A DNA stretch of 64,000 bases, taken from contig NZ_LIVV01000005.1 of NCBI RefSeq assembly GCF_001905825.1, positions 388,594 through 452,593 of the forward strand, read 5' to 3'. The notes below the pieces were generated by a model. The model did not search any database and was not told the DNA's origin. It saw nothing but the letters and a program-made list of their open reading frames with translations. The translations under genes were made by a program, and so were the position numbers. Origin of the DNA: Streptomyces sp. CB02009. Lineage in GTDB: Bacteria; Actinomycetota; Actinomycetes; Streptomycetales; Streptomycetaceae. Numbering within the stretch: position 1 is the first letter of the stretch; the number at the start of each line of letters is the position of its first letter. Shown here piece after piece: positions 1 to 64,000 of the stretch.

Positions 1-670
1 TGATCTGCATGGACTCGCGCCACAGCACGATCGCGTCGACGCCGCAGCTGCCCGCCGCCGCGCGGGTGGCCTCGTTCCAGTTGCCGTAGGGCGGGCGGAA
101 GAGGCGCGGGGTCGTGCCGTACCGCTGCGCGAGCTTCGTCTGCTGGCCGCATATCTCCCGGCGCTGGCCTTCCTCGGAGAGGGTGCGCAGGTTGGGATGG
201 GTGAGCGTGTGGTTGGCGAGCCCGTGGCCCTGCGCGACGAGCGGGGTGAAGTACCCGTAGTCGGTGCGGACGGCCGAGTCCGTGAGGAACATCGTGACCG
301 GGACCTTGAGGTCCTTCATCATCCGGACGAACGCGGGGTCCTTCTCCGCGCCGTCGTCGATCGTGATGAAGACGATCTTCTCGGTGGTGGGGATGTCACT
401 GATCACGGGGACCGGGCCGCCCGGCGTGCGCGTCACCGGCTTGACCGCCGGCGGCGCGGGCGGGGCCGGGAAGGGCTTGAGGCCCCAGCGGCGGTACGCG
501 GCGGCGGCCGCGGCCCCGGGCGCCTCGGGTGCCTTCCGCCCGGCGGAGGGATCGGCCGCGGGTGCGTCCGTCGTCGCCGGGGCGGCGGGACCGGGCTGCT
601 CCGCCCCGCAGCCGGTCATCAGGAGAGCGGCGGCGGTCAGCGCCGCCCACAGCGCGATCGTCTTCTTCAC
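1..670 (-). CDS. Polysaccharide deacetylase lipoprotein (C-terminus cut by window edge)
   Basis: Secreted NodB-type carbohydrate esterase, expected to remove acetyl groups from peptidoglycan or another surface polysaccharide. The GTG start at 670 opens a signal peptide with Lys2-Lys3, a hydrophobic stretch and a lipobox (LMTGC) with Cys21, so the protein is probably anchored to the outer face of the membrane. After a Pro/Ala-rich linker come the family's metal and catalytic motifs TIDDG, NHTLTH and RPPYG. About 223 residues are visible and the end of the NodB domain lies outside the window. No strong ribosome-binding site was seen before the start. The natural substrate cannot be told from the sequence. 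Confidence 0.9.
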   Translation of the reverse strand, partial: MKKTIALWAALTAAALLMTGCGAEQPGPAAPATTDAPAADPSAGRKAPEAPGAAAAAAYRRWGLKPFPAPPAPPAVKPVTRTPGGPVPVISDIPTTEKIVFITIDDGAEKDPAFVRMMKDLKVPVTMFLTDSAVRTDYGYFTPLVAQGHGLANHTLTHPNLRTLSEEGQRREICGQQTKLAQRYGTTPRLFRPPYGNWNEATRAAAGSCGVDAIVLWRESMQI

Positions 671-735
671 GCGCTGTGGGATGCCGGATTCGATCGAAAG
701 GTTGCTCTATTTTCGGTCGTGTGTCGCCGCTGCGG

Positions 736-990
736 CTATTCGACCGATTCGAAGCGCCAGCGGTGGACCGGGCGGGTGATCAGCTCCGCGTCCGGCTCCG
801 GCAGCTCGGGCAGCTCGGCGTCGAAGGTCTCCGCGTCCCACCAGGTGAGGACGAGGACCCGGTCCTGCGGGGCCCGGAGGACCTCCCGGCGGACCGGTTC
901 GCGGGCCAGGACCCGCGCCCGCGCCCATTCCAGGAGCTCGGCACCCCGGCCCTGCGCGGCCCGCGCCTCCCACATGAGGGTGAGCCTCAT
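736..990 (-). CDS. Small 84-residue protein coupled to tsaD
   Basis: Unrecognised small soluble protein. Its ATG at 990 overlaps the tsaD stop codon as ATGA, which indicates translational coupling. The sequence has a beta strand (RLTLMWEAR), a helix, then strands containing LVLTWWD, a pattern that resembles small ferredoxin-like alpha/beta proteins such as the ABM family. That resemblance is inference only. No signal peptide or membrane segment is present. It is the last gene of the tsaB-rimI-tsaD run, and 65 bases separate it from the deacetylase gene downstream. Confidence 0.7.
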
Positions 991-2102
991 GAGTACAGGT
1001 TCTCCTTGCTGACCTCGTGCACATGGTCGTGGTCGTGGGAGTGGCCGTGCGCGTGCGCGCCCGGCACGTGCGGGTCCGTCACCGGCAGCGACGAGTCCGC
1101 CGACAGCTCCAGGTCGGAGGCGGCCCGGTTGCGGGCCACCATCTCGGAGCCGAGGGCCGCGACCATCGCGCCGTTGTCCGTGCACAGTCCGGGCCGGGGC
1201 ACCCGCAGCCGGATGCCGGCCCGCTCGCAGCGCTCCTGGGCGAGGGCCCGGAGCCGCGAGTTGGCGGCGACGCCGCCGCCGATCATCAGGTGGTCGACGC
1301 CCTCGTCCTTGCAGGCCCGGACGGCCTTGCGGGTGAGGACGTCCACGACCGCCTCCTGGAAGGACGCGGCGACGTCGCGGACCGGCACCTCCTCGCCGGC
1401 CGCCCGCTTGGCCTCGATCCAGCGGGCCACGGCGGTCTTGAGGCCGGAGAAGGAGAAGTCGTACGCGGGGTCCCGGGAGCCGCTCAGACCGCGCGGGAAC
1501 GCGATGGCGGCCGGGTCGCCCTCCTTGGCGAGCCGGTCGATGACCGGTCCGCCGGGGAAGCCGAGGTCGAGCACCCGGGCGATCTTGTCGAAGGCCTCGC
1601 CGGCGGCGTCGTCGATGGTGGCGCCCAGCGGGCGCACGTCGGAGGTGATGTCGGCGGAGAGCAGCAGCGAGGAGTGGCCGCCGGAGACGAGCAGCGCCAT
1701 CGTCGGCTCGGGGAGCTTGCCGTGCTCCAGCTGGTCGACGCAGATGTGCGAGGCGAGGTGGTTGACGCCGTAGAGCGGCTTGCCGAGGGCGTAGGCGTAG
1801 GCCTTGGCCGCAGAGACGCCGACGAGCAGCGCGCCCGCGAGGCCGGGGCCGGCCGTGACGGCGATGCCGTCGAGGTCCTTGGCGGAGATCCCGGCCGTCT
1901 TGAGGGCGCGCTCGATCGTCGGGACCATCGCCTCCAGGTGGGCGCGGGAGGCGATCTCGGGCACGACGCCGCCGAAGCGGGCGTGGGTGTCGACGCTGGA
2001 CGCGACGGCGTCCGCGAGGAGCGTGGTCCCGTGGACGATGCCGACGCCGGTCTCGTCGCAGGAGGTCTCGATGCCGAGTACGAGCGGTTCGTCAGCAGCC
2101 AT
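987..2102 (-). CDS. tsaD: tRNA N6-adenosine threonylcarbamoyltransferase TsaD
   Basis: Catalytic subunit of the t6A37 tRNA modification complex. It transfers threonylcarbamoyl from TC-AMP to adenosine 37 of ANN-decoding tRNAs, together with TsaB and TsaE, which are both in this window. The start region [11 protein letters not shown] is typical of the ASKHA fold. The metal-binding motif is NHLASH (HxxxH) and the second metal-site segment is CTDNGAMVA. The body has normal family length, but the last ~22 residues form an unusual His/Asp-rich tail (alternating [11 protein letters not shown]) before the coupled stop. The start overlaps the end of rimI by 11 bases. Confidence 0.97.
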
Positions 2103-2589
2103 CAGAATCAGTCTCAGTTCCTTGAACGGTCAGTCGCATCACGAGCGCGTCCACGTTTCCGGGCTGGTAGTAGCCGCGCCGGAATCCGATGGGCTCGAAG
2201 CCGAAGCGCTCGTAGAGCTTCTGGGCCCGGGTGTTGTCCACGCGCACTTCGAGGAGCACCTCTTCGCACTCGAAGGCGGTGGCGTGGTGGAGCAGGTCGG
2301 TGAGGAGCCGGGCGCCGAGCCCCGTGCCCCACTGGTCGCGGGCGACGGCGATCGTCTGCACGTCGCCGAGTCCGCCGGCCGCGGCGAGCCCCGCGTACCC
2401 GACGAGCCGGCCGTCGGCGGTCTCCGCCACGAGGTAGCGGCGGGTGGCCCGCGGCCCGCGCGCGTGCGCGAGCTCCGACCAGAACATCCCCGCCGACCAG
2501 GCGTCCTCGGGGAACAGCTCGTCCTCGAGGGCCAGCACCGGCGGGATGTCCCACCAGCGCATCTCGCGCAGTTCCACGGCCCCGGTCAT
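2092..2589 (-). CDS. rimI: Ribosomal protein S18 alanine N-acetyltransferase RimI
   Basis: GNAT-family acetyltransferase of 165 residues that uses acetyl-CoA to modify protein N-termini, classically S18. The acetyl-CoA-binding segment [15 protein letters not shown] and the C-terminal [13 protein letters not shown] are characteristic. The ATG at 2589 overlaps the tsaB stop (ATGA), so translation is coupled. A tsaB-rimI-tsaD order is typical of many bacteria. The true substrate in actinomycetes may be broader than S18. Confidence 0.93.
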
Positions 2590-3242
2590 TGGGGAGTGAC
2601 CACCTTGTAGTTCTTCGGCACCTGGGCGTCGGGGCGGCGCAGGTACATCGGCAGCGGGTCGAGGAAGCCGCCCTCGCCGGCCGCGAGCCGTTCCGCGGCG
2701 AGCGCGGCGAGCGCGGCCGCCGACTGGTGCTCGGGGTCCCGGGCGTCGGGGAACGCCTCGGGGTAGAGGCGGGCGCCCGCGCCGACGACGGGGAGGCCGG
2801 CCAGCCGCTCGGCGATCTCGGCGGGCCGGTCGACGGCCGCGTCGGTCACCCGGGTGCGGGAGTCGTCGTACCGCGCCCAGTAGACCTCCTTGCGGCGCGC
2901 GTCGGTGGCGACGGCGAACGGCTCGTCGATCCCGGAGGCGTACGCGAGTCCGTCGAGGGTGCACAGGCCGTGCACCGGGACGCCGAGCGCGGAGGAGAAG
3001 GCCGCGGCCGTGACGAGGCCGACCCGGAGGCCGGTGTACGGCCCGGGGCCGACGCCGACGACGATCCCGGTGACCGCGTCGAGCTTCAGCCCGGCCTCCT
3101 TGAGGACCCGGTCGACGGCGGGCAGCAGCAGCTCCCCGTGGCGGCGGGCGTCGACCTGCTCCGACGAGGCGACGACGGCCTCGCCGTCGTGGAGGGCGAC
3201 GGTGACGGCGGGGGTGGCGGTATCCATGGCGAGCAACAGCAC
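2586..3242 (-). CDS. tsaB: tRNA threonylcarbamoyladenosine biosynthesis protein TsaB
   Basis: Non-catalytic ASKHA-fold partner of TsaD, 218 residues, required to assemble the t6A complex. The N-terminus LLLAMDTATPAV and the segment GVGPGPYTGLRVG are family hallmarks. The GTG start at 3242 gives the normal N-terminus; the ATG at 3227 would remove the first strand. It is the first gene of the coupled run tsaB-rimI-tsaD-84-residue protein and is divergent from the YkuD-like gene at 3339. Confidence 0.96.
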   Translation of the reverse strand: MLLLAMDTATPAVTVALHDGEAVVASSEQVDARRHGELLLPAVDRVLKEAGLKLDAVTGIVVGVGPGPYTGLRVGLVTAAAFSSALGVPVHGLCTLDGLAYASGIDEPFAVATDARRKEVYWARYDDSRTRVTDAAVDRPAEIAERLAGLPVVGAGARLYPEAFPDARDPEHQSAAALAALAAERLAAGEGGFLDPLPMYLRRPDAQVPKNYKVVTPQ

Positions 3243-3338
3243 GCGAACAGCCTACGGCTCCCGGGCACGGTGCCCCGCCCCTCGCTCCCCCGGCTGCTAC
3301 CGTCACCCTTCGATACGTTCGTACGAGAGGTGGGCACG

Positions 3339-3905
3339 GTGGCACGGAGCAGCTCGGGATTCGTGGCCGGGCTCACGGCGGCGGCCGTCGCCGCGGTCTG
3401 CTTCCTGGCGTACCAGGCCTCGGCGAACGCCCCTGCCGACGTCTCGGCCGCTCCCCGGACCCCCGGCACCTCCGCCCCCTCGGTCTCTCCGAGCGGCGGC
3501 CCGAAGCAGCCGGCGAAGGACCCGCTGGCCGTGCCCGCGGCCTCCGGCAGCGGCGAGCGCGTCGTGTACTCCCTCGCCGACCGCCGGGTCTGGCTGGTCG
3601 ACGCGAAGGGCAAGGCCTCCCGGACGTTCACGGTGATGCCGAGCACGGTGGACCCGGCGCCGGGCGCGTACAGCGTGACCTCCCGCTCGGGCTCGGTCCG
3701 CGGCTCGGACGGCGTGCAGATCGAGCACGTGGTGCGGTTCGCGACGGCCCAGGACGTGGCGATCGGCTTCAGCGCGGCGGTCGACGGCTCGACGCCGAGC
3801 CCGGACCCGGCGCGGAAGACCGGCGGCATCCGCATGAAGCGGGCCGACGGGGACGCGCTGTGGACGTTCGCGTCGATCGGCGCGAAGGTCGTCGTCGTCG
3901 CGTAG
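3339..3905 (+). CDS. Degenerate L,D-transpeptidase-like (YkuD-fold) membrane-anchored protein
   Basis: 188 residues starting at a GTG preceded by GAGAGG. An N-terminal signal anchor (residues ~8-28) is followed by a Ser/Pro-rich linker and a domain resembling YkuD, with VVYSLADRRVWLVD, the TPGxY-like segment APGAYSV, and a C-terminal TGGIRMKRADGDALW. In active enzymes the equivalent segment reads SHGCIRM, so both the catalytic Cys (here Gly) and its neighbouring His (here Thr) are absent. It is therefore unlikely to cross-link peptidoglycan; a binding or scaffolding role is inference. It is transcribed away from tsaB. Confidence 0.75.
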   Translation: MARSSSGFVAGLTAAAVAAVCFLAYQASANAPADVSAAPRTPGTSAPSVSPSGGPKQPAKDPLAVPAASGSGERVVYSLADRRVWLVDAKGKASRTFTVMPSTVDPAPGAYSVTSRSGSVRGSDGVQIEHVVRFATAQDVAIGFSAAVDGSTPSPDPARKTGGIRMKRADGDALWTFASIGAKVVVVA

Positions 3906-4031
3906 TGGTCGTCGCGTAGTAACCGCGGACGCGCCATGAGCTCGCCGCGGGTCCGCCTCGGGCGGGCCGCTCAAGGCCGCCCTCTCCGCGGACCGCAGGT
4001 TCACCCCTCCGGGGCGTCCGCGTCAGCCCTC

Positions 4032-4086
4032 CGGGGCCGGACGGGGCCGCACGCACGACGGCGGGGCCGGACGGGGCCGCACGCAC
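4032..4086. repeat. Two 25-bp direct repeats, 30-bp period, in a 240-bp intergenic gap
   Basis: The sequence CGGGGCCGGACGGGGCCGCA followed by CGCAC occurs at 4032-4056 and again, identically, at 4062-4086. The gap 3906-4145 between two converging genes shows no convincing gene. Confidence 0.7.
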
Positions 4087-4145
4087 CGCTCAGCGTCCCG
4101 GAGCCGCACGGATCGGCCGCACCGCCCCAGGCCGGACGCCCCCGG

Positions 4146-4337
4146 CTACGCCGCTCTGTCGCGCACGACCCGCACGATCCGCTCGACCTGCCCGGCCCTC
4201 GCCCCGCGCTCCTCGTCCGCCCGGTCGGGGCGGACGCCTGGCGGGGTCGACACGGCGCGGGCGGCCGCGCAGGATGCCAGCAGCTCACTCATCGAGACGT
4301 GGTCCCGGACGGGTTCCGCGCGCTTCGGCGTCGCCAT
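4146..4337 (-). CDS. Small 63-residue protein behind an iron box
   Basis: Hypothetical protein of a type seen in Streptomyces, with the conserved-looking segment HVSMSELLASCAAARAVSTP followed by a charged Arg/Glu-rich end. The ATG at 4337 has GGGAGG upstream. A 17/19 match to the DmdR1/IdeR iron-box consensus lies 12 bases before the start, which suggests repression when iron is replete. No catalytic motif, signal peptide or membrane segment is visible. Function is unknown. Confidence 0.7.
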   Translation of the reverse strand: MATPKRAEPVRDHVSMSELLASCAAARAVSTPPGVRPDRADEERGARAGQVERIVRVVRDRAA

Positions 4338-4348
4338 GCATGCCTCCC

Positions 4349-4367
4349 GTAGGTTAGGTTCACCTAA
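4349..4367. promoter_or_regulatory. Iron box (DmdR1/IdeR-type operator)
   Basis: The palindrome GTAGGTTAGGTTCACCTAA matches the Streptomyces iron-box consensus TTAGGTTAGGCTCACCTAA at 17 of 19 positions and lies directly upstream of the ribosome-binding site of the 63-residue gene. Repression by an iron-loaded DmdR-family protein is inferred. Confidence 0.75.
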
Positions 4368-4470
4368 CCAGCTCGTGCATCCATGTCACCACGGCACGTG
4401 CGAACGACGCAACACCTTCCCGACACGTTGTCGGAAACTACGTACGACCGTGGGCCCGGCGTACCGCCGG

Positions 4471-4971
4471 TCAGAGCACGCCCAGGTCCTCGTCGGCCCA
4501 GCGCGGCCCGATCCCGCGCAGCACGACCGTGCGCCGGTCGTCGTCGGTGTCGCCGGTCAGCCGGTGGATCAGCAGGTGCAGCCGGTCGTCGGTCAGCTCC
4601 TCGACCTTCCCGTCACCCCATTCGACGACCACGACCGACTCGGGCAGCGAGACGTCGAGGTCCAGATCCTCCATCTCGTCGAGTCCGCCGCCGAGGCGGT
4701 ACGCGTCCACGTGCACCAGCGCGGGGCCGTCGACCAGGGACGGGTGGACACGGGCGATGACGAAGGTCGGGGAGGTGACGGCACCCCGCACACCGAGGCC
4801 CTCGCCGAGGCCCCGCGTGAGGGTGGTCTTCCCGGCGCCGAGTTCACCGGTGAGCATGACGAGGTCGCCGGGGCGGAGGATCTTCGCGAGACGGCGGCCG
4901 AGCTCCTGCATCTGCTGGGGGGAGTCGATGGCGAGAGTGGCGCCGGAGACGGGCGGGTGCGCTGCTTCCAT
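4471..4971 (-). CDS. tsaE: tRNA t6A biosynthesis ATPase TsaE
   Basis: P-loop ATPase that drives turnover of the TsaB-TsaD t6A complex, 166 residues from the ATG at 4971. The Walker A motif is GELGAGKTT, followed by TSPTFVIARVH and the aromatic/acidic VVEWGDG segment typical of the family. It lies 33 bases downstream of the alpha/beta hydrolase gene in the alr operon, a common actinobacterial arrangement. A TTG nine bases upstream (4980) is possible but the ATG is preferred. Confidence 0.96.
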   Translation of the reverse strand: MEAAHPPVSGATLAIDSPQQMQELGRRLAKILRPGDLVMLTGELGAGKTTLTRGLGEGLGVRGAVTSPTFVIARVHPSLVDGPALVHVDAYRLGGGLDEMEDLDLDVSLPESVVVVEWGDGKVEELTDDRLHLLIHRLTGDTDDDRRTVVLRGIGPRWADEDLGVL

Positions 4972-5004
4972 ACCCGCCAACTTAACCGTTGCGGATGTCC
5001 GGCC

Positions 5005-6186
5005 TCACCGTGGCGGCCGCACCGTGGCGGCCGCCGCCGCGGCCTCCGGGACGGCCCCCACCCGGACGAGCAGGTCGGCGAGCCGGTCGGTGACCGCCTC
5101 CGGGTGCTCCAGCATCACCAGGTGACCGCCGTCCGGCACGATGACGAGCTCCGCCTCCGGGAGGAGGTCGGCGATGGCCTCGGTGTGGGAACTCGGGGTG
5201 ACCAGGTCGCGGTCGCCGGCGAGCGCGAGCACCGGGAGGTCGCGGAGGACGGCCAGTGCCGCGGACTTGTCGTGCTCGGCGAAGGCCGGGTAGAAGGCGG
5301 CGACCACGTCGATGGGGGTGGACTCGATCATCCGCTCGGCGAAGCGGGCGACGGCGGGGTCCACGTCCCTCGACGCGAACGAGTACTTCTTGATGAGCCC
5401 GGCGAACAGGTCCGCGGTCGCCCGCCGGCCCCGCTCCACCAGCTCGGCCTGCGAGCCGAGCGCGCGCAGCACACCGGGCAGGACCCGCCGGACGGCGTTG
5501 ACGCCGGCGATCGGCAGGCCGTACGTGACCTCGGCGAGGTTCCCGGCGGACGTACCGACGAAGGCGACGCCGACGACCCGGTCGCGGACGAACTCCGGGT
5601 ACCGCTCCGCGAGCGCCATGATCGTCATGCCGCCCATCGAGTGCCCGACGAGGACGAGCGGCCCCTCGGGCGCGGCGGCGTCGAGGACCGCCTTGAGGTC
5701 GCGGCCCAGCTGGTCGATGGTGACGGGCACGGCGTCGGCGCCGGACTGGGCGACGCCCTGACCGGAGCGGCCGTGGCTGCGCTGGTCCCAGTGGACGGTC
5801 CGGACCAGACCGCGCAGCGCGGCCCGCTGGAAGTGCCAGGAGTCCTGGTTGAGGCAGTAGCCGTGACTGAGGACGACGGTCACGGGGGCGGGCTCCTTGC
5901 GCCCGAAGAGCCGCCGCCTACGGGCCGGCGGGGTGTCCGGCGCTACCTCGTCGACCTCGTAGTACAGGACCGTCGAGTCGTCGGCGAGGGCCCGGCCCGG
6001 GGTCCCGCGCAGCCCGCCGTACGGGCCGGTGGAGTCGAGGGCGAGCCGCGCCTTCTGCCGTACGGACCGGCCGACGGTGAGGCGCTCGACGGCCACCCCG
6101 GCGGCGGCCCCCGCCGCGAGGACGCCTATCGCGGCGCCGGCGAATCCGGCGCGGCGCCACGTACCGGTGCTGCTGGACTCGCCCAT
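5005..6186 (-). CDS. Membrane-anchored alpha/beta hydrolase
   Basis: Predicted serine hydrolase of 393 residues. An N-terminal hydrophobic segment (about residues 13-33) should anchor or export it. The alpha/beta-hydrolase fold shows the oxyanion region VLSHGY, the nucleophile elbow GHSMGG (Ser183), an Asp-bearing LAGDRDLVTP and a C-terminal GGHLVMLEHP with the catalytic His. It sits between alr (10-base gap) and tsaE in one operon, as in other Streptomyces. The substrate is unknown; lipid ester or peptide cleavage are both possible. Confidence 0.9.
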   Translation of the reverse strand: MGESSSTGTWRRAGFAGAAIGVLAAGAAAGVAVERLTVGRSVRQKARLALDSTGPYGGLRGTPGRALADDSTVLYYEVDEVAPDTPPARRRRLFGRKEPAPVTVVLSHGYCLNQDSWHFQRAALRGLVRTVHWDQRSHGRSGQGVAQSGADAVPVTIDQLGRDLKAVLDAAAPEGPLVLVGHSMGGMTIMALAERYPEFVRDRVVGVAFVGTSAGNLAEVTYGLPIAGVNAVRRVLPGVLRALGSQAELVERGRRATADLFAGLIKKYSFASRDVDPAVARFAERMIESTPIDVVAAFYPAFAEHDKSAALAVLRDLPVLALAGDRDLVTPSSHTEAIADLLPEAELVIVPDGGHLVMLEHPEAVTDRLADLLVRVGAVPEAAAAAATVRPPR

Positions 6187-6196
6187 GGGCCCCCCT

Positions 6197-7345
6197 CTAT
6201 CCGCCCAGGTACACGCGCGGGACGCGCGCGCCGATCCGGGTGACGATCTCGTACGCGATGGTGTCGGCGGCCACCGCCCAGTCCTCCGCGGTCGGTTCGC
6301 CCCGGTCGCCGGGCCCGAACAGCACGGCCTCGGTGCCCGGCGCGGGATCGTCCCCGCCCAGGTCGACGACGAACTGGTCCATGGCGACGCGCCCGGCGAC
6401 GGTCCGGACGGTGCCGTCGACGAGGACGGGGCCGCGGCCGGAGGCGTGCCGGGGGACGCCGTCGGCATAGCCGAGCGGGACGAGGCCGAGGGTCGTCTCG
6501 GCGTCGGTGACGTAGTGGTGGCCGTAGCTGACGCCGTGGCCGGCCGGGACCCACTTGACCAGGGCGACGCTCGCCTTGAGCGACATCACCGGCCGCAGCC
6601 CCAGTTCGGCGGAGGTGCCCAACTCCGGGCTCGGCGACACCCCGTACACGGCGATACCGGGACGGACCAGGTCGAAGTGGGCCTCGGGGAGCGTGAGCGT
6701 GGCCGGCGAGTTGGCGATGTGCCGGACCTCGGGCTCGACGCCCGCCTTCTCGGCGTGGTCGAGCAGCGAGCGGAAGACATCGAGCTGCGCGGCGATGGAG
6801 GGGTGGTGCGGCTCGTCGGCACAGGCGAAGTGCGACCAGAGCCCGGTGACCTTGACGAGCCCGTCGGCCTCGGCCTTCAGGGCCGCCCCGACCAGCTCGG
6901 GCCAGTCGGCCGGCTGACAGCCGTTGCGCCCGAGCCCGGTGTCGGCCTTGAGCTGGACGCGCGCGGTGCCGCCGGTCCTCCTGGCCGCCTCGACGACCTC
7001 CTCCAGGGCCCACATCCCGCTCACGGACATGTCGAGACCGGCCTCGATGCCCTGGTCCCAGGGGTCGCCGGGGGTCCAGAGCCAGCACATGACCGGCACG
7101 TCCGTGATCCCGGCGGCGCGCAGCGCGAGGGCCTCGTGCGGGGTGGCCGTGCCGAGCCAGTCCGCGCCCGCTTCCAGGGCGGCGCGGGCACAGCGCACCG
7201 CGCCGTGTCCGTACGCGTCGGCCTTGACCACGGCCATGATCCGGACGTGGGGGGCGACGCGGGCGCGCAGCGTGCGGACGTTCGCACGCAGCGCACCGAG
7301 GTCGATCTCGGCGCGGGCTCTGCGGGGCGGCGGTGTCTCAGTCAT
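6197..7345 (-). CDS. alr: Alanine racemase
   Basis: PLP-dependent enzyme of 382 residues that interconverts L- and D-alanine for peptidoglycan. The PLP lysine is Lys41 in VVKADAYGHGA. The C-terminal domain has the region around the second catalytic Tyr (HGVSYGHHYVT) and ends IGARVPRVYLGG, as expected. The ATG at 7345 is clear. It starts an operon with the hydrolase and tsaE. It is separated from nnr by 296 bases that contain repeats of the nnr end. Confidence 0.97.
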   Translation of the reverse strand: MTETPPPRRARAEIDLGALRANVRTLRARVAPHVRIMAVVKADAYGHGAVRCARAALEAGADWLGTATPHEALALRAAGITDVPVMCWLWTPGDPWDQGIEAGLDMSVSGMWALEEVVEAARRTGGTARVQLKADTGLGRNGCQPADWPELVGAALKAEADGLVKVTGLWSHFACADEPHHPSIAAQLDVFRSLLDHAEKAGVEPEVRHIANSPATLTLPEAHFDLVRPGIAVYGVSPSPELGTSAELGLRPVMSLKASVALVKWVPAGHGVSYGHHYVTDAETTLGLVPLGYADGVPRHASGRGPVLVDGTVRTVAGRVAMDQFVVDLGGDDPAPGTEAVLFGPGDRGEPTAEDWAVAADTIAYEIVTRIGARVPRVYLGG

Positions 7346-7586
7346 CGCGCCCAGTCTCTCAGGTGTCAGCTCCCGGGCCGCTTCCGCCAGATGTAGACCC
7401 GGTCACCCTTGCGCGGCACGCCCCGGGGTTCCCGGGCACCACGGCGGCCGGAACGGACGCGGCCGCGACCGACGTCGGGCGTGGCGAGCCGCCCGCGGAC
7501 ACCGGCGAAGGCCCGGCCGCCGCCGGAGAACGGGGAGGAGAACACGGGCGAGTTGTAGACGGTGACCCCGGCGCGCCACGCCCCGG

Positions 7587-7669
7587 CCGTCACGTCCCGC
7601 CCCGCCCCTCAGAGCCCCGCCGTCACGTCCCGGCCCACCCCTCAGAGACCCGCCGTCACATCCCGCCAC
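7587..7669. repeat. 33-bp tandem repeat duplicating the 3' end of nnr
   Basis: Units start at 7587, 7620 and 7653 (two full copies plus a partial one), each carrying the coding sequence for RDVTAGL and, in the full copies, the stop codon. The period is a multiple of three, so readthrough would stay in frame. The rest of the 7346-7641 gap shows no gene I can support. Confidence 0.75.
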
Positions 7670-9111
7670 GCGCCGCCCAGCGCCCCCGCCACGTCCCCCG
7701 CCGTCACCGGGCCGCCGCCCGACGCCCGGCGTGCCGCGAGGCCGTGCAGGTACGCCGCGCACGACGCCGCGTCCACCGGGCGCAGCCCCGCCGCGAGCAG
7801 CGAGCCCGCGAGGCCCGACAGGACGTCGCCGCTGCCCGCCGTCGCCAGCCACCCCGTCCCCGTCGGGTTCACCCGCACCGCGCCGCCCGCGGCCCGCCCG
7901 GCCTCCGTCACCGGCCCGCAGACCAGCGTCGTCGAGCCCTTGAGCAGCACCGTCGCCCCGAACCGCGCCGCCAGTTCCCGTACCGCCGCGAGCCGCCCCG
8001 CCTCCACCTCCTCCCGGGTCGCACCGAGCAGCGCCGCCGCCTCCCCGGCGTGCGGGGTGAGGACGGTCGGCGCGCTGCGGGCCCGTACGAGCGCGGGGTC
8101 GAGCCCGCGCAGCCCGTCCGCGTCCACGAGCACCGGCACGTCCGAGGCGAGGACCTCCGCGACGCCCGGCTCGTCCCCGAGCCCCGGCCCGACCACCCAG
8201 GCCTGCACCCGCCCGGCGCGGTCCGGCGGCCCGGGGTGGACCAGGGTCTCCGGGTGCGCCGCGATCACCGCGTCCGCCGCGGGCCCGACGTACCGCACGG
8301 CCCCGGCGCCGCCCCGCAGGGCACCCTCGACGGCGAGCACCGCCGCTCCCGGATAGCGCGCGGACCCGGCGACGACGCCGAGCACCCCGCGCCGGTACTT
8401 GTCGCTCTCGGCGGCGGGGACGGGCAGCAGCCGCGCCACGTCCTGGTGCTGGAGCGCCTCCAGGTCGGCCACGCCCGGCAGTTCGGCGCCGAGTCCGATG
8501 TCGACGAGGCGCAGCGCGCCCGCGTAGGACCGCGCCGGGTCGACGAGCAGGCCCGGCTTGTACGTCCCGAAGGTGACCGTCACGTCCGCCCGCAGGGCCT
8601 CCCCCGCCACCTCGCCGGTGTCCGCGTCGACGCCGCTCGGCAGGTCGACGGCGACGACGACGGCGTCGGAGCCGCGGGCGGCGCGGGCGACGGGCACGGC
8701 GTCGGGCCGGAGCCCGCCCCGTCCGCCGATGCCGGTGATGCCGTCGAGGACGAGGTCGGCGGCGGCGAGCGGTTCGAACGGGTCGTCGTGGGCGCTGTCC
8801 ACGACCCGGCCCCCGGCCGCCCGCAGGGCCGCGAGCCCGCCCTCGTGCGCGCGGTCGCCGAGCAGGACGGCGGTGACTCCGGCGCCGCGGCGGGCGAGCC
8901 GGGCCCCGGCGTAGAGGGCGTCGCCGCCGTTGTCGCCGCTGCCGACGAGGAGGGCGACCCTCGCCCCGTACACCCGTCCCTTCCCGAGGAGGGAGCAGCA
9001 GGCGGCGGCGAGTCCGGCGGCGGCGCGCTGCATGAGCGCGCCTTCGGGGAGTCGGGCCATGAGGGCGGCTTCGGCGGCCCGTACGGTCTCCACGCGGTGA
9101 GCGGTACGCAT
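7642..9111 (-). CDS. nnr: Bifunctional NAD(P)H-hydrate epimerase / ADP-dependent dehydratase
   Basis: Metabolite-repair enzyme of 489 residues. The N-terminal YjeF_N half (to about residue 215) has the epimerase signatures GSGDNGGDALYAG and VDLPSGVDADTG. The C-terminal ribokinase-like half carries the dehydratase motifs LTPHAGEAA and TAGSGDVLSG. The start chosen is the ATG at 9111. A distal iron box lies 77 bases upstream. Its last codons are repeated in tandem just after the stop. Confidence 0.95.
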   Translation of the reverse strand: MRTAHRVETVRAAEAALMARLPEGALMQRAAAGLAAACCSLLGKGRVYGARVALLVGSGDNGGDALYAGARLARRGAGVTAVLLGDRAHEGGLAALRAAGGRVVDSAHDDPFEPLAAADLVLDGITGIGGRGGLRPDAVPVARAARGSDAVVVAVDLPSGVDADTGEVAGEALRADVTVTFGTYKPGLLVDPARSYAGALRLVDIGLGAELPGVADLEALQHQDVARLLPVPAAESDKYRRGVLGVVAGSARYPGAAVLAVEGALRGGAGAVRYVGPAADAVIAAHPETLVHPGPPDRAGRVQAWVVGPGLGDEPGVAEVLASDVPVLVDADGLRGLDPALVRARSAPTVLTPHAGEAAALLGATREEVEAGRLAAVRELAARFGATVLLKGSTTLVCGPVTEAGRAAGGAVRVNPTGTGWLATAGSGDVLSGLAGSLLAAGLRPVDAASCAAYLHGLAARRASGGGPVTAGDVAGALGGAWRDVTAGL

Positions 9112-9187
9112 GGGGGCAGTCTGCCGCAGCCCCCGGACGCCCGCCCGCCGCCGTTCGCAGGGGGGTTGACGCCCTCCCCAATCCAAC

Positions 9188-9206
9188 TTAGGTTTGCCTT
9201 ACCTAA
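9188..9206. promoter_or_regulatory. Iron box upstream of nnr
   Basis: TTAGGTTTGCCTTACCTAA, an inverted repeat with TTAGGT/ACCTAA arms, matches the DmdR1 consensus at 16 of 19 positions. It lies between the converging end of acpS and the start of nnr, so nnr is the only visible target. Confidence 0.65.
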
Positions 9207-9252
9207 GTGCGCGACACTCTTCAACCCGACGCCGGCCCTGGCAGTCGCGCAC

Positions 9253-9300
9253 ACGAGCGCGGGGCCCGGCCGCCTTCCGGCAGCCGGGCCCCGCGCTCGT
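9253..9300 (-). terminator. Hairpin after acpS
   Basis: A perfect 17-bp stem (9253-9269 with 9284-9300) around a 14-base loop lies just beyond the acpS stop and before nnr. It has no U-tract, which is usual for Streptomyces terminators. Confidence 0.8.
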
Positions 9301-9323
9301 CCGTCCTCCTCCGCGGCCGCCGC

Positions 9324-9692
9324 TCACGCCTCGGCGATCACCACCGCGGACGCCACCCCCGCGTCATGGCTCAGCGACACGTGCCAGTGCTTCACGCCCA
9401 GCTCCTCCGCCCGCGCCGCCACCGTCCCGGTCACCCGCAGCCGCGGCTGCCCGGTGCCCTCGACGTACACCTCGGCGTCCGTCCAGTGCAGCCCGCCCGG
9501 CGCGCCGAGCGCCTTGGCGAGGGCCTCCTTGGCCGCGAACCGCACCGCCAGCGACGCGGGTCCCCGCCGCTCGCCGCTGGGGAGCAGCAGCTCGCTCTCC
9601 AGGAAGAGGCGCTGGAGCAGCCCCGGCGTCCGTTCGATCGACGCGGCGAACCGGTCGATCTCCGCCACGTCGATCCCCACCCCGATGATCAT
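9324..9692 (-). CDS. acpS: Holo-[acyl-carrier-protein] synthase AcpS
   Basis: Transfers 4'-phosphopantetheine from CoA to apo-ACP in fatty acid (and some polyketide) synthesis. 122 residues, usual length. Mg-binding Asp8 ([10 protein letters not shown]) and Glu56 ([13 protein letters not shown]) are present. The ATG at 9692 is chosen because AAGGTGA precedes it and the N-terminus MIIGVGIDV is canonical. It lies 24 bases after glmS and ends at a strong hairpin. Confidence 0.97.
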
Positions 9693-9716
9693 CTGCTCAC
9701 CTTCACACGCACACAC

Positions 9717-11564
9717 TCACTCCACGGTCACGGACTTGGCCAGGTTGCGCGGCTGGTCGACCTCGTTGCCCCGCGCGGTGGCGAGCTCGCAGGCGAAGAC
9801 CTGGAGCGGCACCGTGGAGACCAGCGGCTGGAGCAGCGTAGGCGTGGCCGGGATGCGGACGAGGTGGTCGGCGTACGGGACGACCGCCTCGTCGCCCTCC
9901 TCGGCGATCACGATGGTGCGGGCGCCGCGGGCCCGGATCTCCTGGATGTTGGAGACGATCTTGTCGTGGAGCACGGAGCGGCCCTTGGGCGAGGGCACGA
10001 CCACGACCACCGGCAGGTCCTCCTCGATGAGCGCGATCGGCCCGTGCTTGAGCTCTCCCGCGGCGAAGCCCTCGGCGTGCATGTACGCCAGTTCCTTGAG
10101 CTTCAGGGCGCCTTCGAGGGCCACGGGGTAGCCGACGTGCCGGCCGAGGAAGAGGACGGTGTCCTTGTGGGCGAGGGAGCGGGCCAGCGCCCGGACCGGC
10201 TCCATGGTCTCCAGGACCCGCTCGACCTCGTCGCCGATCCGGGCCAGCTCGCGGACCACGGCGTGGATCTCGTCGCCCCACTGGGTGCCCCGCACCTGAC
10301 CGAGGTAGAGCGCGAGCAGGTAGCAGGCCACGAGCTGGGTGAGGAAGGCCTTGGTGGAGGCGACGGCGACCTCGGGCCCGGCGTGGGTGTACAGCACGGC
10401 GTCGGACTCGCGCGGGATCGTCGAGCCGTTCGTGTTGCAGACGGCGAGCACCTTCGCGCCCTGCTCCCGGGCGTGCCGCAGCGCCATCAGCGTGTCCATC
10501 GTCTCGCCCGACTGGGAGATGGCGATGACGAGGGTGCGCTGCCCGAGGATCGGGTCCCGGTAGCGGAACTCGCTGGCGAGCTCGACCTCGCAGGGGATGC
10601 GGGTCCAGTGCTCGATGGCGTACTTGGCGATGAGGCCGGCGTGGAACGCGGTGCCGCACGCGATGATGACGATCTTGTCGGCCTCGCGGAGCACGGCGTC
10701 GGGGATGCGCACCTCGTCGAGGGTGAGCCGGCCGGAGCCGTCGATCCGGCCGAGGAGGGTGTCGGCGACGGCCTTGGGCTGCTCGGCGATCTCCTTGAGC
10801 ATGAAGTAGTCGTAGCCGCCCTTCTCGGCGGCGGAGGCGTCCCAGTCCACGTGGAAGGCGCGGACGTCGGCGGGCGCGCCGTCGAAGTCGGTGACGGTGA
10901 CGCCGTCCCTGGTCAGCTCGACGACCTGGTCCTGGCCGAGCTCGATGGCCGACCGGGTGTGGGCGATGAACGCGGACACGTCGGACGCGAGGAAGTTCTC
11001 CCCCTCGCCGACACCGACGACGAGCGGCGAGTTGCGGCGGGCGCCGACGACCACGTCAGGCTGGTCAGCGTGCACGGCGACCAGGGTGAAGGCCCCGTCG
11101 AGCCGCCGGCACACCAGCCGCATCGCCTCCGCGAGGTCCCCCGCGGAGGAGAACTCCTCGGCGATGAGGTGGGCCACGACCTCGGTGTCCGTCTCGGACA
11201 GCAGGTCGTGGCCGCGCTCGGCGAGCTCGTCCCGCAGGGGGGCGAAGTTCTCGATGATGCCGTTGTGGACGACGGCGACGCGCCCGGCGTTGTCCAGGTG
11301 CGGGTGCGCGTTGGCGTCGGTCGGCCCGCCGTGGGTGGCCCAGCGGGTGTGTCCGATGCCCACGGACCCGCCGGCGAGCGGCCGGTCCACGAGCTCCTTC
11401 TCCAGGTTGACGAGCTTGCCCGCCTTCTTGGCCGCGGCGAGCCCTCCGTCGGAGAGCACCGCGACACCGGCCGAGTCGTAGCCCCGGTATTCGAGCCTCT
11501 TGAGGCCCGCGACCACCACATCAAGCGCCGACTGCCCGCCGACGTATCCCACGATTCCGCACAT
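9717..11564 (-). CDS. glmS: Glutamine--fructose-6-phosphate aminotransferase (isomerizing)
   Basis: First enzyme of UDP-GlcNAc synthesis: makes glucosamine-6-phosphate from fructose-6-phosphate and glutamine. 615 residues. Cys2 of MCGIVGYVG is the glutaminase nucleophile; two SIS sugar-phosphate domains follow, with SQSGETMDT and a C-terminal NLAKSVTVE. It lies 39 bases after the lipoprotein gene and upstream of acpS. glmM, the next enzyme of the pathway, is 3 kb away. Confidence 0.98.
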   Translation of the reverse strand: MCGIVGYVGGQSALDVVVAGLKRLEYRGYDSAGVAVLSDGGLAAAKKAGKLVNLEKELVDRPLAGGSVGIGHTRWATHGGPTDANAHPHLDNAGRVAVVHNGIIENFAPLRDELAERGHDLLSETDTEVVAHLIAEEFSSAGDLAEAMRLVCRRLDGAFTLVAVHADQPDVVVGARRNSPLVVGVGEGENFLASDVSAFIAHTRSAIELGQDQVVELTRDGVTVTDFDGAPADVRAFHVDWDASAAEKGGYDYFMLKEIAEQPKAVADTLLGRIDGSGRLTLDEVRIPDAVLREADKIVIIACGTAFHAGLIAKYAIEHWTRIPCEVELASEFRYRDPILGQRTLVIAISQSGETMDTLMALRHAREQGAKVLAVCNTNGSTIPRESDAVLYTHAGPEVAVASTKAFLTQLVACYLLALYLGQVRGTQWGDEIHAVVRELARIGDEVERVLETMEPVRALARSLAHKDTVLFLGRHVGYPVALEGALKLKELAYMHAEGFAAGELKHGPIALIEEDLPVVVVVPSPKGRSVLHDKIVSNIQEIRARGARTIVIAEEGDEAVVPYADHLVRIPATPTLLQPLVSTVPLQVFACELATARGNEVDQPRNLAKSVTVE

Positions 11565-11603
11565 GACGGCAGCCTACGGCGGAAGGCGCCCGAAGGGCCG
11601 GAG

Positions 11604-12374
11604 TCAGGACAGCTTGGCGGCCTGCGCGTCGATGACGGCCTGCGGCAGCTCCTTGACCCCACCGGGGACGAGGCTGATCGTCGAGAACGACGCGAGCGTG
11701 TTGCCCTGGCGGAAGACGACGAGCTTGCTGACGAACGGCTGCCCCTCCATGTCGGAGGTGACGGTGAAGGCGACGGCCTCCTCACCGGCGGTGACGGTCT
11801 CCGGAGCGACCTTGGCCACCTTCGTCTTCTCCTTGAGGTGGACGACCTGGAAGCCGCCGGCGCACTCCGCACCGGCCTTCTTCACCGAGGCGAAGGCCTC
11901 CTGCGCGCCCTGCCCGTCGTACGAGCCGAGCGTGACCGCCGTGACCCGGGCGCCGAGACCGCCGAGCAGCGCGTCCTCGGGCGAGGCCGACGCGTCCTTC
12001 TTCGGCTCTTCGAGGACCTTGCGCTCCGCCGACGCGGCGGGCGAGCCGGGCGAGAGGAAGGACATGGCGTGGGCGATCGGCGTGCAGGCGGCCTTGTCGG
12101 CGGTGACCGAGGCCGCCGGGACGACGTCCCCGGTCTCGGTCTTCTGCACCTGGTGGCCCTTGAGGTCGGCCCGCTCGACGATCGCCTTCTCCAGCTCGGC
12201 GTCGGACAGCGTCCTGGCCGCGGGCCCGCTCGTGGCGGAGGCGCCGGGCGCGGCGGTGCCGCCGGCCTTGTCGCCCTTCCCGTCGCTCTTCTCCCCGCCA
12301 CCGCAGGCGGTGACGAGCAGGGCGAGGGAGACGGCGGTGGCCGCGACGGCGGCGCTTCGCATGGACGTACGCAT
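11604..12374 (-). CDS. Putative surface lipoprotein, function unknown
   Basis: 256 residues from the ATG at 12374 (an ATG at 12362 is also possible). The signal sequence ends in a lipobox, LLVTAC, then Gly/Lys/Ala-rich linker. The mature region is a soluble alpha/beta domain without recognisable catalytic motifs; it contains two well-spaced Cys (around DKAACTP and AGAECAGG) that could form a disulfide. Similar secreted sensor-like lipoproteins are common in Streptomyces. It is 39 bases upstream of glmS and may share its transcript. Confidence 0.8.
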   Translation of the reverse strand: MRTSMRSAAVAATAVSLALLVTACGGGEKSDGKGDKAGGTAAPGASATSGPAARTLSDAELEKAIVERADLKGHQVQKTETGDVVPAASVTADKAACTPIAHAMSFLSPGSPAASAERKVLEEPKKDASASPEDALLGGLGARVTAVTLGSYDGQGAQEAFASVKKAGAECAGGFQVVHLKEKTKVAKVAPETVTAGEEAVAFTVTSDMEGQPFVSKLVVFRQGNTLASFSTISLVPGGVKELPQAVIDAQAAKLS

Positions 12375-12571
12375 GGGTGGTGGCTCTCTGCTTCTCTTCG
12401 TGTTCTCGTCGTGCCGCCCCCGGGCGGCTCCCCCCGCGTGAAGAACAACGGCCCACGCGGCGTCAAGAAGGATCACCCGCCGACGGCGCCACGACAACCG
12501 CTTTTGCCGCGTGACCCACCCCACGGCCACCCCACGGCCCACAGAGCCGTGCGACCCCCGACAATGGCGGG

Positions 12572-13540
12572 GTGATCACTTCGCCGCCACGAAGCGCCAA
12601 CGGCACGACGCCCTACGTCGACCTCACCCGCGCCGAGTGGAGCGCCCTGCGCGACAAGACCCCGCTCCCCCTCACCGCCGAGGAGGTCGAGCGGCTCCGC
12701 GGTTTCGGCGACGTCATCGACCTCGACGAGGTACGGGACATCTACCTCCCGCTGTCCCGGCTGCTCAATCTGTACGTGCAGGCCACCAGCGGACTGCGGG
12801 GCGCCCTCAACACCTTCCTCGGCGAGAACGCCGAGCAGCGCGGCACCCCCTTCGTCATAGGAGTCGCCGGTTCGGTCGCCGTCGGGAAGTCGACGGTCTC
12901 CCGTCTGCTCCAGGCCCTCCTCGCCCGCTGGCCGGAGCACCCGCGCGTGGAGCTGGTCACCACGGACGCCTTCCTCTACCCGATGGAGGAGCTGAAGGCC
13001 CGCGGCCTGATGTCCCGCAAGGGCTTCCCCGAGTCGTACGACCGCCGGGCCCTGACCCGGTTCGTCGCCGACATCAAGGCGGGCAAGGACGAGGTCAGCG
13101 CGCCGGTCTACTCGCACCTGATCTACGACCGCGTCCCCGGCGAGCGCCTCGTCGTCCGCCGCCCGGACATCCTCATCGTCGAGGGACTGAACGTCCTCCA
13201 GCCGGCCCTGCCCGGCAAGGACGGCCGCACCCGCGTCGGCCTCGCCGACTACTTCGACTTCTCGGTGTACGTGGACGCGCGCCCGGAGGACATCGAGCGC
13301 TGGTACCTCAACCGCTTCCGCAAGCTGCGCCTCACCGCCTTCCAGGACCCCGACTCGTACTTCCAGCGCTACACCCAGGTCTCCGAGGACGAGGCCCTCG
13401 ACTACGCGCGCACCATGTGGCGGACCATCAACAAGGTGAACCTCCTGGAGAACGTGGCCCCGACGCGCGGCCGGGCGACCCTCGTCGTCCGCAAGGGCCC
13501 CGACCACAAGGTGCAGCGGCTGAGCCTCCGTAAGCTCTGA
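12572..13540 (+). CDS. coaA: Type I pantothenate kinase
   Basis: Phosphorylates pantothenate, the first committed step of CoA synthesis. 322 residues from a GTG start. The Walker A motif is GSVAVGKST, and the signature TTDAFLYPM and [11 protein letters not shown] are those of the bacterial type I (PanK) family. It is followed after 2 bases by the DUF389 gene, so the two are probably co-transcribed. Confidence 0.97.
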
Positions 13541-13542
13541 GG

Positions 13543-14502
13543 ATGCTGCATCTCCGGATGATCGTGCCGCCCGACCGCACCAGGGCCGCCGTCGAGGTGA
13601 TCGAGTCCACGGTCGGCACCACGCACCTGGTGGTCCTGCCCGGGGCGGCCCGGGTGCCCTCGGGCGACGTGGTCATGTGCGACGTCGCCCGCGAGGCGGG
13701 CGACGAACTCCTCAAGGGACTGCGCGCGCTGAGGATCGATCAGGACGGCTCCATCGCGGTCGAGAACATCGACTTCTCGCTCTCCACCCGCGCGGACACC
13801 GCCGAGAAGGAGGCTCCGGGCGAGCCCGCGGACGCGGTGCTCTGGGAGCAGCTGGAGGGGGCCACGCACGAGGAGTCGACGCTCTCCATCACGTACAGCG
13901 CGTTCATGATCCTGGCGACGATGATCGCGGCCTGCGGTGTCGTCCTGGACAACGCGATCCTGATCGTGGGCGCCATGGCGGTCGGACCGGAGTTCGGCCC
14001 GCTCGCCGGGGTCTGCACGGCGGTGGTGCGCCGCGAGCCGAGACTGGCCGCGCGCTCGCTGATCGCGCTGATCATCGGCTTCGCGGCGGCGATCGCGGCG
14101 ACCACGGTGTTCAGCCTGGGGATGGACGCACTCGACCTGTTCAGCGAGAGCCGCCTCGACGGCGACCGCCCCAACACCAGCTTCATCTGGCAGCCGGACC
14201 CGTTCTCCTTCGTCGTGGCCCTGCTCGCGGGCATCGCGGGCATGCTCTCGCTGACCTCGGCCAAGTCCGGGGCCCTGGTGGGCGTGGCGATCTCGGTGAC
14301 GACGGTCCCGGCGGGCGCGAACGCGGCGGTCGCCCTCAGCTACGGCGACTTCGGCCAGATGTGGGGCTCGATCGAGCAGCTGATGCTGAACCTGTTCGGC
14401 ATCATGCTGGCCGGGGTGCTGACCCTGTACGGGCAGAAACTCCTCTGGCGCACCCAGCGCGGCCACTGGCGCCGCACCCCCGGGACCCGCGGGGAAAGCT
14501 GA
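13543..14502 (+). CDS. DUF389 family membrane protein
   Basis: 319 residues. The N-terminal third is soluble and ferredoxin-like (MLHLRMIVPPDRTRAAVEVI). The C-terminal part has about five to six hydrophobic helices, including AFMILATMIAACGVVLDNAI and IVGAMAVGPEFGPLAG, the pattern that defines DUF389/YhhN-like transporter candidates. The biochemical role is unknown. It overlaps nothing and starts 2 bases after coaA, then converges on glmM at a 36-bp palindrome. Confidence 0.85.
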   Translation: MLHLRMIVPPDRTRAAVEVIESTVGTTHLVVLPGAARVPSGDVVMCDVAREAGDELLKGLRALRIDQDGSIAVENIDFSLSTRADTAEKEAPGEPADAVLWEQLEGATHEESTLSITYSAFMILATMIAACGVVLDNAILIVGAMAVGPEFGPLAGVCTAVVRREPRLAARSLIALIIGFAAAIAATTVFSLGMDALDLFSESRLDGDRPNTSFIWQPDPFSFVVALLAGIAGMLSLTSAKSGALVGVAISVTTVPAGANAAVALSYGDFGQMWGSIEQLMLNLFGIMLAGVLTLYGQKLLWRTQRGHWRRTPGTRGES

Positions 14503-14504
14503 GA

Positions 14505-14540
14505 GGGCCCCGCCGTACCGGTACCGGTACGGCGGGGCCC
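14505..14540. terminator. Bidirectional terminator, perfect 36-bp palindrome
   Basis: Two 18-bp arms beginning GGGCCCCGCCGTACCGGT form an uninterrupted palindrome between the converging DUF389 and glmM genes. Confidence 0.85.
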
Positions 14541-14567
14541 CCAACGCATGACGGCGCCTCAGAAAGC

Positions 14568-15926
14568 CTAGCCGAGCGCCGACTTCACGACGTCCGCGAG
14601 CCGCTGCGCCACCGCGCGCGCCTGCTCGATGTCCGCCGCCTCGACCATGACGCGGACCAGCGGCTCGGTGCCGGAGGGACGCAGCAGGACGCGGCCGGTG
14701 GAGCCGAGCTCGGACTCGGCGGCGGTGACGGCCGCGGCGAGGTCGCCGGAGGTCTTCACCCGGGACTTGTCGACGTCGGGGACGTTGATGAGGATCTGCG
14801 GGAGCCGCTCCATCACCCCGGCGAGGTCCGCGAGCGACGTGCCGGTGGCGGCGACCCGGGCGGCCAGCATGAGGCCGGTGAGGGTGCCGTCGCCGGTGGT
14901 GGCGTGGTCGAGCACGATGACGTGCCCGGACTGCTCGCCGCCGAGCGCGAAGCCGTGCTCCTTCATGGACTCCAGGACGTAGCGGTCGCCGACCGCCGTC
15001 TGGACGAGGTTCAGGCCCTCGCGCTCCATGGCGAGCTTGAAGCCCAGGTTCGACATGACGGTCGCGACGACGGTGTCCCCGCGCAGCGCACCGGACTCCC
15101 GCATGGCGAGGGCGAGCACGGCGAGGATCTGGTCGCCGTCGACCTCGTTGCCCGCGGCGTCCACCGCGAGGCAGCGGTCGGCGTCGCCGTCGTGCGCGAT
15201 GCCCAGGTCGGCGCCGTGCGCGACGACGGCGGCCTTGAGCAGGCCGAGGTGGGTGGAGCCGCAGCCGTCGTTGATGTTGAGGCCGTCCGGCTCGGCGCCG
15301 ATGGTGACGACCTGGGCGCCGGCCCGGGTGAAGGCCTCGGGCGAGACGCGGGCGGCGGCGCCGTGGGCCTCGTCGAGGACGACCTTGAGACCGTCGAGGC
15401 GGTTCGGGAGGACGGCGATGAGGTGGGCGACGTAGGTGTCGAAGCCCTCGTCGTAGTCACGGACCCGGCCGACACCGGAACCGGTCGGACGCTCCCAGGG
15501 GGCGCCGGTGCGGTGCTCCTCGTAGACGGCCTCGATCTTGTCCTCGAGCTCGTCGGCGAGCTTGTGGCCGCCGCGCGCGAAGAACTTGATGCCGTTGTCG
15601 GGCATGGCGTTGTGGCTGGCGGAGAGCATCACGCCGAGGTCGGCGCCGAGCACGCCGGTGAGGTGGGCCACGGCCGGGGTGGGCAGCACGCCGACGCGCA
15701 GCACGTCGACGCCGGCGCTGGCGAGACCGGCCACGACGGCGGCTTCGAGGAACTCTCCGGACGCGCGGGGATCACGTCCGACCACCGCGGTCGGCCGATG
15801 GCCCTCGAAGGTGCCCGCCTCGGCGAGCACGTGCGCGGCCGCGACCGACAGGCCGAGCGCGAGCTCCGCCGTCAGGTCCGCGTTGGCCACACCGCGTACG
15901 CCGTCCGTGCCGAAGAGTCGTCCCAC
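14568..15926 (-). CDS. glmM: Phosphoglucosamine mutase
   Basis: Converts glucosamine-6-phosphate to glucosamine-1-phosphate for UDP-GlcNAc. 452 residues, usual length. The phosphoserine is Ser104 in [12 protein letters not shown]; the metal loop is DGDADRCL and the phosphate-binding loop [10 protein letters not shown]. It follows rpsI on the same strand, the classic Streptomyces arrangement, but a hairpin with a U-tract (16006-16046) separates them. Confidence 0.98.
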
Positions 15927-16005
15927 AGCTGTCCTCCGAGAAATACGTGCCCAAGCTGATGAAAGGTGAAAGATGAAAGGCGAAGGCGAAAGAGTTATGA
16001 AAAAA

Positions 16006-16046
16006 CGTACGCCCCGACGGCACGGGCAGTGCCGCCGGGGCGTACG
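16006..16046 (-). terminator. Intrinsic terminator of rplM-rpsI
   Basis: Near-perfect stem with CGTACGCCCC and GGGGCGTACG arms, followed on the minus strand by a run of T residues. It lies 20 bases after the rpsI stop. The remaining bases up to glmM are purine-rich and carry no gene. Confidence 0.9.
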
Positions 16047-16066
16047 AAAGCAGACCGAGCAGGCGA

Positions 16067-16579
16067 TTAACGCTTGCTGTACTGCGGAGCCTTACGGGCC
16101 TTCTTGAGACCGGCCTTCTTGCGCTCGACCGCACGGTCGTCGCGGGAGAGGAAGCCGGCCTTCTTCAGCGCCGGGCGGTTGTTCTCGACGTCCGCCTCGT
16201 TCAGCGCACGGGCCACGCCGAGGCGCAGGGCGCCGGCCTGACCGGAGACACCGCCACCCGCGATGCGGGCGATGACGTCGTAGCGGTTGTCGAGCTCGAG
16301 CACCTTGAAGGGCTCGTTGACTTCCTGCTGGTGCACCTTGTTGGGGAAGTAGTCCTCAAGGGTGCGACCGTTGATCTTCCACTTGCCGGTGCCCGGAACG
16401 ATCCGGACGCGGGCGATGGCGTTCTTGCGACGGCCCAGGCCGGCGGCCGGCTGCGGGTCGCCGAAGCGGGACGCGAGCGACTCGGAGGTGTACTCACCCT
16501 CGACGAGCTCGGTCTCGGTGGTGTACTCCTCGACGCCCTCGAACTCGTCGACGGGGGTCTCGGGGGTGGTCTCGGCCAC
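16067..16579 (-). CDS. rpsI: 30S ribosomal protein S9
   Basis: Small-subunit protein whose C-terminal tail reaches the P-site tRNA. 170 residues from a GTG start at 16579 that has GAGGAG upstream. The core begins at [14 protein letters not shown] and ends with the basic [12 protein letters not shown] tail. An acidic, Glu/Thr-rich N-terminal extension of about 45 residues is typical of actinobacteria. Second gene of the rplM-rpsI pair. Confidence 0.98.
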
Positions 16580-16623
16580 GATGCTCCTCAGATTTCTTTC
16601 GTTCTTAGGGGGTGTGGCCGGAA

Positions 16624-17067
16624 CTACTGCGCGACCTGGGTGATCTCGAACGGAACCGGCTGCTGCGCAGCGTGCGGGTGGTTCTCGCCCGCGTAGACCT
16701 TCAGCTTCGAGAGCATCTGACGGCCCAGGGTGTTCTTGGGGATCATGCCCTTGATGGCCTTCTCGACGGCCTTCTCGGGGTTCTTGTCCAGCAGCTCGTC
16801 GTAACGGACGGAGCGCAGACCGCCCGGGAAGCCGGAGTGGCGGTACGCCAGCTTCTGGGTCTTCTTGTTGCCGGACAGGTGAACCTTGTCGGCGTTGATG
16901 ATGATGACGAAGTCGCCCATGTCCATGTGGGGGGCGTAGACCGGCTTGTGCTTGCCTCGGAGGAGGTTCGCAGCCGTGGTCGCCAGACGGCCCAGGACGA
17001 TGTCCTGCGCGTCGATGATGTGCCACTGGCGAGTGACATCGCCGGGCTTGGGGCTGTACGTACGCAC
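16624..17067 (-). CDS. rplM: 50S ribosomal protein L13
   Basis: Early-assembly large-subunit protein, 147 residues from a GTG start at 17067. Family signatures include [16 protein letters not shown] and [19 protein letters not shown]. It precedes rpsI by 44 bases in the conserved L13-S9 operon. A good promoter candidate lies about 180 bases upstream. Confidence 0.98.
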
Positions 17068-17245
17068 TTCGTAGCCTTCGCTTCTTCAGTGGATGGAGTC
17101 CAGACACACCTGAAGCGATCATGCAGCTGGGGCCTACACTGCCGGGAACGACGCCCGTATGCGAGCCACTGGTAACTGCTCCAGGGAACCTGCGTAGGGG
17201 TTCGTCACATGAGAGCGACGAAGCCAATACGCATAACAAACCGCA

Positions 17246-17275
17246 ACCCTACCCGCGCCACCCCTGATGGGTCAA
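17246..17275 (-). promoter_or_regulatory. Candidate vegetative promoter of rplM-rpsI
   Basis: On the minus strand TTGACC (17275-17270) and TAGGGT (17251-17246) are separated by 18 bases, a good match to a HrdB-type promoter. The implied leader is about 170 bases. The rest of the 331-bp gap (17068-17398) holds the ABC-F terminator and short GC-rich direct repeats near 17345-17405. Confidence 0.5.
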
Positions 17276-17290
17276 AACGCCGGGGGACAC

Positions 17291-17315
17291 GGGGACGCGG
17301 GGCTCCCGCGTCCCC
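17291..17315 (-). terminator. Hairpin after the ABC-F gene
   Basis: GGGGACGCGGG (17291-17301) pairs perfectly with CCCGCGTCCCC (17305-17315) across a 3-base loop, 84 bases past the ABC-F stop. Confidence 0.65.
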
Positions 17316-17398
17316 GCCCGGACCACCGCGCCCGGGCCCCCGCCCCGGCCTCCGCCCAGGTCACCGCGCCCAGGCCCGCCCAGGTCACCGCGCCCGGG

Positions 17399-19021
17399 TC
17401 ACCGCGCCCGCTCGACCCTCCGCTCGTCCCACACCGGCTCGGTCGTCTCCCGGACGACCCCGTCGGACCCGAACACCAGGAACCGGTCGAAGCTCTTCGC
17501 GAACCACCGGTCGTGGGTCACCGCCAGCACCGTCCCCTCGTACGACTCCAGCCCGTCCTGCAGGGCCTCCGCCGACTCCAGGTCCAGGTTGTCCGTCGGC
17601 TCGTCCAGGAGCAGCGCCGTCGTGCCCGCCAGCTCCATCAGCAGGATCTGGAACCGCGCCTGCTGCCCGCCCGAGAGCTTGTCGAACGGCTGGTCGCCCT
17701 GCCGCTCCAGCTCGTACCGCCGCAGCATCGACATCGCGCCGCCCCGGTCCTTGGCGTGCTCCGTCCACAGGATGTCGACGAGCGGCCGCCCGGTCAGCTC
17801 CGGGTGCGCGTGGGTCTGGGCGAAGTGCCCCGGGACCACCCGCGCGCCCAGCTTCCACATCCCGGTGTGCGCGACGGACGGGTCCCCCGCCAGCAGGCGC
17901 AGGAAGTGGGACTTGCCCGACCCGTTCGAGCCGAGGACACCGACCCGCTCGCCGTAGAAGATCTCCAACGAGAAGGGCTTCATCAGCCCGGTCAGCTCAA
18001 GGTTCTCGCAGGTCACAGCACGTACACCGGTACGGCCGCCACGCAGCCGCATCGTGATCTCCTGCTCGCGCGGCGGCTCCGGCGGCGGCCCCGCCTCCTC
18101 GAACTTCCGCAGCCGGGTCTGCGCCGCCGCGTACCGCGAGGCCATGTCGTGGCTGACCGCGGCCGCCTGCCGCAGGTTGACGACGAGCTTCTTCAGCTGG
18201 GCGTGCTTCTCCTCCCAGCGCCGCTTCAGCTCCTCGAAGCGCGCGAACCGCTCCCGCCGCGCCTCGTGGAAGGTGTCGAACCCGCCACCGTGCACCCACA
18301 CGTCCGAGCCGGCCGGGCCGGGCTCGACCGCGACGATCTTCTGGGCCGCCCGGGAGAGCAGCTCACGGTCGTGGGAGATGAACAACACGGTCTTGCGGGT
18401 CTCCCGCAGCCGCTCCTCCAGCCACCGCTTGCCGGGCACGTCGAGGTAGTTGTCCGGCTCGTCGAGGAGCAGCACCTCGTCGGAGCCGCGCAGCAGCGAC
18501 TCCAGGACGAGCCGCTTCTGCTCACCGCCGGAGAGCGTCCGGACCTCCCGGAACTGCGCCTTCTCGTACGGGACGCCGAGCGCGGCCATCGTGCAGATGT
18601 CCCAGAGGGTCTCGGCCTCGTACCCCTGCACCTCGGCCCAGTCGCTGAGGGCCTGCGCGTACCTCATCTGCGCGGCCTCGTCGTCGACGGTCATGATCAG
18701 GTGCTCGGCCTCGTCGACGGCCTTCGCGGCCTCCCGGATCCGGGGCTGGGCCACCGAGACCAGCAGGTCGCGCACGGTGGACGCGTCGCGCACCGAGCCG
18801 ACGAACTGCGGCATCACACCGAGTCCGCCGCTGATCCGGACGGTGCCGCCGTGCGGCTGGAGCTCTCCGGAGATCAGCCGGAGCAGTGTGGTCTTGCCGG
18901 CGCCGTTGGCCCCGACGAGGGCGACGACGGCGCCCTCCCCGACCCGGAAGGAGGCGTCCCCGAGGAGGATCCTCCCGTCGGGAAGGTAGTACTCAAGATG
19001 CGCGGCCTCGACATGTCCCAT
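17399..19021 (-). CDS. ABC-F family ATPase (ribosome-associated)
   Basis: Soluble protein with two ABC domains and no membrane domain, 540 residues. Domain 1 has GANGAGKTT, LSGGEQKR and LLLDEPDNYLD; domain 2 has GSNGSGKSH, LSGGQQAR and LLLDEPTDNLD. A charged helical linker joins them. ABC-F proteins bind the ribosomal E site and act in translation quality control or antibiotic protection. Nothing here points to a specific drug, and its place among ribosomal genes favours a housekeeping role. An ATG at 19030 is an alternative start. Confidence 0.93.
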   Translation of the reverse strand: MGHVEAAHLEYYLPDGRILLGDASFRVGEGAVVALVGANGAGKTTLLRLISGELQPHGGTVRISGGLGVMPQFVGSVRDASTVRDLLVSVAQPRIREAAKAVDEAEHLIMTVDDEAAQMRYAQALSDWAEVQGYEAETLWDICTMAALGVPYEKAQFREVRTLSGGEQKRLVLESLLRGSDEVLLLDEPDNYLDVPGKRWLEERLRETRKTVLFISHDRELLSRAAQKIVAVEPGPAGSDVWVHGGGFDTFHEARRERFARFEELKRRWEEKHAQLKKLVVNLRQAAAVSHDMASRYAAAQTRLRKFEEAGPPPEPPREQEITMRLRGGRTGVRAVTCENLELTGLMKPFSLEIFYGERVGVLGSNGSGKSHFLRLLAGDPSVAHTGMWKLGARVVPGHFAQTHAHPELTGRPLVDILWTEHAKDRGGAMSMLRRYELERQGDQPFDKLSGGQQARFQILLMELAGTTALLLDEPTDNLDLESAEALQDGLESYEGTVLAVTHDRWFAKSFDRFLVFGSDGVVRETTEPVWDERRVERAR

Positions 19022-19077
19022 GAGGTGCATTGTCGCCGCCCGCGTCGCCCGGGCCCAACCGGTTTAGGATGCGCGGC

Positions 19078-20058
19078 ATGAGCTTTGGGGGACCGCAGTG
19101 GCCGCAGGAGCCGCAGCAGGGCGGGCAGCAGGGGCACGGGCAGCAGCCGCAGGGACACGGGCAGCAGGGCTGGGGACAGCCCCAGGGGTACGGGCAGCAG
19201 GGGTACGGGCAGCAGCCCGGCCAGGGGCAGGCGCCCGACCCCTTCCCGGGCGCCCAGGGCGGCGCGACCCCCGACTGGGGCGCCCTGGCGGACGCCTCGG
19301 CCTCCCGTAACCGCCGCAAGCGCTGGCTGATCATCGGCGGCGGCGCGGTCGCCGCCCTGGTCGTCGGCGCGATCGTCGCCACCGCCGTGGTGGCCTCCGG
19401 CAAGAAGAACGACGAGGCCGAGAACGGCGGGGTGCCCACCGGCACGGCCTCCGCCACCGCGGAACCGACCCCCGAGCCGACCTTCTCCTCGGTGGCGCCG
19501 CCGCCCCCGCCGAACCCGAAGGACTACATCTCGGACCCGAAGAAGGACAAGGCCCCGCTCTCCGCGGAGGGCCTCTTCCCGGGCAAGAAGCTGACGATGA
19601 ACAAGCGGCCCTACAGCAAGGGCGCCACCTCGTCGACGACCGACTGCGCGGCCGTCACCCAGGGCGGCCTCGGCGCCGTCCTGAAGAAGAACGGCTGCCA
19701 GCGGGTGCTCCGCGCCACCTATGTGAAGGACGGCGTGGCGGTCACCGTCGGCGTCGCCGTCTTCCCCTCGGAGGCCGCGGCCCTCAAGGCGAAGAACCAG
19801 GCCACCGGCGGCATCGCCCCGCTGGCCGGCGCGGGCGTGCGTGACTTCTGCCACGCCACCGTCTGCCTGCGCCGGTCGAACTCGGTCGGCCGCTACGCCT
19901 ACTTCACCCAGGCCGGCTTCTCCAACGGCAAGAAGGTCACCAAGGCCGACAAGCCGATCTTCCAGGCCAGCGACGACATCGCCACCTTCGCCTTCAACCA
20001 GATCTACGCCCGCGGCCGCTCCCAGGCCTCAGCAGCAGCCGGCGCTCCCGGGGAGTGA
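19078..20058 (+). CDS. Single-pass membrane protein with Gln/Gly-rich N-terminus
   Basis: 326 residues. The first ~65 are a low-complexity cytoplasmic region with GQQ and GYGQQ repeats. A basic stop (RNRRKR) precedes one transmembrane helix (about 88-109), so the protein is probably N-in, C-out. The extracellular part has a Pro/Thr linker and an alpha/beta domain with four Cys that could form disulfides. Such proteins are common and uncharacterised in Streptomyces. Its 3' end overlaps the end of truA by 30 bases. Confidence 0.85.
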
Positions 20059-20886
20059 CCGCTTGTTCCTGGCCTCCCGATTGCGGGCGGCCAGGAGCTT
20101 GTCGGCCGGGTAGCCGACCTCTTCGAGGGTGAGGCCGTGCGGCCGTACGACATGCACGGCCGAGTCCCGGACGCCGGCCGCGAGCACCTTGCCCGGCCAG
20201 TCCACGGGCCGGTGCCCGTCGCCGACGAAGAGCAGCGCGCCGACCAGCGAGCGGACCATGTTGTGGCAGAAGGCGTCCGCCTTGACGGTGGCTTCCATCA
20301 CACCGTCGGGGCGGCGCTCCCAGCGCAGCTCCTGGAGTGTGCGGATGGTGGTGGCCCCCTCGCGCCGCTTGCAGTACGCGGCGAAGTCGTGCTCGCCGAC
20401 GAGCGCGGCGGCGGCCTGGTTCATGGCGTCCATGTCGAGGGCCCAGTCGTGCCACAGCACGTGCCCGCGCTGCAGCGGGTCGACCCCGCCGGGGTTGTCG
20501 GTGACGCGGTAGGCGTAGCGGCGCCAGATGGCGGAGAAGCGCGCGTTGAAGCCGCTGGGGGCCTCGGTCAGGGACCAGACCCGCACATCGTGCGAGAGGC
20601 GCCCCGCGAGCCGCCTGAGCAGCTTGTCGCGGTGCTCGGCCCACAGCTCGACGGGCAGGTCGACATGCGCGACCTGGCCGCGGGCGTGCACGCCGGAGTC
20701 GGTCCGGCCGGCCACGGTCAGCTCGTACGTCTCCGTCGACCGGGTCACGGTCCGCAGCGCGGCCTCGATGTCCCCCTGCACGGTCCGCTGTCCCTGGGAC
20801 TGCTTGGCCCAGCCGGAGAAGTCCTTGCCGTCGTACGACAGGTCAAGCCGAACCCGTACGAAGCCGTCCTGCACGTCATCGCTCAC
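20029..20886 (-). CDS. truA: tRNA pseudouridine(38-40) synthase TruA
   Basis: Makes pseudouridine in the tRNA anticodon stem. 285 residues. The catalytic aspartate is Asp63 in [10 protein letters not shown], and [13 protein letters not shown] and the [16 protein letters not shown] segment are family signatures. Last gene of the alpha-operon run after rplQ; a hairpin lies between them. Its end overlaps the convergent membrane-protein gene by 30 bases. Confidence 0.97.
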
Positions 20887-20921
20887 GCGGAATCATCCTC
20901 TCGAAACCATCGAACACGGCG

Positions 20922-20954
20922 GCGGGCCCGCACCCCAGAGGGGTACGGGCCCGC
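20922..20954 (-). terminator. Hairpin between rplQ and truA
   Basis: Fifteen-base arms (20922-20936 and 20940-20954) pair with one mismatch around a 3-base loop, suggesting full or partial termination after rplQ. Confidence 0.7.
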
Positions 20955-20979
20955 ACACGAGAACAGTCGACCGGAACGC

Positions 20980-21444
20980 TTACGCGTCCTTCGACTCCTC
21001 GGCCGGAGCCTCGGCGGCCGCGTCGGCCTCCTTGACGGCGCGCACGGTGGCGGCCTCGGCCTCGGCGACGGTCGCCTTCTTGGCGATCTCGCCCTCGACC
21101 AGCTCGATCACGGCCATCGGGGCGTTGTCGCCACGACGGTTGCCGATCTTGGTGATACGGGTGTAGCCACCCGGGCGCTCGGAGTAGCGCGGGGCGATCT
21201 CGGTGAAGAGGGTGTGGACGATGCCCTTGTCGGTGATCGTCTGCAGCACCAGGCGACGGTTGTGGATGTCGCCCTTCTTCGCCTTGGTGATCAGGCGCTC
21301 GGCGACCGGACGCAGGCGACGGGCCTTGGCCTCGGTGGTGGTGATGCGGCCGTGCTCGAAGAGCGACTTCGCCAGGTTGGCGAGGAGCAGCTTCTCGTGC
21401 GCGGCGGAACCGCCGAGGCGGGCACCCTTCGCGGGACGCGGCAT
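20980..21444 (-). CDS. rplQ: 50S ribosomal protein L17
   Basis: 154 residues. The core [20 protein letters not shown] and [16 protein letters not shown] is the L17 family. A Glu/Ala-rich acidic tail (from about residue 118) extends it beyond the ~120 residues of most bacteria, as in other actinomycetes. It follows rpoA by 142 bases that contain a small hairpin and a dispersed repeat. Confidence 0.98.
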
Positions 21445-21522
21445 GGTGTTTCTCCTTGTGATCTGCCCCGGCCGTACCAGGTACCGGGGTCAGTATCCGA
21501 GCGGGCGGTCGCCCGTCGAAGA

Positions 21523-21578
21523 CCCGCGCCCCGTCAGGGGCGCGGGGAACTGCGCGACCAGCCGAAGCCGGCCCGCAG
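21523..21578. repeat. Dispersed Streptomyces intergenic repeat
   Basis: A short GC hairpin followed by GGGGAACTGCGCGACCAGCC and then GGCCCGCAGAC. I recognise this from recurrent intergenic copies in many Streptomyces genomes. It is inserted between rpoA and rplQ. Confidence 0.7.
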
Positions 21579-21586
21579 ACGATCTG

Positions 21587-22609
21587 CTAGTACTGCTCGG
21601 TCTCCACGAAACCGGCGTCCGCGTCGTCGTCCGCGCCGAAGGCGTCGGCCGCGGCGGTCGGGTCGAATCCGGGCGGCGAGTCCTTCAGCGCGAGGCCCAT
21701 ACCGGCCAGCTTCGCCTTGACCTCGTCGATCGACTTCGCACCGAAGTTGCGGATGTCGAGCAGGTCCGCCTCGGAGCGCGCCACGAGCTCACCCACGGAG
21801 TGGATGCCCTCGCGCTTGAGGCAGTTGTACGAACGAACGGTGAGCTCGAGCTCCTCGATCGGCAGCGCCAGGTCGGCGGCAAGGGCGGCGTCCGTGGGGG
21901 ACGGGCCCATGTCGATGCCCTCGGCGTCGATGTTGAGCTCGCGCGCCAGACCGAACAGCTCGACCAGGGTCTTGCCGGCGGACGCCATGGCGTCACGCGG
22001 GCGCATGGCCTGCTTGGTCTCGACGTCGACGATCAGCTTGTCGAAGTCGGTGCGCTGCTCGACACGGGTCGCCTCGACCTTGTACGTGACCTTGAGCACC
22101 GGGGAGTAGATGGAGTCGACCGGGATACGGCCGATCTCCTGGCCCGCCTGCTTGTTCTGCACGGCGGAGACGTAGCCGCGACCGCGCTCGACGGTCAGCT
22201 CCATCTCCAGCTTGCCCTTGCCGTTGAGCGTGGCGAGGACGAGGTCGGGGTTGTGCACCTCGACACCGGCCGGGGGCGCGATGTCGGCGGCGGTGACCAG
22301 ACCCGGGCCCTGCTTGCGCAGGTACATCACGACCGGCTCGTCGTGCTCCGAGGAGACGACCAGCTGCTTGATGTTGAGGATGAGGTCGGTCACGTCCTCC
22401 TTGACGCCCGGCACGGTGGTGAACTCGTGCAGGACGCCGTCGATGCGGATGCTGGTGACAGCGGCACCCGGGATCGAGGACAGGAGGGTACGGCGGAGGG
22501 AGTTGCCGAGGGTGTAGCCGAAGCCCGGCTCCAGCGGCTCGATCACGAACCGGGAGCGGAACTCGTCGACGACCTCTTCGGTCAGCGAAGGACGCTGAGC
22601 GATAAGCAT
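21587..22609 (-). CDS. rpoA: RNA polymerase alpha subunit
   Basis: 340 residues. The N-terminal dimerisation domain starts [12 protein letters not shown] and includes [20 protein letters not shown]. The C-terminal domain (about residues 245-310) has the helix-hairpin-helix region [15 protein letters not shown] that binds UP elements and activators. An acidic tail ends the protein. Preceded by rpsK; rpsD is absent between them, as is usual for Streptomyces. Confidence 0.99.
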
Positions 22610-22678
22610 GTGTCAATCCTTCAGTCGTGGGCGCCCACTATTTGACGCCCGACGGAGTGCTGCGTACTGCAAGGGTAC

Positions 22679-22710
22679 GGGCGGCACGGTCCGAAGAGCC
22701 GTACCGCCCG
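22679..22710 (-). terminator. Hairpin in the rpsK-rpoA spacer
   Basis: CGGGCGG/CCGCCCG and ACGG/CCGT arms (22679-22690 and 22699-22710) form a stem with one mismatch, 24 bases past the rpsK stop. It may attenuate or process the transcript. Confidence 0.5.
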
Positions 22711-22734
22711 AAGTCCTGATCAAGCAGCCGTGCG

Positions 22735-23139
22735 TCAGACGCGGCGGCGCTTGGGGGGACGGCAGCCGTTGTGCGGCGTGGGGGTGACGTCCTGGATCGA
22801 ACCGACCTCGAGGCCCGTGGCCTGGAGGGAGCGGATCGCGGTCTCGCGGCCGGAGCCCGGACCCTTGACGAAGACGTCGACCTTGCGCATGCCGTGCTCC
22901 TGCGCGCGGCGAGCGGCCGACTCGGCGGCCATCTGCGCGGCGAACGGGGTCGACTTGCGCGAGCCCTTGAAGCCGACGTGGCCGGCGGAGGCCCAGGAGA
23001 TCACGTTGCCCGCGGGGTCCGTGATCGAGACGATCGTGTTGTTGAACGTGCTCTTGATGTGCGCGTGGCCGTGAGCGACGTTCTTCTTTTCCTTGCGGCG
23101 CACCTTCTTGGCAGCGCCCTGACGACCCTTGGGGGGCAT
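22735..23139 (-). CDS. rpsK: 30S ribosomal protein S11
   Basis: 134 residues. It contains the S11 signatures [20 protein letters not shown] and [14 protein letters not shown] and the basic C-terminus PKRRRV. It lines the mRNA exit region of the platform. It lies between rpsM and rpoA in the alpha operon. Confidence 0.99.
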
Positions 23140-23205
23140 CTATAACTCCTACGGGAGGTGGTCGGTCCTACAGCGAAGACCGCTTGGTCAAGCGTCCGCT
23201 GAGGA

Positions 23206-23586
23206 CTACTTCTTGCCCGGCTTCTTCTTGCCGGCGATGGCGCGACGCGGGCCCTTGCGGGTACGAGCGTTCGTGCTGGTGCGCTGGCCGCGGACGGGCA
23301 GGCCACGACGGTGGCGCAGGCCCTGGTAGCAGCCGATCTCGACCTTGCGGCGGATGTCGGCGGCGATCTCGCGACGGAGGTCACCCTCGGTCTGGAGGTT
23401 GGCGTCCACGTACTCGCGGATCTTGACGAGGTCTTCCTCGGCAAGGTCGCGGACACGGGTGGACGGGTTCACGCCGGTCGCGGCGAGAATCTCCTCGGAC
23501 CGGGTACGCCCGATGCCGAAGACGTAGGTGAGTGCGACCACCACACGCTTTTCGCGCGGGATGTCAACACCGGAAACGCGTGCCAT
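23206..23586 (-). CDS. rpsM: 30S ribosomal protein S13
   Basis: 126 residues, head protein contacting the P-site tRNA and bridging to L5. Signatures are [20 protein letters not shown] and [18 protein letters not shown], with a basic GKKKPGKK tail. It precedes rpsK with a 66-base gap. Confidence 0.99.
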
Positions 23587-23777
23587 TCAATGGCTCCTGT
23601 GTTCTCGGGGGTCTGCTGCAGAACCGTTCCCGGCTGCCGTATGAGGTACAGGTCGGGTCCCCGGCCCCCGCCGGAGGTGCCGTCAACCGTGTGAACACGG
23701 CCCGACGGGCTCTGCGTATGTACGTATTGCTATGCGTCGCGCGAAGAACTGCGAAGTTGCAGGTCGGTCGGCGTGCG

Positions 23778-23891
23778 TCAGCCCTGGCGCTGCTTGTGGC
23801 GCAGGTTGTCGCAGATGACCATGACCCGGCCGTGACGGCGGATCACCTTGCACTTGTCGCAGATCTTCTTGACGCTCGGCTTGACCTTCAT
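23778..23891 (-). CDS. rpmJ: 50S ribosomal protein L36 (zinc form)
   Basis: Only 37 residues, starting [14 protein letters not shown] and ending [11 protein letters not shown]. Cys11, Cys14, Cys27 and His32 form the zinc-binding set of the C+ type. It lies between infA and rpsM in the usual order. Confidence 0.98.
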
Positions 23892-23953
23892 GGGTGTGAG
23901 GTTCTCCGGGTCAGTGCCACCACCCGCGCGCGGAGGCGGGGTGCGGGCAAGAT

Positions 23954-24175
23954 CTACTTGTACCGGTAGACGATCCGGCCACGCGTCAGGTCGTACGGAG
24001 AGAGCTCCACGACGACCCGGTCGTCCGGAAGGATTCGGATGTAGTGCATCCGCATCTTGCCGGAGATGTGCGCGAGGACCTTGTGACCGTTCTGGAGCTC
24101 CACCTTGAACATGGCGTTCGGGAGGGACTCGATCACGGTGCCCTCGATTTCGATGGCACCTTGCTTCTTGGCCAC
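23954..24175 (-). CDS. infA: Translation initiation factor IF-1
   Basis: 73-residue OB-fold protein that binds the 30S A site. The GTG start at 24175 gives the canonical N-terminus [13 protein letters not shown] signature follows, [20 protein letters not shown]. It heads the alpha-operon part. The 226-base gap upstream (24176-24401) should hold its promoter but I could not assign one firmly. Confidence 0.98.
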
Positions 24176-24401
24176 GCTTCGCCTTTCGAATCGGCTACCT
24201 TGATCGACTCTCGCCGCCGCATGCGGACACACGGGTACACGAGAGCCGACGCATCAGTCTACGTCAGGCCCCAGGAAAAGACGAATCGGGAAGTCTGCCC
24301 ACCCGGACTGATCCTTACGCAAGGCACCACGCCGTAGAAATGTCGAAGAGTACTCCTGGACGACCGGAGACGTCGGGCTGCGCCGGCGGAAGCGGCGTCC
24401 G

Positions 24402-25253
24402 CTACGCCAACGGGTCCGGCGCCGCGGTCACGCCCAGCTCCGCGAGCTTGGCCTTGCCGCCGTCGACCGCCGTCAGGACCAGCGGGCCCTCCTCGGTCAG
24501 CGCGATCGAGTGCTCCCAGTGCGAGGACCAGGTGCCGTCCGTCGTGATGACGGTCCAGTCGTCCTTCAGGACCTCCGTCTGCGGAGTGCCCAGGGAGACC
24601 ATCGGCTCGATCGCCAGGCACAGGCCGGGGACCAGCTTCGGGCCCTTGCCGCGCTTGCGGGAGACGTAGTTCAGCAGGTGCGGGTCCATGTGCATCTCGG
24701 TGCCGATGCCGTGGCCGCCGTAGTCCTCGATGATCCCGTACCGGCCCAGGCTGTGGTCGCCCACGGCCGGACGCGGCTGGCGCTTGATGTACGTCTCGAT
24801 GGCCTTCGAGATGTCGACCAGACGGTTGCCGAGCCGCATGGCGGCGATGCCCGCCCACATCGACTCCTCCGTCACCCGGGAGAGCTCGACGAGCTCGGGC
24901 GCGTGCCCGGTGCCCACGAAGGCCGTGTAGGCCGCGTCACCGTGCCAGCCGTCCACGATCGCGCCCGCGTCGATGGAGATGATGTCGCCGTCCTTGAGGA
25001 CGGTCTTGTCGTCGGGGATGCCGTGGACGACGACCTCGTTCACCGAGGTGCAGATCGTCGCGGGGAACCCGCCGTACCCGAGGAAGTTCGACTTCGCCCC
25101 GTGGTCGGCGATGACCTTCCGCGCGACCTCGTCCAGGTCCTTCGTCGTGGCGCCCGGCACGGCGGCCTCACGCGTCGCCGCGTGGATCGCGGCAACGACC
25201 AGTCCCGCCTCGCGCATCTTCGCGATCTGCTCGGGGGTCTTGATCTGCACCAT
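24402..25253 (-). CDS. map: Methionine aminopeptidase, type I
   Basis: Removes the initiator Met from nascent proteins. 283 residues, pita-bread fold. Metal ligands lie in ISIDAGAIVDGWHGDAA (two Asp), GHGIGTEMH (His), LAIEPM (Glu) and WEHSI (Glu). No N-terminal zinc-finger extension. It sits between adk and infA, but a strong hairpin after adk suggests its own promoter. Confidence 0.97.
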   Translation of the reverse strand: MVQIKTPEQIAKMREAGLVVAAIHAATREAAVPGATTKDLDEVARKVIADHGAKSNFLGYGGFPATICTSVNEVVVHGIPDDKTVLKDGDIISIDAGAIVDGWHGDAAYTAFVGTGHAPELVELSRVTEESMWAGIAAMRLGNRLVDISKAIETYIKRQPRPAVGDHSLGRYGIIEDYGGHGIGTEMHMDPHLLNYVSRKRGKGPKLVPGLCLAIEPMVSLGTPQTEVLKDDWTVITTDGTWSSHWEHSIALTEEGPLVLTAVDGGKAKLAELGVTAAPDPLA

Positions 25254-25294
25254 CGTGGCCGCGGCCTTTCCATCGAGTACGGGGAACAGAACAA

Positions 25295-25337
25295 CGATAC
25301 GGCCGCGGCGCCCCTGAGGGGCACCGCGGCCGTATCG
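25295..25337 (-). terminator. Strong hairpin after adk
   Basis: A 20-bp stem with one mismatch (25295-25314 with 25318-25337) and a 3-base loop fills the space between the adk stop and the map start. Confidence 0.85.
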
Positions 25338-25348
25338 ACGAACCGGGG

Positions 25349-25996
25349 TTACTTCTTGAGCGCGGCCATCGCCTTCGCCGTGACCTCGTCCACCTTGCCG
25401 AGCGCCGAGATCGTCACGACCAGGTTCTGCGCCCGGTAGTAGTCGATGATCGGCTCGGTCTGCGTGTGGTAGACCTCCAGGCGCTTGCGGACCGTCTCCT
25501 CGGAGTCGTCCGCACGCTGGTACAGCTCGCCGCCGCAGGCGTCGCAGACACCCTCGGTCTTCGGCGCGTTGTACTGCACGTGGAAGACGTGCGCGCTGTC
25601 GTTGCGGCAGATGCGGCGACCCGCGATCCGCTTCACGACCTCGTCCTCGGGGACCTCCAGGTCCAGCACCGCGTCGAGCTGCATGTCCTCGGCCTTCAGG
25701 ACCACGTCCAGGGCCTCGGCCTGCGCCACGTTGCGGGGGAACCCGTCCAGCAGGAAGCCGTTGACGGCGTCCGGCTGCTCCATCCGGTCCTTGGCCATCC
25801 CGATGGTCACCTCGTCGGGTACCAGGTCGCCGGCGTCCATGAACGCCTTGGCCTTGAGACCGAGCTCCGTGCCCTGGGAGATGTTGGCGCGGAACAGGTC
25901 GCCCGTGGAGATGTGCGGGATGTCCAGGTTCTTGGCAAGGAACGCAGCCTGCGTTCCCTTGCCGGCACCGGGCGGTCCGACGAGGACGATTCGCAT
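25349..25996 (-). CDS. adk: Adenylate kinase
   Basis: Interconverts AMP + ATP and 2 ADP. 215 residues. Starts [20 protein letters not shown] with the P-loop. It has a long LID domain with possible metal ligands (Cys in [16 protein letters not shown]). The ATG at 25996 shares one base with the secY stop (TGATG), so translation is coupled. Confidence 0.98.
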
Positions 25997-27315
25997 CAGC
26001 GGAGGAACCCTTCGTAATTGCGCTGCTGGAGCTGGCTCTCGATCTGCTTCACGGTCTCCAGCCCCACACCCACGATGATGAGGATGCTCGTCCCACCGAA
26101 GGGGAAGTTGGCATTGGCGCCACCGAAGCCTGCCAACGCCATCGTCGGCACAAGAGCGATCAGACCCAAGTACAGCGAGCCCGGCCAAGTGATCCGGTTG
26201 AGCACGTAGCTCAGATACTCGGCAGTAGGTCGACCAGCCCGGATACCCGGGATGAAGCCACCATACTTCTTCATGTTGTCCGCGACTTCCTCGGGGTTGA
26301 ACGAGATCGCCACATAGAAGAAGGCGAAGAACACGATCAGGAGGAAGTACGTCGCGATGTAGTAGGGGTGGTCACCCTTGACGAAGTGGGCTTCGATCCA
26401 GGTCTTCCACCCTGCGGTGGAGTTCGAGAACTGCGCGATCAAGGCCGGGATGTAGAGCAGCGACGACGCGAAGATGACAGGAATCACACCCGCCTGGTTC
26501 ACCTTCAGCGGGATGTACGTGGACGTACCGCCGTAGGAGCGCCGGCCGATCATGCGCTTCGCGTACTGCACCGGGATGCGGCGCTGGGCCTGCTCGACGA
26601 AGACCACGAGGGCCACCATCACGAAGCCGATGAGGATGACGGTGCCGAACTCGATCCAGCCCTTGGCGAGCTTGCCGCTCTCCTTGATGGCCCAGAGGGC
26701 GCCCGGGAAGCCGGCGGCGATCGAGATGAACATCAGGATCGACATGCCGTTGCCGATGCCGCGGTCGGTGATGAGCTCACCGAGCCACATGACGATGCAG
26801 GTACCGGCGGTCATCGTGAGGACCATCGTGGCGATGGTGAAGATCGACGGGTCGGGAACGACCTGGTCCGCGACGCGGCAGCCGCTGAACAGCGCGCCGC
26901 TCTTCGCGGTGGCGACGAGACCGGTGCCCTGCAGCACGGCGAGGGCGACCGTCAGGTACCGGGTGTACTGCGTGATCTTGGCAGTACCCGACTGGCCCTC
27001 CTTCTTGAGGGCTTCCAGACGCGGGATCACGACGGTGAGCAGCTGCAGGATGATGCTCGCCGTGATGTACGGCATGATGCCGAGCGCGAAGATGGTGATC
27101 TGGAGCAGCGCCCCGCCACTGAACATGTTGACCAGGCCGAACAGGCTGTTGTTGCCTTCGCTGGCCTGCTTCACACACTGCTGGACGGCCTCGTAGCTGA
27201 CGCCGGGGACCGGGATGTGGGCCCCGAGGCGGTACAGCACGATGATGGCGAGCGTGAAGAGCAGCTTCTTGCGCAGGTCGGGCGTCTTGAACGCCCGGGC
27301 GAACGCGGTAAGCAC
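25996..27315 (-). CDS. secY: Protein translocase subunit SecY
   Basis: Channel subunit of the Sec translocon, 439 residues with ten transmembrane helices. The GTG at 27315 is the start because AGGAGG precedes it and [17 protein letters not shown] is the normal N-terminus. Signature regions include [19 protein letters not shown] and the cytoplasmic loop [16 protein letters not shown]. It is followed directly by adk. Confidence 0.98.
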
Positions 27316-27469
27316 GGTGCCTCCTGCGACCCCCGCGCTATGCGTCAAGGGTGACGGTCTTGAGGTTCGACGATTAGGTATCGGTCATCAATCCCGTGCG
27401 GGCATACCGCACGGAGCCTAGACAGTGCACGCCACCTTACCGGCGACCATGCCCCCCTAGGAACGACCA

Positions 27470-27503
27470 ATCGGGGATGCCCCTTTTGGGAGGCATCCCC
27501 GAT
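27470..27503 (-). terminator. Hairpin between rplO and secY
   Basis: A perfect 12-bp stem (ATCGGGGATGCC with its complement) around a 10-base loop lies 25 bases past the rplO stop. No U-tract; partial termination or mRNA processing before secY is likely. Confidence 0.65.
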
Positions 27504-27528
27504 CGGATGTTCAAGCCATCGAGTCGTC

Positions 27529-27984
27529 TTAGACGAGCTCGGTGACGGTGCCACCAGCGGCGGCGATCTTCTCCTTGGCGGAGCCGGAGACGGCGTCGAC
27601 CGTCACCTGCAGCGCCACGGTGATCTCGCCGGTGCCGAGCACCTTGACGAGCTGGTTCTTGCGAACCGCACCCTTGGCGACCAGATCGGCCACCGTGACC
27701 TCGCCACCCTGCGGGTAGAGCGCGGTGAGCTTGTCCAGGTTCACGACCTGGTACTCGGTGCGGAACGGGTTCTTGAAGCCCTTGAGCTTCGGCAGACGCA
27801 TGTGGAGGGGCATCTGCCCACCCTCGAAGCGCTGCGGAACCTGGTAACGGGCCTTGGTGCCCTTGGTACCACGACCGGCCGTCTTACCCTTCGACGCCTC
27901 ACCACGACCGACACGGGTCTTCGCGGTCTTGGCACCGGGGGCGGGACGGAGGTTGTGGGCCTTCAGCGGGTTGGTCTCCGCCAT
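27529..27984 (-). CDS. rplO: 50S ribosomal protein L15
   Basis: 151 residues. The ATG at 27984 is preceded by GGAGG at proper distance and yields [19 protein letters not shown]. Core signatures are [18 protein letters not shown] and [20 protein letters not shown]. It begins one base after the rpmD stop. Confidence 0.98.
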
Positions 27985-27985
27985 G

Positions 27986-28168
27986 TCAGTCAACCTCCTC
28001 GACCGTCACGAGGTGGCGGACGGTGTGCACCATTCCGCGGAACTCGGGGCGGTCCTCCTTGACAACCACGTCGTTGACCTTCTTGAGGCCGAGCGAACGC
28101 AGGGTGTCGCGGTGGTTCTGCTTGCTGCCGATGTACGACTTCGTCTGCGTGACCTTGAGGCGAGCCAT
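27986..28168 (-). CDS. rpmD: 50S ribosomal protein L30
   Basis: 60 residues, [20 protein letters not shown] and [14 protein letters not shown] being typical. The ATG at 28168 shares its A with the rpsE stop (TAATG). Confidence 0.98.
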
Positions 28169-28770
28169 TACGCACCCGCCCCAGCACGTGCACGGAGCAG
28201 AGCCGCGGGAGCGACGTCCTCGAGGGGCAGACCACGGCGAGCCGCGATCTCCTCGGGGCGCTGCAGGCCCTTGAGGGCCTCCACGGTCGCGTGCACGATG
28301 TTGATCGCGTTGTCGGAGCCGAGCGACTTCGACAGGATGTCGTGAACGCCGGCGCACTCGAGCACGGCGCGCACCGGGCCACCGGCGATAACACCGGTAC
28401 CGGGGGAAGCCGGCTTGAGCAGGACGACGCCCGCGGCCTTCTCGCCCTGGATCGGGTGAGGGATGGTGCCCTGGATGCGCGGAACCTTGAAGAAGTTCTT
28501 CTTGGCTTCCTCGACACCCTTGGCGATGGCCGCGGGAACTTCCTTGGCCTTGCCGTAACCGACACCTACGGTGCCGTCACCGTCGCCCACCACGACCAGC
28601 GCGGTGAAGCTGAAGCGGCGACCACCCTTGACAACCTTGGCGACGCGGTTGATCGCGACAACGCGCTCAACGTACGCGGTCTTCTCGGCGGCAGCGCCAC
28701 CGTCGCGGCCCTTCCGGTCCCGCCGCTCGCCGCCACCGGCACCGCTTCCGCGGCGCTGGGGTCCAGCCAT
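28168..28770 (-). CDS. rpsE: 30S ribosomal protein S5
   Basis: 200 residues with a Gly/Arg-rich N-terminal extension of about 25 residues. The S5 double-stranded-RNA-binding domain begins [20 protein letters not shown]. The Ala-rich C-terminal tail is longer than in E. coli. Translationally coupled to rpmD. Confidence 0.98.
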
Positions 28771-28816
28771 TGGATTTACCTCTCTCTGTTACGTCCGTTA
28801 GTCCCGGAACCGGGGC

Positions 28817-29200
28817 TTAGAACTTCAGCCCGGCTTCGCGGGCGGCGTCAGCCAGAGCGGCAATGCGCCCGGCGTACCTGTTGCCACCACGGTCGAACAC
28901 GACAGCCTCGACACCAGCGGCCTTGGCGCGCTCGGCGACGAGAGCTCCGACCTGCTTGGCCTGCGCGGACTTGTCACCCTCGCCACCGCGGATCGACGCG
29001 TCCAGGTTCGACGCGGACGCAAGGGTGTGACCCTTGAGGTCGTCGATGACCTGAGCGGTGATACCGCGGTTCGAACGCGTCACGACGAGGCGCGGACGCT
29101 CCGCCGTACCCGACACGTTCTTGCGGATGCGGATGTGGCGGCGGGCCTTGGCGGCACGCTTGTAAGCGTCGCCCTTGGCGATCTTCACACCGTATGCCAT
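28817..29200 (-). CDS. rplR: 50S ribosomal protein L18
   Basis: 127-residue 5S rRNA-binding protein. Signatures are [19 protein letters not shown] and [20 protein letters not shown]. It follows rplF by 3 bases. Confidence 0.98.
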
Positions 29201-29203
29201 GGC

Positions 29204-29743
29204 TTACTTACCAGCCTTTCCGACCTTGCGGCGGATGACCTCGCCGGCGTACTTGACGCCCTTGGCCTTGTACGGGTCGGGCTTCCGCAGCTTGCGGATG
29301 TTTGCCGCGACCTCGCCGACCTTCTGCTTGTCGATGCCCTCGACCGAGAACTTGGTCGGCGACTCGACCTTGAACGAGATGCCCTCGGGCGCCTCGACCA
29401 GGATCGGGTGGCTGTAGCCGAGCTGGAACTCCAGGTTGGAGCCCTTCGCGGCGACGCGGTAACCGACACCGCTGATCTCGAGCGCCTTCACGTAACCCTG
29501 GGTCACACCGGTGATCATGTTGGCCACCAGCGTGCGGGACAGGCCGTGAAGGGCCTTGTTCTGACGCTCGTCGTTCGGACGGTTGACGTTGAGCACGCCA
29601 TCCTCGCCCTTAACGATCTCGATCGGCGCGGCGACGGTGTGGCTCAGGGTGCCCTTGGAACCCTTGACCGTGACCGTGCGGCCATCGATGGTGACGTCCA
29701 CGCCGGCGGGAACCTGGATAGGCAGCTTGCCAATACGCGACAT
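29204..29743 (-). CDS. rplF: 50S ribosomal protein L6
   Basis: 179 residues, two L6 domains near the factor-binding site. Starts [20 protein letters not shown] and carries the C-terminal signature [19 protein letters not shown]. Confidence 0.98.
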
Positions 29744-29764
29744 TAGCTATTCCTCCGTTCCCGA

Positions 29765-30163
29765 CTACCAGACGTAGGCGAGGACTTCCCCACCTACGCC
29801 CTTCTTGCCTGCCTGCTGGCCGGTCAGGAGACCGTGGGACGTGGAGATGATCGCCACGCCCAGGCCGCCGAGAACCTTCGGCAGGTTGGTGGACTTCGCG
29901 TAAACCCGGAGACCGGGCTTCGAGATCCGCTTGATGCCCGCGATGGAGCGCTCACGGTTCGGACCGAACTTGAGCTCGAGGACGAGGTTCTTGCCGACCT
30001 CGGCGTCCTCGACCTTCCAGCCCGTGATGAAGCCCTCCTGCTGGAGGATTTCCGCGATGTGAGACTTGATCTTGCTGTGCGGCATCGTCACGGAGTCGTG
30101 GTATGCCGAGTTCGCGTTACGCAGACGAGTCAGCATGTCCGCGATCGGATCAGTCATGGTCAT
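29765..30163 (-). CDS. rpsH: 30S ribosomal protein S8
   Basis: 132 residues, central-domain assembly protein. Starts [20 protein letters not shown] and ends with GGEVLAYVW. In E. coli S8 represses the spc operon by binding its mRNA. The 206-base gap before it is unusually long for this operon. Confidence 0.98.
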
Positions 30164-30274
30164 GAATTGGCCTTCGGCCTCTCTCGCCGGGGTTTCCAGT
30201 GCGCCATCCCTCTCCCCACACAGGGGCGGGACGGGTGCGGCGCGGGGACCTACGGCGTAGTAAGTCGTACGGGC

Positions 30275-30325
30275 GGCGGACGCCCAACCCTCCTAGCCTA
30301 AGCCATGGAGGGGTGGGCATCCGCC
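30275..30325 (-). promoter_or_regulatory. Long imperfect hairpin between rpsN and rpsH
   Basis: The segments 30275-30293 and 30307-30325 pair over 19 positions with two mismatches (GGCGGA/TCCGCC, GCCCA/TGGGC, CCCTCC/GGAGGG). It lies in the 206-bp rpsN-rpsH spacer. A terminator, processing site or ribosomal-protein binding site are all possible. Confidence 0.5.
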
Positions 30326-30369
30326 AACCCAGTGCTTACCGAGAGACTCCGGTCATCCCAACTAAGGGA

Positions 30370-30555
30370 TTACCAGGAGCTCTTGGTCACGCCCGGCAGC
30401 TCGCCACGGTGAGCCATCTCACGAAGGCACACGCGGCACAGGCCGAACTTGCGGTACACGGAGTGGGGACGACCACAGCGCTGGCAGCGCGTGTAGCCAC
30501 GCACGCCGAACTTGGGCTTGCGGGCAGCCTTCGCGATGAGAGCCTTCTTCGCCAT
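30370..30555 (-). CDS. rpsN: 30S ribosomal protein S14, zinc type (rpsN/rpsZ)
   Basis: 61 residues, the short zinc-binding form. It has CQRC and CRVC pairs, followed by [18 protein letters not shown]. The ATG at 30555 follows the rplE stop by 5 bases. Many Streptomyces carry a second, zinc-free rpsN elsewhere. Confidence 0.98.
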
Positions 30556-30560
30556 CTCGC

Positions 30561-31115
30561 TTACGCCTCCTTGAAGGGGAAGCCGAGGTGACGCAGAAGG
30601 GCACGGCCCTCGTCGTCGTTGGTCGCCGTGGTCACCACGGTGATGTCCATACCCCGGACACGGTCGATCTTGTCCTGGTCGATCTCGTGGAACATGACCT
30701 GCTCCGTGAGACCGAAGGTGTAGTTGCCACGCCCGTCGAACTGCTTGGGGGACAGACCACGGAAGTCGCGGATGCGCGGAAGCGCGAGCGACAGGGTGCG
30801 GTCCAGGAACTCCCACATGCGGTCGCCACGGAGGGTGACGTGCGCACCGATCGGCTGACCCTCACGCAGCTTGAACTGCGCGATGGACTTGCGGGCCTTG
30901 GTGACGGCCGGCTTCTGACCGGTGATCGTGGTGAGGTCGCGGACGGCACCGTCCATGAGCTTCGAGTCACGGGCGGCGTCGCCGACACCCATGTTGACCA
31001 CGATCTTCACGAGGCCGGGAACCTGCATGACGTTCTCGTACGAGAACTCCTCACGCAGCTTGCCCGCGATCTCCTCGCGGTACTTCGTCTTGAGACGCGG
31101 AGTGGTGGTAGCCAT
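30561..31115 (-). CDS. rplE: 50S ribosomal protein L5
   Basis: 184 residues; binds 5S rRNA and contacts S13 and the P-site tRNA. Signatures are [16 protein letters not shown] and [17 protein letters not shown]. Its start overlaps the end of rplX. Confidence 0.98.
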
Positions 31116-31426
31116 CAGATGTCCTCACCCGTCCGCTTGGCAACGCGGATCTTGTTGCCCTCGTCGTCGAAGCGGTATCCGACACGCGTGACGACCTTCT
31201 TGCCGTCCTTCTCCACGACCAGCTGGACGTTGGAGACGTGGACCGGAGCCTCGGTCGTGACGATGCCACCGGCCTGCGACGGGCCGGCCTTGGTGTGCTT
31301 CTTGACCCGGTTGACACCCTCGACGAGGACGCGGTTCTCGCGGGGGAAGGCCGTGATGACCTTGCCCTGCTTGCCCTTGTCCTTACCGGTGATGACCTGG
31401 ACCAGGTCGCCCTTCTTGATCTTCAT
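31115..31426 (-). CDS. rplX: 50S ribosomal protein L24
   Basis: 103-residue assembly initiator with a KOW motif in [20 protein letters not shown]. Starts 2 bases past the rplN stop; overlaps the rplE start. Confidence 0.98.
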
Positions 31427-31428
31427 GC

Positions 31429-31797
31429 TTACAGCACCTCCGGCGCGAGCGAGATGATCTTCATGAACTTCTTCTCGCGCAGCTCACGGCCCACCGGGCC
31501 GAAGATACGGGTGCCACGAGGGTCGCCGTCGTTCTTGAGAATGACAGCGGCGTTCTCGTCGAAGCGGATGTACGAGCCGTCCTGGCGGCGGCGCTCCTTG
31601 ACGGTGCGAACGATGACCGCCTTGACGACGTCACCCTTCTTCACGTTGCCACCGGGGATCGCGTCCTTGACGGTGGCGACGATGACGTCACCGATGCCCG
31701 CGTAGCGGCGACCGGAGCCACCGAGAACACGGATGCAAAGGATCTCCTTGGCACCAGTGTTGTCGGCGACACGCAGTCGCGACTCCTGCTGGATCAC
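31429..31797 (-). CDS. rplN: 50S ribosomal protein L14
   Basis: 122 residues. Starts [20 protein letters not shown], the conserved L14 N-terminus, and includes [18 protein letters not shown]. First gene of the spc part, 94 bases after rpsQ with a hairpin between them. Confidence 0.99.
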
Positions 31798-31826
31798 GTC
31801 TATCTCCTGATTGTCTGCCGGTTCCC

Positions 31827-31855
31827 GGCCGGGGCTTCACGAGGAAGCCCCGGCC
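31827..31855 (-). terminator. Hairpin at the S10-spc junction
   Basis: GGCCGGGGCTTC (31827-31838) pairs perfectly with GAAGCCCCGGCC (31844-31855) around ACGAG, between rpsQ and rplN. It may partly separate the two operons. Confidence 0.7.
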
Positions 31856-31891
31856 GAGCCTGGCGGAACGAATTTCGCTTGCGCGAAATAC

Positions 31892-32173
31892 TTACTTGGC
31901 CTTCTCGAGGATCTCGATGACGCGCCAGTGCTTCGTGGCGGACAGCTTCCGGGTCTCCATCAGGAGGACGCGGTCGCCGATGCCGGCAGCGTTCTGCTCG
32001 TCATGAGCCTTGAGCTTGTTCGTACGGCGGATGACCTTGCCGTACAGCGCGTGCTTGACGCGGTCCTCGACAGCGACGACGACGGTCTTGTCCATCTTGT
32101 CGCTGACGACCAGGCCCTCGCGGACCTTGCGAGCGTTGCGCTCGGTCTTCTCAGTCACGTTGCTCTCGCTCAT
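31892..32173 (-). CDS. rpsQ: 30S ribosomal protein S17
   Basis: 93 residues; OB-fold protein with [19 protein letters not shown] and [20 protein letters not shown]. Its start overlaps the rpmC stop. Last gene of the S10 part. Confidence 0.98.
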
Positions 32174-32397
32174 CAGGCGTTCTCCACCGTCTCGATGCCC
32201 AGCTCGCGCTCACGCATCAGGGTGTAGATCCGGGCGATGTCCTTACGGACGGACTTGAGCCGACCGTGGTTCTCGAGCTGACCCGTCGCCGCCTGGAAGC
32301 GGAGGTTGAACAGCTCTTCCTTGGCCTCGCGGAGCTTGTTGAGAAGCTCCTCGTTGCCCAGCTCGCGCAGCTCGGACGCCTTGGTACCGGCCGACAT
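32173..32397 (-). CDS. rpmC: 50S ribosomal protein L29
   Basis: 74 residues, two helices at the tunnel exit where trigger factor and SRP dock. [20 protein letters not shown] is typical. ATG at 32397 in a TGATG overlap with the rplP stop, with AGGTGAG upstream. Confidence 0.98.
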
Positions 32398-32816
32398 CAC
32401 AGCTCACCTGCTTCGCGCTTAACGATCTTGCACTTCATCGGCAGCTTGTGGGCCGCACGGGTGAGGGCCTCGCGCGCGATCTTCTCGTTCGGGTAGGACA
32501 GTTCGAACATCACCCGACCCGGCTTGACGTTCGCGATCCACCACTCCGGAGAACCCTTACCGGAACCCATGCGGGTCTCGGCGGGCTTCTTCGTCAGCGG
32601 GCGGTCCGGGTAGATGTTGATCCAGACCTTGCCGCCACGCTTGATGTGGCGGGTCATCGCGATACGAGCCGCCTCGATCTGGCGGTTGGTCACGTACGCC
32701 GGCGTGAGGGCCTGAATGCCGTACTCGCCGAACGCAACCTGCGTACCACCCTTGCTCATACCCGAGCGCTTGGGGTGGTGCTGCTTGCGGTGCTTGACCC
32801 TACGGGGGATCAGCAT
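32397..32816 (-). CDS. rplP: 50S ribosomal protein L16
   Basis: 139 residues, near the peptidyl-transferase centre and A-site t[22 protein letters not shown] and [19 protein letters not shown] are characteristic. Coupled to rpmC. Confidence 0.99.
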
Positions 32817-32821
32817 TTCGG

Positions 32822-33670
32822 TCAGGCCTCCGTTCCGGTGCTCTCAGCCGGAGCGGCAGCGGCGGCGGGAGCGTCGGCCTTGGGGGCCTCGGCAGCCGGC
32901 GCGGACTGCTGCTGCGGCTTGCGGCCGCGGCCGCCACGCTCGCCACCGCGGCCACCACGGCCGGCCGGGCGGTCGCCAGCGCCGGCGCCACGGGCCGGGC
33001 GGTTACCCGCACGGGCCGCAGCGTTCTCGGCGCGGACCTCGGCGATGTTCTTGACGTCGCCCTTGTAGATCCAGACCTTCACGCCGATGCGGCCGAAGGT
33101 CGTCTTGGCCTCGAAGAAGCCGTAGTCGACGTTCGCGCGGAGCGTGTGCAGGGGCACGCGGCCCTCGCGGTAGAACTCCGAGCGGGACATCTCGGCGCCG
33201 CCGAGACGACCGCCACACTGGATCTTGATGCCCTTGGCGCCGGCCTTCATCGTGCCCTGCATGCTCTTACGCATGGCGCGACGGAAGGAGACGCGGGAGG
33301 AGAGCTGCTCGGCAACGGCCTGAGCAACCAGCTGAGCGTCCATCTCGGGGTTCTTGACCTCGAGGATGTTCAGCTGGACCTGCTTGCCCGTGAGCTTCTC
33401 GAGGTCGCCGCGGATGCGGTCGGCCTCGGCGCCACGGCGGCCGATGACGATGCCGGGACGCGCGGTGTGGATGTCCACCCGCACGCGGTCACGGGTGCGC
33501 TCGATCTCAACCTTCGAGATGCCGGCGCGCTCCATGCCGGACGTCATCATCCGACGGATGGCGACGTCTTCCTTGACGTAGTCCTTGTACAGCTTGTCGG
33601 CGTACCAGCGGGACTTGAAGTCCGTGGTGATGCCGAGCCGGAACCCATGCGGGTTAACCTTCTGGCCCAT
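32822..33670 (-). CDS. rpsC: 30S ribosomal protein S3
   Basis: 282 residues: KH domain (about 40-110) and S3 C-terminal domain, part of the mRNA entry helicase. The segment after residue 215 is an Arg/Gly- then Ala-rich low-complexity tail absent from E. coli S3 (233 residues) but usual in actinobacteria. Start is [20 protein letters not shown]. Confidence 0.98.
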
Positions 33671-34017
33671 TACCGGGTTCCTTCCTTGCTGCTGACGACC
33701 ACGGTGATGTGGCTGGTCCGCTTACGGATCCGGTAGGCACGGCCCTGGGCACGCGGACGGAACCGCTTCAGGGTCGGGCCCTCATCCACGAACGCCTCGC
33801 TGATGACCAGCGAAGAGGCGTCGGTGTGGTCGTAGTTGTGTGCAGCGTTGGCGATGGCGCTGTCCAGCACCTTGCCAACCGGCACGCTCGCGGCCTGCGG
33901 GGCGAAACGCAGGACCGCCTGAGCCTCCGTGGCATCCATGCCACGGATAAGGTCCACCACGCGGCGGGCCTTCATGGGCGTGACGCGGATGTACCGCGCC
34001 TGGGCCCTGGCTTCCAT
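33670..34017 (-). CDS. rplV: 50S ribosomal protein L22
   Basis: 115 residues from the ATG at 34017, which has GGAAGGA upstream; upstream in-frame ATGs would add residues outside the family pattern. Its loop ([20 protein letters not shown]) lines the peptide tunnel. One-base overlap with rpsC. Confidence 0.97.
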
Positions 34018-34059
34018 GGTTGTCCTTCCAGTGTCTGTCATGGTCATTCCACCCCGCTA

Positions 34060-34341
34060 CTAGCGGCGCTTCGACTTCCGGTCGTCCTTCACGTGACCCC
34101 GGAAGGTGCGCGTCGGCGAGAACTCGCCGAGCTTGTGGCCGACCATCGACTCGGTGACAAACACCGGAATGTGGGTCTTGCCGTTGTGCACCGCGATCGT
34201 GTGGCCGAGCATGGCCGGGATGATCATCGAGCGACGGGACCAGGTCTTGATGACGTTCTTGGTACCGGCTTCGTTCTGAGCGTCCACCTTCTTTACGAGG
34301 TGGCCGTCAACGAAGGGTCCCTTCTTGAGACTGCGCGGCAT
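34060..34341 (-). CDS. rpsS: 30S ribosomal protein S19
   Basis: 93 residues. [19 protein letters not shown] and [20 protein letters not shown] identify it. Lies between rplB (12 bases) and rplV (42 bases). Confidence 0.99.
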
Positions 34342-34353
34342 CTAAACCCGCTC

Positions 34354-35190
34354 CTAGCGCTTCTTGTTCGTCTTGCGGCGGCGGACGATGTACTTGCTCG
34401 AAGCCTTCTTCGGCGAGCGAGTACGACCCTCCTTCTGACCCCACGGGGAGACCGGGTGGCGACCACCGGAGGTCTTGCCCTCACCACCACCGTGCGGGTG
34501 GTCAACCGGGTTCATCGCCACACCGCGGACGGTCGGGCGGACGCCAAGCCAGCGCTTACGGCCGGCCTTGCCCCAGTTGATGTTCGACTGCTCGGCGTTG
34601 CCGACCTCGCCGATCGTGGCGCGGCAGCGGGCGTCGACGAGACGGATCTCGCCCGACGGCATACGAAGGTGGGCCATCGTGCCCTCCTTCGCCAGCAGCT
34701 GCACGGAGGCACCAGCGGAGCGCGCGAACTTGGCGCCGCCACCGGGACGGAGCTCGATCGCGTGGATCGTGGTACCGACCGGGATGTTGCGGAGCGCCAG
34801 GTTGTTGCCGGGCTTGATGTCAGCGCCGGGGCCGTTCTCGACGCGGTCACCCTGCGTCAGACCCTTGGGGGCGATGATGTAGCGCTTCTCGCCGTCCACG
34901 TAGTGGAGCAGCGCGATGCGCGCGGTGCGGTTGGGGTCGTACTCGATGTGCGCGACCTTGGCCGGCACGCCGTCCTTGTCGTGACGACGGAAGTCGATCA
35001 CGCGGTAGGCGCGCTTGTGGCCACCACCCTGGTGACGGACGGTCACACGACCGGTGTTGTTACGGCCGCCCTTGCTGTGCAGGGGGCGGACCAGCGACTT
35101 CTCCGGCGTGGACCGCGTGATCTCGACGAAGTCGGCTACGGAGGAGCCACGACGGCCCGGCGTAGTCGGCTTGTACTTGCGGATTCCCAT
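34354..35190 (-). CDS. rplB: 50S ribosomal protein L2
   Basis: 278 residues, needed for subunit association and peptidyl transfer. The conserved [18 protein letters not shown] contains the essential His. [18 protein letters not shown] is the usual N-terminus. Confidence 0.99.
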
Positions 35191-35230
35191 TTCTCAGTCC
35201 TCGTCCGATTCCGGACGATCCAGACCGCCC

Positions 35231-35554
35231 TTAGGCGGTCGGACCGCCGAAGATGTCGATACGGTTGCCCTCGGCAAGGGTCACGATGGCGCGCTTGGTG
35301 TCCTTGCGCTTGCCGAAACCGGCCTTGGTGCGCTTGCGCTTGCCCTGGCGGTTGATCGTGTTGACCCCGGTGACCTTGACCGAGAAGACCGCCTCGACGG
35401 CCTGCTTGATCTGGGTCTTGTTGGAGCCAGGCGCGACGATGAACGTGTACTTGTTCTCGTCCAGCAGTGCGTAGCTCTTCTCCGAGACAACCGGCTTGAC
35501 GAGAATGTCGCGCGGGTCCGAGAAGGTCTTGCTGGTGACGACGGCCTCAGTCAT
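35231..35554 (-). CDS. rplW: 50S ribosomal protein L23
   Basis: 107 residues at the tunnel exit. [20 protein letters not shown] is the signature. Its start overlaps the rplD stop by one base. Confidence 0.98.
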
Positions 35555-36204
35555 CAGGCGTCGCTCCCTTCGGTCTCAGCGGTCTGGGGGCCAGACACGA
35601 AGGACTCGAGGGCGGCCTGAGTGAAGACCACGTCGTCGGAGACGATCACGTCGTACGTGTTGAGCTGGCCCGGCTCCAGGATGTGCACCTGGGGCAGGTT
35701 ACGAGCGGACAGCCACGCGGCCTCGTCGGAGCGCTCGACGACCAGGAGCAGGTTCTTGCGCTCCGAGATCTTGCCGAACAGCGTCTTCGCGGCCTTGGTG
35801 GAGATCGCACCCTCGACCACGCCGGAGACGACGTGGATGCGGGAGTGGGTGGCCCGGTCCGAGAGGGCACCGCGGAGAGCGGCGACCTTCATCTTCTTCG
35901 GGGTCCGCTGCGAGTAGTCACGCGGCTGGGGGCCGTGAACGACGCCACCACCGGCGAACTGCGGGGCGCGGGTCGAACCCTGACGGGCGCGGCCGGTGCC
36001 CTTCTGGCGGTAAGGCTTCTTGCCACCACCGCGGACTTCGCCACGGCGCTTGGTCTTGTGCGTGCCCTGACGGGCCGCGGCCAGCTGCGCGACGACGACC
36101 TGGTGGATCAGCGGAATGCTGACCTTGGCGCCGAAGATCTCCTCGGGGAGCTCGACGGTCCCGGTCTTGTCGCCTGCCGGCGAAAGGATGTCAATGGTGC
36201 TCAT
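35554..36204 (-). CDS. rplD: 50S ribosomal protein L4
   Basis: 216 residues from the ATG at 36204 ([15 protein letters not shown]). [19 protein letters not shown] belongs to the tunnel loop. In E. coli L4 autoregulates the S10 operon; whether it does here is unknown. Confidence 0.98.
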
Positions 36205-36211
36205 CGGTTCC

Positions 36212-36856
36212 TCAAACCCCCTTGGCCGCGGTGCGGACCAGGACGAGGCCACCGTTGGGGCCGGGGACGGCGCCCTTGATGAGCAGCAGACCCTTCTCGG
36301 CGTCAACGGCGTGGACGGTCAGGTTCTGGGTGGTCACGCGCTCGTTGCCCATGCGACCAGCCATCTTCATACCCTTGAAGACACGGCCCGGGGTGGCGCA
36401 GCCACCGATGGAACCGGGCTTGCGGTGCACGCGGTGGGCACCGTGCGACGCCTTGCCACCACGGAAGTTGTGGCGCTTCATGACACCGGCGAAGCCCTTG
36501 CCCTTGCTCTTACCGGTGACGTCGACCTTCACGCCGGCCTCGAAGACCTCGGCGGTGATCTCCTGGCCGAGCGTGTACTCGGAGGCGTCAGCGGTGCGGA
36601 GCTCCACCAGGTGGCGGCGCGGGGTGACGTCGGCCTTGGCGAAGTGACCCTTGAGGGGCTTGTTCACCTTGCGAGGGTCGATCTCGCCGAAGGCGATCTG
36701 GACCGACTCGTAGCCGTCGACGTCGTTCGTACGCACCTGGGTCACGACATTGGGGCCGGCCTTGACGACGGTCACCGGAACGATCCGGTTGTTCTCGTCC
36801 CAGACCTGCGTCATGCCGAGCTTCTCGCCCAGGATGCCCTTGATGTTCTTAGCCAT
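36212..36856 (-). CDS. rplC: 50S ribosomal protein L3
   Basis: 214 residues. [20 protein letters not shown] and [20 protein letters not shown] are typical. Lies 7 bases before rplD and 11 bases after rpsJ. Confidence 0.99.
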
Positions 36857-36867
36857 CTCGCGCGCCC

Positions 36868-37176
36868 TCAGAGCTTGATCTCGATGTCGACGCCCGCCGG
36901 GAGGTCGAGACGCATGAGCGAGTCAACCGTCTTCGGCGTGGGGTCGAGGATGTCGATGAGGCGCTTGTGCGTGCGCATCTCGAAGTGCTCGCGCGAGTCC
37001 TTGTACTTGTGCGGCGACTTGATGACGCAGTACACGTTCTTCTCAGTGGGCAGCGGCACCGGGCCCGCGACCGACGCACCAGTGCGGGTCACCGTCTCGA
37101 CGATCTTCTTCGCCGAGGAATCGATGACCTCGTGGTCGTAGGCCTTGAGCCGGATGCGGATCTTCTGTCCCGCCAT
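36868..37176 (-). CDS. rpsJ: 30S ribosomal protein S10
   Basis: 102 residues, also the NusE antitermination factor. [20 protein letters not shown] and the loop with [14 protein letters not shown] are diagnostic. First gene of the S10 operon, behind a 446-base non-coding leader and promoter region. Confidence 0.99.
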
Positions 37177-37622
37177 GGCTACTAGTAGTCCTTTGTCTCG
37201 TAACGCTCTGGAACCCGATCGGCTTCGCTTACGGAGAAGCGTTGCCGTGTCTCCGACCCACGCGGTCGGGCGTGTCGCACTCCCTCTACGCAGAAATCCC
37301 TAGGGATTTCCCAACCAAGGGGGCACGGTCGCCATGACCGCAGGCCGGGGGCACAACACCCACCGGGCGCCTGGTCGGCACCCCGCTGACGCTTCCCAGA
37401 AGATTCCCGTACGTCCGCTCCTGAGAAGGAGCGACGAGTACTGTGGGACTCGCTTCCGGTCCTCCCGACGGGAGGCGCGCAGCATCGGCACTCAACCGAG
37501 CAACCCCGACAGTCTGCCATACGGGGCCATCCGGCCGCCAATCGGGAGCGAAGACTGTACCCCACGTCACGTACGGCCATGCGCCGGGGCGCACGCGCCC
37601 TCCTCGGACGCCCCCCGCCGCC
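37177..37622 (-). promoter_or_regulatory. S10 operon leader and promoter region
   Basis: No gene is supported. On the minus strand it carries a perfect 18-bp palindrome GAAATCCCTAGGGATTTC (37293-37310), a TAGAGG that could be a -10 element just upstream of the shared leader hairpin (37253-37277), and a small GCTCCT/AGGAGC hairpin (37417-37432). Confidence 0.5.
37253..37277 (-). promoter_or_regulatory. Leader element shared by S10 and str operons (copy 1)
   Basis: 25 bases identical except at one position to 45948-45972 upstream of rpsL. The core CCGACCCACGCGGTCGG folds as a 6-bp stem with a 5-base loop, 76 bases before rpsJ. Confidence 0.7.
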
Positions 37623-38864
37623 TCACCCCAAGCGCCGCGCCCGCCCGGTGAGATGACGGCGCTCCGGAGCGCTGGTCGTACGGCGTGCCGCCTCCCGGTA
37701 GGCCGCCGCCGCGGCCTCCTTCTCGCCGAGCAGTTCGAGGAGATGGGCCCGGGTGGCGAGCAGCCGGTGGTGCCGGGCCAGCCGCTTGTCCCGCGCGAGC
37801 TCGTCCAGGAGCGCGAGCCCCGCCGCGGGCCCCTCGACCATCGCGAGGGCCACCGCGCGGTTGAGGGTGACCATCGGATTCGGCCCGGTCCGCTCCAGGA
37901 GTTCGTAGAGCGCGAGGATCTGCGGCCAGTCGGTGGCCCCGGCGGTCTCCGCCTCGTCGTGCACCGCCGCGATCGCCGCCTGCAGCTGGTACGGGCCGAC
38001 CTGCCCCCGGGGCAGGGTGCGGCTGATCAGCTCGACGCCCTCCGCGACGAGCCGGCCGTCCCACCTCCCCCGGTCCTGCTCCGCCAGCGGTACGAGTGCG
38101 CCGTGCGGGCCCGTACGGGCCGGCCTGCGGGCGTCCGTGAGCAGCATCAGGGCGAGCAGCCCCGCCGTCTCGGTGTCCTCGGGCAGCAGCCGGTGCAGCA
38201 GGCGCGCGAGCCGGATCGCCTCGGTGGACAGCTCGGGCGCGGTCAGCTCCTCGCCGGCGCTCGCCGTGTAGCCCTCGTTGAAGACCAGGTAGAGCACGTG
38301 CCGGACCTCGGCGAGCCGGGCCGTGCGGTCCTCCCCCGGCGGCAGCGCGAGCGAGCCGCCCGCCTCCCGGATCGTCTGCTTGGCCCGGCTGATCCGCTGC
38401 GCCATCGTCGACTCCGGCACCAGGAAGGCGGCCGCGATCTGCCCGGTGGTGAGACCGCCGACGGCGCGCAGGGTGAGGGCGACCCGGCTGGACGGGGAGA
38501 GCTCGGGGTGACAGCAGAGGAACAGCAGGGACAGCGAGTCGTCCCGGTCCGTGCCGGGCTCCTCGTCGGCGGCGTGCGCGAGGAGTTCCGAGGCCGGCGT
38601 GGCCAGGGCCAGGGAGTCCTCGCGGCGGCGGCGCGCGGCCTCGCTGCGCACCTGGTCGACGAGCCGGCGGGCGGCGACGGTGACCAGCCAGCCCCGCGGG
38701 TTGTCGGGGACGCCCTCCTCGGGCCACTGGCGGGCCGCCGCGATCAGGGCCTCCTGGACGGCGTCCTCGCAGGTGTCGAAGGTCCCGTACCGCCGCACGA
38801 GGACGCCGAGGACCTGCGGCGCGTACGTGCGCAGCAGGTCCTCGATCCCGTCGGTGCCGGTCAC
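37623..38864 (-). CDS. ECF42-like RNA polymerase sigma factor with C-terminal TPR-type extension
   Basis: 413 residues. Sigma region 2 lies near residues 10-75 (VLVRRYGTFDTCEDAVQEAL, NPRGWLVTVAARRLVD) and region 4 near 110-170 (LTTGQIAAAFLVPESTMAQR). A ~230-residue helical C-terminal domain follows, which is diagnostic of the ECF42 group. The GTG at 38864 overlaps the stop of the DGPF-protein gene (GTGA), the usual partner of ECF42 factors. No anti-sigma gene is visible, so the extension probably controls activity. Confidence 0.92.
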   Translation of the reverse strand: MTGTDGIEDLLRTYAPQVLGVLVRRYGTFDTCEDAVQEALIAAARQWPEEGVPDNPRGWLVTVAARRLVDQVRSEAARRRREDSLALATPASELLAHAADEEPGTDRDDSLSLLFLCCHPELSPSSRVALTLRAVGGLTTGQIAAAFLVPESTMAQRISRAKQTIREAGGSLALPPGEDRTARLAEVRHVLYLVFNEGYTASAGEELTAPELSTEAIRLARLLHRLLPEDTETAGLLALMLLTDARRPARTGPHGALVPLAEQDRGRWDGRLVAEGVELISRTLPRGQVGPYQLQAAIAAVHDEAETAGATDWPQILALYELLERTGPNPMVTLNRAVALAMVEGPAAGLALLDELARDKRLARHHRLLATRAHLLELLGEKEAAAAAYREAARRTTSAPERRHLTGRARRLG

Positions 38865-39223
38865 ACGTCCGCCGCGGACTCGTGCAGGACCGGCCAGAGC
38901 TCCACCGGGTCGACGTCCGCGAAGGGCATGTCGGCGGCGATCTCCCGGGCCCGCTCGGGGCCGTCGCAGTCGAGCAGGTAGAAGCTGGCCAGATACTCCT
39001 TGGTCTCCAGGTACGGGCCGTCGGTCACCGCGGGGACGCCGTCCACGCGGCGGACGAGCTGGGCGGCGGCCGCGTCCGCGAGGCCGTACGCGCCGATCAG
39101 CTCGCCGCTCTCGCGGTACTTCCTGTTGAAGGCCTCCTGGCGGGCGATCGCCTCGGGCCAGGCCTCGGCGGGGAAGGCGTCCCACTTGGCCTGGTTCCCG
39201 TAGATCATCGCGACGTACTTCAT
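38861..39223 (-). CDS. DGPF/YCII-related protein, partner of the ECF sigma factor
   Basis: 120-residue ferredoxin-like protein. MKYVAMIYGNQAKWD and the signature variant TDGPYLETKEYLASFYLLD place it in the YCII/DGPF family. Such genes are typical neighbours and targets of ECF42 sigma factors. Translationally coupled to the sigma gene. The biochemical role of the family is not established. Confidence 0.9.
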   Translation of the reverse strand: MKYVAMIYGNQAKWDAFPAEAWPEAIARQEAFNRKYRESGELIGAYGLADAAAAQLVRRVDGVPAVTDGPYLETKEYLASFYLLDCDGPERAREIAADMPFADVDPVELWPVLHESAADV

Positions 39224-39436
39224 GGTGGTCGTCCTCCCCGTACCGCGCGCCCCTGTGGCGTGCTGTCACCTGTCGGTCGGAACCGGCGCCCGGTCCTCGA
39301 CACGACCGGCGACGCTTTTCGAAGATCTTTTTCCGGTGGCCGCATCCTGCCAGTCACGGACCCGTCCGCACACAACCCCAGACTTCGAACGTTCGTCTTA
39401 CCGGGGACCGCACTACCCAGGGGACGGACCGCCCAC

Positions 39437-41416
39437 GTGACCACAGCACCCCGCCGGCGGGCGGTTCTCGCCGCGGCCCTCGCCGTCAGCTCGGCCGTCG
39501 CCGGGTGTTCCGTGCCGGAGCCGCGCAGGGCCGCGCCGACCGCCGACCCCGCGCCCGGCAAGCCGATCGCGTCCGCGCGGACCCGGCGTGCGCTGCTCCT
39601 GCAGGTCGCCGCGCACCCGGACGACGACCTGTACTTCATGAACCCGGACACCCAGCGCCTCCTCGACGCCGGGGTCCCCCTCGTCTCCGTGTACGTGACC
39701 GCGGGCGAGCACACCGGCCGGAACCGGATCAAGGGGATGCCGGACGCTCCCCCGGACCGCGCCGCCTACTCCTCGGCACGCCACCAGGGCCTGCGCCAGT
39801 CGTACGCGGCGGCGCTCGGCCTGCCGGTGTTCACTCCCTGGCAGCGCGAGACGCTCACGCTCGCCGGCGGCCGGCGGGCGGAGATCGACACCCTCGTCCA
39901 CGGCCGCAACCGCGTCGAGCTGGTCTTCCTCAACCTGCCGATGCACACGAACCGGCGCTACATGGCCCTGCCGGCCCTCTGGCACGACCGCGCCCTGGAG
40001 CTGCGGACCCATCTGTCGACCGGTTCGCCCGTCACCCGCTCGGACACCTACGACTACGACCGGCTGGTCGGCGTCCTCGTCGGGCTGCTCGCCCGCTACC
40101 GGCCCACCGTCGTGCACACACTGGACCCCGACCCGGACATCCAGCTCAGCGACGAGGCCACCCGCAGACGGGACTCGGAGCAGCCCGGCTACTCGGACCA
40201 CGGCGACCACACGGCCGTCGCGTCCTTCACCTGGGCAGCGCTGAGCCGCTGGGTCGCGGACGCCGTCCGGGACGGCGAACCCATACCGGCGTTCACGACG
40301 ACCGCGTTCCGCGGCTACTACAACCGGCACTGGCCCAAGAACCTCCCGCCCCAGGTACTGAAGGCCAAGGCGGCCCGCCTCGTCCCCTACGGCGGCGACC
40401 CCTCCTGGGACTGCGGCAACCCCTCGGGCTGCGGCGACTACGGCGTCGGCGGCGCACGCCCGCTCACCAACCGCAAGGGCTGGGTCCGCTCCACCCACCA
40501 CCGCTGGCCCGCCGCCGGCCCCGCGCTCGCCGAGCGGCCGGACGGCCGCCTCACCGCCTACGGGGTGCTCGGCCTGCGCGCGGTCCGCTGGCAGGAGACG
40601 GCACCCGGCGTCTGGGACGGGCCGACGGACCTCGGCGGCGGCCCGCTCGCCCCCGCGCTCGGCTCGGCCGTGCTCGGCGACGGCCGGGTCCTGCTCTTCG
40701 GGGTGCGGTTCTCCGCGATCGACGGACACGGCGGGCGGAACCGGCGCGAGCTGGTGCTCCTGGAGCAGCGCTCCCCCGGCGGCCCGTTCCTGGCCTGGCG
40801 CGGACTCGGGAACCCGGAGCGCACCGACGACCGGGGCCGCCGGATCGGTGCGCCGGTGGCCGTCGCGGCGCCCGACGGCCGGGTCCACCTCTTTGTACGG
40901 AACGCGGACCGGAACGTCTCGACCCGGGTACGGGCGGCCGACGGCTCCTGGGGTCCGTGGCGGGCGCTCCCCGGGACGGCGGAGGTCCAGGACGGACTCG
41001 CCGTGTCGCTCGACGCGGCCGGACGGGTTCACCTCCACGCGGCCGGGCGGGACTCCGTACGGCACTGGGTGGACGGCGTCGAGCAGAGCGCGCGGCTGCC
41101 GCTCTCCGGATCCGCGGTGGCGTCGGCGGGCGGCGACCTCTACTACCGGCCCCCGGCGGCCGGGGAACTCCTCGGGCCCCGCGGCGACGCCGGTCTGGAC
41201 GGCTACGGGGGTGTGGTCGCGGCGCGCTCCGCGGCCCTGGGGACCGTCCTCCTGGGCACCGGCCCGGACGGCCGGGTACGGGTGCGGGCCGGGAACCGGA
41301 CCCGGACCCGGCCGACGGGGACGCCCGCGGTGTCGGCGGCGCTGCGCCTGGGCGCGGACGGGGCGACCGTGGTCGGCCTCGGCGCGGACGGGCACCCGTG
41401 GAGCTGGCGGCCGTGA
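39437..41416 (+). CDS. Secreted PIG-L family deacetylase with C-terminal beta-propeller-like domain
   Basis: 659 residues from a GTG start. The leader has three Arg (RRR, residues 6-8) before a hydrophobic stretch and a lipobox (AVAGC, Cys24), suggesting a lipoprotein, possibly Tat-exported. The LmbE/PIG-L domain has AAHPDDDLYFMNP and YSDHGDHTAV, the metal/catalytic residues of zinc-dependent N-acetyl-sugar deacetylases. From about residue 370 there are repeated blades of the form DGRVxLF...RNADGxWGPW, like PLL or sialidase-type propellers that bind sugars. A role in modifying surface glycans is inference. It converges on tuf. Confidence 0.85.
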   Translation: MTTAPRRRAVLAAALAVSSAVAGCSVPEPRRAAPTADPAPGKPIASARTRRALLLQVAAHPDDDLYFMNPDTQRLLDAGVPLVSVYVTAGEHTGRNRIKGMPDAPPDRAAYSSARHQGLRQSYAAALGLPVFTPWQRETLTLAGGRRAEIDTLVHGRNRVELVFLNLPMHTNRRYMALPALWHDRALELRTHLSTGSPVTRSDTYDYDRLVGVLVGLLARYRPTVVHTLDPDPDIQLSDEATRRRDSEQPGYSDHGDHTAVASFTWAALSRWVADAVRDGEPIPAFTTTAFRGYYNRHWPKNLPPQVLKAKAARLVPYGGDPSWDCGNPSGCGDYGVGGARPLTNRKGWVRSTHHRWPAAGPALAERPDGRLTAYGVLGLRAVRWQETAPGVWDGPTDLGGGPLAPALGSAVLGDGRVLLFGVRFSAIDGHGGRNRRELVLLEQRSPGGPFLAWRGLGNPERTDDRGRRIGAPVAVAAPDGRVHLFVRNADRNVSTRVRAADGSWGPWRALPGTAEVQDGLAVSLDAAGRVHLHAAGRDSVRHWVDGVEQSARLPLSGSAVASAGGDLYYRPPAAGELLGPRGDAGLDGYGGVVAARSAALGTVLLGTGPDGRVRVRAGNRTRTRPTGTPAVSAALRLGADGATVVGLGADGHPWSWRP

Positions 41417-41470
41417 TCCTTCGGAGGTGATCCCCCGGGAGGGACGGCCGTGCCCCCTCCGGACATGCGA

Positions 41471-41502
41471 GAAGGCCCCGCACCGAAAGGTGCGGGGCCT
41501 TC
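41471..41502. terminator. Bidirectional terminator between PIG-L gene and tuf
   Basis: GAAGGCCCCGCACC and its complement form a perfect 14-bp stem with a GAAA tetraloop between two convergent genes. Confidence 0.9.
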
Positions 41503-41539
41503 TGCTGCAGCTCGTGGAGCTACCAGGTCAGATCAACGA

Positions 41540-42733
<1,194 letters not shown>

Positions 42734-42883
42734 TGAATCCTCCTGCGGAGTGGTTCTGTACGCCTTGCTCATCGGCGCCAGGTGATCTTTGCTGGGATGC
42801 CATCCGCCGGGACCCGGACCCTCGGGTTTCGGGGGCTGAGCCCCGGCGACTGGTGTCAAGCCTAAAGCGTGAACTCGGGAGAG

Positions 42884-45013
<2,130 letters not shown>

Positions 45014-45052
45014 ATCGGCTCAGTCTTCTCTCGGTCTCGATGTGGGTTGCGA

Positions 45053-45523
45053 CTACCAGCGGTAGTGCGCGAAGGCCTTGTTGGACTCGGCCATCTTGTG
45101 CGTGTCCTCACGCTTCTTGACGGCCGCACCGAGGCCGTTCGAGGCGTCGAGGAGCTCGTTCATGAGGCGCTCGGTCATGGTCTTCTCGCGACGGGCGCGG
45201 GAGTAACCGACGAGCCAGCGGAGGGCCAGCGTGGACGCGCGGCCCGGCTTGACCTCGATCGGCACCTGGTAGGTGGCGCCACCGACACGGCGGGACTTGA
45301 CCTCGAGGGCCGGCTTGACGTTCTCGAGAGCGCGCTTCAGCGTGATGACCGGGTCCTGGCCGGTCTTCTCGCGAAGACCCTCCATGGCGCCGTACACGAT
45401 GCGCTCGGCGGTGGAACGCTTGCCGTCCAGCAGGATCTTGTTGATCAGCGAGGTGACAAGAGGAGAGCTGTAGACCGGGTCGATGATGACCGGGCGCTTC
45501 GGGGCGGGGCCCTTACGAGGCAT
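45053..45523 (-). CDS. rpsG: 30S ribosomal protein S7
   Basis: 156 residues, head assembly initiator that contacts the E site. [20 protein letters not shown] and NKAFAHYRW are the expected termini. Begins 2 bases after the rpsL stop. Confidence 0.99.
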
Positions 45524-45525
45524 TC

Positions 45526-45897
45526 TTACTTCTCCTTCTTGGCGCCGTAGCGGCTGCGAGCCTGCTTACGGTTCTTGACGCCCTGCGTGTCGAGGGAACC
45601 GCGGATGATCTTGTAGCGAACACCCGGCAGGTCCTTCACACGGCCACCGCGCACGAGCACGATGGAGTGCTCCTGCAGGTTGTGACCCTCACCCGGGATG
45701 TAGGCCGTGACCTCGATGCCGGAGGTCAGACGCACACGCGCGACCTTACGGAGGGCCGAGTTCGGCTTCTTCGGGGTGGTCGTGAACACACGCGTGCAGA
45801 CGCCGCGACGCTGAGGGGAACCCTCGAGTGCGGGCGTCTTGTTCTTCTCGACCTTGTCCTGCCGGCCCTTCCGGACCAGCTGCTGGATCGTAGGCAC
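45526..45897 (-). CDS. rpsL: 30S ribosomal protein S12
   Basis: 123-residue decoding-centre protein. Residues whose change gives streptomycin resistance are wild type: Lys43 in [11 protein letters not shown], and Lys88 and Pro91 in [11 protein letters not shown]. First gene of the str operon, behind a leader containing the hairpin element shared with the S10 operon. Confidence 0.99.
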
Positions 45898-45947
45898 TAC
45901 TTCTCCGGTTTCTGTGTGCCGTCGGTGAAACTAACCTGGAACATTCA

Positions 45948-45972
45948 CCGACCCACGCGGTCGGGTGTGTCG
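45948..45972 (-). promoter_or_regulatory. Leader element shared by S10 and str operons (copy 2)
   Basis: Second copy of the 25-base element, 50 bases before rpsL, with the same CCGACC/GGTCGG stem. The remaining part of the 336-bp gap (45898-46233) has a doubled TGTGCCTGGG motif near 46070 and a terminator hairpin, and no supported gene. Confidence 0.7.
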
Positions 45973-46140
45973 AATCTCGCGGACCCGTCCACCGAGGCGG
46001 AAAGGCGCGGATCACGGTGGCCGATATATGACTCGCCGTGCGGCTGATGACACGCACGCGAGCCCAGGCACACCCCAGGCACAAGGCTTGAGCGTACCTA
46101 TCGCATGGACTCCGGTCAAAACAAATGCCCACGCGCACGT

Positions 46141-46166
46141 GGTCCCGGCCGGGGAGGGCCGGGACC
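46141..46166 (-). terminator. Hairpin after the XRE regulator
   Basis: GGTCCCGGCC (46141-46150) pairs with GGCCGGGACC (46157-46166) around a 6-base loop, between the XRE gene stop and the rpsL promoter region. Confidence 0.75.
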
Positions 46167-46233
46167 AGGCAGGATCGCAGCGGAGCGGGGCCGGTCCGGG
46201 GCGGACGGGCGCCGATCCCGGACCGGGCCGGGG

Positions 46234-46683
46234 TCAGTCCCGGGCCGTGCGGCGGGGCTCGGGAGCCTCGGCGGACCCCTCCGCCTCCGTGTCGGGCTCC
46301 AGGAACTGGTTCACGACCTTGACGAAGACGCCCATGCGGTCGTCGGGGACGCCCAGCCAGCGGGCGAAGTCCTCCATCGACGGCTGCCAGTCGCTCGGCG
46401 GCAGCAGATCGGCCGCCATCGGGAGCTCCTCCGGGCTCACCCGGCCGGACCGGATGAGCATGTCGCGGACCGATACCCCGAGCAGCGGGGCGATCCTGCG
46501 CATGGTCTCCAGGTCGGGCATGCTCTGCCGCTGCAGCAGGCGCGTCACGGCGGCCCGGTGCACCCCGGCCTCGTCCGCGATCCGGGACTTGCCGCCGCCG
46601 CGCGGGCTGTCGATGTCGTAGCCGCGCTGTCGCATCAGGCCTTCGACCCAGCCTGCGAACTCATCCAGCCCACGAGTGGTCAT
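46234..46683 (-). CDS. XRE-family HTH transcriptional regulator (candidate repressor of the tail module)
   Basis: 149 residues from the ATG at 46683, preceded by GAGGAG. An N-terminal Cro/C1-type helix-turn-helix spans about residues 30-70 (SRIADEAGVHRAAVTRLLQR). A second half (WQPSMEDFARWLGVPDD) may mediate dimerisation, and the end is acidic then basic. It diverges from the WhiB-type operon. An operator-like sequence recurring before its own gene, that operon and the tail operon makes it the best candidate master repressor; this is inference. No peptidase domain for RecA-dependent self-cleavage is present. Confidence 0.85.
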   Translation of the reverse strand: MTTRGLDEFAGWVEGLMRQRGYDIDSPRGGGKSRIADEAGVHRAAVTRLLQRQSMPDLETMRRIAPLLGVSVRDMLIRSGRVSPEELPMAADLLPPSDWQPSMEDFARWLGVPDDRMGVFVKVVNQFLEPDTEAEGSAEAPEPRRTARD

Positions 46684-46723
46684 GTACAGCTCCTCACTCC
46701 ACTCCTCCAGGCGCTCAACTCTA

Positions 46724-46740
46724 GCGTGCTTGCGCGCACA
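46724..46740 (-). promoter_or_regulatory. Operator-like site A (upstream of XRE gene)
   Basis: On the minus strand TGTGCGCGCAAGCACGC, matching the site B/C pattern GTTGCGYGCKCGCACGC at 13 of 17 positions, 41 bases before the XRE start. Confidence 0.5.
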
Positions 46741-46760
46741 GAATTACTTGGTTTCGGGTA

Positions 46761-46834
46761 CGCAACGTGTTGAAACGATGAAGGTCGCGAGGGGGTCGCC
46801 TCGCAAATTTGTTGCGCGCTCGCACGCAACGTGT
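46761..46834. repeat. CGCAACGTGT direct repeat in the divergent promoter
   Basis: CGCAACGTGT occurs at 46761-46770 and 46825-46834, 64 bases apart, the second copy overlapping site B. No gene is supported in 46684-46916. Confidence 0.55.
46811..46827 (+). promoter_or_regulatory. Operator/promoter site B (upstream of WhiB-type operon)
   Basis: GTTGCGCGCTCGCACGC. TTGCGC could be a -35 box with TAACTC (46834-46839) as a -10 after 16 bases, so the operator would overlap the promoter. Confidence 0.55.
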
Positions 46835-46916
46835 AACTCTGGCTCGCCGCCGCACTCGTCGGCCCCCTGAGCCCCAACGGCCCCACAGGTCCCCTGGGTT
46901 CGGGGTGCCCCGGACC

Positions 46917-47216
46917 GTGGAGAACCTCTTGTTCCAGCCCGACCCCACCCCTTGGCAGGCCGACGCCGCGTGCGCCGACCTCTCCCCGTCCGTCGTCTTC
47001 GCCCGCCGCGCCAAGGAGGCGGCCCCGGCGCTGCGCGCCTGCGCCGGCTGCCCCGTCCGCCGCGAGTGCGAGACGGCCGTGGCCCCCGCCGAGAGCTACT
47101 TCGACGGAGTCTGCGCGGGCCGCCTCTGGCGCAACGGTCGCCCGGCGGACGCGGCCCGCGTGGCGAAGGCCGTCGCCCTCGCCCCGACGCTCACCCGGAG
47201 CGGCCGCCGTGGCTGA
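46917..47216 (+). CDS. WhiB-like iron-sulfur transcription factor
   Basis: 99 residues from GTG at 46917, preceded by GGGGTG (a GTG at 46905 is also in frame). The four cluster-binding cysteines Cys19, Cys42, Cys45 and Cys51 show the Wbl spacing C-x22-C-x2-C-x5-C. The family's turn G[VI]WGG appears only as the divergent GVCAGRLW. The C-terminus is basic. Wbl proteins regulate development and are also carried by actinophages. It overlaps the next gene by 8 bases in a three-gene regulatory operon. Confidence 0.88.
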   Translation: MENLLFQPDPTPWQADAACADLSPSVVFARRAKEAAPALRACAGCPVRRECETAVAPAESYFDGVCAGRLWRNGRPADAARVAKAVALAPTLTRSGRRG

Positions 47217-48009
47217 CCGCACGTCCCGCGCCCCGTCCGTCGAACCCGTGCTGCGCGACATCGCACTCTGGACCGCCTCCCTCGTGCGCCAGTTCCCCGA
47301 GCTCGCCGAAGAGCTCGCGCCCGGCCGCCGCGGCCCCGCCGGGAGCGCCCCGGCCCCCTCCCCCGCGGCCCGTGACGAGCAGATCCGCGAGGAGCGCCGC
47401 GAGGCGCTGCTCCTCCAGCAGCGGCACGGCCTCGCCGTCCCCGGCCACGGCGCCGCCCCCATCCGGCTGCACGTCTCCGACGCGATCCGCGACATCACCG
47501 ACGGGGTGGTGGAGCTGGAGGAGGCCGTGTGCGCCCGGCTCGCCCTGCCCCGGCCGCCCCGCGCCGGGGTGGTCGACCGGCTCCGCCGGGTCGTGGGACT
47601 CCTCGACGCGATCGCCGCAGAGCCGGACCTCGCCCGGCACGTACGGGACGAGATCCGCCGGATGGCCCGGCGCTGCGCCCGGACGCTCGGCGACTCGGAG
47701 ACGGTCGTACGGGTGTCGGGCCGCTGCCCCTGGTGCGACTCGGTGTCGCTGCGGGCCTTCCCCGACCGGCGCGCGGTGCTCTGCGTGAACCCGGCCTGCG
47801 TGTGCGTGGACGAGGCGTGCGGCTGCCAGGACGACCCCGCCTACCGGCACCTGTGGCCGGAGCCCGAGTGGGCGGAGCTCGCGGCCGCCGCCGGCTCCCG
47901 TACCGACGAGATCCGGGCGGCGATGGACACGGCCGCCGCACCGACCACCGCACTGGCCCCCGCACCGGCCGACGCACCGACCGACGACTCCGAGGAGACC
48001 TCGTGCTGA
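47209..48009 (+). CDS. Zinc-ribbon protein of unknown function
   Basis: 266 residues from a GTG start. The N-terminal two thirds are helical. A cysteine cluster follows (CPWCDSVSLR at about 174-177, then CVNPACVC and CGCQ), consistent with a zinc ribbon. The tail is low-complexity Ala/Pro/Thr/Asp. Coupled to the WhiB-like gene before it and to the HTH gene after it. Similar proteins sit near WhiB and HTH genes in Streptomyces phages and prophages; function unknown. Confidence 0.75.
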   Translation: MADRTSRAPSVEPVLRDIALWTASLVRQFPELAEELAPGRRGPAGSAPAPSPAARDEQIREERREALLLQQRHGLAVPGHGAAPIRLHVSDAIRDITDGVVELEEAVCARLALPRPPRAGVVDRLRRVVGLLDAIAAEPDLARHVRDEIRRMARRCARTLGDSETVVRVSGRCPWCDSVSLRAFPDRRAVLCVNPACVCVDEACGCQDDPAYRHLWPEPEWAELAAAAGSRTDEIRAAMDTAAAPTTALAPAPADAPTDDSEETSC

Positions 48010-48206
48010 GCTCGCCCGCCCTGCCGGCCCTGATCCCGGGACCGCTCGCCGCCGAGGAGGCCGGGGTCGCCCCCGCGACCATCCGCAAGTGGGTCCAGCT
48101 CGGCCATCTGCGGGCCGCGGGGAAGGCGGGCCGGGCCCAGCTCTTCCGCCTGGAGGACGTGTTCGCCGCCGAGCGCGTGGCCCGCCGCCGTCCCCGTACC
48201 GCCTGA
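48003..48206 (+). CDS. MerR/excisionase-type HTH protein
   Basis: 67 residues. A winged-helix core with EEAGVAPATIRKWVQLGHL and a wing containing LFRLEDVFAAE resembles the MerR/AlpA/excisionase family. The GTG at 48003 overlaps the previous stop. No integrase gene is visible, so a transcriptional role is more likely than excision. Confidence 0.8.
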   Translation: MLSSPALPALIPGPLAAEEAGVAPATIRKWVQLGHLRAAGKAGRAQLFRLEDVFAAERVARRRPRTA

Positions 48207-48253
48207 CCGCCGGCCCCCTGGCCGTCTGACCGTCTGACCGCCCGTCGTACGTG

Positions 48254-48286
48254 AAGCGCCCCCGTCCGTGAAGGACGGGGGCGCTT
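48254..48286. terminator. Bidirectional terminator
   Basis: AAGCGCCCCCGTCC and its complement form a perfect 14-bp stem around GTGAA, ending in TT runs on both strands, between converging genes. Confidence 0.85.
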
Positions 48287-48312
48287 TCGCGTGCCGCTTC
48301 GCGTGCGGCGCC

Positions 48313-49140
48313 TCAGGCCGCCAGGAAGCGGTGGAGCGAGTCCGTGAAGGCGGTGACGAACCGGTCGCGGGTCTCCTCGGGCACGCGGTCCAGGGAGAGA
48401 TAGGGGTTGAGGTCCTCCAGTTCGACGAGGAGCAGCTCACCGCCGGGGGCGCGGCAGGCGTCCACGCGCTGGATGCCGTGGTCGAGGGTGTTCCAGTCGA
48501 CGAAGCGGCGGGCGAAGTCGAGGTCGTCCCCGGTGGGCTCGTACGGCTCCAGGACCCAGCGGCGTGCGGGGTCGGGGGCGTGCAGGGCGTACTGGAAGAG
48601 GTCGTCGACGAAGTAGAAGGAGACCTCGTACCGGAAGTCGACGCGCGGCTGGACGAGGAGGCCGTCGTAGCGGAGGCCCGCGAGCTCCTCGTGGGCGAGG
48701 AAGCGCAGGCCTATCGAGTCGGCGCCGGCCTTGGGCTTGACCGCGTACGCGTCGGCGGCGGGCAGCCGGTGGAGGTCCTCGGGCCGGTCGACGGTGGGGA
48801 TGACCGGGTATCCGGCGGTGGTCAGGTCGAGCAGGTACTGCTTGCCGGCCATGTCGCCGCGGCCGTGGAGCGGGTTGTAGACGCGGGTGCCCTCGGCCAG
48901 GGCGCGCTCGCGGAAGGTGTCGTACTCCTTCTGGTAGCCGATGACCGGGCCGCTGTTGCGGACGACGACGGCGTCGAAGCCGTCCATGAGGGCGGCGGCG
49001 TCGAGCGGGTGGCAGAGCGCCAGGTCGAAGGAGTCGCGCAGCCGGGCGGTGAGGTGGATGTCCTCGTCGCAGTAGCGCCGTCCGCGGGCCGGGTAGGCGA
49101 GGTCGGTGACGTACAGAAGGCGGGGGCGGGCGGCGGGCAC
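48313..49140 (-). CDS. ATP-grasp-like ligase, glutathione-synthetase type
   Basis: 275 residues, GTG start with GAGGAG upstream. An N-terminal pre-ATP-grasp domain contains VVRNSGPVIGYQ. The ATP-grasp core has AVKPKAGADSIG (nucleotide-binding Lys) and the metal-binding ELEDLNPYLSL. It most resembles RimK/GshB-type amide ligases. The substrate is unknown. It lies between the regulatory operon and the tail operon, on the opposite strand, and may be a chromosomal passenger. Confidence 0.75.
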   Translation of the reverse strand: MPAARPRLLYVTDLAYPARGRRYCDEDIHLTARLRDSFDLALCHPLDAAALMDGFDAVVVRNSGPVIGYQKEYDTFRERALAEGTRVYNPLHGRGDMAGKQYLLDLTTAGYPVIPTVDRPEDLHRLPAADAYAVKPKAGADSIGLRFLAHEELAGLRYDGLLVQPRVDFRYEVSFYFVDDLFQYALHAPDPARRWVLEPYEPTGDDLDFARRFVDWNTLDHGIQRVDACRAPGGELLLVELEDLNPYLSLDRVPEETRDRFVTAFTDSLHRFLAA

Positions 49141-49252
49141 GGGGCGGCTCCTCGGTCGGTGGCCGCCAACCTATCGGGCACCTGTGCGGGCCCTCGCGGG
49201 AGGACGGACGACGGGGCCGGGGCGGGGGATGCGGGAAGGCCGCACCGAACTA

Positions 49253-49269
49253 GTTGCGTGCGCGCACGC
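49253..49269 (+). promoter_or_regulatory. Operator/promoter site C (upstream of tail operon)
   Basis: GTTGCGTGCGCGCACGC, containing the perfect 14-bp palindrome GCGTGCGCGCACGC. It matches site B at 15 of 17 positions and lies 164 bases before the first tail gene. The leader also holds an 11-bp stem (49301-49311 with 49336-49346). No other gene is supported in 49141-49433. Confidence 0.6.
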
Positions 49270-49433
49270 TCTCTGTCACAGTTGGTGCAGCGGCGGAGCT
49301 GCGCCCGGACGACGGGCAGCGGCTTCGCCGTTCGCCGTCCGGGCGCGCTGCCGCGCCCCGCCCCCTCCCGCGGAGCGGCCCGGGCGGCGCCCCGCACCGC
49401 CTCCCTCTTCCGAGCCCTTCGAGGAGCACCGTC

Positions 49434-49841
49434 ATGACCACTCCCCCGAGTGCGTTCCCGGACGTCGAGAAGCTGGTCGTCGACGTCCTCAAGGCCGACC
49501 CGGCACTGGCCGGCGTCACGATCGCCGCACAGGCGCCGGCCGGCTTCGACGGCACGCAGAACGCCGTCCTGGTGAACCGCCGCGGCGGCGCCTGGATCGG
49601 CGACCTGCACGTCGACAAGCCGCTGGTCGAGTTCGAGGTGTACGCGCCGACCAAGAGCGCGGCCCACGTCCTCGCCAACGCCGCCCGCCGGGCCCTGCTC
49701 GCCACCCTCGGCAAGCAGATCGGCGCCCACTTCGTCAGCGACGTCGAGGAGCAGGACGGGCCGCGCTGGATGCCCGACTACCTCTACCGGGGCGCCAACC
49801 GCTACCTCTGCGTCATCCAGCTCTCGCTGAACGTCTTCTAG
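49434..49841 (+). CDS. Phage tail terminator-like protein
   Basis: 135 residues, ATG with GAGGAG upstream. The fold pattern (helix, strands IGDLHVDKPLVEFEVY, long helix KSAAHVLANAARRALL, C-terminal strands) and size fit siphophage tail terminators that cap the tail tube where a head would attach. The assignment rests on position directly before the major tail gene more than on sequence. It is the first gene of the structural operon. Confidence 0.65.
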   Translation: MTTPPSAFPDVEKLVVDVLKADPALAGVTIAAQAPAGFDGTQNAVLVNRRGGAWIGDLHVDKPLVEFEVYAPTKSAAHVLANAARRALLATLGKQIGAHFVSDVEEQDGPRWMPDYLYRGANRYLCVIQLSLNVF

Positions 49842-49886
49842 ACGCTCGCGCCTCCCCCGGCGTCCTCCCCGACGCCCCCACAGACC

Positions 49887-49910
49887 AGGCCCCGCCGTCC
49901 GGCGGGGCCT
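49887..49910 (+). terminator. Hairpin before the major tail gene
   Basis: AGGCCCCGCC and GGCGGGGCCT pair around GTCC, followed by TT, 46 bases after the terminator-protein stop and 58 bases before the major tail gene. Confidence 0.75.
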
Positions 49911-49967
49911 TTGCCGTACCCGGACCGACGTCCGGACGGCAGCCCTCTCACCAAGGAGAAACACACC

Positions 49968-50579
49968 ATGGCAGGAAACAACTCGGCCGAGATCCGCGTC
50001 GCCGGCACCGGCAAGCTCTACGTGGCCGACGCCGGTACCTCCGCCCCGGCCACGTTCGGCACCGACTCCGCCGCCGACTGGACCGGCGCGGGCTGGAAGG
50101 ACCTCGGCTTCACCTCCGGCGACGGCGTCACCTTCTCGAAGAAGGACAAGCTGGAGGCCATCGACTCGTGGCAGTCGGTCTCCCCGGTCCACTACATCTA
50201 CTCGAGCCGTGACCTCTCGCTGAAGTTCTCGCTGCTCCAGTTCAACGAGGACACCCTGCCCTTCTTCATGGGCGGGGACGCCGTCAAGGCGGAGCCGACG
50301 CCGGCCGTCGACACCTACCGCTACGAGATCGCCGAGCGTCCGTTCGCCGACGTGCGCGCCCTCGGCCTGGAGTTCACCGACGTCAAGGCCGGTGGCACGA
50401 CCGCGGTGAAGTACCGCTTCATCATCCCGCGCGGCCAGGTCACGGCCACCGACGACATCAAGCTGGCCCGCAAGGCGGCGTCGCAGCTGGGCGTCACCTT
50501 CTCCGCCATGTCGAAGGGCGACGGCAAGCCGCTGGCGACCTTCCTCATGAAGGACAGCCAGTACGGCGCGGCGGTCTGA
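49968..50579 (+). CDS. Major tail protein (tail tube subunit)
   Basis: 203 residues, ATG preceded by AAGGAGAA. The N-terminus has GTGKLYVADAGTSAPATF and the core GWKDLGFTSGDGVTFSKK, which recur in actinophage major tail proteins that form the tube. It precedes the frameshifted chaperone gene, as in siphophages. Flanking hairpins may protect or isolate its message, in keeping with the need for many copies per particle. Confidence 0.85.
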   Translation: MAGNNSAEIRVAGTGKLYVADAGTSAPATFGTDSAADWTGAGWKDLGFTSGDGVTFSKKDKLEAIDSWQSVSPVHYIYSSRDLSLKFSLLQFNEDTLPFFMGGDAVKAEPTPAVDTYRYEIAERPFADVRALGLEFTDVKAGGTTAVKYRFIIPRGQVTATDDIKLARKAASQLGVTFSAMSKGDGKPLATFLMKDSQYGAAV

Positions 50580-50593
50580 TCCCCTCCCCACCC

Positions 50594-50624
50594 GGGGCGG
50601 GACGGCGCACCGCCGTCCCGCCCC
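50594..50624 (+). terminator. Hairpin after the major tail gene
   Basis: GGGGCGGGACGGCG (50594-50607) pairs perfectly over 14 bp with 50611-50624, loop CAC, between the major tail and chaperone genes. Confidence 0.75.
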
Positions 50625-50676
50625 GCCCCTCCCTCTCTCGACCGTCCTTCACCCGACACAAGGAGTACGCATCCCC

Positions 50677-50967
50677 ATGGCCCGTTTCGACGTCAACGCC
50701 GCCCGCGCACAGCGACAGGAGGCCCATGGCCGCGCCTGGTCCTTCGAGCTGGACGGCGAGAGCTACACCCTTCCGACCGAACTGAGCCGGGCGACGGCCA
50801 AGGCGCTGCGCACGCTCGACGACAACGACGTGGACGGCCTGCTCGCGCTCCTGATGGGTGAGGAGCAGTTCGCCCGCTTCGAGCAGCACGACATCACGAT
50901 GCAGGACGTCGCCGCGATCCTGGAGGCCTACGGCAAGGAGACCGGGCTCGGCCTGGGGGAAGACTGA
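50677..50967 (+). CDS. Tail assembly chaperone, short form (gpG-like)
   Basis: 96 residues. A helical protein (AKALRTLDDNDVDGLLALLM, VAAILEAYGKETGLG) of the size and position of lambda gpG. Chaperones of this type hold the tape measure soluble during tail assembly and are not part of the mature particle. The last four codons carry the slippery run that allows the longer product. Confidence 0.82.
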   Translation: MARFDVNAARAQRQEAHGRAWSFELDGESYTLPTELSRATAKALRTLDDNDVDGLLALLMGEEQFARFEQHDITMQDVAAILEAYGKETGLGLGED

Positions 50968-51407
50968 GCCTCGTCGAGTTCGTCGACGAACACGCCGAGG
51001 CCCTTGAGGCGGACCTGCTCCGCCACTACTCCGCCGACCTGCTCGACTGGCACCGGGGCGAACTGTCCAGCCGTCGCCTGATGGTCATGGTCAAGCACCT
51101 GCCGCGGGACAGCGCCCTCCAGCGCGAGCTCCACGGCGAGGCCGCCGAGTGGTCGGTCACCGACCACCTGCTGGCGGCCACGGTGGACCATCTGGCCGTC
51201 TCCAACTGGATGTTCATGTGCGTCAACAGCGGCGAGGACGGCGACCAGCCCGATCCGCCGACGCCCGTCCCCCGTCCGGGCGGCCCCGACCAGGACGAGG
51301 ACCACGACGGAGCCGACGGCACGGGCACCGACGAACACGGGCGGAGCGCGCGTGCCGAGGAGAGCGCGGCAGTGTCTCCCCACGCCCTCGCCCGGTTCTT
51401 CGGGTGA
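50677..51407 (+). CDS. Tail assembly chaperone, -1 frameshift product (gpGT-like)
   Basis: Joined reading frame 50677-50961 plus 50961-51407, 243 residues. The second frame (from RLSLVEFVDE) has no credible start codon or ribosome-binding site near its beginning, starts before the first stop, and runs to an acidic Asp/Pro-rich tail ending HALARFFG. Phage G/T genes between the major tail and tape measure genes use the same -1 arrangement. It should bind the tape measure through its extension. Confidence 0.78.
50955..50989 (+). other. Programmed -1 frameshift signal
   Basis: Slippery run GGGGGAA at 50955-50961 (codons GGG GAA), then after 9 bases a stem-loop: TCGTCGA (50971-50977), loop GTTCG, TCGACGA (50983-50989). 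The zero-frame stop TGA is at 50965-50967. Spacing fits known G/GT signals. Confidence 0.72.
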
Positions 51408-51434
51408 CCCCGCGGCCCCCGGAGGCCGTTCCCG

Positions 51435-52208
51435 TCAGGGAGCGGACTCCGGGGGCGCTTCCCGTGCTCGCTCGGCGGAGAGCTCCTTCTCCAGGGCCTT
51501 GGCCCGCTCGGACAACGACCCCCTGCGCCCCCTGCCGGGACGCGTGTCGGCGTCGTTCGCCTCGTTGGCGTCGTGGTCGCGCCGGTCGGCGTTCGGGCCG
51601 TTCTGTACGGGGACCCCGGCGAGCGGCGGCACGATCGGGCGCCCGCCCTTGCCGCGTACGACCTTCCGCACCGGCTGGGCGCTCCTGCGGGTACGGCTCT
51701 CCTGGGCGGTCACGAGGACGTCGGGGTCCGCACCCGGTTCGGGGCCCGAGGCGTGCTCGGGTTCCGGCTCGGGCCGCTGTTCGAACAGTTCGCGCTCCCT
51801 GCGGACGCGCTCCTCGGCCTCGACCACGGCGGCGGGCGGTTCGAGGAGCCGGGCGAAGGGCAGTGCGATGACCCGGGCGCCGTCCTGCCCGCTGTCGATC
51901 CGGCGATCGGGCCGGCGGATCCCCCGCGCGTCGCCCTGGCCCTGGGTGTAGGCGTCGGCGACGCGCTTCTCGTACTCCCGCCGGATACGCGGGAGTTCGT
52001 CCGACACGGCCTCGGCCCAGCCCGCGGTGAACGCGGCCGTCTCGCGGCGGTCGACCTCGGTCCGGGGGATCACGACGAGGTCCTCGGTGGCGTAGCCGTG
52101 GACCAGGACGAGCTCGGAGAGGCGTGCGAAGAGGTGGGGCAGATCAGGATGGGACGCGAGCCAGTCGACGACTCGCTCGCGCCGGTTGACACCCGGCTCC
52201 GTTTCCAT
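51435..52208 (-). CDS. Unknown protein, inverted within the tail operon
   Basis: 257 residues, no recognised family. The N-terminal ~100 residues are helical and include VDRRETAAFTAGWAEAVSDE, a motif shared with the divergent gene at 52511. The C-terminal half is charged and low in complexity (Glu/Pro, then Arg/Asp/Asn) and probably disordered. It is the only minus-strand gene inside the module, placed between the chaperone and tape measure genes, and diverges from 52511 across the SOS-like box. A regulator or DNA-binding adaptor is possible but unproven. Confidence 0.7.
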   Translation of the reverse strand: METEPGVNRRERVVDWLASHPDLPHLFARLSELVLVHGYATEDLVVIPRTEVDRRETAAFTAGWAEAVSDELPRIRREYEKRVADAYTQGQGDARGIRRPDRRIDSGQDGARVIALPFARLLEPPAAVVEAEERVRRERELFEQRPEPEPEHASGPEPGADPDVLVTAQESRTRRSAQPVRKVVRGKGGRPIVPPLAGVPVQNGPNADRRDHDANEANDADTRPGRGRRGSLSERAKALEKELSAERAREAPPESAP

Positions 52209-52394
52209 GCGTCAGTACTGCCTTCCAGCCCCCTGGGGTCCCCGCGCGCCCCTCGCGCCCCCCGCGCCCCGAGGTGGTCCGGTCCGGAGAGCGCCTTCCA
52301 GGTTACCCGGTCGAACGGAAGTACCTTCAGCCGCCAACCCGTACGGGAACTTGACGAGAAGACGCACCGTCAGACGTTTCCCGCTCGACAAACA

Positions 52395-52410
52395 CCGAAC
52401 GAATGTTCCA
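52395..52410. promoter_or_regulatory. SOS (LexA) box-like site
   Basis: CCGAACGAATGTTCCA matches the actinobacterial LexA pattern TCGAACnnnnGTTCGA at 10 of 12 fixed positions. A further GTTCGAAC palindrome is at 52429-52436. The site lies in the 302-bp gap (52209-52510) between divergent genes; the rest of the gap shows no gene. Confidence 0.55.
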
Positions 52411-52510
52411 CACTCTGTTCGCACAAGAGTTCGAACAACGTGGTGCCCCCGCTCCTCACTCCGCGGCGCCGCCACACACGCACGGGCAAGCAACCGGAAG
52501 GCAGGCGTCC

Positions 52511-52723
52511 ATGACCCAGCAGGCCGAGGCATCGCGACCGCAGATCCCTCTCCAGGACCGCCTCCGCCAGCTCCTCGACGGACCCGCCGCCCTCGACAAG
52601 AGAGCGTTGCTCGGCAGCCTGTACGCCGAGGTCTCCCGCTGCGAGACCCGCGCGTACGCGGCCGGCTGGAACGACGCGCTCGCGACGGCGCGACGCGACC
52701 CCCGCCGCGGCGAGGACGCCTAG
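52511..52723 (+). CDS. Small 70-residue protein sharing a motif with the gene at 51435
   Basis: Helical protein with VSRCETRAYAAGWNDALATA, which aligns to the inverted neighbour with nine identities in twenty positions including ET, AGW and A. The first 35 residues (LQDRLRQLLDGP...) form an amphipathic helix. Function is unknown. It is followed by a strong terminator, so it forms a one-gene transcript downstream of the SOS-like box. Confidence 0.7.
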   Translation: MTQQAEASRPQIPLQDRLRQLLDGPAALDKRALLGSLYAEVSRCETRAYAAGWNDALATARRDPRRGEDA

Positions 52724-52749
52724 CCGCCGCCCGCCGCCCCCACTCGAAC

Positions 52750-52777
52750 AAGCCCCTGCCGGCATCGGCAGGGGCTT
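52750..52777 (+). terminator. Intrinsic terminator
   Basis: AAGCCCCTGCC pairs perfectly with GGCAGGGGCTT around GGCATC, followed by a T run, 27 bases after the 70-residue gene. Confidence 0.88.
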
Positions 52778-52815
52778 TTCGGCGCTCGGCCGTCCCGGCC
52801 GGAAGCGGAGTAATC

Positions 52816-53829
52816 ATGACGAAAACACCCGATGATCTCTCCACCGAGATCACCGCCCTCAAGACCTACCTCACCAAGTCGGACGCCAGCCCGCTGATCA
52901 CGGAGCAATACCTCCAGAAGCAGCTCCCGGAGCAGTGGACCGAACGCTTCAAGTCGATGTACGACGAGCTCACCAAGGCGAAGAAGTCCGAGTTCCTCGA
53001 AGCCATGGGTCTCGACGGATTCGGCGCCGCCCTCGAGAAGTTCTACGAGAACCGGGAGAACCCGGACAACAAGTGGGGCTACTACCTCGCCTCGGCCGTC
53101 GTGGGCCTGATGCTCCCCGCCATCGGCCTCATCCTCGCCGCCTGGGTCATCAAGATCCAGCGCGACATCCAGCAGCTGCCGGCCCGGCTGATGGGCAACC
53201 CCAACGGCCGGGTCCTCGCCACCTCCGACACCGGCCGCGGCATCCGCCTCCAGGACCGGACCGCCGTCGAGGACCGGGAGGGGGCCGCCGCCGGCGGACT
53301 GGCCTCGCTCCCGCAGAACGCGAACTTCGACGCCCTGCGCGCCCAGCTGGAGGGGATCAACCCTCCCCTGAAGGAGTTCAACACCCAGGCCGGCCCGTTC
53401 ACGACGAAGTTCAAGGACCTGCCGAAGGCCTCCGCGATGGTCAAGGCGGCAGACGCCGTCGGAAGGATCAACACGGCCGTCAAGGAAGCCGACCCCGCCA
53501 AGATCGAGACGGTCGCCAAGGCGATCGACGCGCTCGTCAAGGCCGTGAAGGACTACGACCCCAAGAAGGTCCCGGACCCTAAGAAGCTCGAAAAGCTCAA
53601 CTCGGCCATGGTCGACGCCAACCCCACGCAGATCCAGGCGATGGCCAAGGCGACCGGGAAGCTGGCCAGCGCGCAGCGGCACTTCGATCCGAAGAAGCTC
53701 CCGAAGGCCCGCGGTCTGGAGTCGTCCGCCAGGGCGGCCGAACGGCTCGCCCGCGCCGGCGGCGACGTGGCCTCCGCGTTCAACACCCTCAAGGTCAAGG
53801 CCCAGGAGGCCGCTCAGGCCATGGCCTGA
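52816..53829 (+). CDS. Tape-measure-associated membrane/coiled-coil protein
   Basis: 337 residues, ATG with GGAAGCGGAG upstream. N-terminal helical region, then one hydrophobic segment (about 95-118, SAVVGLMLPAIGLILAAWVI), then long Ala/Lys/Asp-rich helices with loosely repeated units (KAADAVGRINTAVKEADPAK). The composition and place before two tape-measure-like genes suggest part of a split tape measure or its membrane-active portion. No enzyme motif seen. Confidence 0.6.
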   Translation: MTKTPDDLSTEITALKTYLTKSDASPLITEQYLQKQLPEQWTERFKSMYDELTKAKKSEFLEAMGLDGFGAALEKFYENRENPDNKWGYYLASAVVGLMLPAIGLILAAWVIKIQRDIQQLPARLMGNPNGRVLATSDTGRGIRLQDRTAVEDREGAAAGGLASLPQNANFDALRAQLEGINPPLKEFNTQAGPFTTKFKDLPKASAMVKAADAVGRINTAVKEADPAKIETVAKAIDALVKAVKDYDPKKVPDPKKLEKLNSAMVDANPTQIQAMAKATGKLASAQRHFDPKKLPKARGLESSARAAERLARAGGDVASAFNTLKVKAQEAAQAMA

Positions 53830-53858
53830 GCCCCACCCACCCCGAAAGGAGGTAACTC

Positions 53859-55058
53859 ATGGCTTTCACCAGCTCCCTCAAGAAGTCGTCCGACTCCCTG
53901 CGCAACCTCAAGACCCAGGCCACCGGCGCCGCCACCGCCGTCAAGAAGGTCGGCGACGCGGGCAACTCGGCGAACGGTCAGCTCAAGAACCTCAAGACCG
54001 GCGCCCAGGGCTCCAGCACCCAGCTCAAGAACCTCAAGACCGCCTCGGACCAGGCCGAGAAGTCGATGACCAAGGCCGGCCGGACCGCCGAGACGGCCGG
54101 CACCAAGCTCGGCAAGTACGAGTCCGGCGCCGGCAAGGCCGCCAAGGGCCAGGACAAGCTCAACAAGTCCATGAAGGGCAATCTCCTCGCCCGCCTGATC
54201 GAACTCTTCATGCCTCTCATCGAGAAGATCGTCGCCATGGCGATGCAGTCGAAGACGATGCAGAAGGTCCTGAAGAAGGCCTTCGACGCCGTGAAGACCG
54301 TGATCAGCGCGGTCATGAAGGCCATCGGCCCGATCATGAAGAAGGCCGGGCAGCTGATCAAGACGGTCTGGAACGGCATCAAGACGGCGATCTCCACCGT
54401 CGTCAAGGCCGTCGCCACCGTCATCAAGACCTACGTGACGATCTGGAAGACGGTCATCACCACGGTCATGAAGGCGATCAAGACGGTTGTCGGCAGCGTC
54501 TGGAACGGCATCAAGGCCGTCATCACCCCGGTGGTGAACTGGATCAAGAGCGCCATCCCGAACGCCTTCAGCGCCGTCAAGGACAAGATGTCCTCCATCT
54601 GGAACGGCCTCAAGGACATCGCGTCCCGCGCCTTCGAGGGCATCAAGAGCGGCGTCTCCGGCCCGATCAACGCCGTCATCGGCCTGATCAACCGGATGAT
54701 CAGGGCCGTCAACGGCGTCAAGGTCAGCGTCCCCGGCTGGGTCCCGGTCGTCGGCGGCAAGACCTTCGGCGTCAACATCCCCACCATCCCCATGCTCGCC
54801 ACCGGCGGTGTCGTCATGCCCCGCAGCGGCGGTGTGCCGGCGATCCTCGCCGAGGCCGGCGAGGCCGAGGCCGTCCTGCCGCTGTCCAAGCTGGACCGGC
54901 TGCTCGCCCTCACCGCCCGGCGCGCCCGCATGAGCGCGCAGCTCGGGGGCGGCAACGGCGGCGCCGGGCTGCACATCGAGCACTACCACGCGGCCCGCAC
55001 CAGTGACCCGCAGTCCACGGCGGACGCGCTGATGTACCTGGCGAAGGCGCGCGGATGA
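53859..55058 (+). CDS. Tape measure-like protein 1
   Basis: 399 residues with a perfect ribosome-binding site (AAAGGAGG). N-terminal Lys/Ala/Gly/Ser-rich helices, a hydrophobic middle (LLARLIELFMPLIEKIVAMA) and repeated amphipathic SVWNGIKAVI-type segments, typical of phage tape measures. The end has the conserved tape-measure motif MLATGGVVMPRSGG...AEAGEAEAVLPLSKL. It is short for a single tape measure. Its stop overlaps the start of the next gene (ATGA). Confidence 0.78.
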   Translation: MAFTSSLKKSSDSLRNLKTQATGAATAVKKVGDAGNSANGQLKNLKTGAQGSSTQLKNLKTASDQAEKSMTKAGRTAETAGTKLGKYESGAGKAAKGQDKLNKSMKGNLLARLIELFMPLIEKIVAMAMQSKTMQKVLKKAFDAVKTVISAVMKAIGPIMKKAGQLIKTVWNGIKTAISTVVKAVATVIKTYVTIWKTVITTVMKAIKTVVGSVWNGIKAVITPVVNWIKSAIPNAFSAVKDKMSSIWNGLKDIASRAFEGIKSGVSGPINAVIGLINRMIRAVNGVKVSVPGWVPVVGGKTFGVNIPTIPMLATGGVVMPRSGGVPAILAEAGEAEAVLPLSKLDRLLALTARRARMSAQLGGGNGGAGLHIEHYHAARTSDPQSTADALMYLAKARG

Positions 55059-56305
55059 GTGCCGTCGCGGCCTTCCCGAACCCGTTCGCCGGCGGTGTCC
55101 TGCCGGCGATGAGCGCTCTCAGGAGCGGTCTCGGTCAGGCGGGCGACGGACTGAAGCGGCTCAGGGACGACGCCCTGCGCACGGCCGGCGGCATGGACCG
55201 GTTCGCCGCCGCCCTGCGCACCGCCGGCACCTCCGTACGCGGCCTCGGCACCGGTTCGTCCGGCGCCGCGGACTCCGTCCGGCGCATCCAGCGCTCCAAG
55301 GCCGCCACCGGCGTGGGGAAGATCGGCACCGCGGCGGGCAGGGCGAGAACGGCCACCGGGAGGCTCGGCCCCGCGGTCGGCGGCGTCCTCGCCCTCCTCC
55401 TCCCGCTGCTGCCCGTCGCCGATGTCGTCACCCGGCTGATGGACACCTACGGCACCGTCATGACCGTCGCCTCCGTCGCCATGACCGGCGTCAACCTCGC
55501 CATGCGGGCCAACCCGATCGGCTTCCTCGCCGGCATCCTCGTACCGGTCGCCGCCTGGCTCATCGAGTACGCGATGCAGAGCGAGACCGGCCAGAAGATC
55601 ATGCGGCAGGTGTTCCAGGCCGCGCTGAAGGGCTTCCAGTCGGTCTGGACGTTCCTGCAGCCGGTCCTCAAGCTCATCGGGCAGGCCGTCGGAACGTACG
55701 CCAAGGGGTACCTGGCCCTGTTCACGGGCGCCCTGAAGATCGTCGGCTCCGGCATCAGCGGCATCAGCAGGGTCCGCACCACCGTCACCTCGGCCTCGAA
55801 CGCCCTGCGCGGCATCGCCTCGCGCACGATGGGCGGGATCAAGAACGCCGTCAAGCCGGTGCTCTCCTTCGTCACCGACAAGATCCCGGGCTTCTTCCGG
55901 CACGCGAAGGACGCCGTGGCCAGGGCGCTGCGGGGCATGGGCGAGCTGATCAAGGGCGCGCTGAGCGCCGTGCTCGGCGTCGTCAAGGGCCCGATCAACG
56001 GCCTGATCGCCTTCGCCAACTGGATCATCGACGGGCTCAACAAGCTGAGCGTGAACATCCTCGGCAAGAAGTTCGGCGTCGACATCGACAAGATCCCGAT
56101 GCTCGCCGAGGGCGGTGTCGTCTTCCCCGGCGCCGACAGCGCGCCGCGCATCGACCCGCTCACCGTGCTGGAGAACCGGCGCGTCCCGGCCCTCACCGAG
56201 ACTCCCCGGCAGCCCCACCGCATCGCGGAGTTCCACGAGGAGCCCGGCGCCGGCCCGCGGTCGACCGCCGAGGACCTGCTCTTCCTCGCCGGCGCCCACG
56301 GCTGA
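55055..56305 (+). CDS. Tape measure-like protein 2 (paralogue)
   Basis: 416 residues, translationally coupled to the previous gene. Helical N-terminus, a hydrophobic core with MRANPIGFLAGILVPVAAWL (the NPIG motif common in tape measures), then helices similar to those of protein 1, and the matching end IDKIPMLAEGGVVFPG with RSTAEDLLFLAGAHG (compare QSTADALMYLAKARG). A diverged tandem duplicate; the acidic-glycine part of the terminal motif is replaced. Confidence 0.75.
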   Translation: MSAVAAFPNPFAGGVLPAMSALRSGLGQAGDGLKRLRDDALRTAGGMDRFAAALRTAGTSVRGLGTGSSGAADSVRRIQRSKAATGVGKIGTAAGRARTATGRLGPAVGGVLALLLPLLPVADVVTRLMDTYGTVMTVASVAMTGVNLAMRANPIGFLAGILVPVAAWLIEYAMQSETGQKIMRQVFQAALKGFQSVWTFLQPVLKLIGQAVGTYAKGYLALFTGALKIVGSGISGISRVRTTVTSASNALRGIASRTMGGIKNAVKPVLSFVTDKIPGFFRHAKDAVARALRGMGELIKGALSAVLGVVKGPINGLIAFANWIIDGLNKLSVNILGKKFGVDIDKIPMLAEGGVVFPGADSAPRIDPLTVLENRRVPALTETPRQPHRIAEFHEEPGAGPRSTAEDLLFLAGAHG

Positions 56306-56360
56306 GGCCCCCGCCCAGCCCTCTCACCCGACAGCCCCTCAGAAGTGAGGTGACGGCCCC

Positions 56361-57293
56361 ATGGCCGAGACCACAACCACATACGCCGGAAGCAGCCTCA
56401 CCGCCGACCACGCGCCCGGCTCACTGATCACCCAGGACGGGCAGATCCAGTGGGCCGGGCTTCTCATCGGCCCCGGCACCCCCTTCAACGTCGACCGGTC
56501 CGGACTCCAGGGCTGGGAGGACCTGCCCGAGTACGACTCCTCCGACGCCGACCGGCCCACCTCGCACGGCGCCTGGCCCGGCTCCCGCTACGCCAAGCCG
56601 CGCAAGATCAGCGGCACGATCGTGCTGATGCCGGAGTGGAGCCAGACCGGCGAGGCCGTCCGCGCACTGCGCCAGGCGCTCGCCCTGCTCGACGAGGAGC
56701 GCTGGCTCACCGTCCGGCTGCACGGCGAACTCCTCGCCGTACGCGCCCGGATCGCCCAGCGCGTGGTCCCCGCGGACCAGGGCTTCGCCACCCAGGGCAG
56801 CTCGAAGATGTCGATCCAGTGGCTGGCCGCCGACCCGCGCCGCTACGCCGTCAACGAGCAGTCCTCCTCCACCACCCCGCCGCAGCCGGAGACCGGACTG
56901 AACTGGCTGCCGAACGGTCTCACCTGGCCGCTCAACTGGGGCCAGGCCAAGTCCACCGGTGACGCCGTCGCCGAGAACACCGGCTCCGCCGCCACCCACC
57001 CGGTGATCGTCTTCCGCGGCCCCTGCTCGATGCCGACCGTCACCGAGCGGGTCAGCACGCGCCGGCTGCGGTACGCGATCGACCTGGCCGCCGGTGACGA
57101 GCTCGTCGTCGACACCGCCAACGGCACGGTGATGCTCAACAACACGGCCTCCCGCCGCCACACCGCGATGGCCGACTCCAGCCCGGAGGAGCTGTTCCTC
57201 CTCGAACCGGGCCGCACGGAGCTGTCGTTCCGGCCCGACGCCTCGACGCCGGAGGCCCTGATGACGATCCGCTGGCGCAGCGCCGAGTGGTGA
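56361..57293 (+). CDS. Distal tail protein (Dit-like)
   Basis: 310 residues. The N-terminal domain has the pattern of siphophage distal tail proteins: GPGTPFNVDRSGLQGWEDLP, then KISGTIVLMPEWSQTGEAVR and LGxW-type strands. The second half carries a beta-sandwich-like region (PVIVFRGPCSMPTVTERVST). Dit forms the hub ring linking the tube to fibres. Located between the tape measures and the fibres, as expected. Confidence 0.83.
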   Translation: MAETTTTYAGSSLTADHAPGSLITQDGQIQWAGLLIGPGTPFNVDRSGLQGWEDLPEYDSSDADRPTSHGAWPGSRYAKPRKISGTIVLMPEWSQTGEAVRALRQALALLDEERWLTVRLHGELLAVRARIAQRVVPADQGFATQGSSKMSIQWLAADPRRYAVNEQSSSTTPPQPETGLNWLPNGLTWPLNWGQAKSTGDAVAENTGSAATHPVIVFRGPCSMPTVTERVSTRRLRYAIDLAAGDELVVDTANGTVMLNNTASRRHTAMADSSPEELFLLEPGRTELSFRPDASTPEALMTIRWRSAEW

Positions 57294-57347
57294 CCACGGC
57301 CGCCTCCTCCTCCCCGCAGACCGCTCCGTACAGAAAGAGGTGAACCC

Positions 57348-58541
57348 ATGACCGTACGGGCCGCCTGGCTGCATCCGACCGGCCAGACCCGCGAGGACAC
57401 CCGGATCGCGCTGTCCGCGCTCCTCACCCCGAACGGGCAGAGCGCCGCGGAGACCCCGCTGCGCTCGCGCCCCGGCATCGTGCCCGGCGGCCTGGTGCTG
57501 ACCGGCACGTCGGCGATGGAGTGCTCCGTCGGCACCGGCCGGGCCGTCGTCCAGGGCAGCGACACCGCCCAGGGCGCGTACATGATCGCGGTGACCTCCC
57601 CCGAGACCCTGACCATCGCGGACGGCGATCCGCAGTACGGCCGGATCGACCTGATCGAACTGGCCGTCCTCGACGACGCGTACGACCGCAGCGGCGCCAC
57701 CGGGGCCGTGATCCGGCTGGTCAAGGGCACCCCCGCGGCCACCCCGGCCGTTCCCCTCTCGGGCCCCGGCAGCGCCTTCCCGCTCTACACCGTCTCGGTG
57801 CCGGCCGGCACTTCGGCCGGCACCGGCGGCGTCAAGTGGACCACCGCGGGCGTCGTCACCACCCTGCACTACCCGATGACCGCGCTCGGCGGCATCATCC
57901 CGACCAGCGGCTTCAAGGGCGCCTACGTCGGCCAGTACCGGGACGTCGCCGGCCTGCTCCAGCGCTGGGACGGCACCGCCTGGGTCTCGTACGCGAAGCC
58001 GATCGGCGGCATCGCCCCGCACGGGACGATGACGACCGGCGCGTACACCGGCCAGTACCGCGACAACGCCGGTGTCCTGCAGCGCTGGGACGGTGCGGCC
58101 TGGCAGTACGCGGAGGGCAGGGCGGCGGTCCTGTTCAGCGTCTCGCAGACGTCGATGCAGAGCGTGCCGGCCGGCACCTGGACGCCGATCACCCTGCAGA
58201 ACGTCGACATCGACGACTTCACCGGCTGGAACGGCACCGACAGCTTCGTCGTACCGCGCACCGGCTGGTGGCGGGTCTCCGGCCACGTCGCCTGGAACGG
58301 CGACTCCGCCACCGGCGTGCGCGGCGCCCGCATCCACCTCGGCGGCGTCGGCGTACCCCGGATGACCTGGCTGGGCCCGGCGTCCACCGGCGCCGTCACC
58401 GTCGGCGGCCAGGGCCTGGTCAAGCTCACCGCGGGCAACGTCCTGCAGCTCGCCGGCTACCACAACCACACGGCCGCCGTCCGGACCCTCGGCGGCTCGG
58501 GCTACTACAGCAACCTGTCCGCCCAGTGGATCAGGTCCTGA
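57348..58541 (+). CDS. Tail fibre / receptor-binding protein 1
   Basis: 397 residues. The ~180-residue N-terminal domain (LHPTGQTREDTRIALSALL, IADGDPQYGRIDLIELAV) is shared with the next two genes. Two repeats GQYRDxAGxLQRWDGxAW follow. The C-terminal ~130 residues are unique and look like a C1q/TNF-type jelly roll (PAGTWTPITLQNVDIDDFTG, GWWRVSGHVAWNG), a common receptor-binding tip. Confidence 0.8.
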   Translation: MTVRAAWLHPTGQTREDTRIALSALLTPNGQSAAETPLRSRPGIVPGGLVLTGTSAMECSVGTGRAVVQGSDTAQGAYMIAVTSPETLTIADGDPQYGRIDLIELAVLDDAYDRSGATGAVIRLVKGTPAATPAVPLSGPGSAFPLYTVSVPAGTSAGTGGVKWTTAGVVTTLHYPMTALGGIIPTSGFKGAYVGQYRDVAGLLQRWDGTAWVSYAKPIGGIAPHGTMTTGAYTGQYRDNAGVLQRWDGAAWQYAEGRAAVLFSVSQTSMQSVPAGTWTPITLQNVDIDDFTGWNGTDSFVVPRTGWWRVSGHVAWNGDSATGVRGARIHLGGVGVPRMTWLGPASTGAVTVGGQGLVKLTAGNVLQLAGYHNHTAAVRTLGGSGYYSNLSAQWIRS

Positions 58542-58581
58542 CCCCGCCCCCCACCCCGCACCTCCCCGATTGGAGAACCCC

Positions 58582-59802
58582 GTGAACCTGCGCAGCAGCT
58601 GGGTCGCCGAGACCGGCCAGACCCGCGAGGACACCCGCCTGAACCAGGTCGGCGCGACCACCATGATCAACCCCGTCCAGGTCCGCTCCGGCGTCCTGCC
58701 GGGCTCCTACGACGGCAAGTACCGGCTGGCCGGCTTCTGGATGGACAAGGCCTCGGCCATGACGGCGATCGTCTCCGAGGGCCGGGCCGTCATCCAGGGC
58801 GACATCTCCCAGGGCGTCTACCCGGTGGCCCTGCCCGCATCCGCGCAGGTCACCTTCGCCGCGGGCGACGCCCAGTACGGCCGGATCGACCTGGTCGTCC
58901 TGAGGATCTACGACAACCTCTACGACGGAAGCACCCGCAACGAGGCGAAGGTCGAGATCGTCCAGGGGGTGCCGGGCCAGGCCCCCAAGGCGCCCGCGGC
59001 CCCGCCGCGCAGCCTGCCGCTGTACGAGGTGACCGTCCCGGCCGGCGCCAGCGGAGGCAACGGCGGCATCCCGTGGAACACCTCCCTGAAGGACCTGCGC
59101 ACGCCGGTCGTCGCGCTCGGCGGCATCCTCCCGGTCGAGGGCCCGGTCCTGCCGGGCGCCCACCCCGGCCAGTACCAGGACACCGCCAACAACCAGCTGC
59201 AGCGCTGGGACGGCGGCCAGTGGGTCGCCTACCCGGAGGCCCTCGGCGGTATCGTCCCGACCTCCGTCAACGCCACGACCGCGGGCAGCTACACGGGCCA
59301 GTACCGGGCCACCGCGGCCGGTCCGATCCAGCGCTGGAGCGGCGCGGCGTGGGCCCCGGCCTACCCGGGGCCGTACTTCAACGACTCGCTGGACGGCGGG
59401 TACACCCTCTCGACGACCTTCGTGAACACCCTGGTCGACCGGGCGGAGAACCCGCTGTCGCTGAGCTTCGTCGCCCCGGAGAGCCGGCAGGCGATCCTCT
59501 CCTTCGGTTCGAAGACCGAGCTGTCCCTGAACTCGGGCACCACCGGCGTCGCCAGCTCCGCGCTGATGTGCGTCCGCATCACCCAGGGCGCCACCGTCTT
59601 CCGCGAGGTGGACGACGAACTCTCCGCCTTCGCCTCCAAGTCGTCCAGTGCCACCGACGCCGTGTCCGTCTCGACGACGCAGCGCCTGTCCGGCCTGACG
59701 CCCGGCGCGACCTACACGGTCACCGCGTACTACCGGAGCACCAACGCCAACGTGCGGGCCTGGTTCGACAACTCGTTCCTCCAGGTCACCCCGCAGTACT
59801 GA
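58582..59802 (+). CDS. Tail fibre / receptor-binding protein 2
   Basis: 406 residues from GTG at 58582 preceded by TTGGAGAA. The shared N-domain begins NLRSSWVAETGQTREDTRLN and includes GATTMINPVQVRSGVLPG. Two GQY...LQRW repeats follow. The C-terminal domain is unrelated to those of the other fibres, with LSLSFVAPESRQAILSFGSK and an end like a fibronectin-type strand set (PGATYTVTAYYRSTNANVRA). Confidence 0.8.
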   Translation: MNLRSSWVAETGQTREDTRLNQVGATTMINPVQVRSGVLPGSYDGKYRLAGFWMDKASAMTAIVSEGRAVIQGDISQGVYPVALPASAQVTFAAGDAQYGRIDLVVLRIYDNLYDGSTRNEAKVEIVQGVPGQAPKAPAAPPRSLPLYEVTVPAGASGGNGGIPWNTSLKDLRTPVVALGGILPVEGPVLPGAHPGQYQDTANNQLQRWDGGQWVAYPEALGGIVPTSVNATTAGSYTGQYRATAAGPIQRWSGAAWAPAYPGPYFNDSLDGGYTLSTTFVNTLVDRAENPLSLSFVAPESRQAILSFGSKTELSLNSGTTGVASSALMCVRITQGATVFREVDDELSAFASKSSSATDAVSVSTTQRLSGLTPGATYTVTAYYRSTNANVRAWFDNSFLQVTPQY

Positions 59803-59848
59803 GTCCGCACGGCCGCCACCCGACCGCCCCTACCTCCAGGAGAACCGC

Positions 59849-60991
59849 ATGCCCGTTCGCTCCGGATGGCTGATGCCCACCGGGCAGACCCGCCAGAACA
59901 CCCGCATCACCAACATCGGCGCCACCACCCCCGTCAACCCGCTCGGCGTCCGGTCCGGCGTCCTGCCCGGCACGTACGACGGCAAGTTCCGGGTCGGCGG
60001 CCTGTGGATGAGCTCCTCCGGCCCGATGACGGCCACCGTCTACCACGGCAAGGCCGTCATCCAGGGCGGCACCACCGACGGCGCCTACCCGGTCGCCCTC
60101 GACGAGGACATCACCCTCACCTTCGCCGACGGCGACCCGCTCAACGACCGCGTCGACCTCGTCGTGGTCCGCGTCTACGACAACGACGTGGACGCCCTCG
60201 GCAAGCACGAGGCAGCCGTCGAGATCGTGAAGGGCACCCCGGCCGCCACCCCGGCCGCCCCGGCGGCCCCCGCCCGCTCCCTGATCCTGTTCACGGTGAA
60301 GGTCAAGAAGGGCGCCTCCGCCGGCACCGGCGGCATCGACTGGGCGGGCGGCGCCACCACCGACCTGCGCACCACGACCGTCTCCGCCGGCGGCATCCTG
60401 CCCGTCTACAACAACGCAGGCGTGGCCGGCGGCTACCCGGGCCAGTACCAGGACAACGACAACGCCCACTTCCTCCAGCGCTGGGACGGCACCGCCTGGG
60501 TCGCCTACCCCAAGGAGATCGGCGGCATCGCGCCCAGCGGCACGATCACCACCGGCAGCTACAACGGCCAGTACCGCGACTACAACGGCGGCCAGCTCCA
60601 GCGCTGGAACGGCAGCGCCTGGACGGCCTACCAGCCGCCCGTCGAGAACGAGACCACCACCACCGGCGCCACGGCCCTGGCCAACTGGTCGGTCGTCTCG
60701 TTCAGCGGCCGCAGGACCAAGAGCGGGCTGTGCACCGTCACGGTCACCGTCACCCGCACCGGCGCCCAGGTCAACGTCGAGAGCGCCGGCAACCTGCCCG
60801 ACGAGCCGCTCTGCACCCTGCCGGCCGGCTGGCGCCCGTCCATGGACTTCGAGGCCTCGGCCTCCGACGGCTTCGGCGACGGCGGCGCCAACATCTACAC
60901 CAACGGCCAGGTCAACCTGCGGACCTGGTCCTCCAACGGCGCTCTCGTCCCCGGACGGAACATCCGCGTCTCCGCCACCTACGTCCTGTAA
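59849..60991 (+). CDS. Tail fibre / receptor-binding protein 3
   Basis: 380 residues. N-domain MPVRSGWLMPTGQTRQNTRI with GATTPVNPLGVRSGVLPGTY is closest to fibre 2. The GGYPGQYQDNDNAHFLQRWD and GSYNGQYRDYNGGQLQRWNG repeats are clear. The third kind of C-terminal domain begins after ENETTTTGATA and has a Cys pair (SGLCTVTVTV and EPLCTLPAGW). It is followed 14 bases later by the hub gene. Confidence 0.8.
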   Translation: MPVRSGWLMPTGQTRQNTRITNIGATTPVNPLGVRSGVLPGTYDGKFRVGGLWMSSSGPMTATVYHGKAVIQGGTTDGAYPVALDEDITLTFADGDPLNDRVDLVVVRVYDNDVDALGKHEAAVEIVKGTPAATPAAPAAPARSLILFTVKVKKGASAGTGGIDWAGGATTDLRTTTVSAGGILPVYNNAGVAGGYPGQYQDNDNAHFLQRWDGTAWVAYPKEIGGIAPSGTITTGSYNGQYRDYNGGQLQRWNGSAWTAYQPPVENETTTTGATALANWSVVSFSGRRTKSGLCTVTVTVTRTGAQVNVESAGNLPDEPLCTLPAGWRPSMDFEASASDGFGDGGANIYTNGQVNLRTWSSNGALVPGRNIRVSATYVL

Positions 60992-61005
60992 GGGGGTGGC
61001 CCTCG

Positions 61006-62136
61006 ATGGCCATCGAAACGCCCTACCGGGCGATCTTCTGCGACCTGCTCACCGACCAGACGCTGGACATCCTGCCGCTGCGGGACGTCTCGTTCGACGA
61101 CTACATCGGCAAGGCGGGCTCGCTCTCCGGCACCGTCCCCATCCCCGACAAGGCCATCGCCGACCGGGTCAAGAAGGTGCGGGAGGGCCGCACCGCGGTC
61201 TACCTGGAGCGCGGCGGCGACCTGTGGTGGGGCGGCATCGTCTGGACCAGCACCCTGCAGTCCAGCGGCCGCGGGGTGCTGACCCTCGGCGTCCAGGCCG
61301 CCACCTTCGACTCGTACGCCGGGCGCCGCCGCATCCGTACCGACATCACGTACGACACCCCGACCGACCAGCTGGAGATCGCGCGCCGGCTGTGGCGCGA
61401 GCTCGACGTCCAGACCTACCCCGACGCCCCCGCGGGCGAGGAACCCCGCCGCCTCGGGATCACCTTCGGGAACGAGATCCCCAAGTTCCAGAAGACGGCC
61501 TCGTGGCGCAAGGGCGACGAGACCGTCTACCTGGAGGCGCTCGACCAGCTCGCCGCGACCGAGGACGGCTTCGAGCACCAGATCCTGGTCTACCGCGACC
61601 CGGCCACCGGGCAGCGGATCCGGCAGCTCCGGATCGGCGAACCCAAGATCGTCACCGGCGCGACCGACCTGGTCTTCGACCGGCCCGGCGTCATCCTGTC
61701 GTACTCCTTCCCGTACGACGCGACCCGCGGCGGCACCACCGCCGTGGCCCGCGGCGCCTCCACCAACTCCAACGCCGCCGCCGAGTCCCGGCCCCTCTTC
61801 TCCGGCACGCAGTACGCCAGCGACCTGCTCGTGGACGGCTGGCCGCTGATCGACCTGTCCTCGGACCACAACGAGATCAGCGACCCGCTCGCGCTCGACT
61901 CGGTGGCCACCACCGAGCTCGCGCAGGCGCGCGGCGCCGTGGTGATCCCCTCGATCAGCATCCACCTGGGCGGCATCGTCCCGCCGGCCCTCCTCGGCCG
62001 CGTCGCCCGCATCCGCATCACCGACGAGTGGTACTCCCAGGGGCTCGACGCCCGCTACCGCATCATCGGCGTCAAGATCACCCCGCCGGAACGCGGCCGG
62101 CCCGACACCGCCGAGCTCTACCTTGAGGAGGCCTGA
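61006..62136 (+). CDS. Tail hub protein (ReqiPepy6 Gp37-like)
   Basis: 376 residues. FCDLLTDQTLDILPLRDVSF, GSLSGTVPIPDKAIADRVKK and YLERGGDLWWGGIVWT form the pattern of the Gp37-like hub family of Gram-positive siphophages (tail-tip protein with baseplate-hub fold). Ends CDARYRI-type strands and PPERGRPDTAELYLEEA. No peptidase domain is attached. Stop overlaps the next start (TGATG). Confidence 0.8.
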   Translation: MAIETPYRAIFCDLLTDQTLDILPLRDVSFDDYIGKAGSLSGTVPIPDKAIADRVKKVREGRTAVYLERGGDLWWGGIVWTSTLQSSGRGVLTLGVQAATFDSYAGRRRIRTDITYDTPTDQLEIARRLWRELDVQTYPDAPAGEEPRRLGITFGNEIPKFQKTASWRKGDETVYLEALDQLAATEDGFEHQILVYRDPATGQRIRQLRIGEPKIVTGATDLVFDRPGVILSYSFPYDATRGGTTAVARGASTNSNAAAESRPLFSGTQYASDLLVDGWPLIDLSSDHNEISDPLALDSVATTELAQARGAVVIPSISIHLGGIVPPALLGRVARIRITDEWYSQGLDARYRIIGVKITPPERGRPDTAELYLEEA

Positions 62137-62705
62137 TGCCCCAGCTGCCCGAGGACATCATCGACCGGCTCAACCAGATGGAACGCCGCCTCAAGGCCCT
62201 GTCGACCGCGGTGAACACCCGCCCCCCGGTCAACGAGTTCCGTCCCACCCCGTCCGAGAGCGTCACCATCACCCGGCCGCTGTTCCGGATCTTCGACGGC
62301 TACAACCACGAGATCTTCGCGGACGACATCCTGACCGGCGGCCTCGCCCGGCCCTGGCTGCAACTGATGCCGCCGCTGGCCACCGACCCGGCCAAGTGGC
62401 CCTCCACCACCGCCGCCGCCTTCACCACCATCGCCCGCTCCTCCAACCCCATCTGGCAGCCGAAGCTGCGGCTCGCCATCAACACGGCGGCGTCCGGCGG
62501 CGCCACCGGCCAGGTGCGGGTCCTGGTCGACAACGTCCCGTTCGGACCCTCGGTCACCGCGGGCACCACCTACGACTACATCGGCCTGCTGCCCGGCGAC
62601 ATGAAGACCCGGTTCGGCCAGACCATGAACATCGAGATCCAGGCCCAGGCCACCGGCGGCACGGTCTACGCCCAGCCCGTCCTCATCCACGGCGCCCAGA
62701 CCTGA
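62136..62705 (+). CDS. Tail-tip accessory protein with N-terminal coiled coil
   Basis: 189 residues. A short coiled coil (IIDRLNQMERRLKALSTAVN) is followed by a beta-rich domain with IWQPKLRLAINTAASGGATG and AGTTYDYIGLLPGDMKTRFG. Such architecture suits trimerisation and receptor contact. Translationally coupled to the hub gene. The family was not recognised. Confidence 0.7.
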   Translation: MPQLPEDIIDRLNQMERRLKALSTAVNTRPPVNEFRPTPSESVTITRPLFRIFDGYNHEIFADDILTGGLARPWLQLMPPLATDPAKWPSTTAAAFTTIARSSNPIWQPKLRLAINTAASGGATGQVRVLVDNVPFGPSVTAGTTYDYIGLLPGDMKTRFGQTMNIEIQAQATGGTVYAQPVLIHGAQT

Positions 62706-62763
62706 TCCCCGCCGCCCGGATCCCCGCAGTCTGATCCCCGCCGCCGAGCACAAGGAGCACCCA

Positions 62764-63174
62764 GTGAACATCGACCCCACCGAACCCTGGGGCGTGGCCA
62801 TCGACTACGCGGGCCGCGCCACCCTCACCGAGGACGGACACACCGTCGACGTCCGCGTCTACGACAACAGCCTGAGCCACACCCTCCGGCGCGACCCCGT
62901 CACCGGCCAGTACCCGTCGGTGTACGTCACCGCCGAGATCACCGAGAGGGGCAGCGGCGACGCCGTCCTGCGCGGCTCCGGCCTGGCCATCGTGGACGGC
63001 GTCGACGGCGCCCCGGTCGTCCCCGACCCGACCGCCGCCCAGCGGGCCGTGACGGCCGCGCTCGCCGACTTCCAGGCCCGCCGTTCCGCCCTGGCCGAGC
63101 TGTGCGCGGCCTGGGCCCCGCCGGCCCCGGAGCCCACCCCCGAGCCCACCCCGGAGCCGGCCCCCGCGCCGTAG
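62764..63174 (+). CDS. Small tail-module protein with Pro-rich tail
   Basis: 136 residues, GTG start behind AAGGAGCACCCA. Beta-rich N-terminal part (WGVAIDYAGRATLTEDGHTV, YPSVYVTAEITERG), a helix (AQRAVTAALADFQARRSALA) and a PEPT repeat tail. Comparable small proteins occur after hub genes in actinophages; role unknown. Confidence 0.65.
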   Translation: MNIDPTEPWGVAIDYAGRATLTEDGHTVDVRVYDNSLSHTLRRDPVTGQYPSVYVTAEITERGSGDAVLRGSGLAIVDGVDGAPVVPDPTAAQRAVTAALADFQARRSALAELCAAWAPPAPEPTPEPTPEPAPAP

Positions 63175-63210
63175 CACCCGCCCGCCGGCACCCGCCCCGC
63201 CCGTACGCCC

Positions 63211-63235
63211 GCCCGCCCACCGTGCGGGCCTTTTT
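63211..63235 (+). terminator. Intrinsic terminator before the endolysin gene
   Basis: GCCCGC and GCGGGC pair around a 7-base loop and are followed by CTTTTT, 20 bases before the amidase start. It may limit lysin expression. Confidence 0.65.
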
Positions 63236-63254
63236 CATGTCCGGAGGACACCAG

Positions 63255-64000
63255 ATGGCCACTCCCCTCCCCGCGGACCGGCTCCTCGCCGCACTCCGCG
63301 CCGAAGGCGTCACCGTCGTCGAACACCCCGGCTGGCGCTCCCACAACCGCAACCACGCCGGCGCCTGGGGCCCGGTCACCGGCGTGATGATCCACCACAC
63401 CGTCAGCTCCGGCACCGCCTCCTCCGTCGAGATGTGCTTCAACGGCTACGAGGGCCTGCCGGGACCGCTCTGCCACGGCGTCATCGCCAAGGACGGCACC
63501 GTCCACCTCGTCGGCGACGGACGCGCCAACCACGCCGGCGGCGGCGACCCGTCCGTCCTCCAGGCCGTGATCACCGAGACCTACGGGGACCGCCCGCCGG
63601 TCCCCCGCGCCCACCAGGGCAGCCCCGGAGCCGTCGACGGCAACGCCCGCTTCTACGGCTTCGAGTGCGTCAACCTCGGCAACGGCACCGACCCCTGGCC
63701 GGCCGCCCAGCTCGACGCCATCGAACGGGTCTCCGCCGCCCTCTGCCGGGCCCACGGCTGGGGCGCCAAGTCCGTCATCGGCCACCTGGAATGGTCCGAC
63801 TGGAAGAGCGACCCCAAGGGCTTCGGCATGCCGACCCTCCGGCAGCGCGTCCAGACCCGGCTCACCAAGGCGCCCGCCAAGCCCGCCCCCGGCAGCGGAA
63901 AGCCCGCCGCCCCCCGCCTCCAGCCGTTCCCGGGCACCTCGTTCTTCCGCAAGGAGACGAGCTCCCCGGTCATCACGGCCATGGGCCGCCGACTCGTCGC
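63255..64000 (+). CDS. N-acetylmuramoyl-L-alanine amidase (endolysin), 3' end cut by window
   Basis: 248 residues visible from the ATG, which has GGAGGA upstream. Amidase_2 fold: zinc ligands likely His47 (MIHHTV), His177 (GHLEWSDW) and Asp186 in WKSDP, where many amidases have Cys; Lys184 may be catalytic. After a Pro/Ala linker (residues ~208-225) a second domain begins, LQPFPGTSFFRKETSSPVIT, consistent with a peptidoglycan-binding module. No signal peptide, so release would need a holin, which may be beyond the edge. Confidence 0.88.
   Translation, partial: MATPLPADRLLAALRAEGVTVVEHPGWRSHNRNHAGAWGPVTGVMIHHTVSSGTASSVEMCFNGYEGLPGPLCHGVIAKDGTVHLVGDGRANHAGGGDPSVLQAVITETYGDRPPVPRAHQGSPGAVDGNARFYGFECVNLGNGTDPWPAAQLDAIERVSAALCRAHGWGAKSVIGHLEWSDWKSDPKGFGMPTLRQRVQTRLTKAPAKPAPGSGKPAAPRLQPFPGTSFFRKETSSPVITAMGRRLV

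Follow-up and report, generated by a model that had tools for sequence, protein, structure and literature searches.

A putative -1 ribosomal frameshift in the tail assembly chaperone gene of a head-less phage tail cassette of Streptomyces chromosomes

The slippery heptamer of the tail chaperone gene pair G/GT of phage lambda is GGGAAAG. Tail assembly requires the two products of the lambda frameshift in a ratio of about 30:1 (PMC5009743). A different heptamer, GGGGGAA, has been reported as the ‘fivetwo’ motif of SEA-PHAGES sites numbering about a thousand; there the second tRNA is described as re-pairing with GGA by means of G.U (PMC10885494). The same heptamer has been reported at the tail chaperone of corynephage phi16, for which an internal Shine-Dalgarno (SD) sequence and a downstream pseudoknot were proposed (PMC5506516). 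Within Streptomyces, the tail-like particles described in the papers found here, viz., the SLPs, are contractile eCISs (PMC8505568). The site described below belongs to this already known kind of frameshift, which is ordinary in tailed phages; what is less ordinary is its home in a head-less cassette.

The window analyzed here is a stretch of 64,000 nucleotides from Streptomyces sp. CB02009, with positions counted from its first nucleotide. The upstream (G-like) tail assembly chaperone ORF (50677-50967, + strand) encodes 96 aa in the zero frame and ends with the stop TGA at 50965-50967. Its 3' end reads CTG_GGG_GAA_GAC_TGA, with the heptamer G_GGG_GAA (50955-50961, +) in frame, GGG in the P site, and GAA in the A site; the original prediction of GGGGGAA immediately ahead of the zero-frame stop is thereby borne out. 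A 6-nt spacer, GACTGA (50962-50967, +), follows, which includes this stop and reads GRCTGA in 84/87 aligned loci. The downstream (T-like) part (50961-51407, +) is read only in the -1 frame and, as had also been claimed, is open and devoid of a start of its own: it runs for 148 codons past the shift up to 51407, giving a predicted fusion of 243 aa, and its earliest ATG, GTG, or TTG past the junction is at 51081, i.e., 40 codons in, with none before codon 41. Five relatives have a -1 frame that opens just 12 codons upstream of the junction (L038, L050, L051, L060, and L066), and no start was found in that frame ahead of the junction in any of them.

Both parts are recognizable as chaperone components. 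The upstream part matches the tail assembly chaperone family phrog_10551 over residues 1-95 of its 96 (E = 2e-28), the downstream part matches the C-terminal parts of the tail assembly chaperones phrog_5813, 3656, and 393, and the match of the fusion to phrog_5813 (residues 21-215) spans the junction. A sequence search against solved structures gave no match. Most loci also display an FF motif at the C-terminus of the -1 part. The ORF order is that of the lambda G/GT type, with the chaperone parts between the tail tube (49968-50579) and the tape measure (from 53859), and additional small ORFs intervening between chaperone and tape measure; further features of that type found here are a conserved in-frame heptamer at the overlap, chaperone homology of both parts, and the lack of an independent second start. 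The heptamer itself deviates from the canonical X_XXY_YYZ pattern of tandem slippage, in that G_GGG_GAA is an XXXXXYY sequence, i.e., the ‘fivetwo’ variant.

A search for orthologs in 392 genomes of the same genus, Streptomyces, recovered the chaperone in 87 of them, at 88 loci. The original prediction had proposed an alignment of these at the nucleotide level as a check, and it came out in favor of the slippery run: GGGGGAA is kept in frame in 87/88 loci, at protein identities down to 52%, is invariant in the 87/87 aligned loci, and is followed in every one of these by a second part in the -1 frame. The odd one out, L088, is a distant relative (33% identity) with GGGAAAC, an XXXYYYZ heptamer, at the same place. 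In a second collection, which shares some genomes with the first, 79/81 loci keep the heptamer. The rarity of the heptamer was rejected as an argument, as bare GGGGGAA occurs four times in the window against 10 expected; its presence is therefore no evidence by itself, and it is the conservation that exceeds chance. Codons 94 (GGG) and 95 (GAA) are retained in 84/84 loci with no changes on the tree, although each makes up only about 14-15% of its own synonymous family (GGG about 15% of the Gly codons here). In comparison to the absence of changes at the third base of the codon 94 GGG, the Gly codons 18, 54, and 61 show 11-29 changes; those closer to the heptamer, codons 86 and 90, are also slow, with 2 and 4 changes, respectively. 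The clean synonymous tests are the third bases of codon 93 (the first G of the heptamer) and of codon 94, because neither reading frame forces them, and both are invariant. The last A of GAA (50961) is less clean, doubling as the first base of a conserved Arg codon (AGR) in the -1 frame, which explains part of the conservation at this position.

Synonymous variation is also suppressed upstream of the heptamer, across 50929-50954 (zero-frame codons 85-93), a stretch that includes at codon 90 a second near-invariant rare GGG (79/84 loci). An AAGGAG sequence (50935-50940, +), 14 nt upstream of the heptamer, is a candidate SD-like internal stimulator; it is exact in 63/84 loci and is lacking in a divergent clade, and common codons for Lys-Glu would explain it as well.

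The coding signal switches frame at the heptamer. Using pN/pS values that were averaged over 600 random pairs without correction, and hence indicate the frame and not rates, we obtained 0.49 for the zero frame and 2.01 for the -1 frame upstream of the heptamer, as against 0.32 for the -1 frame, 1.24 for the zero frame, and 2.56 for the third frame downstream of it. Purifying selection past the heptamer is confined to the -1 frame. This bears on the possibility that the second part is made separately from an internal start, such as the ATG at 51081, reached by reinitiation or coupling, given that ATG, GTG, and TTG codons are present in the -1 frame from there onward. However, the 40 residues preceding 51081 (RLSL..EHAEALEADLLRHY..DLLDWHR) are among the most conserved and are under purifying selection solely in the -1 frame, and the position of the 51081-type start is not kept among orthologs; accordingly, we regard separate synthesis as very unlikely. 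That the two halves formerly were one frame, now split by gene decay or a sequencing error, is more improbable still, to the point of being negligible. A few loci are indeed visibly decayed, such as L086 and L087, in which the -1 part is truncated and of which the one that was examined more widely has no terminator or tube match; but the same two-frame layout and heptamer recur in more than 80 separate assemblies, with both frames under purifying selection. Certain other carriers also deviate from the standard arrangement: the zero-frame stop near the site is lost in L066, as well as in L086 and L087, L171 has one G fewer in the run, and the second part is missing from L179.

Downstream of the heptamer lies a conserved hairpin (50968-51001, +) of 13 bp with two 1x1 mismatches and a 4-nt loop, whose base is 6 nt past the heptamer and which is composed of an outer stem, GCCTCG/CGAGGC, followed by inner stems of 2 bp and 5 bp. 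It is the minimum free energy (MFE) structure of the 40 nt that follow the heptamer (-18.2 kcal/mol, z = -2.29, MFE frequency 0.90). The RNAalifold consensus recovers the hairpin, which is paired in 95.9% of the cells of the alignment, and its outer stem is part of the MFE structure in 86/87 loci; the mean 40-nt MFE after the heptamer is -21.4, versus -8 to -15 in the remainder of the gene. Only this local 40-nt hairpin stands out, as the whole 121 nt after the heptamer, when folded, shows no excess stability (z = 0.26). Covariation amounts to a single base pair, which is changed from U-A to C-G in 24 sequences, and to few events (about two changes on one side and four on the other). The stronger sign of conservation of the hairpin is the resumption of synonymous drift at its 3' end: third-position changes in the -1 frame number 0-4 in the hairpin arms and 11 and 21 in and beside the loop, and the first such position beyond the 3' arm has 19 of them, up from 0. 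These patterns point to the hairpin as the probable stimulator of the frameshift.

The structure named in the original prediction was a different one, a 7-bp stem, TCGTCGA/TCGACGA. It does exist as a perfect inverted repeat (50971-50977/50983-50989) beginning 9 nt past the heptamer, but it is not the conserved structure, and we rejected it as the stimulator: it pairs in 76.8% of the cells, against 95.9% for the longer hairpin, none of its pairs shows changes in both partners, and pairing is better in one slid control. Since this stem is perfect in the present sequence and in some relatives, a genuine frameshift stimulated by it (50971-50989), or by no structure at all, can be entertained; with the longer hairpin as the MFE structure, we consider it unlikely. 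The hairpin is also pertinent to a change of frame by the polymerase, i.e., transcriptional slippage on the G5 run in place of ribosomal slippage. A homopolymer run is present and such slippage would yield the same downstream protein; however, five Gs are short for productive transcriptional slippage, and neither the conserved AA after the run nor a hairpin at ribosomal spacing would be necessary for it, which makes this origin of the frame change highly improbable.

Thus, the heptamer, the frame switch, the startless -1 part, and the family match across the junction support the original prediction of a -1 programmed frameshift in the chaperone gene, and, judging from the sequences, a -1 programmed ribosomal frameshift of the lambda G/GT type very probably joins the two chaperone parts. 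We infer the slippage itself, how often it occurs, its stimulation by the hairpin, and the division of labor between G and GT as follows. Ribosomes translating the 96-aa chaperone would arrive at G_GGG_GAA adjoining the stop, where the 13-bp hairpin, with its base 6 nt downstream, would delay a fraction of them. The P- and A-site tRNAs would then slip back by one base, with tRNA-Gly on GGG and tRNA-Glu on GGA, the latter with a G.U pair in the middle position, and the slipped ribosomes would go on in the -1 frame to produce the 243-aa fusion. By analogy to lambda, the short form might coat the tape measure, the rare long form might recruit tube subunits, and the ratio of the two might set tail assembly. 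The original prediction had cautioned that the A-site re-pairing of GAA onto GGA is imperfect. Indeed, it needs a G.U pair and the efficiency may be low on this account, but this is less of a concern than the prediction suggested, since tRNA-Glu re-pairs with GGA via G-C, G.U, and A-U, and since GGGGGAA has already been reported for tail chaperones.

The chaperone gene is part of a head-less cassette of the siphovirus type (46234-64500, about 46.2-64.5 kb), with an HTH repressor and a WhiB-like regulator. Its gene order is HTH, WhiB-like, tail terminator, tube, chaperone, tape-measure-like ORFs, distal tail protein, three fiber-like paralogs, minor tail protein, and amidase. The terminator is the first upstream tail gene (49431-49841, +; phrog_123, E = 6.7e-20) and is followed by the tail tube, or major tail, protein (49968-50579, +; PF25681, E = 1.2e-58; phrog_117). 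Two short tape-measure-like ORFs of 399 and 416 aa (53859-56305, +; phrog_1535, E = 9e-27, and phrog_3981, E = 3e-21) are the likely clients of the chaperone. They are preceded by an ORF of 337 aa with no family match (52816-53829), and there is no single long tape measure; relatives such as L125 have room for one tape-measure-like ORF only, in which case a very short tail would be expected. The interval from chaperone to tape measure also holds two ORFs of unassigned function (51435-52208, - strand, and 52403-52723, + strand), in which a short common stretch is discernible by eye (ETRAYAAGWNDALA and ETAAFTAGWAEAVS). The three tandem fiber-like paralogs (57348-60991), all of phrog_3398, often show lower identity between genomes than the adjoining distal tail protein.

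No match to capsid, portal, or terminase (for the last of which one family was tried) was found in 46.2-64.7 kb, which yielded tail families only, a head-less call that carries the caveat that the category of phrog_3398 is ‘head and packaging’. The cluster thus has the gene content of an F-type tailocin, i.e., non-contractile tail genes and none for capsid, portal, or terminase. In the same genome, a separate phage region on another contig, C35, has portal and capsid genes (C35:102862-105871).

On the chromosome, the cassette is flanked by rpsL (45526-45897) and rpoC (from 64.74 kb). rpsL lies at most 9 kb upstream in 23 of the 40 carriers examined at 20 kb, and in all 10 of the rpsL-adjacent carriers that were checked further rpoC is on the other side. 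The gap between rpoC and rpsL in ten genomes that lack the chaperone measures 0.45-7.9 kb and contains no match to tail genes. The cassette is not tied to this position, since other carriers harbor it at different places. We found no paper on the cassette in the open-licence part of PubMed Central.

The conservation suggests that the cassette might make a particle. We give about even chances to a broader proposal, in which the frameshift is in the service of a hitherto undescribed tail particle, head-less, non-contractile, and akin to F-type tailocins, which in Streptomyces is often encoded at one chromosomal site, between rpoC and rpsL, under its own HTH and WhiB regulators and has kept a phage frameshift signal long after the loss of the head. 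A frameshift is a sensitive test of function: the retention of the slippery site, the frame switch, and the hairpin across Streptomyces chromosomes, in a cassette that lacks head genes, argues that the cells still assemble tails, in support of the original inference that tail assembly remains under selection. Moreover, the locus offers a clean comparative case for GGGGGAA, a poorly tested shift site, and for the question of which structure stimulates it.

Searches of phage, plasmid, and viral-contig collections gave no close relative. The sole near match among the viral contigs is one of 11 kb (L211) with the same regulator-plus-tail gene layout, which is probably a cut from a host genome. More distantly, the Streptomyces phages Kromp and VWB are closely alike in layout, each having G_GGG_GAA in frame and, about 6 nt farther on, a long hairpin; the downstream part in VWB is homologous to the -1 part and the Kromp tube protein to the tube protein of the present locus. 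However, their zero-frame stop lies 21 nt past the heptamer as opposed to 3 nt here, and both are complete phages with head genes. Phage HunterDalle likewise has an in-frame heptamer followed by a strong hairpin. A homologous chaperone pair with an in-frame slippery site is also found in Streptomyces phage Nesbitt and at locus L088, which differ in having the heptamer GGGAAAC and a chaperone that is, over part of its length, about 32% identical. The SEA-PHAGES and phi16 sites share both the heptamer and the gene but are those of phages, and the phi16 structure is a proposed pseudoknot, in contrast to the predicted hairpin of the present locus. Among particles, the contractile SLPs are distinct from the cassette with its non-contractile-type tail genes, whereas F-type (non-contractile) tailocins resemble it in gene content, with flexible-tail genes, an amidase, and the absence of head genes. 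Finally, as in lambda gpG/gpGT and its phage relatives, the chaperone lies between the tube and tape-measure genes and comprises a short form and a predicted -1 fusion with a heptamer near the stop; unlike the lambda system, it has GGGGGAA, a conserved hairpin after the heptamer, and a surrounding cluster without head genes.

Follow-up and report, generated by a model that had tools for sequence, protein, structure and literature searches.

The analysed window is a stretch of 64,000 nt from Streptomyces sp. CB02009 (NZ_LIVV01000005.1, 388,594-452,593; genome 9.2 Mb). Genes were called on the window and on 25 kb further, and most of the genes between rpsL and rpoC were scanned against protein families. 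By this gene call, a tail-only, non-contractile cluster spans 46.2-64.7 kb and is flanked by rpsL and rpoC. Its features are as follows.

46234-46683, minus strand: HTH repressor at the left edge of the cluster (phrog_3949 transcriptional repressor, E 6e-11; HTH_3)
46905-47216, plus strand: WhiB-like regulator (Pfam Whib, E 7e-8; phrog_472)
48003-48206, plus strand: MerR-like regulator (phrog_2474, E 6e-13)
49434-49841, plus strand: tail terminator (phrog_123, E 6.5e-20)
49968-50579, plus strand: major tail (tube) protein (phrog_117, E 3e-36)
50677-51407, plus strand: tail assembly chaperone, ORFs 50677-50967 and 51081-51407 (phrog_10551, E 2e-28; phrog_3656 positions 186-286, E 7e-16)
52816-53829, plus strand: ORF preceding the two tape-measure-like ORFs and perhaps itself belonging to the tape measure (no match in the family scans)
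53859-56305, plus strand: two tape-measure-like ORFs, 53859-55058 and 55055-56305 (phrog_1535, E 9e-27; phrog_3981, E 3e-21)
56361-57293, plus strand: distal tail protein, Dit (phrog_5577, E 3e-83; phrog_33 Dit, E 7e-15)
57348-58541, plus strand: fibre 1 (slot A), N-domain, repeats and tip at about residues 255-397 (tip C1q/BclA-like, a weak match)
58582-59802, plus strand: fibre 2 (slot B), N-domain, repeats and tip at about residues 259-406 (predicted TNF/C1q-like lectin fold, AF2)
59849-60991, plus strand: fibre 3 (slot C), N-domain, repeats and tip at about residues 262-380 (predicted siphophage RBP head fold, AF2)
61006-62136, plus strand: Tal-like minor tail protein (phrog_1885, E 7e-57)
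62136-62705, plus strand: tail-tip accessory protein (phrog_9849, E 6e-29)
63255-64000, plus strand: amidase endolysin, the gene extending past the window to 64166 (phrog_880, E 2e-75; Amidase_2, E 1e-21)

According to the family scans, the cluster has a siphophage tail module, with terminator, tube, chaperone, tape measure, Dit and tail-tip proteins. The counterpart of the unmatched ORF at 52816-53829 appears in one related cluster (L127) to be fused to the following gene, giving 678 aa. No capsid, portal, terminase or integrase gene was found among the called and scanned genes between rpsL and rpoC, and the scanned genes of the cluster gave no family match to a contractile sheath. The amidase gene is followed by small ORFs, one of which matches phrog_4316 of unknown function, and then by rpoC; these small ORFs may include a holin.

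The three fibre ORFs are intact. For fibre 2 the start was placed at GTG 58582, 12 bases further in than the listed TTG 58570, because a Shine-Dalgarno sequence, ttggagaacccc, lies directly 5′ of 58582 and this start aligns with those of fibres 1 and 3. Fibre 1 has its own Shine-Dalgarno sequence, aaagaggtgaacc; indeed, each of the three genes has a separate one, the intergenic gaps are short, and no terminator or promoter match was found between the fibre genes, which form one apparent operon. The first-pass annotation described three tandem paralogues with a common N-domain and common GQYRD..LQRW repeats, and both points hold: the N-domains are 46% (1-2), 46% (1-3) and 55% (2-3) identical, the repeats occur in all three proteins, and the DNA of each fibre gene shows two repeats of the LQRW type. 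The common N-part of each fibre matches phrog_3398, with E values of 1e-58 to 1e-65, so that the sharing of this part is far beyond chance. The PHROGs category of this family, 'head and packaging', is a label and not evidence for a head.

Beyond the repeats, no sequence or profile similarity between the fibres is detectable. Tip identity within the window, 22-26% in forced global alignments, is at the background level, and profile-profile comparison of the tip families gave a probability of at most 0.3% for A-B, A-C and B-C. The earlier description of the tips as unrelated therefore stands for sequence; for fold it needs qualification, since tips 1 and 2 may share a C1q/TNF-like superfold, as far as profile matches can indicate. 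The BclA_C/C1q profile matches tip 1 weakly (E 0.0011 for the window protein, below Pfam's cut-off), while 11 of 26 members of the tip 1 family match it at E 0.01 or better, the best at 7e-6. The first-pass description of tip 3 as a Cys-pair domain needs softening: a Cys pair does not define it, as members of this family carry 0, 1, 2 or 3 Cys.

Fibres 2 and 3 were modelled with AF2 using 39 and 31 sequences, respectively, and the models were compared with known structures by VIA-align. The pLDDT is mostly above 90 in both tips, and the N-domains, at about residues 51-175, are also confident; residues 1-50 and the repeat region have low confidence. Tip 2 is predicted to be a TNF/C1q-like lectin jelly roll, its closest resemblances being to the PLTL lectin (Z 12.8, 2.4 Å, 123 residues) and to BC2L-C (Z 12.2). 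The model of tip 3 is a different barrel, that of a siphophage receptor-binding head of the p2/TP901-1 type, with resemblance to Listeria phage PSA gp15 (Z 11.1), the bIL170 head (Z 10.0), and TP901-1 and p2 (Z about 9.5). The modelled N-domain resembles the N-domains of RBP or spike proteins of phage p2, phage 1358 and phi812, and also HFTV1; for fibre 3 the Z scores to the phi812, 1358 and HFTV1 proteins are 8-11. When profiles of the three fibres were searched against PDB sequences, no match was better than E 0.03, and the fold assignments thus rest on predicted structures.

The cluster is not peculiar to this strain. Fibre matches were found in 59 of 296 sampled genomes of the genus, and 31 of these 59, the window's genome included, carry the tail-only cluster as judged by gene content and order; wherever the flanks reach, these 31 loci adjoin rpoC or rpsL. 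A scan of named relatives, nearly all of the matching ones Streptomyces, then added further loci, and removal of duplicates left 68 distinct clusters including the window. Among the other 67, rpoC or rpsL lies in the fetched stretch of 59, and the amidase is present in 64. The order of the fibre slots is fixed, A - D1 - B - (C or D2), with one to four fibres per cluster and usually three. The commonest slot set among the other 67 clusters is that of the window, A-B-C (26), followed by B alone (9), D-B-D (6), D-B-C (5), B-D (4), A-D-B-D (3) and A-D-B-C (2), the remainder being rare or broken; counted as ORFs, a few of which are fragments, 42 clusters have three fibres and six have four. In real prophages, where the tape measure is a single long gene, there is one fibre, and its tip is mostly of another kind. 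The comparison of fibre number and tips between strains, which had been proposed with the initial description, thus revealed a large diversity of tips across the 68 clusters, and because of this diversity the tips do not amount to one fold without variation between strains.

The tree of the N-domains of 194 fibres groups largely by slot: it requires 20 label changes, compared with 109 when labels are shuffled, and the 36 fibres of slot A fall together in a single clade with a support of 100. The slots are therefore old paralogues and the fibre set is old. A recent local duplication as the origin of the triplet was considered and ruled out by this same grouping across species.

The tips behave differently from the domains that carry them. 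In a comparison of 28 A-B-C clusters, the mean similarity of tips is below that of N-domains, whatever the distance between the clusters. One relative is identical to the window at 98% in Dit and at 94% in the fibre 2 N-domain, and at 46% in the fibre 2 tip, with a sharp break in the DNA at the tip. Along the DNA of cluster L050, identity to the window is mostly 92-99% through Dit, fibre 1 and the fibre 2 N-domain; between 59301 and 59800 it drops to 54-69%, and in fibre 3 it is again 97-99%. In this comparison dS is about 0.53 for the fibre 2 tip, 0.15 for the fibre 2 N-domain and 0.06 for the fibre 3 N-domain. This jump in dS indicates replacement of tip 2 by a diverged allele; mutation alone, considered as the source of the difference, is ruled out, since it is dS too that rises abruptly where the tip begins. 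L051 is 94% identical to the window in the N-domain and 48% in tip 2, and 78% identical to L098 in the N-domain and 85% in tip 2. The biggest difference between L149 and the window is at tip 1, and the slots vary in many combinations among clusters. Within a single lineage, slot 4 has both C and D tips, carried by intermixed N-domains that are 75-81% alike, with tips about 30% alike, and about six changes occur in 23 rows, a figure that is an estimate because support in the slot 4 tree is modest. We read these patterns as independent exchange of single tips, slot by slot, between lineages.

Some of the tips recur in phages. For tips A and B, a search of 50,697 phage records gave no match at a cut-off of E 1e-3. 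Tip C is present in 49 records and tip D in 16, and within the phage collection searched both occur in Streptomyces phages only. This confinement makes related Streptomyces the likely targets of the particle.

Taken together, the locus probably encodes an F-type tailocin-like particle, that is, a headless, non-contractile phage tail with three receptor-binding tips, at a fixed site. According to this model, a headless flexible tail would be kept at a fixed chromosomal position in part of Streptomyces, and the common N-terminal 'shoulder' domain would join the three fibres to the tail tip in the Dit/Tal region. With three different tips, a batch of particles, and probably each particle, would recognise more than one surface receptor on related actinomycetes and could kill them. 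The amidase and holin-like genes would lyse some of the producer cells and thereby release the particles. Tips would be swapped separately by recombination between strains, the flanking homology being provided by the N-domain/repeat region and by the next gene.

The first-pass annotation had suggested one particle with several receptor specificities, or else a cassette for switching targets. The former gains indirect support from the fixed slots across dozens of species, the separate Shine-Dalgarno sequences, the lack of a terminator match between the genes, purifying selection on the N-domains and the tail core, and the independent exchange of tips, which together suggest simultaneous display of several specificities as the best reading. 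A broader claim, that a single F-type particle shows up to four tips in dedicated slots, that each slot has its own tip exchange and that the system is widespread in Streptomyces, is put forward tentatively, at somewhat less than even confidence.

The most serious competitor, improbable as we judge it, is that the fibres go to different particles, or that their production depends on different conditions; any one particle would then have a single specificity, and a mixture would be released by the producer. The shared N-domain suggests a single attachment site, for which homotrimers of the three paralogues might compete, yielding mixed populations and no multi-tip particles. However, the genes appear to form a single operon, inside which neither a terminator nor a promoter was matched, and the N-domains differ by slot and have long been kept distinct, as is expected for proteins that occupy different places. 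A domesticated tail that does not serve to kill relatives but acts, say, in developmental lysis or in phage exclusion, and whose tips bind the producer's own wall, is a rather unlikely explanation. Contractile injection systems of Streptomyces are reported to act in the producer's own cell death (PMC10020575, PMC10066040), and the WhiB and MerR regulators of the cluster also fit such a role, but the fast slot-wise replacement of tips is then hard to explain.

A functionless remnant of a dead prophage is less likely still. Head, replication and integration genes are absent, a scattered relic is found in one genome (G012), and in some clusters (L066, L114, L118, L124) there is just one fibre or the fibre genes are broken, so that not every slot is essential. 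Nevertheless, gene order and site are the same in dozens of species, the ORFs are intact, Dit, Tal, the tape measure and the fibre N-domains are under purifying selection, and tip exchange is ongoing; dN/dS in the tips, 0.2-1.2, mixes recombination and selection. Finally, DNA rearrangement that changes the expressed tip within a strain is highly implausible: tandem paralogues with direct repeats could recombine, but neither an invertase nor a recombinase was revealed in the cluster by the gene list and family scans, inverted repeats there are short imperfect pairs of 20-33 nt, mostly within coding repeats, with no long ones, the genome holds no second copy and no silent tips, all three genes look expressed and slot order is constant across species, so that strain-internal switching is unlikely and the idea of a switching cassette survives only between lineages, in the form of tip replacement.

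F-type tailocins are known from few bacteria, namely as F-pyocin in Pseudomonas, monocin in Listeria and rhizoviticin in Allorhizobium (PMC10811719). The Streptomyces cluster shares with them regulators, lysis genes, a chromosomal location and a siphophage-like tail module free of head genes. It differs in its position between rpsL and rpoC and in its typically three, at most four, paralogous fibres in fixed slots. No report of a Streptomyces F-type tailocin, or of a fixed multi-slot F-type system there, was found in a literature search whose scope left aside preprints and most subscription papers. If real, which we hold as somewhat doubtful, a multi-specific F-type tailocin would be previously undescribed both for F-type tailocins and for actinomycetes.

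Among contractile particles, the closest are the multi-fibre or fibre-exchanging R-tailocins, those of P. chlororaphis and Kosakonia (reviewed in PMC12090994) and carotovoricin (PMC13195805), whose fibre region can also invert by means of an invertase. The likeness lies in several fibre proteins, or in fibre loci recombined between species; however, these particles are contractile, whereas the Streptomyces cluster swaps single tips in separate slots and lacks the invertible region and invertase of carotovoricin. The contractile injection systems of Streptomyces are also derived from phage tails and belong to the same genus, but they are contractile (PMC10020575, PMC10066040), and the present cluster has no sheath gene. 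In Streptomyces siphophages such as SV1, Raleigh and Darolandstone, the N-domain of a fibre is homologous (about 40-46% within the matched part), and some of them also have a tip of family C; they are full phages with one matching fibre place per record, in contrast to three here. The receptor-binding proteins of the lactococcal and Listeria siphophages p2, TP901-1, bIL170, 1358 and PSA resemble the predicted folds of the N-domain and of tip C, whereas a sequence relation is undetectable in the PDB searches.

If the multi-specific reading is true, about one in ten of the Streptomyces species in the sample has a protein weapon that combines several target specificities at once. The set of tips lets 'one fibre, one target' be tested directly against 'several fibres, several targets', and, in a genus whose renown comes mostly from small-molecule antibiotics, the slot-wise swapping of tips would offer a natural test of the evolution of specificity.

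The tube protein gene of the tail-only cluster differs in its affinities from much of its surroundings, and it lies among three other features of the window treated here:

48313-49140, minus strand: 275-aa protein encoded within the cluster, on the opposite strand
49968-50579: tube protein
50677-51407: chaperone, as two ORFs
52816-56305: tape measure, made up of three ORFs together

The window's tube protein shares 82-84% identity with its counterparts in clusters L050 and L051, to which many neighbouring genes are about 95-99% identical; with those of the more distant clusters L042, L052 and L053 it shares 94-98%. Because it is thus closer to the distant clusters than to L050/L051, its gene is best read, on sequence identity, as another exchanged segment. 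The opposite-strand protein is retained across much of the A-B-C lineage (clusters with the window's fibre set), and has no Pfam or PHROG match. The second chaperone ORF matches the C-terminal half of fused chaperones, and the two-ORF arrangement is what a programmed frameshift would lead one to expect. Two of the three tape-measure ORFs are tape-measure-like, with similar sizes, whereas related prophages carry a single tape-measure gene of ~800 aa.

Elsewhere, the single-fibre clusters L060-L068 have an additional gene, placed between the g77-like and amidase genes, whose ~480-aa product may be another kind of fibre. Fibre genes are broken or shortened in L124, L118, L114, L066 and L082; several genes are split in L082, which may be sequencing error. 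The cluster of genome G012 lies in two pieces ~50 kb apart (L059 and L157), lacks parts, and is a relic. In Yinghuangia soli (L138), two Dit-like and two fibre-like genes alternate (Dit, fibre, Dit, fibre).

Other Streptomyces (L153, L154, L155 and L156) carry a second tail-only mini-cluster, only distantly related to the window's, in whose gene content no amidase was seen. It adjoins a dnaE-sized gene (~1140 aa) and comprises terminator, tube, chaperone, tape measure, Dit, two tandem fibres and a Tal-like protein.
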